Part shown: positions 1-40,141 of the stretch, piece by piece | How positions within the stretch are numbered: position 1 is the stretch's first letter | Layout: every line of letters starts with the position of its first letter | Virus record (IMG/VR): IMGVR_UViG_3300023198_000780 | Span: 1-40,141 of that record | DNA from: a virus | Length of the DNA: 40,141 bases | Reading direction: 5' to 3' (one strand) | Program-made: the position numbers and the translations under genes | The notes under the pieces: model-generated | Databases searched by the model: none | Seen by the model: the letters and a program-made list of their open reading frames with translations, nothing else | Told to the model about the DNA's origin: nothing

Positions 1-53
1 AACCACACAACTTTTAATAACATGCGGTCATAAGCCGCTGAGGAATGAAGATG
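1..53. repeat. 53-bp terminal direct repeat, left copy
   Basis: These 53 bases are identical to 40089-40141. The copy covers the last two bases of the SSB stop codon, an intergenic stretch with a small GCGG/CCGC hairpin (24-38), the ribosome binding site and the ATG of the next gene. A repeat that ends inside a gene start is best read as overlap from assembling a circular or circularly permuted genome, not as a biological terminal repeat. Confidence 0.9.
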
Positions 54-341
54 AATAAGCAATATGAAGCAGGCGATATAGTTGGGAGAGCACCTAATGC
101 CGATAAGCACGAGGTACTACGTAACGCAATTGGAGAAATTGGAGAGGTTACTGCACGGCTAGAATCCTTGTTAGAGAGGATTGAGGGGCCTAAGACAGCA
201 AGTAATGTAGGCATCGAAGAACCACCAGTCTCACCACTATGCACATTAGCTGAAATCCTATCTGACGGGCCTGACGTAATCACGCGCAGACTTCAAATGG
301 CACGCGACGCCATTTCTAAGATTGAGAACAGGTTATTCTGA
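51..341 (+). CDS. small helical protein of unknown function
   Basis: The product has 96 residues. The ATG at 51 is preferred to the one at 45 because GAGG at 40-43 sits 7 bases upstream of it but almost touches the other. The sequence is rich in charged residues and predicted helical, with LxxLLxRI-type heptads near residues 35-45 and a second helix at the C-terminus, so a small coiled-coil or scaffold-like protein is plausible. On the circle it directly follows SSB, so it belongs to the rightward operon. I do not recognise a family. Confidence 0.75.
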   Translation: MNKQYEAGDIVGRAPNADKHEVLRNAIGEIGEVTARLESLLERIEGPKTASNVGIEEPPVSPLCTLAEILSDGPDVITRRLQMARDAISKIENRLF

Positions 342-352
342 TAACACCAACA

Positions 353-415
353 GGGCGGCACTGTCGCCCATAACATGCGTAGACATAATGTCTACGTGTA
401 GCAGGCCTTCGGGCC
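353..415 (+). promoter_or_regulatory. three successive hairpins in the leader of the pilin-like gene
   Basis: Three stems stand in a row in the 87-bp gap. GGGCG (353-357) pairs with CGCCC (365-369). A 19-bp dyad, CGTAGACATAATGTCTACG, lies at 378-396. GGCC-TTCG-GGCC at 404-415 is a classic C(UUCG)G tetraloop hairpin. The last ends just before the GGGGAAGG ribosome binding site (420-427). No T-run follows any of them, so they look like a structured leader or operator rather than a terminator. Confidence 0.55.
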
Positions 416-428
416 ATAAGGGGAAGGT

Positions 429-809
429 ATGAAAAGTTTTACATTAATTGAAACGATGATCTGCGTAGCGATTTTTGGGATCATAATCGCGGTAGTGGTG
501 CCGGCCGTTAACTCAATCGGAATCGAAACTAGGCCTATGATTGCCGGCGTAGTCGATAAGCACCATAAGCCGGCGCATTACACATACTCAAGCTATACAG
601 ATTCAAACGGGCGCGTACAGCAATCATCGACTTACCATGCTGCTGTGTGGCGTGTCACGACCGTCATAGAGGGTGAGCGTATTAATTGTAGTACGAGCGA
701 AGGCAAATACTCTGCCGTTTCGATTGGCGAGAAGGTTAAGATATCCGCCGGCACTGGCAGACTGTTCAAGTCTTACGTTTGCAAAGATATTATTCTGGGG
801 GATGTATGA
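429..809 (+). CDS. type IV pilin/pseudopilin-like protein
   Basis: The product has 126 residues. Residues 1-30 reproduce the type III signal of type IV prepilins: a very short basic leader (MKS), the core FTLIE at residues 4-8 with Phe+1 and Glu+5, then an unbroken hydrophobic helix ending in a Pro at about residue 25. This signal normally directs inner-membrane insertion and assembly into pili or type II secretion pseudopili. The residue before the cleavage point is Ser rather than the usual Gly, so processing may be altered. The C-terminal part (about 40-126) looks beta-rich and has two Cys (in INCS and YVCK) that could form a disulfide. It lies between a helical protein and a small membrane protein, overlapping the latter by ATGA. 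The N-terminal motif is clear; the role is inference, perhaps interference with host pili. Confidence 0.75.
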   Translation: MKSFTLIETMICVAIFGIIIAVVVPAVNSIGIETRPMIAGVVDKHHKPAHYTYSSYTDSNGRVQQSSTYHAAVWRVTTVIEGERINCSTSEGKYSAVSIGEKVKISAGTGRLFKSYVCKDIILGDV

Positions 810-946
810 ATAAACTAGTAGCAATAGGGCTCGGGCTGGCTGTAGTGCTCATAGCCGCTCAATTCGATCAAAACCCGGCAAGACTGGGCATATACTTTAT
901 AATCACGCGTATGAGCGTACTGGATGCGCTAGAGGTGCTGTCATGA
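806..946 (+). CDS. small membrane or exported protein
   Basis: A 46-residue product begins at an ATG overlapping the preceding stop (ATGA) and ends in a TGA overlapping the next ATG, the arrangement used by real neighbours here. Residues 3-19 form a hydrophobic segment after a Lys, so it is either a single-pass membrane protein or has a signal peptide; a second weaker hydrophobic patch lies near 28-34. It is translationally coupled to the pilin-like gene, which suggests a joint role at the envelope. No family recognised. Confidence 0.6.
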   Translation: MNKLVAIGLGLAVVLIAAQFDQNPARLGIYFIITRMSVLDALEVLS

Positions 947-1179
947 ATCACAAACAAGCTCAATTAAAAGCAGAGCACGCGAATGAACGCCTATTTACAG
1001 GTTGTACGTGCAAAAAGTGCGGCACGAATAGATATTACACGCCAAGCGGCAAATGCGTTAAATGCGTTAAATTAGAAGCTGGCGCAACGATTAGTCAAAA
1101 GTTCTGGGAAAAGCAAGAGGCAATCTTAGACGCTGAAGCTCGGTTTAAAGATGACATTAAGTATCAAGCGTGGATATAG
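943..1179 (+). CDS. small Cys-rich zinc-ribbon-like protein
   Basis: The product has 78 residues. Residues 20-42 carry five Cys including CKKC and CVKC pairs about 14 residues apart, the pattern of a treble-clef or zinc-ribbon knuckle. The rest is charged and helical. It starts at an ATG coupled to the preceding small membrane gene and ends at the shared terminator, so it is the last gene of the rightward operon. Such small zinc proteins in phages often bind nucleic acid or host proteins, but nothing here fixes the role. Confidence 0.75.
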   Translation: MNHKQAQLKAEHANERLFTGCTCKKCGTNRYYTPSGKCVKCVKLEAGATISQKFWEKQEAILDAEARFKDDIKYQAWI

Positions 1180-1200
1180 CCCCTTATGGGGCTTACTTCT
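1178..1200. terminator. bidirectional terminator between convergent operons
   Basis: AGCCCC (1178-1183), loop TTAT and GGGGCT (1188-1193) form a 6-bp GC-rich hairpin overlapping both the stop of the rightward operon (1177-1179) and the stop of the holin gene (1193-1195). A T-rich run (TACTTCTT) follows on the plus strand and TATAT on the minus strand, so it can serve both converging transcripts. Confidence 0.75.
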
Positions 1201-1537
1201 TAAACATGGTATACGCTTTAATGCCGAATGAAGCACTAACGGACATGCCAATTGCTATCTGGAACCAGTTCGGCGTTTCTTCAAGCGCCCTAAAGCCCTC
1301 GAACACGTAAGGCTGTGAAGAAGGGAAAAAGCAAGCCGCAATGATAACAACAAAAAGAACAGTCCATAGCTCATCTTTCCACGAAGTGGCCGCCGCTTTG
1401 GCTGATTCAAGCTCCCAGTCATTTTTCGACGCGACTGCTTTCTCTTTCGCAGAGATTTCTGCCTCTTTAACACGTTGCTTCCCCTTGATAACCGTTGACG
1501 CTAGCTCGATTGCTGGCTTTACTAGTAGGTTCCACAT
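1193..1537 (-). CDS. holin, GTA 3TM-type
   Basis: The ATG at 1537 overlaps the endolysin stop (TAATG) and gives 114 residues; a TTG further upstream also opens the frame but is less likely. The protein begins with an amphipathic stretch (WNLLVKPA), then a charged helix, a conserved-looking SWKDE at about 52-56, a transmembrane segment at about 58-72, and another at about 91-107 before a short basic tail. This layout matches the three-helix holin family found in gene transfer agents and many podoviruses. Its job would be to breach the inner membrane and release the endolysin encoded just upstream. It is the last gene of the late operon. Confidence 0.8.
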   Translation of the reverse strand: MWNLLVKPAIELASTVIKGKQRVKEAEISAKEKAVASKNDWELESAKAAATSWKDELWTVLFVVIIAACFFPSSQPYVFEGFRALEETPNWFQIAIGMSVSASFGIKAYTMFKK

Positions 1538-1911
1538 TAGTAGCTCCAAATATTTGGGAATTCTCGTAAATCAAAATGAATAAAGCGATCAGCACCCTTC
1601 TGAGATATACCAAGCCCAGTAAAGCCCATATTTAAACCCAACTCTAGAAGCTCTAAGGCGTCTTGCCCTCGGCATTTTATATCAACTGCAATGCCGTCAG
1701 GATGGATTCCGGGCTTAGTTTTTCTAGCCTCTATTGAGTGCTTAGGAGATCGATAGCCAGAGGTAACTACCATGGGTTTGCCGTAAGCCTTCCGGAGCTT
1801 TTGCAGTCGCGTCATGAAATGATGGCGCATCTTGTTTTCGCCGGTCTCTTTGCAATCGAACTCACTTTTGCTGAAATTCGGATACTCTTCCCAGTTTGCT
1901 TTTTCTGACAT
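1537..1911 (-). CDS. endolysin, peptidase M15A family
   Basis: The product has 124 residues, typical for single-domain M15A peptidoglycan peptidases. The family signature is visible: FSxxEFxC near the N-terminus (13-20), SGYRSP (51-56), HPDGIAVD with His70 and Asp77, and FIHFD with His112 and Asp114, which supply the zinc ligands and catalytic residues. It would cut the peptide stems of peptidoglycan (D-Ala-D-Ala carboxypeptidase or related endopeptidase). There is no signal peptide, so it needs the holin downstream for export. Confidence 0.9.
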   Translation of the reverse strand: MSEKANWEEYPNFSKSEFDCKETGENKMRHHFMTRLQKLRKAYGKPMVVTSGYRSPKHSIEARKTKPGIHPDGIAVDIKCRGQDALELLELGLNMGFTGLGISQKGADRFIHFDLREFPNIWSY

Positions 1912-1920
1912 ACATCACCT

Positions 1921-2310
1921 CTATCTATTGCCCATAAACCATGTAATCAATGAGGCAAATGCTGCCGTCATTACACCGATTATAATCTTAAGTTTGGTTT
2001 CTCGCGAGGCTCCATTGATTTCTAACAGTGTGACGCGCTTAGTAATGGCGTCTACTTCCTTACTTACCCGGTCGTTACCCTCGACTACGTGACGCAACTC
2101 AACTGTCAGGCCTGTTAATGAGCTGCTTAGTCCTGATAATTCCCCTACCACGCTGTCTAGCTTTTGATTTGTCTGATCTTGGGAGCTCTCCATCCTGTTT
2201 GCGCGTTCTCGCTGTTCTAGCTCGAACCGCTCCGCCCTGGCTGACTGCTCCAGTTGGCTTTTCGCGTACTGTTCCCATTTGACTTCGGATTCTTTGCTTC
2301 TCTGCGTCAT
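1921..2310 (-). CDS. coiled-coil protein with C-terminal membrane anchor, lysis cassette
   Basis: The product has 129 residues. Residues 1-50 are highly charged helix, 50-100 continue as a Leu-rich coiled coil, and residues 105-127 form one transmembrane segment followed by GNR. This resembles XhlA-type lysis accessory proteins and small phage proteins beside holins. Its ATG overlaps the stop of the upstream membrane gene (ATGA), and it lies directly before the endolysin. A spanin-like role cannot be excluded, but no Rz1-type lipoprotein is evident. Confidence 0.7.
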   Translation of the reverse strand: MTQRSKESEVKWEQYAKSQLEQSARAERFELEQRERANRMESSQDQTNQKLDSVVGELSGLSSSLTGLTVELRHVVEGNDRVSKEVDAITKRVTLLEINGASRETKLKIIIGVMTAAFASLITWFMGNR

Positions 2311-2428
2311 GACCTTTTAGCTCGTAATATGCTGAAGGAATGAACGCGAAGACCATTAAACACGCGACGAACACTAGAACGAATGCGATTATTAATATCA
2401 TCACTTCTCCTATGTGTCCTGTCACCAT
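2099..2428 (-). CDS. overlapping ORF with N-terminal membrane segment
   Basis: This ORF (109 codons) starts at an ATG preceded by GGGGTG and lies in the third frame, overlapping the end of the upstream membrane gene and the start of the coiled-coil gene. Residues 8-34 are a strong hydrophobic segment, whereas the tail of the upstream gene over the same bases is basic and looks out of frame, so the N-terminal part is probably translated. After about residue 45 it turns Arg-rich and overlaps the coiled-coil gene, where it looks like a shadow. It may be a real small lysis protein or a frameshift partner. Confidence 0.4.
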   Translation of the reverse strand: MVTGHIGEVMILIIAFVLVFVACLMVFAFIPSAYYELKGHDAEKQRIRSQMGTVREKPTGAVSQGGAVRARTARTRKQDGELPRSDKSKARQRGRGIIRTKQLINRPDS

Positions 2429-2864
2429 GTATTAGACACCCCATTATCTGCAATGAAACTATCAGAATTCGCGCGCTTGGATAACTGTTATATATAGCAG
2501 TATACGTGCCGTAATTTATCATCCCAAGCTGCAATGCAGGTTCTTTTAGCATTGATGCTCCATGCAACAGGAAATTCAATGCTAGGCCGAACTTTAATAA
2601 TGCGTGCTTTTTTATAACCACCATCACCAGCGCTAAGAACATTAAAGTATAAAGGCTCATCGCTAGGTGATAATCCACGTTATATTGGTATGAAAACGTG
2701 AGATACGTCAAAACACTGTAAACAGTTACTAAAATAAACATATAGTTAGCTAGCACAAATAATGCAGCACGGGTTCGGTACACAGCAAAAACTATTGCAG
2801 CTAAGGCCACAAAGATACTATCTACAATAAACCCGTTAAGATGTTCTAGAAACGATTCAATCAC
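2307..2864 (-). CDS. multi-pass membrane protein in lysis region
   Basis: Translation starts at a GTG at 2864 that overlaps the stop of the preceding small gene (GTGA); no ATG is available near the start. The 185 residues contain about five hydrophobic segments between residues 10 and 140, then a basic non-hydrophobic tail overprinted by another ORF. A holin-like or superinfection-related inner-membrane role is possible. I do not recognise the family. Confidence 0.6.
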   Translation of the reverse strand: MIESFLEHLNGFIVDSIFVALAAIVFAVYRTRAALFVLANYMFILVTVYSVLTYLTFSYQYNVDYHLAMSLYTLMFLALVMVVIKKHALLKFGLALNFLLHGASMLKEPALQLGMINYGTYTAIYNSYPSARILIVSLQIMGCLIHGDRTHRRSDDINNRIRSSVRRVFNGLRVHSFSILRAKRS

Positions 2865-2968
2865 TGTTGCGTACCACTCCCTTTATGATCTTCGTCGTCC
2901 TGTACGGGCGGCTTAGGCTTAGGTGTTGGATCTGGTTGTGTCGTCATTCGTACGTTTAGGTTTTTCAT
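2861..2968 (-). CDS. 35-residue proline-rich peptide
   Basis: A short ORF with a strong AGGAG ribosome binding site 8 bases before its ATG and a stop overlapping the next GTG. The middle is a run of Pro, Lys and Thr (TPKPKPP), followed by an acidic patch and a Gln-rich end. The coupling and binding site argue for real translation. It sits between the tailspike and the lysis cassette. Confidence 0.55.
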   Translation of the reverse strand: MKNLNVRMTTQPDPTPKPKPPVQDDEDHKGSGTQQ

Positions 2969-2985
2969 GTGTTACTCCTGGTGTG

Positions 2986-5301
2986 TTAGAAATTTCTATA
3001 CTGCTCATACCAAATCGTACCAAATTTTTTAAATCGCATTATTGCGTTGGACGACAGAGCCCCCGTACTGACACTACCTTTCGTCCTTATTGTTGTTGCT
3101 CCATAAATGATTTGCGTGTTCGCATCAGCTCTAAATTGCACTTCTTGCCCCTCAAATCCGCTATCAAAAAATGTAACATTCGTTAAAGCGGCATTATTAA
3201 ACATAAATGTTCTGGTTGGGCCATTTGTTGTAACGTCTGGTGTTGTATCGGCATCAACAAAATCTAAATACTCTCCGTTAAGAATGTCTTCTAATAGATC
3301 ATTTCCAGAAGACCATGATATTTTATCATTCCATGTAGTTGTCCCCGTCACTGTGTAGGACGCAAATGCATTGCCTGGATCAAAAGTATTGCCAGATAAT
3401 TTCAAATCCGTAAAGCTTAGCTCATCTTCTGCATAGATGAATAAATTATAAGCAATTTGGTCAGGACTCAATACGCTATTATTTCTAATGATATTGTTTT
3501 TTGTATCAATAGCTGAAGTTGTTTCAATTTGTGAAACATAAATAGCGGCCACGTTTCGCCCTGCGTAGCCCTCATAAATAGTATTCCCTTCAATTAGATT
3601 CTTCTCTGTATCAACAAAAGCCCAATCAGTACCTGTGGGAGGCGCAGCAAAATTTGGCCTCGAATAAAATGCATTCGTTGGATTTGGGCTAGTCCAATCA
3701 TTTTCAAGCGCAATCCCGGCTTGATAAAAGTTTCTTATCTTATTGTCTCTAATCTCATTCCCGACTGCGCCAACGGCTACATAAACACCGTAGTTCATGG
3801 CCGCATTAAGTATATTATCAGAAACAAGATTATTCGCTCCGCCAGTATTTATATTTATGCAGGCCTCACCCGCTACATATACATTTTCATTTATGCAAAC
3901 ATTATCTGAAATATGGTTATAAGAGGAGCCGTAACCAAGAACTACAGCACTAGACAAAAAATCAGTTAACTGATTAGAAGTGACGTTATTAAAAAAGCAT
4001 GTGTTAGCTAAATAAATAGATCTATGATTCTGGTTTACGCACTCATTATTTGAAATAATGTTATGTTCACTTCCTAGCATATTTACTGCATAGCTGCCAT
4101 TTATAAGCTGATTGTCTGTGATTATGTTTTTTGCACACGGGTTGGTACTGCGAGTGACTACACCAGAGCCCGAAAAATACCCACCGAAAGCATCAGACTG
4201 GCCCAATAGATCTACAAGCAATCCGCGCTGAGTTGGAGAATCCACACCCACAATTCTATTATGATGTATGAAGTTACCCGTCGATCCCTCCCATAAAAGA
4301 ATGCCGTAATGATTTAGTGAAGCGTGATCAGTATAATTATAAAATTCATTGCTAGTGAATTCACAGTTTATGCAGCCGTCAGCAAAAATCGCCGTTCTGT
4401 CACCATTTGACATATTAATGCGGCAAGATATTTTTGCATCCTCAACAGCAGCTGAAGAGAATTTAACAGGGCCATCTAATTCTATTACGCCATCCACAGA
4501 CACTCCCGTAGGAGCTAGCTCTCCTGCTGTGATTGAAAACTCCTTAATCCCATTAAGTACTCTTAAGGATGTTATTTTATACTGAAGTCCATTTACTGTG
4601 CTTCTAAGAATCTTATTATTATTACTACAGTAATCAGAGCAAGCTTTCACTGCCTTTGTGTCGTCAATTGAGTTATCACCAACTGCGCAAAAATGTACCG
4701 GTTCAACTATATCAGAATCAACCCTATGCCAACCTGGCACGGAGCCCCCGGCGGTACTAAACCAAGCCGCTTTTTCCGTCTCATTTGTAAAATCCGGGAA
4801 TGCACGGAGCGGGTCTATAAATGTACCGCCATTATGTATCCCAACCCCCCATACAAATACGCCCCCGCCAGTTAGCACCCCCGGCTGACAGCCACGTAAA
4901 TTAACCTGCTGCCCACTCACTCCCACCAAACCAGCTAGGTCGGCTACTGAGGCGATTGATTGAACGGCATTAACACCCACAATACTAATATCTGCCACAT
5001 TCCAAACAGCATTAGCAGTTGTATCATTATCAGCGTCTGTTTTGTTTGTGTATAAAACTGCTCGATAAGGAACAGTAAGGTGTGGAATAAAAACTGTTTT
5101 ATTATCTGATGGGTTTGAAATAGGGTAGCCGTCTGGGTTTAACTTACACTCAGACAATAATGTTAGCCCTGTACCATCAGTCGCCATACTTAACGGCGTT
5201 GGCGTGTTTGCTATGTAGAACTTTAAGTAATAACCATCGGCCAGCTCGTTAGCTGTTGTGCTGAGCTGTGGTACTACGCCTGAAACTGGTGTGTATGCCA
5301 T
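2986..5301 (-). CDS. tailspike with P22-like head-binding domain and beta-helix
   Basis: The product has 771 residues. Residues 1-105 form a head-binding domain (GYYLKFY at about 24-30, GYPISNP, FIPHL, YRAVLYT) that attaches to the tail machine and is clearly homologous to that of the next gene. After a linker of 150 residues or so, about 210-660 consist of many short rungs rich in NxIxxN and G patterns, the signature of a right-handed parallel beta-helix as in polysaccharide-degrading tailspikes. The last 100 residues look like a beta-rich trimerisation cap. It should bind and perhaps cleave or deacetylate host surface sugar; the catalytic residues cannot be placed by eye. It follows the shorter fibre gene by 1 bp. 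Confidence 0.85.
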   Translation of the reverse strand: MAYTPVSGVVPQLSTTANELADGYYLKFYIANTPTPLSMATDGTGLTLLSECKLNPDGYPISNPSDNKTVFIPHLTVPYRAVLYTNKTDADNDTTANAVWNVADISIVGVNAVQSIASVADLAGLVGVSGQQVNLRGCQPGVLTGGGVFVWGVGIHNGGTFIDPLRAFPDFTNETEKAAWFSTAGGSVPGWHRVDSDIVEPVHFCAVGDNSIDDTKAVKACSDYCSNNNKILRSTVNGLQYKITSLRVLNGIKEFSITAGELAPTGVSVDGVIELDGPVKFSSAAVEDAKISCRINMSNGDRTAIFADGCINCEFTSNEFYNYTDHASLNHYGILLWEGSTGNFIHHNRIVGVDSPTQRGLLVDLLGQSDAFGGYFSGSGVVTRSTNPCAKNIITDNQLINGSYAVNMLGSEHNIISNNECVNQNHRSIYLANTCFFNNVTSNQLTDFLSSAVVLGYGSSYNHISDNVCINENVYVAGEACININTGGANNLVSDNILNAAMNYGVYVAVGAVGNEIRDNKIRNFYQAGIALENDWTSPNPTNAFYSRPNFAAPPTGTDWAFVDTEKNLIEGNTIYEGYAGRNVAAIYVSQIETTSAIDTKNNIIRNNSVLSPDQIAYNLFIYAEDELSFTDLKLSGNTFDPGNAFASYTVTGTTTWNDKISWSSGNDLLEDILNGEYLDFVDADTTPDVTTNGPTRTFMFNNAALTNVTFFDSGFEGQEVQFRADANTQIIYGATTIRTKGSVSTGALSSNAIMRFKKFGTIWYEQYRNF

Positions 5302-5302
5302 T

Positions 5303-6403
5303 TTATAGCCCTATGCATGGAATAGTTTCTATACTTCTAATGTATGCATTAGATACAAACACGCCCGCAGCATCCAATAAAGTTATTGTTAGGCTTTCTG
5401 CCCCAGGGCTTAAGACGAACACTAATTCAGCCCTCCCTGTGCTGTTTGCAAAAATTGTTACTGATGTATTGGCGCGACCTATTAACGTGCTGCCAGGAAC
5501 GAAAAACGTGGAGCCAATAGAAGTGATTGCAGCTGCCGCCGTAGATGCCCAGTACACATTCATTAGGCCAGAAGGCCATACCCCGCCTGTTAGATCAGCC
5601 TTAACGATAGTCTGCTTATCTCCTGTGAATATTGTCTTAAGCTCAATCCCTAGATTTTCACGAGAAGTAATTACACTATCAACATCAGAGAGATTATTGG
5701 CTCCAAGTAATGCCTCACTGTTTGAAGGGACGTCGAGCCTTGCCCTATTGCCTGCTGCATCGCCATCAAACTGGTTTCTGTTACTGTCATCACCTATAAA
5801 TATAGTATCAGTGCTAAGCAAGGTTTCACCAAGCGTAAAAGTTGTCGCAGTAGTCGCAGTAGGGATTAATGCAACATATATATTAGATGCATCAGCACGA
5901 TAGGCCCTAAAATCTGCATTAGTTGGCGTGTAATCTGTCGGAACCGTTATCACATGGGGCCCAGCTCCAGCCGTGAAACCATCACCATCTGTGAATAATC
6001 TAGATCTGTCATAATCATCTTGGGTCTGTATGGTTGTCGCTCTTAACGTAACGTCAGCCGCGTCACCGATTAAAATTACATCCACTTCAGTTGATGGGAC
6101 ATTCCAGATAGCATTGGCTGTAATGTCGCCGTCTGCGTCTGCTTCAGTCGGGTATAAAACTGCTCGGTAATCTTCTTCTAGATGAGGAATAAAAATAGTT
6201 GACTCTAGCGCCGGGTTCGATATCGGGTAACCAAGGCTATTAAGCTTAGCTTTTTGCAGCAAAGTACCGCCCGTAGAGTTGGCAGCCATATCAATAACGC
6301 TGGTTGTATTCTCCGTATAGAATTTTAAGTAATAACCAGATGCTAATTCATCACCATCTTTCGAGAATTGCGGGGGTATTCCTGTAATTGCTTTCCACGC
6401 CAT
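5303..6403 (-). CDS. tail fibre/adaptor with P22-like head-binding domain
   Basis: The product has 366 residues. Residues 1-105 repeat the head-binding fold of the following tailspike with the same blocks (GYYLKFY, GYPISNP, FIPHL, YRAVLYP, ANAIWNV). The middle holds ANNLSDVDSVITSRENLGIE, a motif common in phage tail fibres, and the C-terminal 100 residues are beta-rich. It is too short to carry its own beta-helix, so it may be a short fibre or an adaptor on which the main spike docks. Its ATG overlaps the stop of the ejection protein gene (TAATG). Confidence 0.8.
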   Translation of the reverse strand: MAWKAITGIPPQFSKDGDELASGYYLKFYTENTTSVIDMAANSTGGTLLQKAKLNSLGYPISNPALESTIFIPHLEEDYRAVLYPTEADADGDITANAIWNVPSTEVDVILIGDAADVTLRATTIQTQDDYDRSRLFTDGDGFTAGAGPHVITVPTDYTPTNADFRAYRADASNIYVALIPTATTATTFTLGETLLSTDTIFIGDDSNRNQFDGDAAGNRARLDVPSNSEALLGANNLSDVDSVITSRENLGIELKTIFTGDKQTIVKADLTGGVWPSGLMNVYWASTAAAAITSIGSTFFVPGSTLIGRANTSVTIFANSTGRAELVFVLSPGAESLTITLLDAAGVFVSNAYIRSIETIPCIGL

Positions 6404-8862
6404 TATGGTTGCACTCCTGTTTCTCGCTGCTCTTCATCTTCGCTTACTAGCCAAGGGATTATACCAGCACTCAGCATTTCAGCTCTAACATTTTTCGGTA
6501 GTGCTTCCACCCACTGATTATATGGCTTTGATGCGGTTAACGCTCTTAAACTCCGCTGTGCGGCTTCGCTTGTTGGATCGTCGACCGAAGCTACAACCAT
6601 TCGCTTAAATTGCTCACTGCCTAACATTCTATCGGCTGTTACTGCTAAGTCATCGCCGCCTTTCATTGATGCTCTAACAACCATTGATGTTGCTCTTGTT
6701 GTTGGATCAGGTGCGTTTCCGCCTAAGTTGTACAGCTTATCTAATAGGCCATTAGGCTTGTCATAGTTAGAAAATAATGTAGCCACTCGCCCAGTGTCTT
6801 TTTTATTTAGTAATGCATTCCTGAAGCTATTAGAGACTGTTGCTAAGTCCTCTATTCGCTGGGCTCCGCCTTCTGGCAAGTGCTTCAATAGTGCGTTTTT
6901 GGCTGTTTGGTTTCTATTCAACTTATTATACCAGTCGGCAAAACCACCCATATTTAGCTTTGATTGTCTACTGCCAGCCGTAAACACATTATTTAATGAT
7001 GTGGCAATAGCTTCGGCTCTCATGTTTTCTGGTACCGCGTCAATGGCTTTAGCAAACTTCTCTGTACCATCTTTAGGTAACTTAAATAACCCTGCCTCTA
7101 ATGTTGGAATGATATTAGTGCCAAAGTTTTTACCAAAATTATCCACTAGCCCCTCTTCGATACCCTTGCGTTTAGCAACTAGATCCTTTCCTTCCTGCCA
7201 GATTGATTGCAAGGCTTTAGCGCCTCCACCTGGTAGCTTATCTGCATCCATAGATTGTAATGCGCTCCCCTGCAAGTCAGTCAACATAGCATATGCTTTA
7301 GACAACTCGGCTTCTGTAGCATCTGGGAATGGCGTAGATTTCTTGGCTAATTGCTCGCCAACTTTCTTACGCTCTCGGTCAATCATGGCATAGGTAACTA
7401 TTACACCCTTGCCCTCAGTACCCATTAGATTCTCAATGAGCTGCTTATCAACTTTATCTAACTTGTCGGCCTGGTTGGCGACCGTCTTTAATTGTTCACG
7501 CATATAGTCTTGTAGTGGAGCCATATCGCTAACCGGTGTTTCTGGTAGTACAGCTTTAGCAATTTGATCATAAAGATCATTAGATTGAGCTTGCAATCCT
7601 GTTAGTGTTGAGTCTATTTCGCCGAATACCCGCTCAGACAGGCCGCCAGTATCAGTAGTGGTGCCACCTAACTCTGTAATTATATCATCTGCTTTGGTCT
7701 TAACTGACTCGATAGCCCTGACTTGCCTAGAGCTTACATCACTGCCGATAATAGAGCTCAACCCTTGCTCTAATTCAATGAATTGTTGATTCTTAGACAA
7801 AGCTGATACGGGTAAATCTTCAGCCACTCCTAGGCGTTCTGCCGCCGCCAATACTTGAGGGTCTATATCAGGACTTGCCGCGATTGCCTTAAGATCTCTT
7901 GCTTCACCAGATTTTATAGCGGTTGCAACGTCGGCTACTGCATTAGTTATCTTGTCGTCTCCACCAGTGCCAGCTACAACACTCTGTACATCAGCTAGGA
8001 AATCATCACTTTTGATGTTGTTATTGCTTAACATATCTACAAATTCATCAGTATAATTTCCGGCCGTATCAATAATTGGTGCCTTTGGAGCGCGGCCAGT
8101 CAGCTTACGAAATAATGCACCGCCAGCGCGACCAATGACAGGCACGCCCACCTCAAGAGCACCCGCAATAGAGGCACCAATACCCGCGCCTTTACCAACA
8201 TCGCCACCTTCACCCCTTGCAATAACGCCACCTTCTAAGCCTCCTAGTGCAGTACCAACAACAGCCCTTACAGGAACCGAAGCTATACCGCTCGCCAATG
8301 TAGCTGGCGTTAAAAATGGTGCTGTTTCGCCAGCTATTTCACCAGCCGTAGCAAATCCACCAGCCGGGCCGAATTTTTTCAGGTTCTTAAATGCTTCTTG
8401 CTCAAACTCTTCGGGCTTTGTGCCGGTAAGTCCTCGACCTATTTTTGCTAGGCCCCCACCTGCCCCTATTAAGGCGGCCTCAACCGGGCCTATACCTTCA
8501 AGCATTGAAGCCACTTCAGGGTTGACCATTTTGAATTTCTCGGCTTGTATGAGTCCTTCTCGATGATCATCTTTTAATTCGTCGAACATTTCTTGAGAAT
8601 TGACTTCGCCGCCAGGGATGTTGCCAACTAACGAACTGACCGTTCCCCTGAGTAATGATCCAAATGAGGTTTTTTCTACCTTCTCATCAATGACCTTAAA
8701 TTGATCATCTGACAAAGGAGGGCCGAAGCGCTTAACATCTGCTCTATACTGAGCAACGGCGGCTTCCGCCTGCTCTCTGTTGATTTCGCTAGCATTTAGT
8801 TTTCTAACGATGATGGCTTTTATCTCATCTTCGGTAGGTAACTGTACTGATTTCTCGGCCAT
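6403..8862 (-). CDS. ejection protein, P22 gp16-like position
   Basis: The product has 819 residues, longer than P22 gp16 (about 610). It is Ala/Gly/Lys/Asp-rich and largely helical, with a glycine-rich hydrophobic region at about 120-245 that could insert into membrane, then long charged helices. It is third after gp7- and gp20-like genes, exactly where P22 encodes gp16, which is packaged in the head and ejected with the DNA to help it cross the envelope. The call rests mainly on order, size and composition. Confidence 0.7.
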   Translation of the reverse strand: MAEKSVQLPTEDEIKAIIVRKLNASEINREQAEAAVAQYRADVKRFGPPLSDDQFKVIDEKVEKTSFGSLLRGTVSSLVGNIPGGEVNSQEMFDELKDDHREGLIQAEKFKMVNPEVASMLEGIGPVEAALIGAGGGLAKIGRGLTGTKPEEFEQEAFKNLKKFGPAGGFATAGEIAGETAPFLTPATLASGIASVPVRAVVGTALGGLEGGVIARGEGGDVGKGAGIGASIAGALEVGVPVIGRAGGALFRKLTGRAPKAPIIDTAGNYTDEFVDMLSNNNIKSDDFLADVQSVVAGTGGDDKITNAVADVATAIKSGEARDLKAIAASPDIDPQVLAAAERLGVAEDLPVSALSKNQQFIELEQGLSSIIGSDVSSRQVRAIESVKTKADDIITELGGTTTDTGGLSERVFGEIDSTLTGLQAQSNDLYDQIAKAVLPETPVSDMAPLQDYMREQLKTVANQADKLDKVDKQLIENLMGTEGKGVIVTYAMIDRERKKVGEQLAKKSTPFPDATEAELSKAYAMLTDLQGSALQSMDADKLPGGGAKALQSIWQEGKDLVAKRKGIEEGLVDNFGKNFGTNIIPTLEAGLFKLPKDGTEKFAKAIDAVPENMRAEAIATSLNNVFTAGSRQSKLNMGGFADWYNKLNRNQTAKNALLKHLPEGGAQRIEDLATVSNSFRNALLNKKDTGRVATLFSNYDKPNGLLDKLYNLGGNAPDPTTRATSMVVRASMKGGDDLAVTADRMLGSEQFKRMVVASVDDPTSEAAQRSLRALTASKPYNQWVEALPKNVRAEMLSAGIIPWLVSEDEEQRETGVQP

Positions 8863-8871
8863 GCTGTTACC

Positions 8872-10215
8872 TTATTGGAATAAGCTGTTTGTGTAGGCTT
8901 CATTATCTAATGAGCCATCGTCTCTAATTACAGGCGCGGAAGCTGGTTGAGTAGCTGGCCCCTGCTGAGGTGCGCCGTTAAACTCAGCTATAAACTCTGG
9001 TTCATTTAAAATCAAATCATTAGGGTCTAGGTCAGGATTGGACTGTAGCTTCTTAGCTCTAGCTGCCTGCCTTTCTGCTATTCTCTTCAGATCAGCAAGA
9101 ATAGCGGCATTTACTTCGCTTGATTGTCCAACTGATGGCTGAATCAACTCTAGGAATGCCCGTTCACCTTCCGTTGGATTGGCCCCAAGCTGCCTAATAG
9201 TACTTAGAACAAGTTCACCACTACGGCGGTTAAATTCACCAAGGTCAGCAGAGGTCATACCCATAAAGTCAGTAACAGCTTTAGTTAGTGCTGTTGCACC
9301 CCCAGTAATCACCCGGTCATTAAGCTCAATCATACGATTAATATTAGGTAAGGAATCTTTAGCCCCTACACCCTGATCAATGAAAGTTTTTCTTCTAACC
9401 TTAAAGTCTTTCATGTCTGTAGCTTTAAGCTCTTTATCTAAAGCTATTTCATCTAATCTTCGCTGCTTTTCTACAGCTACTTGAGTTTCAGCCTCACCGA
9501 TAACCTCAGTCTCTTCGACTCTTTCAGCTAAGCCAGCCGCTAACTGCTCTTCACGAGTAAGCGGAATTAGATTACCACTGCTATTGCGTTTCATCGGTGC
9601 TGATAACGTATTATTATTTGAATCAAACACTTGAAATACACCAGGTACGCCGGTTTCTCGAAGTTGCCCGCGCCCTGCTGAAGCCTCTGTGCCTTGACCA
9701 ATCTTGGCTGCTCGAATTTGTTCAGGCGTTGAATTAGGATCTTCGATAATAGATTGAAAGAACTGGAAATCCTTTTGAGCTGCTGTAGAACCCTGCTGCT
9801 GCTGTGTAAACACACTAGTTGCTGCTATCCCCTGATCAAGGCCTTCATCTGAAACATCTAATTGCCCAATCTGTTCAGGTGTTATGCCGAAGCCCTGCAG
9901 CGATGGTATAGCAGCTGATGCAACACCTGCCCGCTGAGCTATTGGCGTCTTCTTAAGCTGCTTAAATAGCTGATTCATTATTAGGCTTTTAGCGCTTGAC
10001 TGCTGCCGCTGCGCTTCTTGAATCTGTAACTCGCCCGTTTCTTGGCGTTGCTTTAAAAGCCCAGACTCTAAAACTGTATTAGCCGCCTGCTGATTGAGCA
10101 TTGCTTGGCGAATACCAGCGGTTTTAATATCTTCAGCTGTCTGTTGCCCACCCGCCAAAGCAGCAGTTGGATTAATGCCTTGGGCTTGTAGCGCAATGTC
10201 TGGTCTAACTGCCAT
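8872..10215 (-). CDS. ejection protein, P22 gp20-like
   Basis: The product has 447 residues, near the 471 of P22 gp20. It is Gln/Ala-rich and helical through most of its length, with coiled-coil stretches at about 50-85 and 215-260, and ends in a Pro/Gln-rich tail. It lies between gp7- and gp16-like genes, the conserved order of the three ejected proteins that extend the tail into the cell. No enzymatic motif is visible. Confidence 0.7.
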   Translation of the reverse strand: MAVRPDIALQAQGINPTAALAGGQQTAEDIKTAGIRQAMLNQQAANTVLESGLLKQRQETGELQIQEAQRQQSSAKSLIMNQLFKQLKKTPIAQRAGVASAAIPSLQGFGITPEQIGQLDVSDEGLDQGIAATSVFTQQQQGSTAAQKDFQFFQSIIEDPNSTPEQIRAAKIGQGTEASAGRGQLRETGVPGVFQVFDSNNNTLSAPMKRNSSGNLIPLTREEQLAAGLAERVEETEVIGEAETQVAVEKQRRLDEIALDKELKATDMKDFKVRRKTFIDQGVGAKDSLPNINRMIELNDRVITGGATALTKAVTDFMGMTSADLGEFNRRSGELVLSTIRQLGANPTEGERAFLELIQPSVGQSSEVNAAILADLKRIAERQAARAKKLQSNPDLDPNDLILNEPEFIAEFNGAPQQGPATQPASAPVIRDDGSLDNEAYTNSLFQ

Positions 10216-10223
10216 ATGGCCTC

Positions 10224-10916
10224 CTAAGCTACTGGTGGTACTGGTGCTACTGTTTGTGCTGCTTCAGTAAAGAATGGCACCAACCCTAGAGCGTTTTGGA
10301 TTGCTTGGGCTGACACATTAGCCGAGCCAATCTCACCGGCTGCTTCAGTTGCGCCAATATCTGTGAGTAAACTGCCTTGGAGTTGACCAGACTGCCCTAT
10401 AACACTAGCACCACCTGCTGCTGAAGCCTGCCCAATACCAAGAGCTTGTAAGATCTGTTGGTTTCGGCTTAAGGCTGCGTTTCTCTCACTTGATAGAATG
10501 CCCGATGCGTCCCTTAATAACCCTGTTTGCAATGTCGTTGCTGTGTCACCGGTTACGCTTCTGCCTGTTGCAGCGGATCGGGCTAGCAGCCTATTTGTTG
10601 TATCTTCTGACACAGCACCAAATTGCTCACCCCCCATAACATCTTGAATGGCGCCAGGCGCAAATAAAGATTCTGTGTCTGCAAATGCCTGCTCTGCTTG
10701 CGGGATAAAACCTTCACCAAACTTTGCAAAAGGATCAAGCCTTGCTAACTGTGCCGCTTCGGAATCCTGTTGCACGTCCAATGCCTGCTCTGCTGTCGCA
10801 ACCTGCGCCGCTGTGCCTGCTTCTATAGCCTCTTTTTGGTTCTTCGATGATATCGCATTACCGATTAAACCCGCGCCACCGGCAAGTAATAGCGCTGTAC
10901 CTGTGCCTATCGCCAT
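10224..10916 (-). CDS. DNA ejection protein, P22 gp7-like
   Basis: The product has 230 residues, matching the roughly 229 of P22 gp7. It starts with a Gly/Ala-rich hydrophobic stretch (AIGTGTALLLAGGAGL), followed by an Ala/Gln-rich body with repeated helices, the style of small head-packaged ejection proteins. P22 gp7 is processed at its N-terminus; whether this one is cannot be told. It immediately follows the GNAT gene with no gap. Confidence 0.75.
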   Translation of the reverse strand: MAIGTGTALLLAGGAGLIGNAISSKNQKEAIEAGTAAQVATAEQALDVQQDSEAAQLARLDPFAKFGEGFIPQAEQAFADTESLFAPGAIQDVMGGEQFGAVSEDTTNRLLARSAATGRSVTGDTATTLQTGLLRDASGILSSERNAALSRNQQILQALGIGQASAAGGASVIGQSGQLQGSLLTDIGATEAAGEIGSANVSAQAIQNALGLVPFFTEAAQTVAPVPPVA

Positions 10917-11342
10917 TTATAAAGCCCTCATGAATGTCTGTTCTCTCGATTCATAGCCCATAGCTTTGTAAAGCTTAGCTACCTTTTCGCCATCTAATCG
11001 ATCAAGACACAGCATAAGAATATGTTGTGCGCCCTGTGATTTAGCCTTTTTCTCTGCCATTTTCAGCAGCTTTAAGCCTGTGCCACCTTTTCTTTTATCT
11101 TCATCTACCCACCAAAATAACTCTTGAGCAACGATAGTGCCGGTCATAAATACAGGGAAATTAATCCACCCAATCATTCCGCCGTCACTCATTATCAGGG
11201 TTTCTTCAGATACTAATTTTTGAAATACTTCTAACAGCAACTTAGGGTTAAATTCCCCCATGTCTTGATAGCCAGATTGCAGGTAAAACTCGTAACCCAT
11301 TCGTAAGAATTCATCCCAGTCATCAAGTGTTGCCGTCTTCAT
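10917..11342 (-). CDS. GNAT-like acetyltransferase
   Basis: The product has 141 residues, the size of a minimal GNAT fold. An acetyl-CoA loop-like segment is visible as DKRKGGTGLKLLKMAEK at about 81-97 (the R/QxxGxG/A motif is approximate), followed by AKSQGAQHILM and the C-terminal KLYKAMGYES, typical of the GNAT strand 6-7 region. Phages of this type often carry such a gene between the tail hub and ejection proteins, where it may modify a virion or host protein. Substrate unknown. Confidence 0.75.
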   Translation of the reverse strand: MKTATLDDWDEFLRMGYEFYLQSGYQDMGEFNPKLLLEVFQKLVSEETLIMSDGGMIGWINFPVFMTGTIVAQELFWWVDEDKRKGGTGLKLLKMAEKKAKSQGAQHILMLCLDRLDGEKVAKLYKAMGYESREQTFMRAL

Positions 11343-11620
11343 GCTGATGCTACCACCCTGTCAGTTACTCTTCGCCAGTTTGTTCCATCGGAAAATACCG
11401 GCACCGCACCGCCTATCTCATCTGAACAGTGTACCATAGCCCCCTCGTAATCGCTTGCATCAGGTAATGTAGCTACTGTGAAAGAATCAAGGCGTGTGAC
11501 AACTCCAATCTTAGTAAATACATTGCGTAAGAATGTCTCAACTTGCCCAAGGTATTGCTCCCCAACAGTTGTTCCATTTCGAATCTTATTTAAGTTTGCA
11601 GGGTTATTTATAAAGCTCAT
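11339..11620 (-). CDS. small virion-associated protein
   Basis: The product has 93 residues. The C-terminal half contains TVATLPDASDYEGAMV, then CSDEIGG and SDGTNWRRV, a small beta motif that recurs in phage structural proteins. It sits where P22 encodes tail needle and accessory genes, but it is too short to be a needle. Both ends overlap neighbours by 4 bp (ATGA). Confidence 0.6.
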   Translation of the reverse strand: MSFINNPANLNKIRNGTTVGEQYLGQVETFLRNVFTKIGVVTRLDSFTVATLPDASDYEGAMVHCSDEIGGAVPVFSDGTNWRRVTDRVVASA

Positions 11621-13035
11621 CGTCCTGCCTCCCGAACATCTAAACTACTGCCATACAGACTAAATGGCGTTTCTTCGGAATACCTTAGCCGTGTGGTTAA
11701 GTCTCTAAAGTGCCGGTTAGAGTATGTTTCTACTTCTTTATAGTCACCCTCTGCGCCTAACTTCTTCCAGACTTCACCATTGAACGACTTACCGCCGTCA
11801 GTACTCATACTAATCATAAGTAATGGGTTGGTTTCTGAGGTAGTCCCGATACCGGTTTCACATGAAATTCTTAGTGCACTCATTTGGTACCGCTGCCTTG
11901 GCTTGCCGAACGTTTCGCCGCCTAAAGGCTGGTAAGACCGTTCACGCATGATTGTTACACCGTTGTTAGTATAAACAGACGAATCCAAGTTATACATGTT
12001 ACCGCTGTTATAATCAGCTACCCATATTTTACCGTAAGCATGCGTAATTGAGTTGCCTAGCCAGCGTTTTTCATCAACATCATGCTCAAGCTCAAACCAT
12101 AAATCATACTGCTCAACATACCCCCACGTCTTGCCATCTGTCGGGAATGAAAACACAACAAAATCAAGCGACTGGAATGAAAACGTAGATACAACACTGT
12201 CACTTAATGTGTAATCACTCCAAGCATTAGCAATGGCTACCGTTGAAATAGTCTTAGGCTGGAACCCTGTTAGCTGTATAGCTTCACCGATATCTGACAC
12301 AAAATACATTGCGCCCTCAGTGTTCGCTATTCCGGTTCGAGAAGCCAGCCCAGTATTCTCGATAATACCTTGGTTGATTCGTGCCACTGGCGGCTGTCCT
12401 ACCCCGATATTATCCCAAGGCTCTATACCTTTTGTCCCGCACACATAGATAATCTGATTGAATACGTAACTTCTAACTAAGGTACCAATGGCTGGAGATG
12501 GCTTAAATGTATTTCCGGCGGTGACAGTTACTAGGCCCACATCAGATATATAAACCTGGCCCGTATCACCATCGTAAATGAACTGATCGTTCAGGAACTC
12601 CACGTTAGTTGGATTATTTGCCCCGGATATCGACAAGGCTGTAAGTGTCGCGCCGTCATAGGTGTATTCACCACTACCCGTGACAATGACCATTGTCGTA
12701 CCATTATCAGCCATCCCTACAATCTGAGTGCCAGCTATAGACCCAATGACTACCCGTGTCCCTGATGCATCAATGAGATACATTGCGCCACCAGCAACTG
12801 AATACAGCTTAGTTGCGTACTCATGCAAGCCTCGATCATATTCACCGGCTGCACCTGTTGACTTGCGGCTCAGCCCTGGGAAGTGATGCAACGCTGTCTT
12901 AGTTAGCCCGCCTGCCTTAACTGCTTCAGGCCACAGGTTAACTGTTCTCTGTGTGCTTAAAGGCCGTGAGGGTGACTTGTAGGACTCACCTATAGTCGGG
13001 TAATCAATTGTTGTGAACTTCGTTGTACGTGGCAT
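11617..13035 (-). CDS. tail hub / packaged DNA stabilisation protein, P22 gp10-like
   Basis: The product has 472 residues, the same size class as P22 gp10. The N-terminus carries a segment typical of this family (RTVNLWPEAVKAGG and ALHHFPGLS at about 29-55), followed by repeated short beta-strands with GTxIVGM and DGATLTAL patterns consistent with a beta-propeller-like hub. gp10 plugs the portal-adaptor channel and holds the tailspikes. It follows the adaptor gene directly, as in P22 (gp4-gp10). Confidence 0.85.
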   Translation of the reverse strand: MPRTTKFTTIDYPTIGESYKSPSRPLSTQRTVNLWPEAVKAGGLTKTALHHFPGLSRKSTGAAGEYDRGLHEYATKLYSVAGGAMYLIDASGTRVVIGSIAGTQIVGMADNGTTMVIVTGSGEYTYDGATLTALSISGANNPTNVEFLNDQFIYDGDTGQVYISDVGLVTVTAGNTFKPSPAIGTLVRSYVFNQIIYVCGTKGIEPWDNIGVGQPPVARINQGIIENTGLASRTGIANTEGAMYFVSDIGEAIQLTGFQPKTISTVAIANAWSDYTLSDSVVSTFSFQSLDFVVFSFPTDGKTWGYVEQYDLWFELEHDVDEKRWLGNSITHAYGKIWVADYNSGNMYNLDSSVYTNNGVTIMRERSYQPLGGETFGKPRQRYQMSALRISCETGIGTTSETNPLLMISMSTDGGKSFNGEVWKKLGAEGDYKEVETYSNRHFRDLTTRLRYSEETPFSLYGSSLDVREAGR

Positions 13036-13662
13036 TTAAGGCACATACCCCCGTGGCTGAATAGCTGGTGACGGCCCATATCGACCCCTGTCAGCTTCAG
13101 CATTTGCACCCCAGATAGCATCCATGAACTTCTTGTACTGATACTCGGCTTTTTCTTCTTCAGAAGCAAAGATATACAAGGCCCATAACGCGCCGAATAG
13201 GTAAACAGTGGGGTAGTTAGTCAGAATGGTATTGGCATTATTAGCGCTACTTAATGCTGTAGGCTTTTCATAGTATTGAATCTCAACCGTGTAGGCTATG
13301 TCAGCAATAATATCAAATTCAATTTGATCCGATACCGCAAAACTCTTTGGTATCCCTTGCCCCGGCCATACTCTTAGTGAATTCGGTGTGACTGAGTCCA
13401 TTTCTGTTTCATAGTCACCGACCTGTATTCTTATTTGGCGCATACTAATAAAGTCTGTCGGTAACGCAAGATATCGATCAGTCGTAGAAAGCGTGTATTC
13501 GTTACGCTGCTCCATGCCTCGTGTTTTCAGCCCTTGTATTTTGTTACCGTACATTTCAGATTCAGCTATATCAATGAAGTCATCTAACACTTCAGTCAGG
13601 TCATCACGGCCTGAAAAATTAATAATAGCTTTCTTTAAGTTTGCATAAGTATCTAATGCCAT
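13036..13662 (-). CDS. portal-tail adaptor, SU10-type
   Basis: The product has 208 residues. The start (MALDTYANLKKAIINFSGR, then DLTEVLDDFIDIAESEM) is typical of the SU10-like adaptor family, followed by a beta region (YLALPTDFISMRQI) and a C-terminal helix with EEEKAEYQYKKF. It would form the first ring below the portal, the role of gp4 in P22. It is separated from the capsid genes by a terminator hairpin, so it may be made at lower level than coat. Confidence 0.85.
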   Translation of the reverse strand: MALDTYANLKKAIINFSGRDDLTEVLDDFIDIAESEMYGNKIQGLKTRGMEQRNEYTLSTTDRYLALPTDFISMRQIRIQVGDYETEMDSVTPNSLRVWPGQGIPKSFAVSDQIEFDIIADIAYTVEIQYYEKPTALSSANNANTILTNYPTVYLFGALWALYIFASEEEKAEYQYKKFMDAIWGANAEADRGRYGPSPAIQPRGYVP

Positions 13663-13663
13663 A

Positions 13664-13690
13664 ACAAAATAAAAGGGGGATTACTCCCCC
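13664..13690 (-). terminator. intrinsic terminator after the capsid genes
   Basis: On the minus strand GGGGGA, loop GTAA (a GNRA loop) and TCCCCC form a 6-bp stem (13675-13690) followed at once by TTTTATTTTG. The hairpin overlaps the stop codon of the preceding gene. It lies inside the late operon, so it probably acts as an attenuator that keeps capsid mRNA more abundant than the adaptor, tail and lysis mRNA. Confidence 0.85.
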
Positions 13691-13965
13691 TTCTCCTGAG
13701 TCAATGCGGTTTCAACCTGCTTTCTTAGCGTGTGGTGGTGAACCTTCTTACCTTCAACCTCAAGAGGTATTCCAAGGCGCTCAGCTTCCGCTTTATAGTC
13801 AACCTTCTCCTCTTTAGGCTCCGCTGGCTCGTCAACCTTTGGAGTTTCAATCAAGTCCATCCACTTGCCAATATGCCGCTCATGAAGGACTTCGAATACC
13901 TCCCCCTCATGTCGACGTTGACCGCCGTAAAAACCTGTCTTGCCGCTCTTAACTCGTACTTTCAT
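13681..13965 (-). CDS. small basic/acidic protein next to cement gene
   Basis: The product has 94 residues. The N-terminal 45 residues (KVRVKSGKTGFYGGQRR, then EGEVFEV) suggest a small SH3-like beta barrel, followed by an acidic linker (about 45-60) and a helical end with His and Lys (GKKVHHHTLRK). Genes of this kind lie after the cement protein in BPP-1-like phages. Function not known; a head-completion role is a guess. Confidence 0.6.
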   Translation of the reverse strand: MKVRVKSGKTGFYGGQRRHEGEVFEVLHERHIGKWMDLIETPKVDEPAEPKEEKVDYKAEAERLGIPLEVEGKKVHHHTLRKQVETALTQEKGE

Positions 13966-13976
13966 TTAATCACCTA

Positions 13977-14456
13977 TTAAGAAATAGTGTAACCAGCGGG
14001 GTAACCGCCATCAACAAGGCTAGAAGTCATGTTGTGTGGCTGCAAGTGCGCTGTCACGGTGATTGTAGGCGTAGTGCCCGCCAGTGTTGCTCGTACCGCC
14101 AAATAGCGTTGGGCTTCATCGGCAGTGATCGCTGGCACTGGTATTGTGAATTGATAGCCGACAACTAACAGGTCAGCATCTTGCGCTGGCGCTGTTGGCG
14201 TGCCTGATTCAAATTCACGACGGCCCAGCAATTGAACATCAGTAGTCATAGCGGCGTCACTTGCTACTTCTAATTCAAAAGCATAGTCTTCATCGCCTGT
14301 GGTTTGATCGGCATCAACATCAATAGTGATTAACACTGTCATTGGCTCGCCAGAACCTACAGAAATGGCAGACGTTAAGTCGATTACGTTTGTAGTTAGT
14401 GCAGTGGCCGTAAGAGCTTGCGCATCTGCTAACTGTAAGTGATTGTCTAAAATCAT
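13977..14456 (-). CDS. capsid cement protein, Bbp16-like
   Basis: The product has 159 residues. It begins MILDNHLQLADAQALTATA, with the following TTNVIDL segment, typical of the Bbp16 cement family of Bordetella phage BPP-1, and the rest is alternating beta-strand with a jelly-roll-like composition. Cement trimers bind the outside of the capsid and stabilise it against DNA pressure. The gene follows coat directly, as expected. Confidence 0.85.
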   Translation of the reverse strand: MILDNHLQLADAQALTATALTTNVIDLTSAISVGSGEPMTVLITIDVDADQTTGDEDYAFELEVASDAAMTTDVQLLGRREFESGTPTAPAQDADLLVVGYQFTIPVPAITADEAQRYLAVRATLAGTTPTITVTAHLQPHNMTSSLVDGGYPAGYTIS

Positions 14457-14468
14457 AATATATTCCCC

Positions 14469-15467
14469 TTAAGTTACTTGCGCTTCAGCTTCGGTTAAAG
14501 CATCAACTGTGCGAATCGGAACACCACGCAATGTTACTTTACGCTTACCTTCTTCCATACCTGCGTTTAATTGCAAGTTAGACTTATTCATTGCCTGCAC
14601 ATCCAGCATTTCTGTAATAGTGCGGTTAGCATAGAATACAGGCTTAACGTTTGACATGCTTGGTAGTCGATGGATAGCCTTAAGCATCAACTCAAGAATG
14701 TTCGTGGTTGAGCCATCGTTATCAGCAATCAATACCGAAATGTCAATGTTTGCGATACGTACAGCATAGCGCCAGTCTTTAACTACAAGTCCTGACTTCC
14801 ACGTCCAGTAGTCGCGATAGGCTTCCATTCGGTCACCAGCAACACCGGCAGTAGTTTCAAGAGTGACTAAGCCTTTGTCTTTGTGATCAATACCAGCCTT
14901 AGACCCTTTAGGGAATACACCGTGGACTGAGTTTTGGCCCCAACCAACCAACCAAATAGAGCTATTATCTGCGCCAGTACCGCCAGCGTCGATAATGTTC
15001 TGAGCATTGTTAGCTGCCAAGTCATTGTATCGATTAGATAAACCCACAAACTCTTCAGGGTTGGCCGCTGACCCATAAAACAACGTGCTTGCCTGCTCCT
15101 GGTTCATAGACTCTAAGAATGCTGTCGCTTCATTCAATCGGAACTGATTAACGTTGCCGTTAAGCTCTGCTAAGTCAGCATCAACTTCAGAGTAAGCCGC
15201 GAGCATTGCACAGCTCTCATCTACTTGCGCTGTGGTTGATTTGCTTGATGGAATGCCTTGGTTGATCGCACGCCAGTAAGTAGTTGGTAGGCCTGTACGG
15301 ATAGTGGTTCGCTCACCTGTAGGTAAGTTACCTTCTTTCCACAACATATCATCAAGGACTTCGTTAGTTTCTGACAGTAATTCAACTGTCGCATCTGTCT
15401 TACCGTTCGGGTCTAATCGCTTAGCCCAATCGTTTAGCGTTAGGACACTATTGCCTATTGTCGCCAT
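14469..15467 (-). CDS. major capsid protein
   Basis: The product has 332 residues. Blocks common to the coat proteins of BPP-1/Bcep22-type podoviruses are present: LTLNDWAKRLDPNGKT at the start, NEVLDDMLWKEGNLPTGERT, LPTTYWRAINQGIPSSKS, and FLESMNQEQASTLFYGSA. It is shorter than the P22 coat (430) and lacks room for the inserted I-domain. HK97 fold is expected from family knowledge. A clear AGAGGT binding site precedes the ATG, and scaffold and cement flank it. Confidence 0.92.
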   Translation of the reverse strand: MATIGNSVLTLNDWAKRLDPNGKTDATVELLSETNEVLDDMLWKEGNLPTGERTTIRTGLPTTYWRAINQGIPSSKSTTAQVDESCAMLAAYSEVDADLAELNGNVNQFRLNEATAFLESMNQEQASTLFYGSAANPEEFVGLSNRYNDLAANNAQNIIDAGGTGADNSSIWLVGWGQNSVHGVFPKGSKAGIDHKDKGLVTLETTAGVAGDRMEAYRDYWTWKSGLVVKDWRYAVRIANIDISVLIADNDGSTTNILELMLKAIHRLPSMSNVKPVFYANRTITEMLDVQAMNKSNLQLNAGMEEGKRKVTLRGVPIRTVDALTEAEAQVT

Positions 15468-15480
15468 AATTTATACCTCT

Positions 15481-16341
15481 TTAACCATAGAATTTATCTT
15501 CAATACTCCGGCTATCTGCCGGTTTATTGCCTGATTTGACTGTTTTTGGAGCCTTCTTAACCTCTTTACTGATCTTATCTTTCTTGGCTTCGAGTTGATC
15601 AAGCTTTGCCTGTAACTGTGCACCCTTGATGCCCATGTGCCAAAATTTATGGTTTACCGCGTCTTTTAATTCGTCATCAGTTGCACCGAACTCTTTCTTC
15701 ATCCACTCTTTAGCGGATTGAATATCTGAATTCATTGCCTCTGCATCAGACCAGCGGTCACCCATACGTTCTGATAGTAAATTGATTTCCTGAGTTATAT
15801 ATTGTTGTGCCGCTGCCTGCTGCTTAGCAGTCTGCTGACCCTTCGCCTCATCAAGTGCGGCTTGAGCTGCTTCACGTTGCTCTTTTTGCTTTATAAACTC
15901 TTCGGCGCCAAGATCATCAATATTTAACTCTGGTTGCTCCTCAAGGAAAGATGCAAGCTTTTGAATAGCCGTTGCTTGCTTAGCTTCAAATTCCTGTTTT
16001 TCAGCTTCAAACGCCTTCTTTTCACTAGCTACTTCTTCCATTGCGTTATAGAACCGGATGCCTTTAGATGCGTATTCCTTCATCTTGTCCTCAGATAAAG
16101 TATGCTCCTCGCCATCAGCCTTAAAAGTAAAGGTTGTCGATTCTACCTCTGTTTCAGGCTCAGCCGTTACAGCTTCGCCGTCAACTTCATTTGAAGCTTC
16201 GTCCACTTCATTAGCGGCTTCCACTTCTTCAGAGCCATAGAATAATTCTTGCGGCTCCACAGTTTCATCAGTTGAGACATTCTCTACGTCTGCTGATGTT
16301 TCTTCAGTTACTACATCTGAGCCCTGGGGGTTATCAAACAT
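15481..16341 (-). CDS. scaffolding protein
   Basis: The product has 286 residues, near the 303 of P22 gp8. Residues 1-70 are very acidic and disordered, 95-200 are a long Glu/Lys/Gln/Ala coiled coil, and the C-terminus is a basic helical region (KKDKISKEVKKAPKT), the part that binds coat in P22. It lies immediately before coat. No protease motif, so it is probably released rather than cleaved. Confidence 0.85.
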   Translation of the reverse strand: MFDNPQGSDVVTEETSADVENVSTDETVEPQELFYGSEEVEAANEVDEASNEVDGEAVTAEPETEVESTTFTFKADGEEHTLSEDKMKEYASKGIRFYNAMEEVASEKKAFEAEKQEFEAKQATAIQKLASFLEEQPELNIDDLGAEEFIKQKEQREAAQAALDEAKGQQTAKQQAAAQQYITQEINLLSERMGDRWSDAEAMNSDIQSAKEWMKKEFGATDDELKDAVNHKFWHMGIKGAQLQAKLDQLEAKKDKISKEVKKAPKTVKSGNKPADSRSIEDKFYG

Positions 16342-16632
16342 TTAGTCACCTTTAAATATATTTAATAGTTTACTTAATGTGCCTTGGTCGCGTTTTCCAT
16401 CCTCAACCAAGACGGTTAATCTTGCCTTGAACTTTGCAGCTTCTTGATACCTAGTAACGACTGATATCATTTTCTTATCGTCTGATGTGTCTACCTGCAT
16501 AAGCTCTCTAGTGATTTCACCCATGATTGTATCAAAACCGTTGATAAATTCACTATTTTCTAGTACTGAAGCAGCAGATTCACCTGTTTTTACTGACTTT
16601 ACTAGGTTTTTCGTCCTGTCTTCGTTGTTCAT
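16342..16632 (-). CDS. small helical protein between portal and scaffold
   Basis: The product has 96 residues, all helix-forming, charged, with no membrane segment. It overlaps portal by ATGA and abuts the scaffold start. A role in procapsid assembly fits the location, but I do not recognise the family. Confidence 0.65.
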   Translation of the reverse strand: MNNEDRTKNLVKSVKTGESAASVLENSEFINGFDTIMGEITRELMQVDTSDDKKMISVVTRYQEAAKFKARLTVLVEDGKRDQGTLSKLLNIFKGD

Positions 16633-18644
16633 ACGACTGACCCCGGCACATCTTGCCCATATTTAAGCTCTAATTCGGTTAATTTAATACTGTCATCTGT
16701 TTGAGCTTCCAACGCTTGAATCTGCATCTTCAGCTTTTCAAGCTCTTCGTCTTTAACTTTCATGACTGCATCAAACTCGCGCTGTTTCTCTTTATCTTGG
16801 TTCTTAATTAGCTCAACCTCAGCCAATGGGTTTTTCTGCTCCAACTGAGTGGCTAATTCTTGCACCTGCTGTGTCAGTATTCCAACCTGCGCCATCAAGG
16901 CTTCTTCTGGCTGCTGTGGATCATTAAAGAACTCGCTAGGCGTGTGCTGGCCCATAGCCTTGGTCATCTTTGATAGCGTGTTATACACCTTAGCTTCATC
17001 AGATAACGATGATTGCTTGTCAATAGCTTGAATTTGTAGCTGAAGGATTGTTAGCAAGCTTTCAAGCGTCTTAGAGTCATCACCTGCACCAGTGCCCACT
17101 ACAGCTCTAATCTTGTGGTCATAGCGCCACGCTGACGGATCAACTACCATCTGACGGCCCATAACATAGATCTCTTGCTCACTATCTTGAAATCTTGATA
17201 CGAGCCACGCTAGGCCCTCATAAAGCTCCGTCCACAGAGTCTCCGCCAAGTTCCGTGCTACTAACTCAATCTTAGCCAAGTTGGCTCTTTCAATGCCTTG
17301 GAATCGTGTAGCTGTTTCCTGATGTAATTGGTCAGAAGTTAAAGCTTGGTTGGCTATTTGGTTGCCTGTCGACTGTGCGGCCTTCGCGTCAAATCCCGCC
17401 TGGACTTGCATTACTGCATCACCAATATAGGGGACGGTCAATGGTACTACGTCTTGATTTGGCAACCCATCAGTTCGAACTACGCCACCTTCTCGGTCAT
17501 CAAGTAAATCATCCATATTCACGCCGCTAACGCCTTGCGGGCCTTTCCTAGCAACAGTTCGAGGGTTATTCACTTTGCCAATGTTATTGATAATTCCACG
17601 AGTAAGGAAAGTATTAACTCGCTGGTGGGTCTGAACTAAGGTAGCTCTGCCACGGCCAACCAGGCTGTCAGGCATTAATTCAGCCGATCCAATAGCATAA
17701 GGCACATGATCTACAACCTCATCGGTTAGAACAGTGTCACCAGACTTGATAATGTGCCGACGCTCTAATATTCCGTCATCATCTTCATCGAGTAGAACAT
17801 TGACATCAACACCAGTGACCATTTCACTAGCCCACTCTTGGATAGTCTTATGGTCATCTGTGCCACCTTGGTCAAAGAATCTAGCATCCTGAACCACACT
17901 TGCTGTGCCATCACTCTTGCTTAGCTTTGAGACCTCTTCTCTTGAATAGCCGTCCGCAACAAGGTCACCCCTGCTTTTTGTCCACTCTTTACCGACACAA
18001 GGGGCTTCATCTTTTGAAGATGCGCCGCTGCTTAGCAATAAAACATCTATTGGGACATTACGAATAAACGGCTTACTGACCTTACGCTTTAGCTTGAACT
18101 CTACATCATTACCTGAATCAGCATCTGATAATGTTATGCTGACTGACTCAACACCGTCCTCCTCTTCAAATGAAGTTACATATAATGCCACTTCGTCTTC
18201 ATCTAAGCCCTTGAACCGCTTGACCTCTGAAACCATCTTCTCTTCCATGCCGTATTCCATAGCAGCGACAGGGTAAAGCTCGGCGGATTTAAGGGCTGCA
18301 CTTTGTTCACGGTATGCGTTATCGGAAGTTTCAAGAATGTAGCCTACATATGTCTGCTTATCCCGTGCCTCTTGAATATCTGCTGGGTCTTCACTGTTCG
18401 GCATGAACTCTACGACATCGCCCGAACCCAGGAACATACGAGCCAGACTAGACATGTCAGCATTAACCAGGTCGCTGATCTCAGTCGTTACAACAGATGA
18501 CTTGCCATCTTCCTCATTGCCATACGGCCGGGCATAGAACTGATCTAATATTTCTTTTTGTGCAGCTAAAAACTTCTCTTGCTTGATTACACAGTCACTA
18601 ACCAGTGCGTTAACCGCTGTGCATACCTCCGGTTTATTCATCAT
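16629..18644 (-). CDS. portal protein, P22-like
   Basis: The product has 671 residues (P22 portal 725). It has an acidic N-terminal domain, central motifs including DEAPCVGKEWTKSRGDLV, DHVPYAIGSAELMPDSLVGR and QVQAGFDAKAAQSTGNQIAN, seen in this family of head-tail connectors, and a long C-terminal coiled coil (about 575-655) that may form the barrel inside the capsid. It would make the dodecameric DNA channel. Two ATGs (18644 and 18641) are possible starts; the first overlaps the TerL stop. Confidence 0.9.
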   Translation of the reverse strand: MMNKPEVCTAVNALVSDCVIKQEKFLAAQKEILDQFYARPYGNEEDGKSSVVTTEISDLVNADMSSLARMFLGSGDVVEFMPNSEDPADIQEARDKQTYVGYILETSDNAYREQSAALKSAELYPVAAMEYGMEEKMVSEVKRFKGLDEDEVALYVTSFEEEDGVESVSITLSDADSGNDVEFKLKRKVSKPFIRNVPIDVLLLSSGASSKDEAPCVGKEWTKSRGDLVADGYSREEVSKLSKSDGTASVVQDARFFDQGGTDDHKTIQEWASEMVTGVDVNVLLDEDDDGILERRHIIKSGDTVLTDEVVDHVPYAIGSAELMPDSLVGRGRATLVQTHQRVNTFLTRGIINNIGKVNNPRTVARKGPQGVSGVNMDDLLDDREGGVVRTDGLPNQDVVPLTVPYIGDAVMQVQAGFDAKAAQSTGNQIANQALTSDQLHQETATRFQGIERANLAKIELVARNLAETLWTELYEGLAWLVSRFQDSEQEIYVMGRQMVVDPSAWRYDHKIRAVVGTGAGDDSKTLESLLTILQLQIQAIDKQSSLSDEAKVYNTLSKMTKAMGQHTPSEFFNDPQQPEEALMAQVGILTQQVQELATQLEQKNPLAEVELIKNQDKEKQREFDAVMKVKDEELEKLKMQIQALEAQTDDSIKLTELELKYGQDVPGSVV

Positions 18645-20125
18645 ACGACTGACGCCTTGTGCCTATAATTTAATTTTTCATACCCAATTGCTTGCCCTAC
18701 ATAGCCCTGCGCGAACTGCCTAAACGCATCACTCGGATGTGAAGCCCAGTTGTGAAGCGGTTGTGTATACATAGCTTTCTTCTCATCATAGTCATAACTA
18801 TATCGCTCAAGCGCCAGCACTCCAGCAGAGCATTTATCTTTATCAAAGCGGCATAACGGTAGTTTTTGCCTAGTTAAGTCTATTCCCACAGTCAAATCGC
18901 CTATTCGGGGCACGATAATAACATTATTTACCTGATAGGTCGCTAAGTGGTCTTTATACGATTTCATTGTGTGATCATTATGATCGGCGTCATGGGGTAA
19001 ATAGTGATGACCGTACACATACCCTTTATCTTGGATCTCTTTCACATAGAATTGAACAGGCTTCTGCGTATCTTGGAGGTAATCAATAAAATTAAACTCT
19101 TGACCTGATTGCTGCATGAACCATATGCACGTTGCGTCCGTCTTAGACCTGCCGATATCCCAGAATGTATGTACCGGCTTCGATGGGTCGTAAAGCACCG
19201 TGGAGATACGCCCTTGCTCTCTCAGCGCTTTAAACTCTGTACCATAGATAGCATGTTCAGATATAACCTCAAACGCTTCAGCAGGCGTACTCGGGTACTC
19301 CTGCTTCATCTTTGATTTCTGGACGTTACGCTTCTTGATATACCATGCTTTTTGCCCGGCGGTTAACGTGATATCACACTCACGCTCTACTTTCTCAAAG
19401 TAGTTAACATCATCTTGGGTTAAGTCGGTGGGGTCAGTTGAGTAACGAGGATCACGCCACCACGGGTAAAAGAACGATTTGAAATCTAATTTAGTGAAAG
19501 TAGCCCGCGCTGCCGCATCTTGATACATATCATGATAGCGCCCATATCCACCCTCAGCCGTAGACTCAATGAATATAAATCCACCTTCATGAACCGTATT
19601 TATAGACCCCGCAATAATCTCCTCTGCATGATCAGGGCGTTTAGCGCATAGCTTGCCAAATTCAGAGATGTGTAAGTATTGGTATGTTCCAGAACGTAAC
19701 GATGTACCTACTCGAATGCTCGAACCATTGCCAAACTCTAGCATTTTAGCACTGTCGCTTGTCGCTGGTATCTCAGCCCTTAGCCATTCAGGCAGGTTGT
19801 CATAAGCATATTTGATTTTCTTACGAAAGAAGTCTTCAGCATCTTCACGGTTATGAGCAATAACCCCGGCCATCGTATCTTTGTTGAAAAGACAACGGTC
19901 TAACATGAATATCTGAATAAACGTAGTCATGCCCAATTGACGGGCTTTCAGAATGATTGACAAATACCACATGTTATCGTGGAAGTGCTTCTGGGCAATG
20001 TTAGGTTTGAACTTTACCCTTTGCCCTTGTTCGTTAGTGATGTAGTAGAGGTTATTAAGCCTCCACCATGGATCACCGAGCTTATCTTTAATCTTCTGTA
20101 GAGTCTGGGAGTCCGTCTTTTTCAT
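18641..20125 (-). CDS. terL: terminase large subunit
   Basis: With the ATG at 20125 the product has 494 residues; a TTG at 20158 would add 11. The ATPase is visible as a Walker A-like KARQLGMTT at 60-68, Walker B region YLHISEFGK at about 150-158 and motif III IESTAEG at about 186-192. The RNase H-like nuclease follows with Asp in FWDIGRSKTDA (about 323), LPHDADH (about 379) and HPSDAF (about 466). It drives packaging and makes headful cuts. It overlaps TerS by 38 bp and portal by 4 bp. Confidence 0.95.
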   Translation of the reverse strand: MKKTDSQTLQKIKDKLGDPWWRLNNLYYITNEQGQRVKFKPNIAQKHFHDNMWYLSIILKARQLGMTTFIQIFMLDRCLFNKDTMAGVIAHNREDAEDFFRKKIKYAYDNLPEWLRAEIPATSDSAKMLEFGNGSSIRVGTSLRSGTYQYLHISEFGKLCAKRPDHAEEIIAGSINTVHEGGFIFIESTAEGGYGRYHDMYQDAAARATFTKLDFKSFFYPWWRDPRYSTDPTDLTQDDVNYFEKVERECDITLTAGQKAWYIKKRNVQKSKMKQEYPSTPAEAFEVISEHAIYGTEFKALREQGRISTVLYDPSKPVHTFWDIGRSKTDATCIWFMQQSGQEFNFIDYLQDTQKPVQFYVKEIQDKGYVYGHHYLPHDADHNDHTMKSYKDHLATYQVNNVIIVPRIGDLTVGIDLTRQKLPLCRFDKDKCSAGVLALERYSYDYDEKKAMYTQPLHNWASHPSDAFRQFAQGYVGQAIGYEKLNYRHKASVV

Positions 20126-20570
20126 TGCTAATGTCCGACAACACTTCATTAAGTCCAATTACGCCGCTGTGCTCTACCTGCTGCTTGTCCCCGTATTTCT
20201 TAGGCATGATTTTAGATAGATACCATTTACGGGTATCAACACGAAGCTTAGAGCGCTGTATCGCTTCTCCGTTAGCTTTAAACCCGATTACGTTACCTTC
20301 TTTATCTAGCTGCTCCATCCAATCATTGCGGCCGTCGTCTGCAATATCGAACATTTCCTCTGAATATGATTCAGCGCCTTCAACCTTGGCCTTTGCGTAT
20401 TGGTCAGAAAACTCAGGGTAAGTTCGCATCCATAAGAAGATGCTTTGGCGACTTGGCATGTCGTCAGCTTCACATACTTTCCGCATTGAATCACCGGTAG
20501 CAAGGCGAGAGCATATCTCAGCCGCTAGTTCCTCTGTGTAATCTGTCGGCCTTCCTCCTGGATGAGTCAT
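20088..20570 (-). CDS. terS: terminase small subunit
   Basis: The product has 160 residues. It opens GGRPTDYTEELAAEICSRLA followed by a helix-turn-helix-like segment (SMRKVCEADDMPSRQSIFLW), and later has LRVDTRKWYLSKIMPKKYGD, a block usual in P22/Sf6-type TerS. It recognises the pac site and feeds DNA to TerL. No pac site can be named from sequence alone. Confidence 0.92.
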   Translation of the reverse strand: MTHPGGRPTDYTEELAAEICSRLATGDSMRKVCEADDMPSRQSIFLWMRTYPEFSDQYAKAKVEGAESYSEEMFDIADDGRNDWMEQLDKEGNVIGFKANGEAIQRSKLRVDTRKWYLSKIMPKKYGDKQQVEHSGVIGLNEVLSDISNEKDGLPDSTED

Positions 20571-20869
20571 TGATTACCCTCACCCGCCCTAACAATATGT
20601 ATTGCGGCTGAACTTGCATAGGCCACATCCAATGCATCATCAATATTGACCGTTGAGTCACACACCATTATATATTCAACATTAGGCTTTATCTCAACAA
20701 GCTCAGCATGATTTGAACCCTCTTTTGTCAGAGGAACCACATGCATGCCCTTTGAGCACTCCATTTCATCCGGCGTCAGCATTATTATCGCGCCTGGCTG
20801 GCCCTCTTTGCTCATTTTTTTAGCTAGAGACTTTGCGCCTTTCTTTGATTCATCTATTAGGAATATCAT
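20567..20869 (-). CDS. hypothetical protein upstream of terminase
   Basis: The product has 100 residues, a mix of predicted helix and strand (FLIDESKKGAKSLAKKM, GAIIMLTPDEMECSKGM, AAIHIVRAGEGN), without membrane segment or known motif. It is coupled to TerS (ATGA) and to the next upstream gene (TAATG). The alternating strand-helix pattern would fit a small alpha/beta fold. Function unknown. Confidence 0.65.
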   Translation of the reverse strand: MIFLIDESKKGAKSLAKKMSKEGQPGAIIMLTPDEMECSKGMHVVPLTKEGSNHAELVEIKPNVEYIMVCDSTVNIDDALDVAYASSAAIHIVRAGEGNQ

Positions 20870-21054
20870 TAGTCAGTCGCCCCATCTTCAGCTTGTTCGT
20901 CTGTTATATCTTCCCATTGCTGGAAAGTATTTTGCGACATGCCGTTAAGTATTTGCTGGGCTTCTTCTTCGGTCGGTTGGCGCAAGCCAGTATCGGCGCC
21001 ATATACTACGCTGTCATCTACTGGCTTGCCGTTGAATGTTACTGTTGGTTTCAT
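20869..21054 (-). CDS. small acidic hypothetical protein
   Basis: The product has 61 residues, strongly acidic. A short beta start (PTVTFNGKPVDDSVV) is followed by an acidic helical tail (EEEAQQILNGM, EDITDEQAEDG). Its stop shares a base with the next start. Could be a small chaperone or structural peptide of the preceding virion gene; unproven. Confidence 0.6.
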   Translation of the reverse strand: MKPTVTFNGKPVDDSVVYGADTGLRQPTEEEAQQILNGMSQNTFQQWEDITDEQAEDGATD

Positions 21055-21078
21055 ATCATGCCTCTTAGGTTGACGATA

Positions 21079-21876
21079 TTAATTTTGTATTTCATGGCCT
21101 TGCGCAAACATTTTAAACGATGTATTCGTTGTGGCTGTAACTAAGTCATCTTGGATCACTACTTGGAGCTCTTCATTTTTAGACCCATCCAATCTAATTA
21201 CTACGCCGTTTTTTGATTGTCCGCCAAATGTTCTTCGTGCTGTAAATGATCTTACGTTGCCCCCGTTATTTAATTGATAGTCATAATCAAATGCGCGCTC
21301 GATTAGATGACCATTGTTTTTCCAATTAAATACATTATCAAAAGTCCCATCTTCTCGCTTGACTCTAAGCACACATCCATTAGTTAGTGTAGGCATACTT
21401 CCAAATGTTTCAAAATCTTGAGTTGATGTTGATGTTATAGTGAAAATCACCCTTACTATATCACCTTTTTGCGCTGGCAATGGTAACACAGAGAATACAA
21501 CAGGCGTCACCGACCCATTTCTTAGCATGTCGTCATTAGATTCAAATATCGTAGAGCCAGCGGCATAAACTCTATTAACCGGTGAGTCTACTGTGATTGT
21601 ATTCACTGTAGTTGAAATTACTTCCCCTTGGTAAAAACGGCCGCCACCATTCGCCATTTCTATTATATTACCAACAGAAATGGTATGGCCTGTAGATTCA
21701 ATTATTCTATCTCCTGGGGCCGTGTCAACTGTTACAGTATTCGTGTCGCTCAAAGCCTGTAACAGTGGAATGTCGAGTAAAGGGGTTGTTTGGTCTTGCA
21801 CAAATACAGCTAAGCCAGCGTCTCCACGCTCTGACTTCTCGATGGGCAATCCTTGTTTGTGCGTTAATCCTGCCAT
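21079..21876 (-). CDS. putative virion structural protein
   Basis: The product has 265 residues, beta-rich throughout. It begins GLTHKQGLPIEKSERGDAG and has repeated short strands with TVTVDTAPG, ITVDSPVNRV and GVVIRLDGSKNEE. No enzyme motif, no membrane segment. It clusters with the esterase and two other beta-rich proteins, so I read the cluster as external virion components. Confidence 0.6.
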   Translation of the reverse strand: MAGLTHKQGLPIEKSERGDAGLAVFVQDQTTPLLDIPLLQALSDTNTVTVDTAPGDRIIESTGHTISVGNIIEMANGGGRFYQGEVISTTVNTITVDSPVNRVYAAGSTIFESNDDMLRNGSVTPVVFSVLPLPAQKGDIVRVIFTITSTSTQDFETFGSMPTLTNGCVLRVKREDGTFDNVFNWKNNGHLIERAFDYDYQLNNGGNVRSFTARRTFGGQSKNGVVIRLDGSKNEELQVVIQDDLVTATTNTSFKMFAQGHEIQN

Positions 21877-21885
21877 GATGTATCC

Positions 21886-22182
21886 TCAGCCTTCCCATTG
21901 TGTGATTGTTACATCAAAATCATCACCGCCTACACTTACGTCAATATTTATGGCTTGTAGAATATAACCTTCCACTAATGCCGTTCGCTCTACAGATAAA
22001 TCTAAAGTTAAAGCAGGTTGAAATGCCTCGAACACGTCTGACCCGCTAGACTTACCAGTTATTGTCAATGTCCCCGTGGCGCGGCCTGACACTGTAATTT
22101 GTGTTTTAGGTAGATCATAGTACACAGGCACTTCCCCGCCTGCTGTTCCATCTACCGTGGTTGGTGCGTGTGCTGTACTCAT
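21886..22182 (-). CDS. small beta-rich putative virion protein
   Basis: The ATG at 22182 overlaps the upstream stop (ATGA) and gives 98 residues, MSTAHAPTTVDGTAGGEVPV onward; a longer frame would extend 39 codons into the previous gene and is unlikely. The product is mostly beta with TQITVSGRATGTLTITG and DFDVTITQWEG, like a small capsid- or tail-decoration domain. Confidence 0.65.
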   Translation of the reverse strand: MSTAHAPTTVDGTAGGEVPVYYDLPKTQITVSGRATGTLTITGKSSGSDVFEAFQPALTLDLSVERTALVEGYILQAINIDVSVGGDDFDVTITQWEG

Positions 22183-23306
22183 AATTTCTCCGCTGTCAGT
22201 TTTTGTGCAGTTAATTTTACACCTGTTAGTTTTGAATAGGTTAATTTTTTCCACGGCCCGCCAAGTAGCCCCTCCGTCGTCATCGTCAGCGTATACCATT
22301 TGGTTGAACTGTTTTCACGCCAGTAAAACGTTTTTGGTAATGTGAAAAATTCCCATGATGAAGATGTGCCAATCGTTGAGCCATCGCTACTTGGAAATAG
22401 GAACTGCTCACCAGTTACGATTGTTTTGCCACGCTGATTTAGCATTAAATCATATAGTGTTTCTGAGGTTACCGCGTCAATTACGCCTAGCTCTGTGTAT
22501 GAGTACCCAGCAGAAACTTGGTTGACGATTGTGTCATTCGCTGTCTCTGTCCCGTTTGTTGCTTCGAATACGACTGAGCCGAGCCTTGGGCCTGCCACAC
22601 CTGCACTAGTTGCTGTAGTAGGGATATCGATATTATCAAATGTTGAGGCTGTAAACGCTGCTACTGCAACACTATCGAGTGTAACGCTGTTGATTGCACC
22701 GCTTGCAAAACCGCTTGGCGCGTAATTTATTCCTGTTTCGCCGTCTTCGATTGGGTCTTGAGGAGTTACTGAGTCAGTTATTACACCGTATTCAAATGTA
22801 AAGCCGTTCATCACACACAAGCCGGTTACTAATGTTGACGTAATTTTTAGTGTGTCACTTGTGATTGTGCCGGTAAACGTTAGCGGAGCATTAGGATGAG
22901 CCACTGAGTTAGCTACTGACACGTACCGCTGCGCCGGGCCAGGGCCGGAACCTGTATCTATCGTAAAATCCATCTCTCTTTCAGTTGAAGAGTATGATGC
23001 GCCTGACGTTGTGATAATAAAGTTTTGGCCAATAAACGGCGTGAGGTTCTGCATTTCAACTTCACACACGCCTGAAGTACCAAAGATAATCCCCCACCAA
23101 TACTCGTCTGGCAGAGTCGGAACCGCTTCGTTCGGTCGGGTTGCGGAATCACTGTAACTCCTTGAAAAGTTTGACCTTAAAAGTATCCCTGTATTGCCCC
23201 CCGCATCGTCAAGCATCGGGTCAACGATTGTTGAAGAGGCTCCTGATGCTTCATTGTTCCAAGTTGCAACAGATTGCCCGAAATTATGCTTAACTAACGT
23301 AGACAT
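22179..23306 (-). CDS. putative virion protein with C-terminal KLT repeats
   Basis: The product has 375 residues and is beta-rich, Ser/Thr/Gly-rich, with no recognised catalytic motif. It has an Ig-like or carbohydrate-binding appearance (MNGFTFEYGVITDSVT, GINYAPSGFASGAINSVTLD). The last 21 residues form a short regular repeat with KLT every five or six residues. It lies between the esterase and two more beta-rich proteins and could be part of the same surface appendage. Confidence 0.6.
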   Translation of the reverse strand: MSTLVKHNFGQSVATWNNEASGASSTIVDPMLDDAGGNTGILLRSNFSRSYSDSATRPNEAVPTLPDEYWWGIIFGTSGVCEVEMQNLTPFIGQNFIITTSGASYSSTEREMDFTIDTGSGPGPAQRYVSVANSVAHPNAPLTFTGTITSDTLKITSTLVTGLCVMNGFTFEYGVITDSVTPQDPIEDGETGINYAPSGFASGAINSVTLDSVAVAAFTASTFDNIDIPTTATSAGVAGPRLGSVVFEATNGTETANDTIVNQVSAGYSYTELGVIDAVTSETLYDLMLNQRGKTIVTGEQFLFPSSDGSTIGTSSSWEFFTLPKTFYWRENSSTKWYTLTMTTEGLLGGPWKKLTYSKLTGVKLTAQKLTAEKL

Positions 23307-24089
23307 TTATAGCTCCCCTGCAAAACGTAAACCTGCTGTAACTAAGCTCGGCGCGTCATAATGCAGTCCATCAAACCATGCTAAATCCGTCAAATCTACG
23401 TACTTTGACGCTGTATTGTTTGTCGCAAAGTCGGAAAGCGCGGTGTTTACAATTGTTGAATTAGCAATAGCTGGGTTTATTGAGCCCACAATGAAAGGTG
23501 TTCGGTCTGAAAAGCCTGTGTAGTCGATCAACATGGCGTCTCGCATTGCCTGTAGTCTGCTTAAATAGAGATTCGCATTAGCCTCGCTGTTTGCGGAGTC
23601 TGTCTCGCCGTGTAGCCAAAGACAGCCTTTCAATATGTTTGTGCCAGTACCCAGCGCCATTGCCGCTGCGAGTGTATCTTTGGCCCCTTCGTAGTTTGGG
23701 TTGCCAGGGTTCCAATCGTTACCTACGAATGACGTTCCGCCTTCTGCCGCTGGCACAAGTAAAATATCCCTATCGACAGGAAGGTCACCTACGATTGTAT
23801 TGCAGAACTCTAACCACATGCCCATATCGCCGGGGTCTTCATCTACGTGATCAAGTGGGTTTGTAGCGGCTTTATCGGTTTGTGAAGTGTAGCCAAATTG
23901 GGTTGTACGTGCTGAGATTGCCGTGTAAACGTCGTCAGTGCCTGGGCGTATAGCTGCTCGGCCTACCATATTAGACTGTCCAAACAGCAGATAGACATCA
24001 AGGCCGTCAGTAGGTTTATTGCCGGTGGGGTAAGCTGGGTTCCAACTGCCGTCAAAGCTCTGCTCGACAGTTGTGATTAAATTCGCCAT
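23307..24089 (-). CDS. SASA/CE6-type carbohydrate acetylesterase, SGNH fold
   Basis: Starting at the ATG at 24089 (a TTG at 24092 is less likely), the product has 260 residues. Block I is YLLFGQSNMVGR with Ser39 as nucleophile; WLHGETDS in the middle is the family's WxQGE/HGE-type block; and the C-terminal FDGLHYD supplies Asp240 and His243. This is the sialate O-acetylesterase/xylan esterase family. In a phage it would remove O-acetyl groups from capsule or O-antigen as part of the virion. There is no signal peptide. Confidence 0.85.
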   Translation of the reverse strand: MANLITTVEQSFDGSWNPAYPTGNKPTDGLDVYLLFGQSNMVGRAAIRPGTDDVYTAISARTTQFGYTSQTDKAATNPLDHVDEDPGDMGMWLEFCNTIVGDLPVDRDILLVPAAEGGTSFVGNDWNPGNPNYEGAKDTLAAAMALGTGTNILKGCLWLHGETDSANSEANANLYLSRLQAMRDAMLIDYTGFSDRTPFIVGSINPAIANSTIVNTALSDFATNNTASKYVDLTDLAWFDGLHYDAPSLVTAGLRFAGEL

Positions 24090-24259
24090 CAATCAGCCTC
24101 TTTTATAATTAATTCGTCTAACAGATCAAGTACTGATTGTATTTTGTTCTGAATACTGAAGACTAGCTGACCCTGATCGTGATATTTGTCAGTATTTACG
24201 TCATCTAATTGCATGTGAGCAACTAGTAACGAATCTTTAGCGTCATTTTCAGCACACAT
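24089..24259 (-). CDS. small acidic protein, first gene of late operon
   Basis: A 56-residue ORF, MCAENDAKDSLLVAHMQLDD onward, rich in Asp and helical, whose TGA overlaps the ATG of the esterase (TGATG). It is the first ORF after the candidate late promoter. The coupling and absence of other coding options support it. No family recognised. Confidence 0.6.
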   Translation of the reverse strand: MCAENDAKDSLLVAHMQLDDVNTDKYHDQGQLVFSIQNKIQSVLDLLDELIIKEAD

Positions 24260-24286
24260 AATCTCATACTCAATTTAGTGCGTTTG

Positions 24287-24315
24287 ATTTTACTATGATA
24301 AATGTGGTAAAGCAA
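24287..24315 (-). promoter_or_regulatory. candidate sigma70 promoter for the late operon
   Basis: On the minus strand TTGCTT (24310-24315) and TAAAAT (24287-24292) are separated by 17 bp and point at the late genes. The -35 is weak (3 of 6), the -10 good (5 of 6). It is the best candidate between the structured island and the first late gene; phage-specific activation is likely, given the weak -35. Confidence 0.4.
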
Positions 24316-24322
24316 AGGGAGG

Positions 24323-24351
24323 AGCCCTAAGCGATTGCTGTAGGGCTTTTT
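24323..24351 (+). terminator. plus-strand intrinsic terminator hairpin
   Basis: AGCCCTA (24323-24329), an 11-base loop and TAGGGCT (24341-24347) form a 7-bp perfect stem followed by TTTTT. The U-tract works only for plus-strand transcripts. No plus-strand gene precedes it, so it would block antisense transcription coming out of the late operon, or be part of the adjacent structured RNA. Confidence 0.6.
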
Positions 24352-24390
24352 GGGGCGGGAAATTTGATTATGCTGGCTAAAGTTTCTGAG

Positions 24391-24642
24391 GCCTAGCGGT
24401 TCGAATCCGCTTATTAATAACCTTAAAGAGCAATACCCAACGTTTCACAACGTGTCGGGCTCTGCGTGTCGCTATCACAGTGCGCTGCTTTAACCCTACA
24501 GACGGTCAAGGATTACCACCTCCTGAGCTTACGGCTCGTGATTTGTAGTGCGGTGCCGGGTGCTAGCTACCGAAATCCGGCTTGACCTTGGTTTCAACGT
24601 GAAATAGCTTCCAGACTAATAAGCGGATTCGAACCGCTAGGC
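24391..24642. repeat. 26-bp perfect inverted repeat, arms 200 bp apart
   Basis: The left arm (24391-24416) and right arm (24617-24642) are exact reverse complements over 26 bases. Each arm contains AGCGG-TTCGAAT-CCGCT (or its complement), a 5-bp stem with a 7-base loop that looks like a tRNA T-arm. So each arm can fold alone or pair with the other. I see no full tRNA around either arm. Confidence 0.85.
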
Positions 24643-25008
24643 GTTTCACTCTTTGAGTCGCACTATGTCATTCCCTACATAGCCGCCGTCATATCAATTA
24701 AGGCCTATCGTTGTCTTAGCGTATCAGCCTACGCATTACCGCACTTTGAAGGATTCGTTCACACTCGCATGGCGGCGGATTTCCTATGCCATGTTATTCC
24801 CGTCTACTAAAACCCTTCAAGGTGCACATTACTTACGGTAATGAGTCGGCTTTACTCTCTGCTGAGTGTCGGGTAAGTACGTCAACTGCATAACGCACTA
24901 AGTTAGGCATCTATGATGGAGTCATCATCAGTATCAGGATTGTTGGCAATGACCTGCCTCCCTCAACTTTTATAAATGCCTAATTAGTACGGATTCTTTA
25001 CGGGAATC
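24391..25008 (+). ncRNA. candidate large structured RNA, undescribed
   Basis: This 618-base stretch has no convincing protein gene but many helices. Main ones: 24391-24416 with 24617-24642 (26 bp perfect); 24504-24514 with 24574-24587 (11 bp with a 3-base bulge); 24683-24692 with 24769-24778 (10 bp, one G-U); 24741-24752 with 24814-24825 (12 bp, one G-U), which interleaves with the previous helix as a pseudoknot would; 24897-24910 with 24976-24988 (13 bp, one bulge) enclosing hairpins at 24913-24928 and 24935-24956. Hairpins at 24524-24538, 24827-24843 and 24992-25008 share the loop UUACG. The G-U pairs are valid only on the plus strand, giving the strand call. Ends and promoter are unknown. 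Size and ornateness recall GOLLD or ROOL RNAs of phages, but I cannot show homology. Confidence 0.6.
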
Positions 25009-25051
25009 AAGCGGTTGTTTGGTTGGCTCCATACTATTAATCCTAGCCTAA

Positions 25052-25158
25052 TTACCCTGTTTTCGCCAGTTCTAAAGCGTTATTTATTGCGTGCAAAACA
25101 ACCCATGCAGCCGCGCCTTTGAACTCATTTTCGACAAACGTCGGCGGCTTAGTTTCAT
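25052..25158 (-). pseudogene. frame-disrupted small gene or sequence error
   Basis: Past the stop of the upstream small gene, the same frame continues with a protein-like stretch (FVENEFKGAAAWVVLHAINN) to a TAA at 25052-25054. It has no start codon of its own. An ATG (25156-25158) with upstream GGGGTG lies one base out of frame; one extra A in the AAA run after it would give a normal start MKTKPPTF and a 35-residue protein. So this is either a genuine frameshifted remnant or a homopolymer error. Confidence 0.5.
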
Positions 25159-25159
25159 A

Positions 25160-25312
25160 TCACACCCCGTTCAATATGTCGTTTACTGCGTTAATCTTGG
25201 CTTGCTTATTAATCGTTGGATCAGTGCTATCTTTTACTAGTCGCTTGTAGTCTTCCAGCAACTCTCTTGAGACTTTAAGCTCAGTTGGTAATGGCTCACA
25301 TGCGTTAGTCAA
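25160..25312 (-). CDS. small helical protein, TTG start
   Basis: A 50-residue ORF beginning with TTG that overlaps the stop of the Lar-like gene (TTGA). The product (LKVSRELLEDYKRLVKDSTD in its middle) is helical and charged, without Cys or membrane segment, and looks like a real protein. Family not recognised. Confidence 0.5.
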   Translation of the reverse strand: MTNACEPLPTELKVSRELLEDYKRLVKDSTDPTINKQAKINAVNDILNGV

Positions 25313-25644
25313 TCGAATTCTCCTTTAGTCGCTAGTGCATGTAATGCTTCGCCTAATTGCCCTTGCCAGCAATCACCGCCAATGCACAACTGAGGCCAAT
25401 TGGACAGTTCCAGCAGCATGGCTTTCAGTCGTTCATTCTCTTCACGTAGCTGAGTGAGTTCCGGTTCATAGGCGCGAGTGTTCCAAGCTTGCCATGCTTG
25501 ACGCGTACTAGAGGCAATTACAGCGTTGCAGTCATAGCATAATATTTTATGGTATTTCCCAGTAACGTTACCTGCCATTAAAGATAAATCATTACCACCG
25601 CAAAACGGACAAGGCTTTAGTTCTTCTTTGGTCTTATCGTTCAT
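25309..25644 (-). CDS. Lar-like restriction alleviation zinc ribbon
   Basis: The product has 111 residues. ELKPCPFCGG at about 9-18 and CYDCNAVIASS at about 36-46 form the two knuckles, followed by QAWQAWNTR, which together are the signature of the Lar family of prophage Rac, whose founder counters type I restriction. The C-terminal half adds a coiled coil (LREENERLKAMLLEL) and a Cys-containing end. It is coupled to the methyltransferase gene, so the two may form an anti-restriction pair. Confidence 0.75.
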   Translation of the reverse strand: MNDKTKEELKPCPFCGGNDLSLMAGNVTGKYHKILCYDCNAVIASSTRQAWQAWNTRAYEPELTQLREENERLKAMLLELSNWPQLCIGGDCWQGQLGEALHALATKGEFD

Positions 25645-26162
25645 GATTTATGCTCCATTAATTTGCGCTCAACGGTAACTATTGTGTCATTGTGCCAACC
25701 ACCGTGTGCGACCATTAATATTTCTACTATTTCAAACCCGTTAGTCTTTCCGATTCCGCCGCTATTCCAGCCACATGTAATGACATGGCCGCCAACACTT
25801 ACAATCCTTCCTATTTCTTTTTTCATGTTGCCCCAATAGCTGGACTGTGTTGTTTTCATGTTCACCGTCTTGCCTAGCTGTTTGTAACACTCACTAACTT
25901 GTCTTGGCGAATACGGCGGGTCAAATAATACTAAATCCGCATCGGATTGGGCACGTAAAAAATCTATAGCATCCATGTGAAAGTCAGCATCTAGACTATC
26001 ATCCAAATCGTTTGTTATCGTTGATTCGGTTCGTTTTTTACCGTTGCAAAACGGGTCTAGAATAATCTTTTCGTCTGAGCAATACCGGTCTATCAAATCT
26101 GAGATTGGTTTAATACTGAATGTATCCTTGTTCGGCATTGCCCATTTACGCGATAATTTCAT
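25641..26162 (-). CDS. DNA methyltransferase, DPPY type
   Basis: The product has 173 residues. The catalytic motif IV DPPYSPRQ is at 81-88, as in N6-adenine and N4-cytosine methyltransferases. A possible SAM-binding or family block ILDPFCNGKK lies at 34-43, resembling DPFxGxG but with Asn and Lys in place of the glycines. Motif order (LDPF before DPPY) is not the usual beta-class order, and the protein is short with no target-recognition domain. It may protect phage DNA from host restriction. Confidence 0.75.
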   Translation of the reverse strand: MKLSRKWAMPNKDTFSIKPISDLIDRYCSDEKIILDPFCNGKKRTESTITNDLDDSLDADFHMDAIDFLRAQSDADLVLFDPPYSPRQVSECYKQLGKTVNMKTTQSSYWGNMKKEIGRIVSVGGHVITCGWNSGGIGKTNGFEIVEILMVAHGGWHNDTIVTVERKLMEHKS

Positions 26163-26163
26163 C

Positions 26164-26742
26164 TTATTCGCTCCCCTTGGTTAGCCGATAGCCTGCGTCA
26201 TATAGAGCGCGGCCAAGGGCAAATGAATCATCAAAGTCAGACGGTATAGATCCGGCGTCACTCATTTCTTGGCAGAATGTTTTGGCAAATAATTCTCTTT
26301 CCTCTACTTCTAGCTGAGCTGGGCGGAACTCTAAATATTTATGCTGTATCCATGCTTCACTATCGTCTGCATGGCGAATAACGCATGACGTTTGATTTGA
26401 ATATACTATCATGCCCTTAATCCATAAGAGGTCTTGGTTTTTGAACCTGTATTCAAAGCAATTGCCTACCTCCAGAAGCCCATTCACCCACTCTTGAGGC
26501 TCTGGCTGATCCCCGCAAGCTATGCCACCCTTGTGATTAGCTAATATTTCACCACATACACAAGCGGGAACTAAAATACTGCCTTGGTGATGGAAGCCTA
26601 TGCTTGTATCAACCGTGCTAACACCCCCTTGGCTTTGGTCGTAGTCGTCACTCTCATTACTGGCGCAAGCGTCAATGGCATAGCCCAAATACGAGAACTT
26701 TAAATTTGCCTTTGCTTGGCTGTCTTTATCTTTCTGTTCCAT
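26164..26742 (-). CDS. hypothetical protein with Cys pair
   Basis: The product has 192 residues. The N-terminal third is Asp/Ser-rich; PACVCGEILANHKGG at about 59-73 has CxC and looks like a metal-binding knuckle; residues 85-145 form a predicted beta domain (FEYRFKNQDLLWIKGMIVY); the C-terminus has an FDDSFALGRALYDAGY helix typical of small phage proteins. Follows the methyltransferase upstream by 1 bp. Function unknown. Confidence 0.65.
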   Translation of the reverse strand: MEQKDKDSQAKANLKFSYLGYAIDACASNESDDYDQSQGGVSTVDTSIGFHHQGSILVPACVCGEILANHKGGIACGDQPEPQEWVNGLLEVGNCFEYRFKNQDLLWIKGMIVYSNQTSCVIRHADDSEAWIQHKYLEFRPAQLEVEERELFAKTFCQEMSDAGSIPSDFDDSFALGRALYDAGYRLTKGSE

Positions 26743-26757
26743 TACCCGTTACCCCTG

Positions 26758-26964
26758 TTATCTATGCGTTTCTATGGCTTTGATGCGCTCTAAGTCATAA
26801 CCACCAGTTCGCCCCTCAACCATTACTACTGGGTGGTCACCATTGCCAAGGTTCCACGCTTCTGAACGCGTGTGTGTTTGATATTCTTTACCAAAGTCAT
26901 CAGTTAAAATTACCGGCGTCCCAGGTGGATACCATTCATTAAATTCCTCTGCACTAATTGACAT
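26758..26964 (-). CDS. small hypothetical protein
   Basis: A 68-residue product, MSISAEEFNEWYPPGTPVIL onward, which looks like a small beta barrel (PVILTDDFGKEYQTHTRSEA, then HPVVMVEGRTGGYDLERI). Similar short proteins accompany early regions of gammaproteobacterial phages, with no known role. It is the first gene after a pair of terminators. Confidence 0.6.
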   Translation of the reverse strand: MSISAEEFNEWYPPGTPVILTDDFGKEYQTHTRSEAWNLGNGDHPVVMVEGRTGGYDLERIKAIETHR

Positions 26965-26995
26965 TACCCTTCCCCTTTACCCTGTGATTCCTACC

Positions 26996-27016
26996 CAAAA
27001 ACCCGAATTAACGGGC
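26996..27016 (-). terminator. intrinsic terminator, second of a pair
   Basis: On the minus strand CCCG, loop TTAATT and CGGG (27002-27015) are followed by TTTTT. The sequence ACGCCCGTTAATTCGGGTTT is a variant of the upstream terminator at 27.13 kb, with matched changes in both stem arms. It lies just ahead of the small gene at 26964, which must therefore have its own promoter or be reached by readthrough. Confidence 0.6.
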
Positions 27017-27126
27017 GTGGGGTTTAGTGTATGCTCACCGAGCATTGAGGCTCGATTTGTTAGTTAGTCCACGATGTGAATCTCCCTAGTAATTTATTTC
27101 ATTGTCGGGGTCGATCCCCTTGCACC

Positions 27127-27148
27127 TGAAAACCCCAGTTAAGGGGCG
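27127..27148 (-). terminator. intrinsic terminator, first of a pair
   Basis: On the minus strand GCCCC, loop TTAACT and GGGGT (27132-27147) are followed by TTTTC, right after the stop of the 98-residue gene. A further GGGG/CCCC hairpin lies at 27109-27121. The 110 bases between this and the next terminator contain no ORF. Confidence 0.6.
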
Positions 27149-27445
27149 TCAGGACTTACGACAGTAGGGGTTAGCTGTAAATTTCTGCAATATTTCTAAG
27201 CGTGCTTGGTGTTTATCTAATAACTCTTTAGCTTCGTCAAAATCAACTGACGTGCTTGATTCACTATTATGACCTTCATGGCATTCAGTCTCAGTAAGAT
27301 CATCTTGACATTGTTCTTTAGAGTCAATCTCAAGCTTTTCACGTGCTAATTTTGCTAAATGGTCATATACGAAATCATACTCCTGCTTCAATGTACGCAT
27401 AATTAACTCTTCGCGACGACTTAGGATTTCTTCTTTATTGTTCAT
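27149..27445 (-). CDS. helical charged protein
   Basis: The product has 98 residues, mostly coiled-coil-like helix (EEILSRREELIMRTLKQEY at 5-23, KELLDKHQARLEILQKF near the end) with an acidic middle containing two Cys and two His. It is preceded by a structured 143-bp leader and followed by a terminator, so it may be its own transcription unit. No family recognised. Confidence 0.65.
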   Translation of the reverse strand: MNNKEEILSRREELIMRTLKQEYDFVYDHLAKLAREKLEIDSKEQCQDDLTETECHEGHNSESSTSVDFDEAKELLDKHQARLEILQKFTANPYCRKS

Positions 27446-27471
27446 ATCCGTTCCTTACTTGGCTTGTTGTG

Positions 27472-27571
27472 ATTCTAAATAACCCGATCCAGACTATTTA
27501 GAATGTGCCGGTTACGTTATCCGGCGACTCTCGATTGCTGCTAACGTAATTAGCGGCTGAGCCCGTACATT
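27472..27571. other. structured intergenic segment with three dyads
   Basis: Within the 143-bp gap: ATTCTAAATA (27472-27481) is perfectly repeated in reverse at 27495-27504; GCCGG/CCGGC pair at 27507-27511 and 27521-27525; GCTGCTAA and TTAGCGGC (8 bp, one G-U valid on plus) flank a CGTAA loop near 27536-27556; and AATGT (27502-27506) can pair with ACATT (27567-27571), closing the last two stems into a three-way junction. It may be an operator plus a small RNA or mRNA leader. Confidence 0.4.
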
Positions 27572-27588
27572 GTCGTATGCTTCTATTA

Positions 27589-27777
27589 TTAGGCTGGTAG
27601 CAAACAGAACCCAAAATTCTGCGCTTCCAGTGTTTCGGCAGTGCTAGCCTCGCGATACATAACACGCTTACTAGCTGGTTGATATTCTCTAAATCGGACG
27701 GCCAGCCATGACCCGTCCTGAGTTCTTTCAGTGAAGATCAGCATGTATGCCAACCCCCACCAAATTATTTTAAACAT
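27589..27777 (-). CDS. small protein, possible membrane association
   Basis: The product has 62 residues. Residues 2-14 (FKIIWWGLAYMLI) are hydrophobic, the rest is soluble with an Arg-rich middle. AAGGAG lies 6 bases before the ATG and inside the end of the preceding HTH gene, which it overlaps by 8 bp. Role unknown. Confidence 0.6.
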   Translation of the reverse strand: MFKIIWWGLAYMLIFTERTQDGSWLAVRFREYQPASKRVMYREASTAETLEAQNFGFCLLPA

Positions 27778-27967
27778 CTTTCAACTCCTTGACCTTATAC
27801 ATAAACAGCTCTGAACGTGCCTTACGGTTGTTTTTCTCGCTCTTCCCAAGAGGGGGCTCTGATTCCCACTTTCGCCAATTTGACGTACTAATATAAACAA
27901 GTGCCGCTGCTTCTTCTTGGGTTAAGCCCGCCTTAATACGGGCTTGTTTTAATTCGTTTGGCTTCAT
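27770..27967 (-). CDS. XRE-family HTH regulator
   Basis: The product has 65 residues. ELKQARIKAGLTQEEAAALV followed by YISTSNWRKWES is the classic Cro/CI helix-turn-helix. There is no additional domain, so it should act as a small dimeric repressor or cofactor. It lies in the middle of the leftward early block, far from the divergent control region, and may set the timing of that block. Confidence 0.8.
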   Translation of the reverse strand: MKPNELKQARIKAGLTQEEAAALVYISTSNWRKWESEPPLGKSEKNNRKARSELFMYKVKELKDV

Positions 27968-28131
27968 TTTAATTCAGCCTTTATTTTATTATTCATAGTT
28001 TCTACCCATTTTTGGTAGTTGATATCGTTGTGGTTGCTAAGCGGTGCGATGCATTCATTACCATTGAACCTACAACCCTTGCACATTTTGAACTTACTGC
28101 AATGATCAATAATTTCAGAGGTGACGGTCAT
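27964..28131 (-). CDS. small Cys-rich protein
   Basis: A 55-residue ORF with both ends overlapping neighbours by 4 bp (ATGA). Four Cys occur in HCSKFKMCKGCRFNGNEC at about 10-28, a spacing fit for one zinc site, followed by a helical, charged tail (WVETMNNKIKAELK). It is below usual size thresholds but well supported by coupling. Confidence 0.65.
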   Translation of the reverse strand: MTVTSEIIDHCSKFKMCKGCRFNGNECIAPLSNHNDINYQKWVETMNNKIKAELK

Positions 28132-28430
28132 AGACCAGCTACCCTTACTAAATCTGATCGGTTGTGACCTAGTGAGATTAAGCGCTCAAACATAAAATCT
28201 GACTGATTCATAACCTCTAAAACTAGATCGTCAGAAACTAAACCTTCAAGGTTACGATCAGTAATGTCATTCTCATAAGCCTTTTGCTCAACATAAACCT
28301 TAGCCTGTTGAATTTTGCTCATTTCGATAGTTAGGTTAGTCACAATCTGTCTCGCTCTGTTGTTCGTTTCAATACAGATATAATGCCATTTGCTGACGCT
28401 AGCTGCAAGCGCTTTATTATAATCACTCAA
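28128..28430 (-). CDS. helical hypothetical protein, TTG start
   Basis: The product has 100 residues; the frame opens with TTG at 28430 and the next Met is 36 residues on, so TTG is the likely start. It is predicted all-helical (IVTNLTIEMSKIQQAKVYVE). No motif recognised. Confidence 0.6.
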   Translation of the reverse strand: MSDYNKALAASVSKWHYICIETNNRARQIVTNLTIEMSKIQQAKVYVEQKAYENDITDRNLEGLVSDDLVLEVMNQSDFMFERLISLGHNRSDLVRVAGL

Positions 28431-28461
28431 TAATACTTAGCTATATGAACAGGGGTTTTAA

Positions 28462-28809
28462 TTACTTGTTCCAGTCGGTTATTGCAGCGTAGATATCATC
28501 AGGGACTTTCTGCCCAGTCTCACAATAATAAATATCCGCCAAGAGATCCCAATAGTAGGCTTGCGTACCATATATTTCACGCCACGCTTTAGACCCTGCA
28601 TGGTATTCATCGTGAATGTGCGGTGCTAGCGGGATACAAAACCAATGTCCAATATGAACCTTATTATGCTTTGCTGAGCTACCAACGCAGTGATGCACTT
28701 GCACGCCCCATGCATCAGTGACGCAGCATGATTGCTCTTTCAGCCAGCCCTGAAACCGCTTTTCATCTGCGTTCGCCCCTCTACTTTGCTTCGTTGCTTT
28801 CCGCTGCAT
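28462..28809 (-). CDS. Ref-like RecA-dependent nuclease
   Basis: The product has 115 residues. An HNH-like arrangement is seen: QSCCVTDAWGVQVHHCVG at about 26-43, then HIGHWFCIPLAPHIHDEYH with several His, resembling the C-terminal nuclease of P1 Ref and related phage proteins. Ref nicks DNA held in RecA D-loops and boosts recombination. It overlaps RusA by 29 bp, linking the two recombination functions. Confidence 0.7.
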   Translation of the reverse strand: MQRKATKQSRGANADEKRFQGWLKEQSCCVTDAWGVQVHHCVGSSAKHNKVHIGHWFCIPLAPHIHDEYHAGSKAWREIYGTQAYYWDLLADIYYCETGQKVPDDIYAAITDWNK

Positions 28810-29125
28810 AAGGCTTTATCTCCCACTCAATATAGTCTTGTCCACGCTTGACGTTGTCCACTTCAATCACGCACCGCTTAATCATCTTGTCGTTGAACTC
28901 ATACTTTGATTGCAGGCAATCTATAAACGGCTTTAACGGGTTGTCGAAGTCGCTTGCTCTACTGCTAAAGCCAAACTTCAAATATAGCTCTAGGTAGCCC
29001 TCAGGGATCTTGCACGGCCTAAGCAAAAGCCCTACATCACGAATATACTTTGTGTGAGCGTTAGTTTTCTTTAGCTTTCCAACCCACGCACGATTTACTG
29101 ATAACGGCTTGATATCAAGTCTCAT
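28781..29125 (-). CDS. rusA: RusA-like Holliday junction resolvase
   Basis: The product has 114 residues, about the 120 of E. coli RusA. The metal-binding signature SDFDNPLKPFID is at about 58-69 (Asp59, Asp61, Asn62, Lys65, Asp69), followed by a further Asp in EFNDKMIKR. RusA dimers cut four-way junctions, resolving branched replication or recombination DNA before packaging. Confidence 0.88.
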   Translation of the reverse strand: MRLDIKPLSVNRAWVGKLKKTNAHTKYIRDVGLLLRPCKIPEGYLELYLKFGFSSRASDFDNPLKPFIDCLQSKYEFNDKMIKRCVIEVDNVKRGQDYIEWEIKPYAAESNEAK

Positions 29126-29127
29126 AA

Positions 29128-29331
29128 CTACCCCCTAACCATTAATTTAAGCTCTTCGCCATCCTTCTTTTTGAAGGTGACAACGCCTCTATCATCACTT
29201 ATATCCGCTACGACAGCAGATATCATAAGCGCTTTCTCGATAAGGGCCTTATTAGATGAAACGTTAAATTTCTCTTTTAGTTCCTTTAATAATTTTGCCG
29301 CTTCAGGACTAAAATCAATTGAAGTTGCCAT
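29128..29331 (-). CDS. ribbon-helix-helix-like small protein
   Basis: Starting at the ATG at 29331 (a GTG lies one codon upstream), the product has 67 residues. SIDFSPEAAKLLKELKEKFN and then SSNKALIEKALMI fit a beta-helix-helix pattern of RHH DNA-binding proteins; the C-terminal half is a beta hairpin with Lys. Could be a small transcriptional regulator. Confidence 0.55.
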   Translation of the reverse strand: MATSIDFSPEAAKLLKELKEKFNVSSNKALIEKALMISAVVADISDDRGVVTFKKKDGEELKLMVRG

Positions 29332-29450
29332 CACTTAAGCCCCTTTGTCATGTATCCGATTAGCGCGATATCCTGGGCTATCGTAATCATTAACACCAAA
29401 ACTGGAACGCTGATGTATTCGTCTACTACTATTGCTAATAATGTGAACAT
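29331..29450 (-). CDS. 39-residue membrane peptide
   Basis: A short ORF with a very strong AGAGGAGGTAA binding site before the ATG and a stop overlapping the next start. The product (FTLLAIVVDEYISVPVLVLM and following) is hydrophobic almost throughout, with a Lys near the C-terminus. A single-pass or hairpin inner-membrane peptide of unknown function. Confidence 0.6.
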   Translation of the reverse strand: MFTLLAIVVDEYISVPVLVLMITIAQDIALIGYMTKGLK

Positions 29451-29469
29451 TAGTTACCTCCTCTTTTTG

Positions 29470-29622
29470 TTAAGGCCACTTACTAATATCTTCGATGTTC
29501 TTAACAACAATCCCTAGCCCCATTAAAATTAGCGCCTCTAACCGAAGGTCAGAGCCATGATCCAACCAAGTGACGACGCAAAATATTACGGCTATCATCC
29601 ACAATCGTGTGCTGTCTTTCAT
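29470..29622 (-). CDS. 50-residue membrane protein
   Basis: An ORF with two hydrophobic stretches, RLWMIAVIFCVVTWLDHG (6-23) and LEALILMGLGIVVKN, arranged as two short transmembrane helices. It lies just before the 39-residue peptide, with 19 bp between. The start follows ATCACCC-type sequence with a modest GGTGAT binding site. Confidence 0.5.
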   Translation of the reverse strand: MKDSTRLWMIAVIFCVVTWLDHGSDLRLEALILMGLGIVVKNIEDISKWP

Positions 29623-29631
29623 ATCACCCAC

Positions 29632-30138
29632 CTATTGCCCACGTTTACCGTTATCCAGCTCAATATTGTATTCGTTCATGGCCCACTGCTTGACGTTATC
29701 CATCATTTGCTTAAGTGGCTTTGAATCTAAAATACTGGTCACTGGTATGAATTTTTCTGTCAGCTTTACTTTCGTTCCCCAGTCTAAAAAAGACCAATTC
29801 AAAGCCTTTAATATGTTAATTAATATTGGCCCGTCTTCTGGGTCTTGCATGATGATCGGAAAGCCAAACTTAATCTTAAGCCCTTGCTTAGTTGCGTTAG
29901 GGTCTTCGCCCGTGAACCCGCTTAACTGCTGACACCAGACGTGAAAGAGGGCCCTTGCTGTAAGTGCTGCTTCTTTCGTTTCAGCTACCTTCACGCGCTT
30001 AATAGACGCCTTAGCGCCGGTTTCCAGCAGCGCACTAAGCTGAACCTCTGTTTTTAGCGTGCTGTCAATGTAAATTGCTCCGGTATCGTATACGATTGCT
30101 AAGCAATAAACGGGTTTCATCTTGTCATTCACGTTCAT
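29632..30138 (-). CDS. NinB-like recombination protein (tentative)
   Basis: The product has 168 residues, no membrane segment. The block ALFHVWCQQLSGFTGEDPNA at about 62-81, followed by LKIKFGFPIIM and PLKQMMDNVKQWAMNEYNIE at the end, recalls NinB/Orf-type proteins in lambdoid phages that bind SSB and single-stranded DNA. Position with RusA and Ref-like genes supports a recombination role, but the match is by eye and weak. Confidence 0.5.
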   Translation of the reverse strand: MNVNDKMKPVYCLAIVYDTGAIYIDSTLKTEVQLSALLETGAKASIKRVKVAETKEAALTARALFHVWCQQLSGFTGEDPNATKQGLKIKFGFPIIMQDPEDGPILINILKALNWSFLDWGTKVKLTEKFIPVTSILDSKPLKQMMDNVKQWAMNEYNIELDNGKRGQ

Positions 30139-30388
30139 TATCTCCCATTTTCGGTAGCATCGTCGCCCAGAAAAAACCAGATTTCCGATATGTCCAGCAT
30201 GTTACGAAGAATAATACATATGCAAATAATACAGCTATTGACCACCAGCCCAGTGACCCAAAGGCACTAGCCACACCTACCAAGCCCAAGATGCTCCCGC
30301 ACGCTAGAATCGGAGAGAACATAGCGATTACGATTAACCACTGAATTATCGCCCAGATTGTTTTATAAAGATTATCTAATAGCTTCAC
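30125..30388 (-). CDS. two-TM membrane protein
   Basis: The frame starts with GTG overlapping the upstream stop (GTGA). The 87 residues contain about three hydrophobic segments (IWAIIQWLIVIAMFSPILA, ILGLVGVASAFGSLG, IAVLFAYVLFFVTCW) and a short charged tail. It may be a small inner-membrane protein modifying the envelope. No family recognised. Confidence 0.65.
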   Translation of the reverse strand: MKLLDNLYKTIWAIIQWLIVIAMFSPILACGSILGLVGVASAFGSLGWWSIAVLFAYVLFFVTCWTYRKSGFFWATMLPKMGDNERE

Positions 30389-30534
30389 GTTACTCGCCCC
30401 TTAATCCCGAAATATTTAACAGCTTGCGCGGTGAGATTTTCCCTGCTTATCCACCAGTTCATAATCTCCCCGGTTTTTGAATTCTCAAAGAATCCAGAAC
30501 CATCCCCGCATTTGCATAAAAATTTCCATTTCAC
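30385..30534 (-). CDS. small Cys-pair protein, GTG start
   Basis: I take the GTG at 30534, one base after the upstream stop and with GGGAG about 9 bases before it, giving 49 residues; the longer frame would run 51 bases into the previous gene. LCKCGDGSGFFENSK followed by WISRENLTAQAVKYFGI suggests a small mixed fold with one CxC. Unknown role. Confidence 0.5.
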   Translation of the reverse strand: MKWKFLCKCGDGSGFFENSKTGEIMNWWISRENLTAQAVKYFGIKGRVT

Positions 30535-30535
30535 G

Positions 30536-30934
30536 TTACTTACTCCCTGGTGGCTTGGGTTTGTGTGCCCAAAAATCATACCCATCCTTGCTATTTGCCC
30601 AGTAAGGATTTAGATCTTCGTCATGCGCCATATAGTCAAGCTCGGAACCATCAACACCAAACCAACCGCATATAACCTCAGTGTCAGGCGGCGGAAAGCC
30701 AACTTCTGAAAATAACTGAAACCCAATTATCCACTGCCCTTGTGGTTGCTCAGCCTTTAGCTCATCTATCTCGCTCTGCTTTGATGCCTGGCCTGAGCAA
30801 AAACACTCATATGCAAATTGAATTGATTCATATTGATAAATACTATCAATTAATTCGTTGCGCTTTAGGTATGAGCTGTTGTATCTATAATTACTCAAAA
30901 CTAATGCCTCAAACTCTTCTCTTTGCTTATCCAT
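30536..30934 (-). CDS. DUF551-like phage protein
   Basis: The product has 132 residues. The N-terminal 60 are helical; the C-terminal domain has FPPPDTEVICGWFGVDGSE followed by YDFWAHKPKPP, the pattern of the DUF551 domain in gammaproteobacterial phages, a small beta domain of unknown function. Start is supported by a clean AUG and good spacing. Confidence 0.65.
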   Translation of the reverse strand: MDKQREEFEALVLSNYRYNSSYLKRNELIDSIYQYESIQFAYECFCSGQASKQSEIDELKAEQPQGQWIIGFQLFSEVGFPPPDTEVICGWFGVDGSELDYMAHDEDLNPYWANSKDGYDFWAHKPKPPGSK

Positions 30935-30956
30935 TTACCCTATTCCCCTTTATCCG

Positions 30957-31127
30957 CTAGCGAACCGTTTCATCATATTTATGTTGCTTTGTTTTTCCGC
31001 ACTTTGAACACGTTCGTTTTTGCCAATGCTGGGTGCAGGCAGATATTCTCCAGTTGTGTGAAAGCATTCGCGTTGGCACCTCTTTATCAAACTGAACCCA
31101 CTTTCCCCATTTATGAAACAAGCACAT
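30957..31127 (-). CDS. small basic zinc-knuckle protein
   Basis: The ATG at 31127, with GGAAGTGAG upstream, opens a 56-residue ORF whose product (MCLFHKWGKWVQFDKEVPTR at the start, RTCSKCGKTKQHKYD near the end) looks real, with a CxxC knuckle and a very basic body. Another open frame on the same bases (30950-31132, GTG start) is a shadow. Similar small proteins with RxCxxCGK ends are common in phages. Confidence 0.7.
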   Translation of the reverse strand: MCLFHKWGKWVQFDKEVPTRMLSHNWRISACTQHWQKRTCSKCGKTKQHKYDETVR

Positions 31128-31128
31128 A

Positions 31129-31362
31129 TCACTCACTTCCTTTTAGTGCTGTTAGCGGACTAGATTCGAATACCGGCTCAAGCCAATGACTAATATCCGG
31201 GTATGCTTTATTTGCGTAGTTACAGCTACGCACAGCAATAGCCCAATCCAATAGCACTTCGCCAGCGCCAAATACCCTGCTATTTCTGTTGTGTTCCCAG
31301 TAGACCCGCACGCCAATGCAATTATCAAGCGTTGCTATTTTTCTGATTTTTTCAATATCCAT
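31129..31362 (-). CDS. hypothetical protein
   Basis: The ATG at 31362 is preferred over one at 31401 because it avoids running into the upstream gene. The 77-residue product starts MDIEKIRKIATLDN and has a strand-rich middle (GVRVYWEHNRNSRVFGAGEV). No motif recognised. Confidence 0.6.
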   Translation of the reverse strand: MDIEKIRKIATLDNCIGVRVYWEHNRNSRVFGAGEVLLDWAIAVRSCNYANKAYPDISHWLEPVFESSPLTALKGSE

Positions 31363-31369
31363 CTTAGTC

Positions 31370-31567
31370 TCACTTAAGCTTCTTGGCTTTTGATTTAGCA
31401 TCCTGGATCATCAGCTTAATGAATTTCCCGACCTTGAGGCCGCCCATATTGTTTTTCTTGTACCTGTCCAGTGCGATTACAGCTTGAGACTGGGCAACGC
31501 CTTCGTTAACTTTCTCAGCCAGCGCACCTTTGTAGACTTGATCATAAACAAAATCAGCCGGGTTCAT
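31370..31567 (-). CDS. small basic helical protein
   Basis: The ATG at 31567 overlaps the upstream stop (ATGA) and gives 65 residues. The product is helical with a Lys-rich end (FIKLMIQDAKSKAKKLK), so nucleic-acid binding is possible. An upstream ATG in the previous gene would add 13 unlikely residues. Confidence 0.6.
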   Translation of the reverse strand: MNPADFVYDQVYKGALAEKVNEGVAQSQAVIALDRYKKNNMGGLKVGKFIKLMIQDAKSKAKKLK

Positions 31568-31824
31568 TTCACTACCTCCAGCAGACCATACTTGCCACTT
31601 TTCCATTTAATGCCATTTATATTAATCCCGACACAGTGAACAAAATCAGATGAGGTATACCCATCATTGTAGATCTTTAAAAATCCCGTGCCCTTTTTGC
31701 AAAGAATCACCTTGCCTTGCTTGTATAGATCGTACTTTCGATACACTCCTCGCTCTTGAGTTATTGCAAACGAGTTTTCCATTTTTTCAAACTCAATGGC
31801 TGGCTCTTTTTCTGTTAGTTTCAT
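31564..31824 (-). CDS. small beta-rich hypothetical protein
   Basis: The product has 86 residues with an AGGGTAAGG binding site before the ATG. KYDLYKQGKVILCKKGTGFL and SDFVHCVGININGIKWKSGK suggest a small beta barrel. No family recognised. Confidence 0.6.
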   Translation of the reverse strand: MKLTEKEPAIEFEKMENSFAITQERGVYRKYDLYKQGKVILCKKGTGFLKIYNDGYTSSDFVHCVGININGIKWKSGKYGLLEVVK

Positions 31825-31840
31825 GCCTTACCCTGCCTTG

Positions 31841-32164
31841 CTACCAGTTAGTGTCGTGAATGTCGCGTAGGCTTTGCGCTACTGCCTCGCGGTTCGTTTT
31901 GGGCTCTACGGTGCTTGCCACGCCTAATCCTTGACCAACCTTCTTAGCGTACCAGTCGGCTCTAAAACCTCGCCATTCGAACTTAGCGGAGGCGTGAACC
32001 CCTTCAGGTATTGTCAGGTTTGCCATGCCGATCTGCTTTAGTATTTCTTTCCATGCTGTACCGGTTAGAAACTTCGCGCCTTTGGATTTACGGACAGCTA
32101 GCCAGTCATCAACATGCTCTGGATCGCAGCCCATATCTATTAAGGCTTGTTTAGTTATGTTCAT
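31841..32164 (-). CDS. replication-protein C-terminal-like domain
   Basis: The product has 107 residues. VDDWLAVRKSKGAKFLTGTA (about 18-37) and FEWRGFRADWYAKK (about 62-75) reproduce a short domain seen at the C-terminus of many phage replication initiators, where DDWLxxRKxK is followed by a conserved GFxADW. Here it stands alone, with no helicase-loader part. It may recruit a host replication factor. Start overlaps the upstream stop. Confidence 0.6.
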   Translation of the reverse strand: MNITKQALIDMGCDPEHVDDWLAVRKSKGAKFLTGTAWKEILKQIGMANLTIPEGVHASAKFEWRGFRADWYAKKVGQGLGVASTVEPKTNREAVAQSLRDIHDTNW

Positions 32165-32592
32165 AAGCCTTCAACACCTGATTTAACTTCTCCATCAATA
32201 ACTACAGCCGACGGCGCATAACCGCCCTTGCATACTCTAAGCCATTCCTCATAACTCGCAGTACTACTGCCAAATGCTGATGCCCCGCTATCGCTAAGCC
32301 ACTTAGCTAGCTCTTCAGGAGTTTCAAAGGCGGGGGAAATTGGAGTGCCCTCGGTCGTATCTTCGTACATCATTAAATGCGTTCTTTCTTCTTTACCCCA
32401 GTCCGGCATAAAGTCCTTCTTGTCTGGACAATTGAAATAGTCTAAAGCTTCTTGCAAGCCTTCCTCGTTTGCCATTGCCAAAAACTCTTCTGCTGCTTCT
32501 TTATATGATCTATCCCATTGGGGCTCATAGTTCCCGTCTCTTCTCTTTGGGTGTTCCCAATCTTTTGGTACCATTCTGACTTCGCGTCCCAT
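32161..32592 (-). CDS. conserved phage hypothetical protein
   Basis: The product has 143 residues. REVRMVPKDWEHPKRRDG at the start, HLMMYEDTTEGTPISPAFET in the middle and LAKWLSDSGASAFGSSTASY near the end are blocks I recall from hypothetical proteins in early regions of Pseudomonas and enterobacterial phages. No function is known for them. It is coupled to the next gene by ATGA. Confidence 0.7.
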   Translation of the reverse strand: MGREVRMVPKDWEHPKRRDGNYEPQWDRSYKEAAEEFLAMANEEGLQEALDYFNCPDKKDFMPDWGKEERTHLMMYEDTTEGTPISPAFETPEELAKWLSDSGASAFGSSTASYEEWLRVCKGGYAPSAVVIDGEVKSGVEGL

Positions 32593-32607
32593 TACTTATC
32601 CCCTTCC

Positions 32608-32832
32608 TCACGCTCTGCGCGAATTAATTAAACCGTACTTCTTAAGCCGTGCCCGAAGCGTCCCGCGATTCATTCCAAGCGCCTTAGCGCTACTTGTTTG
32701 GTTATGCATGTATACTTCCATAACAGCGATTATGAACGCCTTTTCAATTCGGTCTTTCAGCTCTAAAGTCTCAGTATTCATTAGCTGATGTTTAAATGTC
32801 TTAATTAACTTATCTTCAGTCGCTTGCATCAT
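32608..32832 (-). CDS. Fis-like HTH DNA-binding protein
   Basis: The product has 74 residues. The C-terminal part, NQTSSAKALGMNRGTLRARL then KKYGLI, matches the helix-turn-helix of Fis nearly block for block (NQTxAAxxxGxNRGTLRxxLKKYG). The N-terminal 45 residues are helical, as in the Fis dimer core. It could bend DNA, regulate early promoters or compete with host Fis. It has its own candidate promoter 30 bp upstream. Confidence 0.8.
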   Translation of the reverse strand: MMQATEDKLIKTFKHQLMNTETLELKDRIEKAFIIAVMEVYMHNQTSSAKALGMNRGTLRARLKKYGLINSRRA

Positions 32833-32860
32833 ATTTATACGCCTCTTGATTTGTTTTTAT

Positions 32861-32890
32861 ACTATACGACTAAATAACGTACTTTGTCAC
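32861..32890 (-). promoter_or_regulatory. candidate promoter for the Fis-like gene
   Basis: On the minus strand GTGACA (32885-32890) and TATAGT (32861-32866) are separated by 18 bp. The -35 matches 5 of 6 (TTGACA) and the -10 is 5 of 6. An interrupted inverted repeat (CACTCTT...TTATA at 32891-32905 with TATAAGAGTG at 32930-32939) lies just upstream and could be an operator. Confidence 0.5.
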
Positions 32891-33227
32891 ACTCTTTCTT
32901 ATACCGATTTGTTAGCTAAATGGTTGTTTTTATAAGAGTGGATAAATTAAAAGAATAGAAGTCATATAGAGCGGTTATGACAGGGAAGGAAGAACCCCAG
33001 CTAAACCAATCTATTATCTTACAAAGCATACAAACGGTAATCAGCAGCCTATTCACATCCGTGTTGGTGGCCCAAACCATATTCCCCGTCACTATCGCTG
33101 TTTATCCGCGCCCTAACGTTATTTGTATGCCAGGTATAACCTAATTGCTTATTTAACGTCGCAAGCTTTGACGGGCTATCTCTTTGCTTTCTAAAGTGTC
33201 ACAGAGATAAAGAATGATTCTTAACTG
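32891..33227. other. intergenic stretch with little coding evidence
   Basis: No minus-strand gene continues through here. It holds the inverted repeat above, a possible plus-strand ORF (32977-33144), and TATCTCT/AGAGATA (33177-33183 with 33203-33209), a 7-bp dyad. The rest shows no structure I can support. Confidence 0.5.
32977..33144 (+). CDS. possible small plus-strand ORF
   Basis: An ATG-to-TAA frame of 55 codons on the opposite strand to its neighbours. The middle (VISSLFTSVLVAQTIFPVTI) is hydrophobic and could be a membrane helix. The binding site is weak (AGAGCGG) and no clear promoter is seen. It may be a chance ORF. Confidence 0.25.
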   Translation: MTGKEEPQLNQSIILQSIQTVISSLFTSVLVAQTIFPVTIAVYPRPNVICMPGIT

Positions 33228-33272
33228 AAAAACTCAATTAGAAGCAAGCCTCATAGCCTGCTTGTGATTGAG
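33228..33272 (-). terminator. intrinsic terminator
   Basis: On the minus strand CTCAAT, a 3-base internal loop, AAGCA, an apical loop of 12, TGCTT, a 3-base internal loop and ATTGAG form an extended hairpin (33233-33272) followed by TTTTT. It begins right after the stop of the 62-residue gene and ends that leftward transcript. Confidence 0.75.
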
Positions 33273-33273
33273 T

Positions 33274-33462
33274 CTATTCGGTGTCAATTAGCGGGAAACT
33301 TTCGCCAGGGTTGACATCTGTATCAACTAGAAGCTCTTCGATTAGCCGAGCTTTGAATTCTTGGTATAAATCTTCAGCGGTAATGTGGCCTACCCAATCG
33401 CCCGTATTTTCGCAGAGATAAGTTATTTTTCTATTTTTCCACTCTTTATATTTGTTACTCAT
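33274..33462 (-). CDS. small hypothetical protein
   Basis: The product has 62 residues, soluble, mainly helical (AEDLYQEFKARLIEELLVDT) with an acidic C-terminus. It is the last gene before a terminator. No family recognised. Confidence 0.6.
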   Translation of the reverse strand: MSNKYKEWKNRKITYLCENTGDWVGHITAEDLYQEFKARLIEELLVDTDVNPGESFPLIDTE

Positions 33463-33492
33463 TAACGCTTCCTAATTTGTTTGTGATTGAAT

Positions 33493-33702
33493 TTATTTAA
33501 GAAAATATTGAGACCCTACTTTGTCGCAAAATTTACTAACAAAGCTTTGGAATGGCTCAGTGGGAAGAACTACGACTTTACCCGTATCGTGATCTACTCC
33601 ATGACTAACAACCATGTCGCCTTTCTTATTTAGAATTTTGCGCGTAATAGGGCAATGATCATTTTCTTTGAAAACAAATGGTATTACTTCAACATTAGAC
33701 AT
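33493..33702 (-). CDS. small hypothetical protein
   Basis: The product has 69 residues. It looks mainly beta with one CPITRK and FCDKVGS Cys each (EVIPFVFKENDHCPITRK). The 30-bp gap before the next gene and a good start support it. Role unknown. Confidence 0.6.
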   Translation of the reverse strand: MSNVEVIPFVFKENDHCPITRKILNKKGDMVVSHGVDHDTGKVVVLPTEPFQSFVSKFCDKVGSQYFLK

Positions 33703-33720
33703 TACTGTCTCCTTATGGGG

Positions 33721-34038
33721 TTATTTGAATCTCAAGTTCACGATTCTTTTCTGATGCTTTTCTTCAATTAACGGCCTTAGACAATCCATTATAATTGTCA
33801 TTGCTAAGTCAGAGCTCTCATGTTGATCTCGGTAAACGGCTTCGATGGCTTCATGCATTGCAAATCTAACTCTGTCCGAATTGACTTTGTTATGCTCAAG
33901 TCGCTCTATCGATTCCATCCGTTCATAGTCTTCGATTAATAGCATTAAAGCCCTGCCGTCAATAGCAACTTTCCCGCGCATTCCGCGGGTTTTTTCTACA
34001 TTAATTAATTGCTCTTTGATTGTTTTTAAGTAATTCAT
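33721..34038 (-). CDS. helical hypothetical protein
   Basis: The product has 105 residues, predicted almost entirely helical (LKTIKEQLINVEKTRGM, GRALMLLIEDYERMESIERL, FAMHEAIEAVYRDQ) with a basic C-terminus (KHQKRIVNLRFK). It is the first protein gene after the tRNA. No family recognised. Confidence 0.6.
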   Translation of the reverse strand: MNYLKTIKEQLINVEKTRGMRGKVAIDGRALMLLIEDYERMESIERLEHNKVNSDRVRFAMHEAIEAVYRDQHESSDLAMTIIMDCLRPLIEEKHQKRIVNLRFK

Positions 34039-34087
34039 AACGCCTCCTAGTTAATGGATGGCGTGAGGTAGGGCTTTAGAGGGGGGT

Positions 34088-34161
34088 GGCCTGAAGTAGG
34101 ATTCGAACCTACGTTACAACGGACAAAACGCCGATGGTCCTAACCACTAGATGATCCAGGC
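34088..34161 (-). tRNA. tRNA-like gene, probable tRNA-Gln(UUG)
   Basis: On the minus strand a 74-base cloverleaf: acceptor GCCTGGA/TTCAGGC (7 bp, one G-U, A-U end), D-arm with GG in AGTGGTTA, anticodon stem CGGCG/CGTTG with loop TTTTGTC giving anticodon TTG, and a perfect T-arm GTAGG-TTCGAAT-CCTAC. Oddities are three bases instead of one between D and anticodon stems, a mismatched first D-stem pair, discriminator C and no encoded CCA. It is surely tRNA-derived; isotype and function are less certain. Confidence 0.75.
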
Positions 34162-34201
34162 ATAAAAAAGGCCGTAAGTACTAGCCTCAGAGTGAGGGCG
34201 G

Positions 34202-34238
34202 AAAAGAGTATTCGTGGTAGAATTGACCCGAACACTCT
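34202..34238 (-). terminator. strong hairpin with U-tract ahead of the tRNA
   Basis: On the minus strand AGAGTGTTCG-GGT, loop CAATTCT, ACC-(A)-CGAATACTCT makes a 13-bp stem with one bulged A and one G-U, followed by TTTTCC. It would end the upstream leftward transcript or be a processing structure for the tRNA transcript. The interval 34239-34389 holds no supported gene. Confidence 0.6.
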
Positions 34239-34389
34239 AAAACCAGTACTAACGACCCCTACTCAATTCCTACTAAGCGCTACCACACGCCTTTACTGCA
34301 CTTACAATTATATTCGTTTCTCAGGTATAATCAAGGGGCTAGACCATTTTCCTGACATTAAGAATATGGTACCTATTACCTCCTATTGG

Positions 34390-34608
34390 TTAATCCAGTA
34401 TATCAATGGCCGTTATCTGCCAATGGGTAAGCCGTTCATTTCGTAACTTTAGACTCTTATCGTCCGAATCAGTAACTGGATAATTATCATCAATTAAGTC
34501 ATACAGTCTTTGTTTATTGTAAGACACGCCATAGAATACTTGCTGCAAATCTGGCTCGCTATAGTCACTATTTTCTGGTTCCCATGAAAACAAGGCATAT
34601 ATTTCCAT
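34390..34608 (-). CDS. small acidic protein
   Basis: The product has 72 residues, MEIYALFSWEPENSDYSEPD onward, acidic with several Tyr and Trp. A small mixed fold is likely (QVFYGVSYNKQRLYDLIDDN). Such short acidic early proteins may mimic DNA or bind host enzymes, but nothing here shows it. Confidence 0.6.
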   Translation of the reverse strand: MEIYALFSWEPENSDYSEPDLQQVFYGVSYNKQRLYDLIDDNYPVTDSDDKSLKLRNERLTHWQITAIDILD

Positions 34609-34611
34609 ACT

Positions 34612-34947
34612 CTAACCCTCTTCTTTGTTTAGCATTGCAGATAAACTCGGTGTCGGCGCTTCTGCAAACTCTCTAAACTCCACATTCACTCTAGACTTTT
34701 GTAATGTGTATCCGCGCGATGCCATATACCAAAGAAAACAATCAATAACATAGCAATGGCCGTCAACCCAGCTTGGCTTTAATGATTCGCTTCCTTCTTG
34801 AACGTAGTGCATCCCTTTAAATAATCTCTTCTGATCGTGAAAGTCGCGCATACCAACTGGTAAGTATTTACCACTCAATAGCCATTGGTGTAATTTCGAT
34901 CCTGATTCAATGTTCATTGTGTCACCCCGTTTATGTGTTAGACTCAT
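34612..34947 (-). CDS. hypothetical protein, start uncertain
   Basis: Two ATGs are possible. 34947 gives 111 residues with AAGG 12 bases upstream; 34917 gives 101 residues with GGGGTGA at a better spacing and removes a poorly folded-looking N-terminus. The protein has a predicted helix-strand mix (GSKLHQWLLSGKYLPVGMRD, YVIDCFLWYMASRGYTLQ), no motif I can name. Confidence 0.6.
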   Translation of the reverse strand: MSLTHKRGDTMNIESGSKLHQWLLSGKYLPVGMRDFHDQKRLFKGMHYVQEGSESLKPSWVDGHCYVIDCFLWYMASRGYTLQKSRVNVEFREFAEAPTPSLSAMLNKEEG

Positions 34948-34978
34948 TTAAAAGTTACCTTTACTTACTCCCCTACTC

Positions 34979-35006
34979 AAGCCCCTACCCTGGGCTTTTT
35001 TATTTT
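34979..35006 (+). terminator. plus-strand intrinsic terminator hairpin
   Basis: AAGCCC (34979-34984), a 7-base loop and GGGCTT (34992-34997) are followed by a T-rich run (TTTTATTTT) on the plus strand. All neighbours are on the minus strand, so it would stop antisense transcription. It resembles the plus-strand hairpin at 24.33 kb. Confidence 0.55.
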
Positions 35007-35173
35007 GAGCTGCCGACCACATCGATTTTTACTAGCTCAAGAACTCCAAGCACGCTAACGATAGAAACTTCCCCCGCGTACTCTGATATTAGGCTGCATA
35101 TCCGATCAAACATTTCGCCCGAAACCGGGTCAAACTCTTTCTTTTCTTTAGTGAAATCTATTAAATCTGCCAT
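35000..35173 (-). CDS. small acidic/hydrophobic protein
   Basis: A 57-residue ORF with GGAG 9 bases before its ATG. MADLIDFTKEKKEFDPVSGE starts a charged part; the second half (VSIVSVLGVLELVKIDVVG) is hydrophobic and could be a buried helix or strand pair. It fits the gap between neighbours without overlap. No family recognised. Confidence 0.6.
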   Translation of the reverse strand: MADLIDFTKEKKEFDPVSGEMFDRICSLISEYAGEVSIVSVLGVLELVKIDVVGSSK

Positions 35174-35177
35174 TTCT

Positions 35178-35462
35178 TCAATCTCCGTACAAATGAAAAA
35201 CTGTAACTACATCGCTAGTATTGCTATCAATCACATAAACGATATTTGATCGACTAATTAAATAATATCGACCTACGAAGCCATTCATATATTTTGCAGC
35301 ATTGAATGGCGTTAATGCTCGTATTTTTTTCTTTGCGTTTTTACTCGCTAACGTCGCAGTGTGAAACTCACTAGTAATATTTATCCCGCCAAACCGTTCT
35401 TGCCATCGTTCAACAGCATGAGAGCACCATCTGAATTCCCCTGCACGACTGCTCAAATACAT
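35178..35462 (-). CDS. small protein with DUF4258-like pattern
   Basis: The product has 94 residues. SHAVERWQERFGG at about 14-26, a central basic helix (NAKKKIRALTPF) and the end VYVIDSNTSDVVTVFHL resemble the HAxeR...RF...V..d...VvTv pattern of DUF4258 and related RelE-like folds. A toxin- or nuclease-like fold is possible; function is not shown. Confidence 0.5.
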   Translation of the reverse strand: MYLSSRAGEFRWCSHAVERWQERFGGINITSEFHTATLASKNAKKKIRALTPFNAAKYMNGFVGRYYLISRSNIVYVIDSNTSDVVTVFHLYGD

Positions 35463-35470
35463 AACCCCTC

Positions 35471-35902
35471 CTAAATATCAATCTTAATTCCAACCATGAA
35501 TGTATTCATTTCAGATATCCGGCTGTATTCAGCAAATGCGCCTCGGAACTCTGCACCTAACGCAAATTCAGTAATAATGGAACCATAATCATTGCTCGGA
35601 TTAGCGAGCTTAGTTTGAACGCCAACAGCACTTTTCATGTAAAGAGGGCCCCAGTCATGAGTGTGACATATTGAAATATAATTAAGACCACCATCACCCT
35701 CGCCTACGCTTACCCCTGATAGATGTGTAACTGAGAAGCAGACGGGCCCATGATCAACGATGACATTGAATCGACCAATCATCGCGTCATAGTCATTGCC
35801 AATATATTCCGTCTGCTCCCATATGCCATTTTCAAGCTGAAAGCCGCTCTGGAAACCTAATTGAGCCGTGATAGTTATGCATACCGCTAGTAAACATTCC
35901 AT
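35471..35902 (-). CDS. small exported, outer-membrane-like protein
   Basis: The ATG at 35902 (after GGGTGA) gives 143 residues; a GTG at 35911 is less likely. Residues 1-17 (MECLLAVCITITAQLGF) resemble a signal peptide without a strong basic start. The rest is beta-rich with alternating patterns (FNVIVDHGPVCFSVTHLSG, EFALGAEFRGAFAEYSRI) and ends in VGIKIDI, as small beta-barrel or periplasmic proteins often do. It could remodel the envelope or block superinfection. Family not recognised. Confidence 0.55.
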   Translation of the reverse strand: MECLLAVCITITAQLGFQSGFQLENGIWEQTEYIGNDYDAMIGRFNVIVDHGPVCFSVTHLSGVSVGEGDGGLNYISICHTHDWGPLYMKSAVGVQTKLANPSNDYGSIITEFALGAEFRGAFAEYSRISEMNTFMVGIKIDI

Positions 35903-35903
35903 G

Positions 35904-36113
35904 CTATTCACCCAACGTTAAAATGACTTTAGGAACAGACACGTGATCACGTAAATAGTCACGGTTTAGCTCGTTTGTAAACACTACTATCACAATAATA
36001 AGAGCTAGCCCTACAAACCCTCCGGTTACTTTGCCAAAAGCTGTCTCCGCGTCTTTAAAGTGGCTTAGCGCGATGATTAGCATAATGACTGCAAGTCCTA
36101 GTAAGAAGATCAT
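35904..36113 (-). CDS. two-TM membrane protein
   Basis: The product has 69 residues with transmembrane segments at about 2-17 (IFLLGLAVIMLIIALS) and 29-47 (VTGGFVGLALIIVIVVFTN), a short loop between them and a soluble C-terminus. It ends 2 bp before the exported-protein gene, so both may act at the envelope. Confidence 0.65.
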   Translation of the reverse strand: MIFLLGLAVIMLIIALSHFKDAETAFGKVTGGFVGLALIIVIVVFTNELNRDYLRDHVSVPKVILTLGE

Positions 36114-36114
36114 T

Positions 36115-36342
36115 TCACTTGCCCTTTTTCATTATTGCTAACGATTCGTCCAAGCTTACGCCGTGAGATTTCTCTAAATCGTTCTGGTTATTGAGATAGC
36201 GCAATACTTTTTCTAATGCTACTTTCTCTCCGATGTATCGACTTTGGTCAATTGCTGGGTCATGATAGCTCTGCTCGAGCATTTCAGTTGATTGCTCTAA
36301 CATTGCTTGTATTGTAATTATGTATAGCTCTGTAGGTTTCAT
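36115..36342 (-). CDS. small helical protein
   Basis: The product has 75 residues, all helical and charged (LYIITIQAMLEQSTEMLEQS, ALEKVLRYLNNQNDLEK). No motif. It overlaps the next upstream gene by 4 bp and precedes a membrane protein by 1 bp. Confidence 0.6.
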   Translation of the reverse strand: MKPTELYIITIQAMLEQSTEMLEQSYHDPAIDQSRYIGEKVALEKVLRYLNNQNDLEKSHGVSLDESLAIMKKGK

Positions 36343-36485
36343 GATTCAATCTCCAGTAATTCAGTAAAGTTGATGATTAGCTCATCGTGATTAATCACCA
36401 ACTCTGCAACACCATCAATCATATGTGTGTAAGAGCTTTCTTTGATGGCCTCTTCGAGTAATTCAATTATTCTTTCATTATCCAT
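36339..36485 (-). CDS. 48-residue acidic protein
   Basis: The ATG at 36485 overlaps the preceding stop by 8 bp; the longer frame would duplicate upstream coding. The product is acidic and helical (MDNERIIELLEEAIKESSYT), ending EIES. Typical early inhibitor-sized phage protein; role unknown. Confidence 0.55.
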   Translation of the reverse strand: MDNERIIELLEEAIKESSYTHMIDGVAELVINHDELIINFTELLEIES

Positions 36486-36648
36486 TTTCACGCTCCAACT
36501 CATCGATTTTCTGCTTAGCCTCTTCGACTGAATTAGCCATACCCTGTTGATGATTCGTTTCAAAGTCGTGATGAAAAAAGGTGTGTGATGCTACATCGCC
36601 CATTGGCTCATCGCATATATGCCAGTTTTTGTAGCGTAATTCAGTCAT
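36478..36648 (-). CDS. 56-residue hypothetical protein
   Basis: The ATG at 36648 follows the upstream stop by 1 bp. The product (MTELRYKNWHICDEPMGDVA onward) has a His-rich middle (FFHHDFETNHQQ) and a helical end (VEEAKQKIDELEREN). No family recognised. Confidence 0.55.
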   Translation of the reverse strand: MTELRYKNWHICDEPMGDVASHTFFHHDFETNHQQGMANSVEEAKQKIDELERENG

Positions 36649-36649
36649 G

Positions 36650-36934
36650 CTATATCTCCAAAATGTGAGTTGCGTAATCGGTCGCCAGCTCTTTAGCAAA
36701 TGACCGCCGTGTTTCATTGTCCCCTAGCGCAACTAATTCGCTGTAGTTGACGCCTCGTGTATCGTTCCAGTACTCAAAGAAATCGATATCTGAGTTCAGC
36801 GTGTCACAGTTGTTTACATATTCAACGATGGCGCTGCACTGTCCATCCATAATCATCTGTGCGAATGTCTTGCTTAGAAGCTCAATCGACTCTTCAGTAT
36901 CAAATGTGTCGTTTGCTGTGTTTAGTGTTGCCAT
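36650..36934 (-). CDS. hypothetical early protein
   Basis: The ATG at 36934 has GGGGG about 6 bases upstream; TTG at 36940 is less likely. The 94-residue product is acidic and mostly helical (EESIELLSKTFAQMIMDGQC), with a central FFEYWNDTRGVNYSEL. No motif recognised. It is second in the leftward early operon. Confidence 0.6.
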   Translation of the reverse strand: MATLNTANDTFDTEESIELLSKTFAQMIMDGQCSAIVEYVNNCDTLNSDIDFFEYWNDTRGVNYSELVALGDNETRRSFAKELATDYATHILEI

Positions 36935-36945
36935 GACCAACCCCC

Positions 36946-37104
36946 TTAAAGTGCGTTGAAATGGCTAGCGGCTTCCAGCGGAGTAGCATCATTGCGATAC
37001 ATCCACTCTATAACCTCATCTAGCATTTCATAATCAAACATTTCAATTACGCCGCTGTTTACTAGCTCTGTGCGTGCGTCTTGTATTGAGTTGTAAGTTG
37101 CCAT
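36946..37104 (-). CDS. 52-residue first gene of leftward early operon
   Basis: The ATG at 37104 has AGGAA 7 bases upstream; the longer frame would run into the operator region. The product (MATYNSIQDARTELVNSGVI onward) is acidic and helical. As the first gene after the early promoter it is probably made soon after infection. No family recognised. Confidence 0.6.
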   Translation of the reverse strand: MATYNSIQDARTELVNSGVIEMFDYEMLDEVIEWMYRNDATPLEAASHFNAL

Positions 37105-37252
37105 GTCTATTTCCTGCTGTGCGTTTCGATGAGTTAATATTAACACACCGTAAACACCCGTCAATGAAAGTGTTATACTTTTTTGTTATATTAATTTACT
37201 TGACGTGAACCCTGTATCAGTTAATATGTATAAAACAACGACGGAGAACAAC
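37105..37252. promoter_or_regulatory. divergent control region with operator dyads
   Basis: Leftward promoter: TTGACG (37159-37164, minus strand), 16 bp, TAATAT (37137-37142). Its -10 lies inside the perfect palindrome GTTAATATTAAC (37133-37144), a likely operator. Rightward: TTGACG (37200-37205) with TATGTA at 37225-37230, spacing 19. Related TGTTATA and GTTAATAT copies lie between and beyond. The palindrome fits binding by the Cro-like protein encoded next, which would then switch off the leftward operon. Confidence 0.6.
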
Positions 37253-37462
37253 ATGGATTTACCAAAAGCAATACGAGTTAGAATGGCAAAAGCCGGGAAG
37301 TCTCAGAACTGGCTAGCAGCAGAAATTCACGTTACTAGAGGCAACCTCAGTCAGTTTATGACTGGCACACGCCCTTGGCGGCTATCAGTTTTGAGATCTA
37401 TTTCTAGAGTGTTTGATATGAAGCTGAGCACATTAATTGAGGAGGCAGAGAGCTATGAGTGA
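37253..37462 (+). CDS. Cro-like XRE-family repressor
   Basis: The ATG at 37253 has GGAG 7 bases upstream; an earlier ATG would reach into the promoter. The 69-residue product has an HTH: IRVRMAKAGKSQNWLAAEIH with VTRGNLSQFMTGTRPWRL as recognition part, then FDMKLSTLIEEAES. Single domain, no protease or dimerisation domain as in CI. It lies beside the divergent operators and is the regulator of choice for this region. Confidence 0.8.
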   Translation: MDLPKAIRVRMAKAGKSQNWLAAEIHVTRGNLSQFMTGTRPWRLSVLRSISRVFDMKLSTLIEEAESYE

Positions 37463-37784
37463 CTTTACAAAGGGGCCTTGGTTTGCAAGCTGTAAATGGT
37501 ATGAAAGCGACCCATTTATTGGCACACAAGATGGTATCGGAGATATAGCGCAAAATGTATGTGCCCTTGGATCAGATGATGACAAAAAAGAAGTTGCAGC
37601 ACTAATAGCAGCAGCGCCAGACATGCATGAAGCGTGCGTAGACATTGAACAGCCAGTCATCGTGGCTATTCAGATGCTTAGGCGAGAAGGCCGCCCAGTG
37701 AGCCATGAGTTGGCTGATGATCTAGCTGAGAGCCTAGGGAAGCTGCGTGATGCACTAGCTAAAGCCACTAACAGTAAGGGGTAA
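37455..37784 (+). CDS. conserved small phage protein
   Basis: The ATG at 37455 overlaps the regulator's end by 8 bp and gives 109 residues, MSDFTKGPWFASCKWYES onward. KGPW at the start and AALIAAAPDMHEAC at about 47-60, followed by a long acidic helix, match a family common in proteobacterial phages (GPWxx...LIAAAPxLLEA), function unknown. Confidence 0.7.
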   Translation: MSDFTKGPWFASCKWYESDPFIGTQDGIGDIAQNVCALGSDDDKKEVAALIAAAPDMHEACVDIEQPVIVAIQMLRREGRPVSHELADDLAESLGKLRDALAKATNSKG

Positions 37785-37787
37785 GGT

Positions 37788-37946
37788 ATGTGCAGTGAAG
37801 CGATTGGAACGACTGATAAAATTGTAGGTAAATGCCCAGATTGCGAATCTAATGTAGACGCTGATGGGTATTCAAATGATGTGTGCGCATACTCGCCATG
37901 CATATGCGAAACGTGCGGGTGCGCTCCATGTGATGAATCATGCTGA
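37788..37946 (+). CDS. small Cys-rich zinc-ribbon protein
   Basis: A 52-residue ORF after GGTAAGGT. It has ten Cys: CPDCE, then a cluster CICETCGCAPC and CDESC at the end, enough for two zinc sites. It fits exactly between its neighbours with a 3-bp gap. Short proteins like this often bind DNA or RNA polymerase; not shown here. Confidence 0.65.
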   Translation: MCSEAIGTTDKIVGKCPDCESNVDADGYSNDVCAYSPCICETCGCAPCDESC

Positions 37947-37960
37947 TTAAGGGGTAGGGT

Positions 37961-38161
37961 ATGAACTATCAGGAAATAAGAATAGCACGTGAGCAAGCTC
38001 AGAGAGACATCGAAGTCTCCAATTCAGCAGTTAGGCAGGCAGCCCAGCTAATCATAGGAAGATTACGAGTAAGCGGCGTACAGGGCTGGGTTTTAGAGGA
38101 GTTAAAGCGAGAGCTTAAAGACTTCAACATGAAAACTTACACATGGATTGATCGGGGGTAA
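37961..38161 (+). CDS. small helical protein
   Basis: The product has 66 residues, all helix (YQEIRIAREQAQRDIEVSNS, WVLEELKRELKDFNMK), with GGGGTAGGGT upstream. Could be a small dimer. No family recognised. Confidence 0.65.
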   Translation: MNYQEIRIAREQAQRDIEVSNSAVRQAAQLIIGRLRVSGVQGWVLEELKRELKDFNMKTYTWIDRG

Positions 38162-38166
38162 TAAGC

Positions 38167-38337
38167 ATGACAGAGGTAATAGCAGTATCAACGCCGAATA
38201 TATGTGACTTCATTGACGGCGAGCGAGATTGTAAGCAGGGTAAAGATGCTGACCCTAAACGTTCTGAAAACTATCAACGCGGCTATGGGTTTCAATACGG
38301 GATAGAGGAAAGTAAATCAGAGGGGTATAAATTATGA
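38167..38337 (+). CDS. 56-residue protein with RMF-like spacing
   Basis: An ORF whose TGA overlaps the exonuclease start (ATGA). ERDCKQGKDADPKRSENYQR then GYGFQYGIEE shows the Cys...Gly...Ala...Tyr..GY...Y spacing seen in short phage proteins and faintly in ribosome modulation factor. The coupling supports translation. Confidence 0.6.
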   Translation: MTEVIAVSTPNICDFIDGERDCKQGKDADPKRSENYQRGYGFQYGIEESKSEGYKL

Positions 38338-39068
38338 AAATATTTGTCGATATAGAAACAATTCCAGATCAATCAGATGGTGCTATTGAGCGATATATGG
38401 GCGAGCCAGTTAAATGCCCATTCACAACTAAAGGTGATATTGGCAAAGATCTAGGCCTTGATGCTGACACAATTAAATTTACTGGCGCCAATGACCTTAA
38501 GGCTTTATGGGTTGAGCAAAAGGGCGCAGACGCAGAAAAGGCACAGGCTGAAGAGAAGTGGCTTAAAACGTCATTTGATGGTGCTTACGGTGAAATAATA
38601 GCCATTAGTTGCGCGTTTAATGGGGGCTCCATTATTCGACGCTCTGTAGAAAACTACACTGAAGCTAAGTTACTAGAGGATTTTTGGCAAGATATTGCTG
38701 ACACAACGATGAGCAAGCCTAAGCAGTTTATTGCCCACAATGCTAATTTTGACTTTCCTTTTTTATGGAAGCGATCAGTTATCAATGGCGTATGGCCCAA
38801 GTTTAAATTTGACCCACATCAACGCCAGGGCGAAAAAAGATACTGCACCATGGAAGCTTGGGCTGGATATAAGGGAATGATCAGTCTAGACAGCTTAGCT
38901 GGCATTTTAGGCGTAGAGGGCAAGGGCGCCGGGATGACTGGTGCAGATGTTTGGCCTGAGTACCAAAAAGGCAATATAGCAAAGATTTCTGAATATTGCG
39001 GGGATGACGTTAAAGTACTTCGGGACATTTACAACAAGCTAAGCTTTTCTGGAGGCCTCCATGAGTAA
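38334..39068 (+). CDS. 3'-5' exonuclease, DnaQ-like
   Basis: The product has 244 residues. ExoI VDIETIPD has Asp6 and Glu8; ExoII AHNANFDFPFL has Asp140; ExoIII SEYCGDDVKVL has Tyr221 and Asp225. This is the DEDDy family resembling exonuclease domains of B-family polymerases, without the polymerase. With the annealing protein and SSB next to it, it likely makes or trims single-stranded ends for recombination. Confidence 0.85.
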   Translation: MKIFVDIETIPDQSDGAIERYMGEPVKCPFTTKGDIGKDLGLDADTIKFTGANDLKALWVEQKGADAEKAQAEEKWLKTSFDGAYGEIIAISCAFNGGSIIRRSVENYTEAKLLEDFWQDIADTTMSKPKQFIAHNANFDFPFLWKRSVINGVWPKFKFDPHQRQGEKRYCTMEAWAGYKGMISLDSLAGILGVEGKGAGMTGADVWPEYQKGNIAKISEYCGDDVKVLRDIYNKLSFSGGLHE

Positions 39069-39618
39069 TTTAGATTTATGGAATAAGGTGTGTAAAACAG
39101 ACCCAAAACACACAAAAGCGGCAAATGTGCGAGGCAATAAAATAACTGCTATTGCGCCACAATATCAAATACTTAAGGCAACTGAGGAATTTGGGCCATA
39201 CGGCAAAACATGGGGGTTTAAGGATATATCAATCGATTTCGGATTAGCCTCAATGAATGGGGTGATTTTATTCAAAGGTATCTTCTTCTATCCAGATGGC
39301 GAATTCCCAATTATATCGAGTATTGGAGCGTATATTGATAACGCCAAAACTAAAGCAGATAACGACTTTGCAAAGAAGGTAGAGACTGACGCATTAACTA
39401 AAGCGCTGTCAAAGATAGGCTTTAACGCTGACGTGTTTATGGGGCTTTTCGATGATCATAAGTATGTGGCTGAGTTAAAAGCAGAAAAGGCAAAGCCGGT
39501 ACTTGATGATAATACTAAGGCGTGGATAGCCGCGGTGCGCGAAAACAGCGAAGCAGCTCTCACAATAGAAGACCCAGATTACAGAAAATTTATATTGGAG
39601 AACTTAGACAATGGCTAA
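39061..39618 (+). CDS. single-strand annealing protein, Rad52-like
   Basis: The product has 185 residues. LDLWNKVCKTDPKHTKAANV, then GPYGKTWGFKDISID, and ETDALTKALSKIGFNADVFM with FDDHKYV are characteristic blocks of the Rad52/22-type recombinases in phages. It would bind ssDNA and anneal complementary strands. It overlaps the exonuclease and SSB genes by 8 bp each, a standard phage recombination trio. Confidence 0.75.
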   Translation: MSNLDLWNKVCKTDPKHTKAANVRGNKITAIAPQYQILKATEEFGPYGKTWGFKDISIDFGLASMNGVILFKGIFFYPDGEFPIISSIGAYIDNAKTKADNDFAKKVETDALTKALSKIGFNADVFMGLFDDHKYVAELKAEKAKPVLDDNTKAWIAAVRENSEAALTIEDPDYRKFILENLDNG

Positions 39619-40090
39619 AGGCACAGTAAACAAAGTAATAATTTTAGGCAGGCTAGGGGCAGACCCTGAAGTTCGCACCACGGCTTCAGGAACCCAGGTT
39701 GTTAACTTGAATGTGGCAACAAACGAACTAGGCCCAAAGGAGCCTAATAATAACCAGCGTGCGGATATTACAGAATGGCACCGTGTTACGTTGTTTGGCC
39801 GCATGGCTGAGAACGCGGCGCAGTACTTAAAAAAAGGCTCGCAGGTTTATATCGAAGGTCGTTTGCAAACTCGCAAATGGCAAGACCAGCAAGGCAATGA
39901 CCGTTACTCAACGGACATCATCGGCAATGAAATGCAGTTTATTGGCGGACGGGATAGTGCACCAGCTCAGCAAGGGGGATTTACTAAGCCGTCGCAACAG
40001 CAAGCGCCACAACATCCGCCAGCTCAGCAAGCGCCACAGCAACAAGCACCGGGCGGATTTGATGATTTCGATGATGATATACCGTTCTAA
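39611..40090 (+). CDS. ssb: single-stranded DNA-binding protein
   Basis: The product has 159 residues. The OB-fold (about 1-108) shows VNKVIILGRLGADPEVR, then ADITEWHRVTLFGRMAE and YIEGRLQTRKWQDQQGNDRY, as in bacterial SSB. A Gln/Pro/Ala-rich linker follows, and the end DDFDDDIPF is the acidic tip that recruits partner proteins. It protects ssDNA during phage replication. Confidence 0.95.
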   Translation: MAKGTVNKVIILGRLGADPEVRTTASGTQVVNLNVATNELGPKEPNNNQRADITEWHRVTLFGRMAENAAQYLKKGSQVYIEGRLQTRKWQDQQGNDRYSTDIIGNEMQFIGGRDSAPAQQGGFTKPSQQQAPQHPPAQQAPQQQAPGGFDDFDDDIPF

Positions 40091-40141
40091 CCACACAACT
40101 TTTAATAACATGCGGTCATAAGCCGCTGAGGAATGAAGATG
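40089..40141. repeat. 53-bp terminal direct repeat, right copy
   Basis: Identical to positions 1-53. Joining the two copies puts SSB 50 bp ahead of the small helical gene and makes the rightward operon continuous. It supports a circular map. Confidence 0.9.

Follow-up and report, generated by a model that had tools for sequence, protein, structure and literature searches.

The open reading frame at positions 429 to 809 (+) of the window (the whole stretch of viral DNA analysed, 40,141 nucleotides) is a real, slightly unusual pairing of two known kinds of phage part, a pilin-type N-terminus and a phage domain of periplasmic type. The frame was delimited by translation (MKSFTLIETMICVAIFGIIIAVVVPAVNSIG..., also given as MKSFTLIETMICVAIFGIIIAVVVPAVNSIGIETR..., 126 aa), and its two parts were assigned by profile matches and homology. 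An earlier note had described the product as a pilin-like protein; this holds for the N-terminus and is not supported for the protein as a whole, which beyond the helix is, as judged from sequence homology, a phage domain (residues 28–123) instead of a pilin, of a type carried on ordinary anchors elsewhere.

Start, leader and pilin-type helix

The start codon is preceded by a good Shine–Dalgarno-like sequence (AAGGGGAAGG, positions 418–427, +). Upstream of 429, an in-frame TAA (417–419) is followed by GGG GAA GGT and by no alternative ATG, GTG or TTG, so the leader consists of the three residues MKS (429–437, +). The residue at −1 is Ser3, as had been noticed earlier, and its codon is AGT; GGT (Gly) lies one transition away. 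Because of this single step, and because only one contig is known, the serine may have arisen by recent mutation or through an error in the sequence. Type IV pilins and class III signal peptides are recognised by a leader of 6–26 residues, compared with three here, by Gly at −1 in bacteria (PMC4471445), where this protein has Ser3, and by a hydrophobic tract, about 21 residues long, that carries Glu5. The tract is present (residues 4–27, positions 438–509, +), and Glu8 is its fifth residue, counted from the would-be cleavage site.

The earlier statement that MKS-FTLIE and the following helix copy a prepilin signal was borne out by profile searches, in which both PF07963 (N_methyl; E 2e-5, 24.4 bits, cut-off 21.2) and TIGR02532 (NCBIfam; 18.6 bits, cut-off 16.3) scored above their cut-offs. 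Against a profile built from 13 phage pilin-like N-termini the helix reached 29.8 bits, and the best of 500 shuffles, in which residues 9–28 were permuted and FTLIE was kept, reached 22.3 bits. Since the true helix outscored every shuffle, the likeness exceeds what FTLIE and hydrophobicity provide, and the N-terminus is specifically pilin-like, with similarity running through the helix past FTLIE. When solved structures were searched with phmmer, genuine pilins ranked first, weakly (best E 0.0079). The hydrophobic Glu5 helix and the matches to both models are shared with type IV pilins and the pseudopilins of type II secretion, from which the protein differs in Ser at −1, in its three-residue leader and in the lack of a pilin head that could be recognised; the genes beside it include neither pil nor gsp.

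Whole-protein copies were found in none of the viral contigs, genome contigs or plasmids searched, and no defence-system match was obtained. One match in a genome contig (L016) was discarded as a genuine Alteromonas PilA adjoining PilC, and matches in 164 of the 394 genomes of one order were set aside as mostly N-terminal, to host pilin-type proteins.

The C-terminal domain and its relatives

Residues 28–123 (positions 510–797, +) are homologous to gp191 of Thalassavirus. The domain matched Vibrio phage Thalassa gp191 (THALASSA_191) in a tblastn search (E 4e-5, 26% identity over 96 aa), pairwise alignment gave 27% over 111 aa, and the alignment score of 117 was about 18 standard deviations above the shuffled mean (26.6, SD 5.1). 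Thalassa gp191 is linked in turn to proteins of Vibrio phages 207E48.1 and of the K362/D506 type, its score with the 207E48.1 protein being 91 versus 27.7±5.1 for shuffled sequences. The direct score between the window protein and that of 207E48.1 (41) lay inside the shuffle range, so that this link is transitive only. The gp191-like relatives belong to large Vibrio phages, namely River4, Hades, Pylo, 207E48.1 (Ackermannviridae), K362 and D506, and C87 and C118 are invariant in all of those aligned.

The homology begins where the membrane helix ends (PAVNSIGIETR aligned with IAVDSVGIDTR). The relatives share the homologous domain of about 96 residues, the two conserved cysteines and a single preceding membrane anchor; their anchor, however, is a plain transmembrane helix that follows a longer N-terminal stretch. 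Scored against the phage pilin N-terminal profile, relatives' anchors gave 0.9 and 0.1 bits, compared with 29.8 bits for the window protein; PF07963 had no match in the three gp191-relative genomes searched, and no such match was present in 12 related phage records. The position of the junction and the plain anchors of the relatives point to a phage domain placed on a pilin-type anchor, and the junction, as read from the alignment, is consistent with an anchor that was either exchanged or strongly diverged.

A domain profile of three sequences, run without a positive control, retrieved nothing from 369 genomes; a DNA pattern for the domain retrieved River4 and chance matches only; and no solved structure matched the domain profile. 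A weak match over helix and beta domain to DUF2500 (PF10694, E. coli YhhM; E 0.16, 12.9 bits versus a cut-off of 33.5) was rejected, and kinship was likewise unsupported by profile comparison with YhhM (hhalign, probability 0.2).

Two AlphaFold models of the protein were of low confidence (mean pLDDT 62.5 and 51.7). In both, a helix runs from residue 6 to about 29–30 and is followed by strands, and the first adds a helix at 110–125; neither low-confidence model contains a long helix 1 running into a pilin head. A structure search with a low-confidence model returned nothing at E≤0.001, and since both models are poor, the fold is not established by them. The earlier note had named an unrelated fold on a plain membrane anchor as one outcome that would speak against it. 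What was found comes close to this, with a phage domain and low-confidence models that lack a pilin head, but the anchor is pilin-type.

Pilin-type N-termini in other phages and in bacteria

Viral contigs were scanned for M-K-x-FTLIE, which occurred at at least 80 loci. Among the 80 matches listed, 15 open reading frames run on into a hydrophobic helix of pilin type; 14 of these begin MKGFTLIE and one MKAFTLIE (L131, whose 4-kb contig could be of host origin). A hydrophobic frame beginning MKLFTLIE (L102) was rejected, as it showed no pilin likeness past the motif. A 28-aa query against named phages gave 168 records, the weakest rows being weak. Nine proteins from these records and one from Synechococcus phage BUCT-ZZ01 were inspected, and all carry Gly at −1. 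Their leaders range from three residues upward, and the proteins of Aeh1 and AhP_Mru1, which begin MKGFTLIE, also have three-residue leaders; so short a leader, remarked on in the earlier note, is thus nothing out of the ordinary for a phage pilin-like protein, and only the serine is unusual. The queries either contained Gly at −1 or left this position free, so that the set is to be taken as a sample, not a census. When viral contigs were searched by pattern for a Ser-type residue at −1, no additional case emerged, and within the inspected sample the window protein is the only phage protein with Ser at −1 and the only one with a gp191-like domain.

Pilin-type N-termini were found in unrelated phages of Aeromonas, Vibrio, Pseudomonas, Acinetobacter, Delftia and cyanobacteria, and the likeness to pilins had already been annotated by depositors (Aeh1ORF040c, KVP40.0030, Acibel004_97 and a cyanophage “pilin”). 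An FTLIE-type N-terminal helix behind a short leader is common to the window protein, these four, Pseudomonas phage G1 orf026, the BUCT-ZZ01 protein and PHROG 3433, 11263, 10597 and 13280; all are small and lie among clusters of small phage genes. The inspected proteins of named phages differ from the window protein in their Gly at −1 and in lacking its C-terminal domain. No study on the function of phage proteins with pilin-type N-termini was found in the literature searched.

Several further observations were made on this class. In large T4-like phages of Aeromonas there are proteins of 27–29 aa that consist of an MKG leader and the pilin helix alone (viral contigs L068, L122, L105 and L088; Aeh1, L174, positions 601–687). 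A second small family in unrelated phages joins a GFTLIE-type anchor to an RCxxGxxF...GxGVxC-like module (L123, L077 and L083; BUCT-ZZ01, L183, positions 396–647). In Vibrio phage 033B (Queuovirinae), a pilin-like protein of 157 aa, as long as a complete pilin, is annotated only as hypothetical (L180, positions 1492–1965); its gene adjoins those of the small terminase and an amidase.

The canonical motif (xFTLIE-hydrophobic-M) was also searched in gammaproteobacterial genomes, from the class to which an Alteromonas belongs. It was found with Gly at −1 in 75 of 94 genomes and with AGY-coded Ser at −1 in none of 369.

Genomic setting and interpretation

Given its 53-bp terminal direct repeat (window positions 1–53 and 40,089–40,141), the contig of about 40.1 kb probably represents a circular assembly that is complete. 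Recognisable gene products are portal, terminase, head-closure, DNA-transfer and tail proteins; no tyrosine integrase was found, which makes a lytic life likely for this phage. On the circle, the gene for a single-strand DNA binding protein (SSB; 39,611–40,090, +) lies just upstream of a cluster at 45–1179, in which the pilin-type gene is the second open reading frame past SSB. It is preceded by a 98-aa frame without family (45–341, +) and followed by genes for a 46-aa membrane protein (806–946, +; phrog_19184, E 3e-4) and a 78-aa protein with CxxC pairs (943–1179, +), each start overlapping the preceding stop as ATGA. These plus-strand genes converge on the endolysin side. The protein is missing from the two nearest phages by neighbouring gene (L006 and L007). 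In the closest of them (L006; phrog_2524 protein, 84% identity) the slot holds a different 54-aa membrane protein, and from this comparison of gene order the position looks like a variable accessory site. Elsewhere in the window (25,309–26,162, −) a gene for a Lar-like restriction alleviation protein adjoins a DNA methyltransferase gene; these are likely counter-restriction genes.

The best explanation, on which our confidence is evenly divided, is an inner-membrane-anchored, periplasmic accessory protein with a role in the envelope, whose anchor was swapped to an uncleaved pilin-type helix. Its expression would probably coincide with that of the early or middle genes on the SSB side. The short MKS leader would remain in the cytoplasm and residues 4–27 would cross the inner membrane; a prepilin N-terminus alone is enough to insert a protein into the membrane and leave its C-terminus outside (review, PMC4471445). 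The small, mostly beta domain, for which the pilin-type helix would have replaced the ordinary anchor of gp191-like proteins, would then lie on the periplasmic side with its two conserved cysteines probably joined in a disulfide. Processing depends critically on Gly at −1 (PMC4471445), and PilE1 with Ser in its place went unprocessed (PMC6497953); with its own Ser there, the window protein should escape cleavage by prepilin peptidase and would stay membrane-bound and outside any filament. The likely use would be an alteration of the infected cell's envelope by the periplasmic domain, for example in superinfection exclusion. Against reading the helix as a plain anchor, so close a match to pilins would then have no obvious reason, and by analogy the 28-aa protein of Aeh1, a pilin N-terminus only, suggests that the helix itself is active in other phages.

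The main rival, which we consider rather unlikely, is a natural uncleavable prepilin mimic, with Ser for Gly at −1 and a fused phage periplasmic domain, that during infection would act as a dominant negative on the host's machinery for type IV pili or for type II secretion: it would join the membrane pool of pilins, occupy prepilin peptidase or the assembly platform, stop filament growth and so exclude pilus-dependent phages. The specificity of the helix with its Glu5 and the recurrence of pilin-type N-termini among unrelated phages are in keeping with this, as is a precedent in Streptococcus sanguinis, where PilE1 G−1S was unprocessed and the G−1S major pilin led to fewer filaments of the partner pilin, an effect read by the authors as dominant-negative (PMC6497953). 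Phages are also known to block pili through other means (D3112 Gp05, Aqs1 and Pf4 pVII; PMC11436027). The other inspected phage proteins nevertheless keep Gly at −1, so uncleavability is no shared strategy, and the attached gp191-like domain is used on plain anchors elsewhere. That same Gly in the sister proteins is compatible with a functional pilin-type protein, processed as a minor subunit of a pilus or pseudopilus, in which Ser is tolerated by the host peptidase or the true sequence reads Gly; the single AGT–GGT transition in the one metagenomic contig known, together with Glu5, which is important for assembly, would fit as well. This is doubtful: Gly at −1 is reported to be critical (review, PMC4471445), P. 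aeruginosa lost processing with residues larger than Ala (work cited in PMC6497953), and the low-confidence models predict neither a pilin-like head nor a long second half to helix 1. Hydrophobic helices can achieve weak scores with pilin profiles, and an ordinary transmembrane helix might have drifted into FTLIE by chance; with two curated models above cut-off, all 500 FTLIE-keeping shuffles outscored and no such match in the 12 related phage records, this is very improbable.

By pairing a pilin-type helix with the domain of a plain-anchor family, the window protein could help to tell a role as anchor only from the targeting of the pilus machine. Phage pilin-type mini-proteins, some of them nearly the helix alone, may as a class merit more attention than this protein itself.
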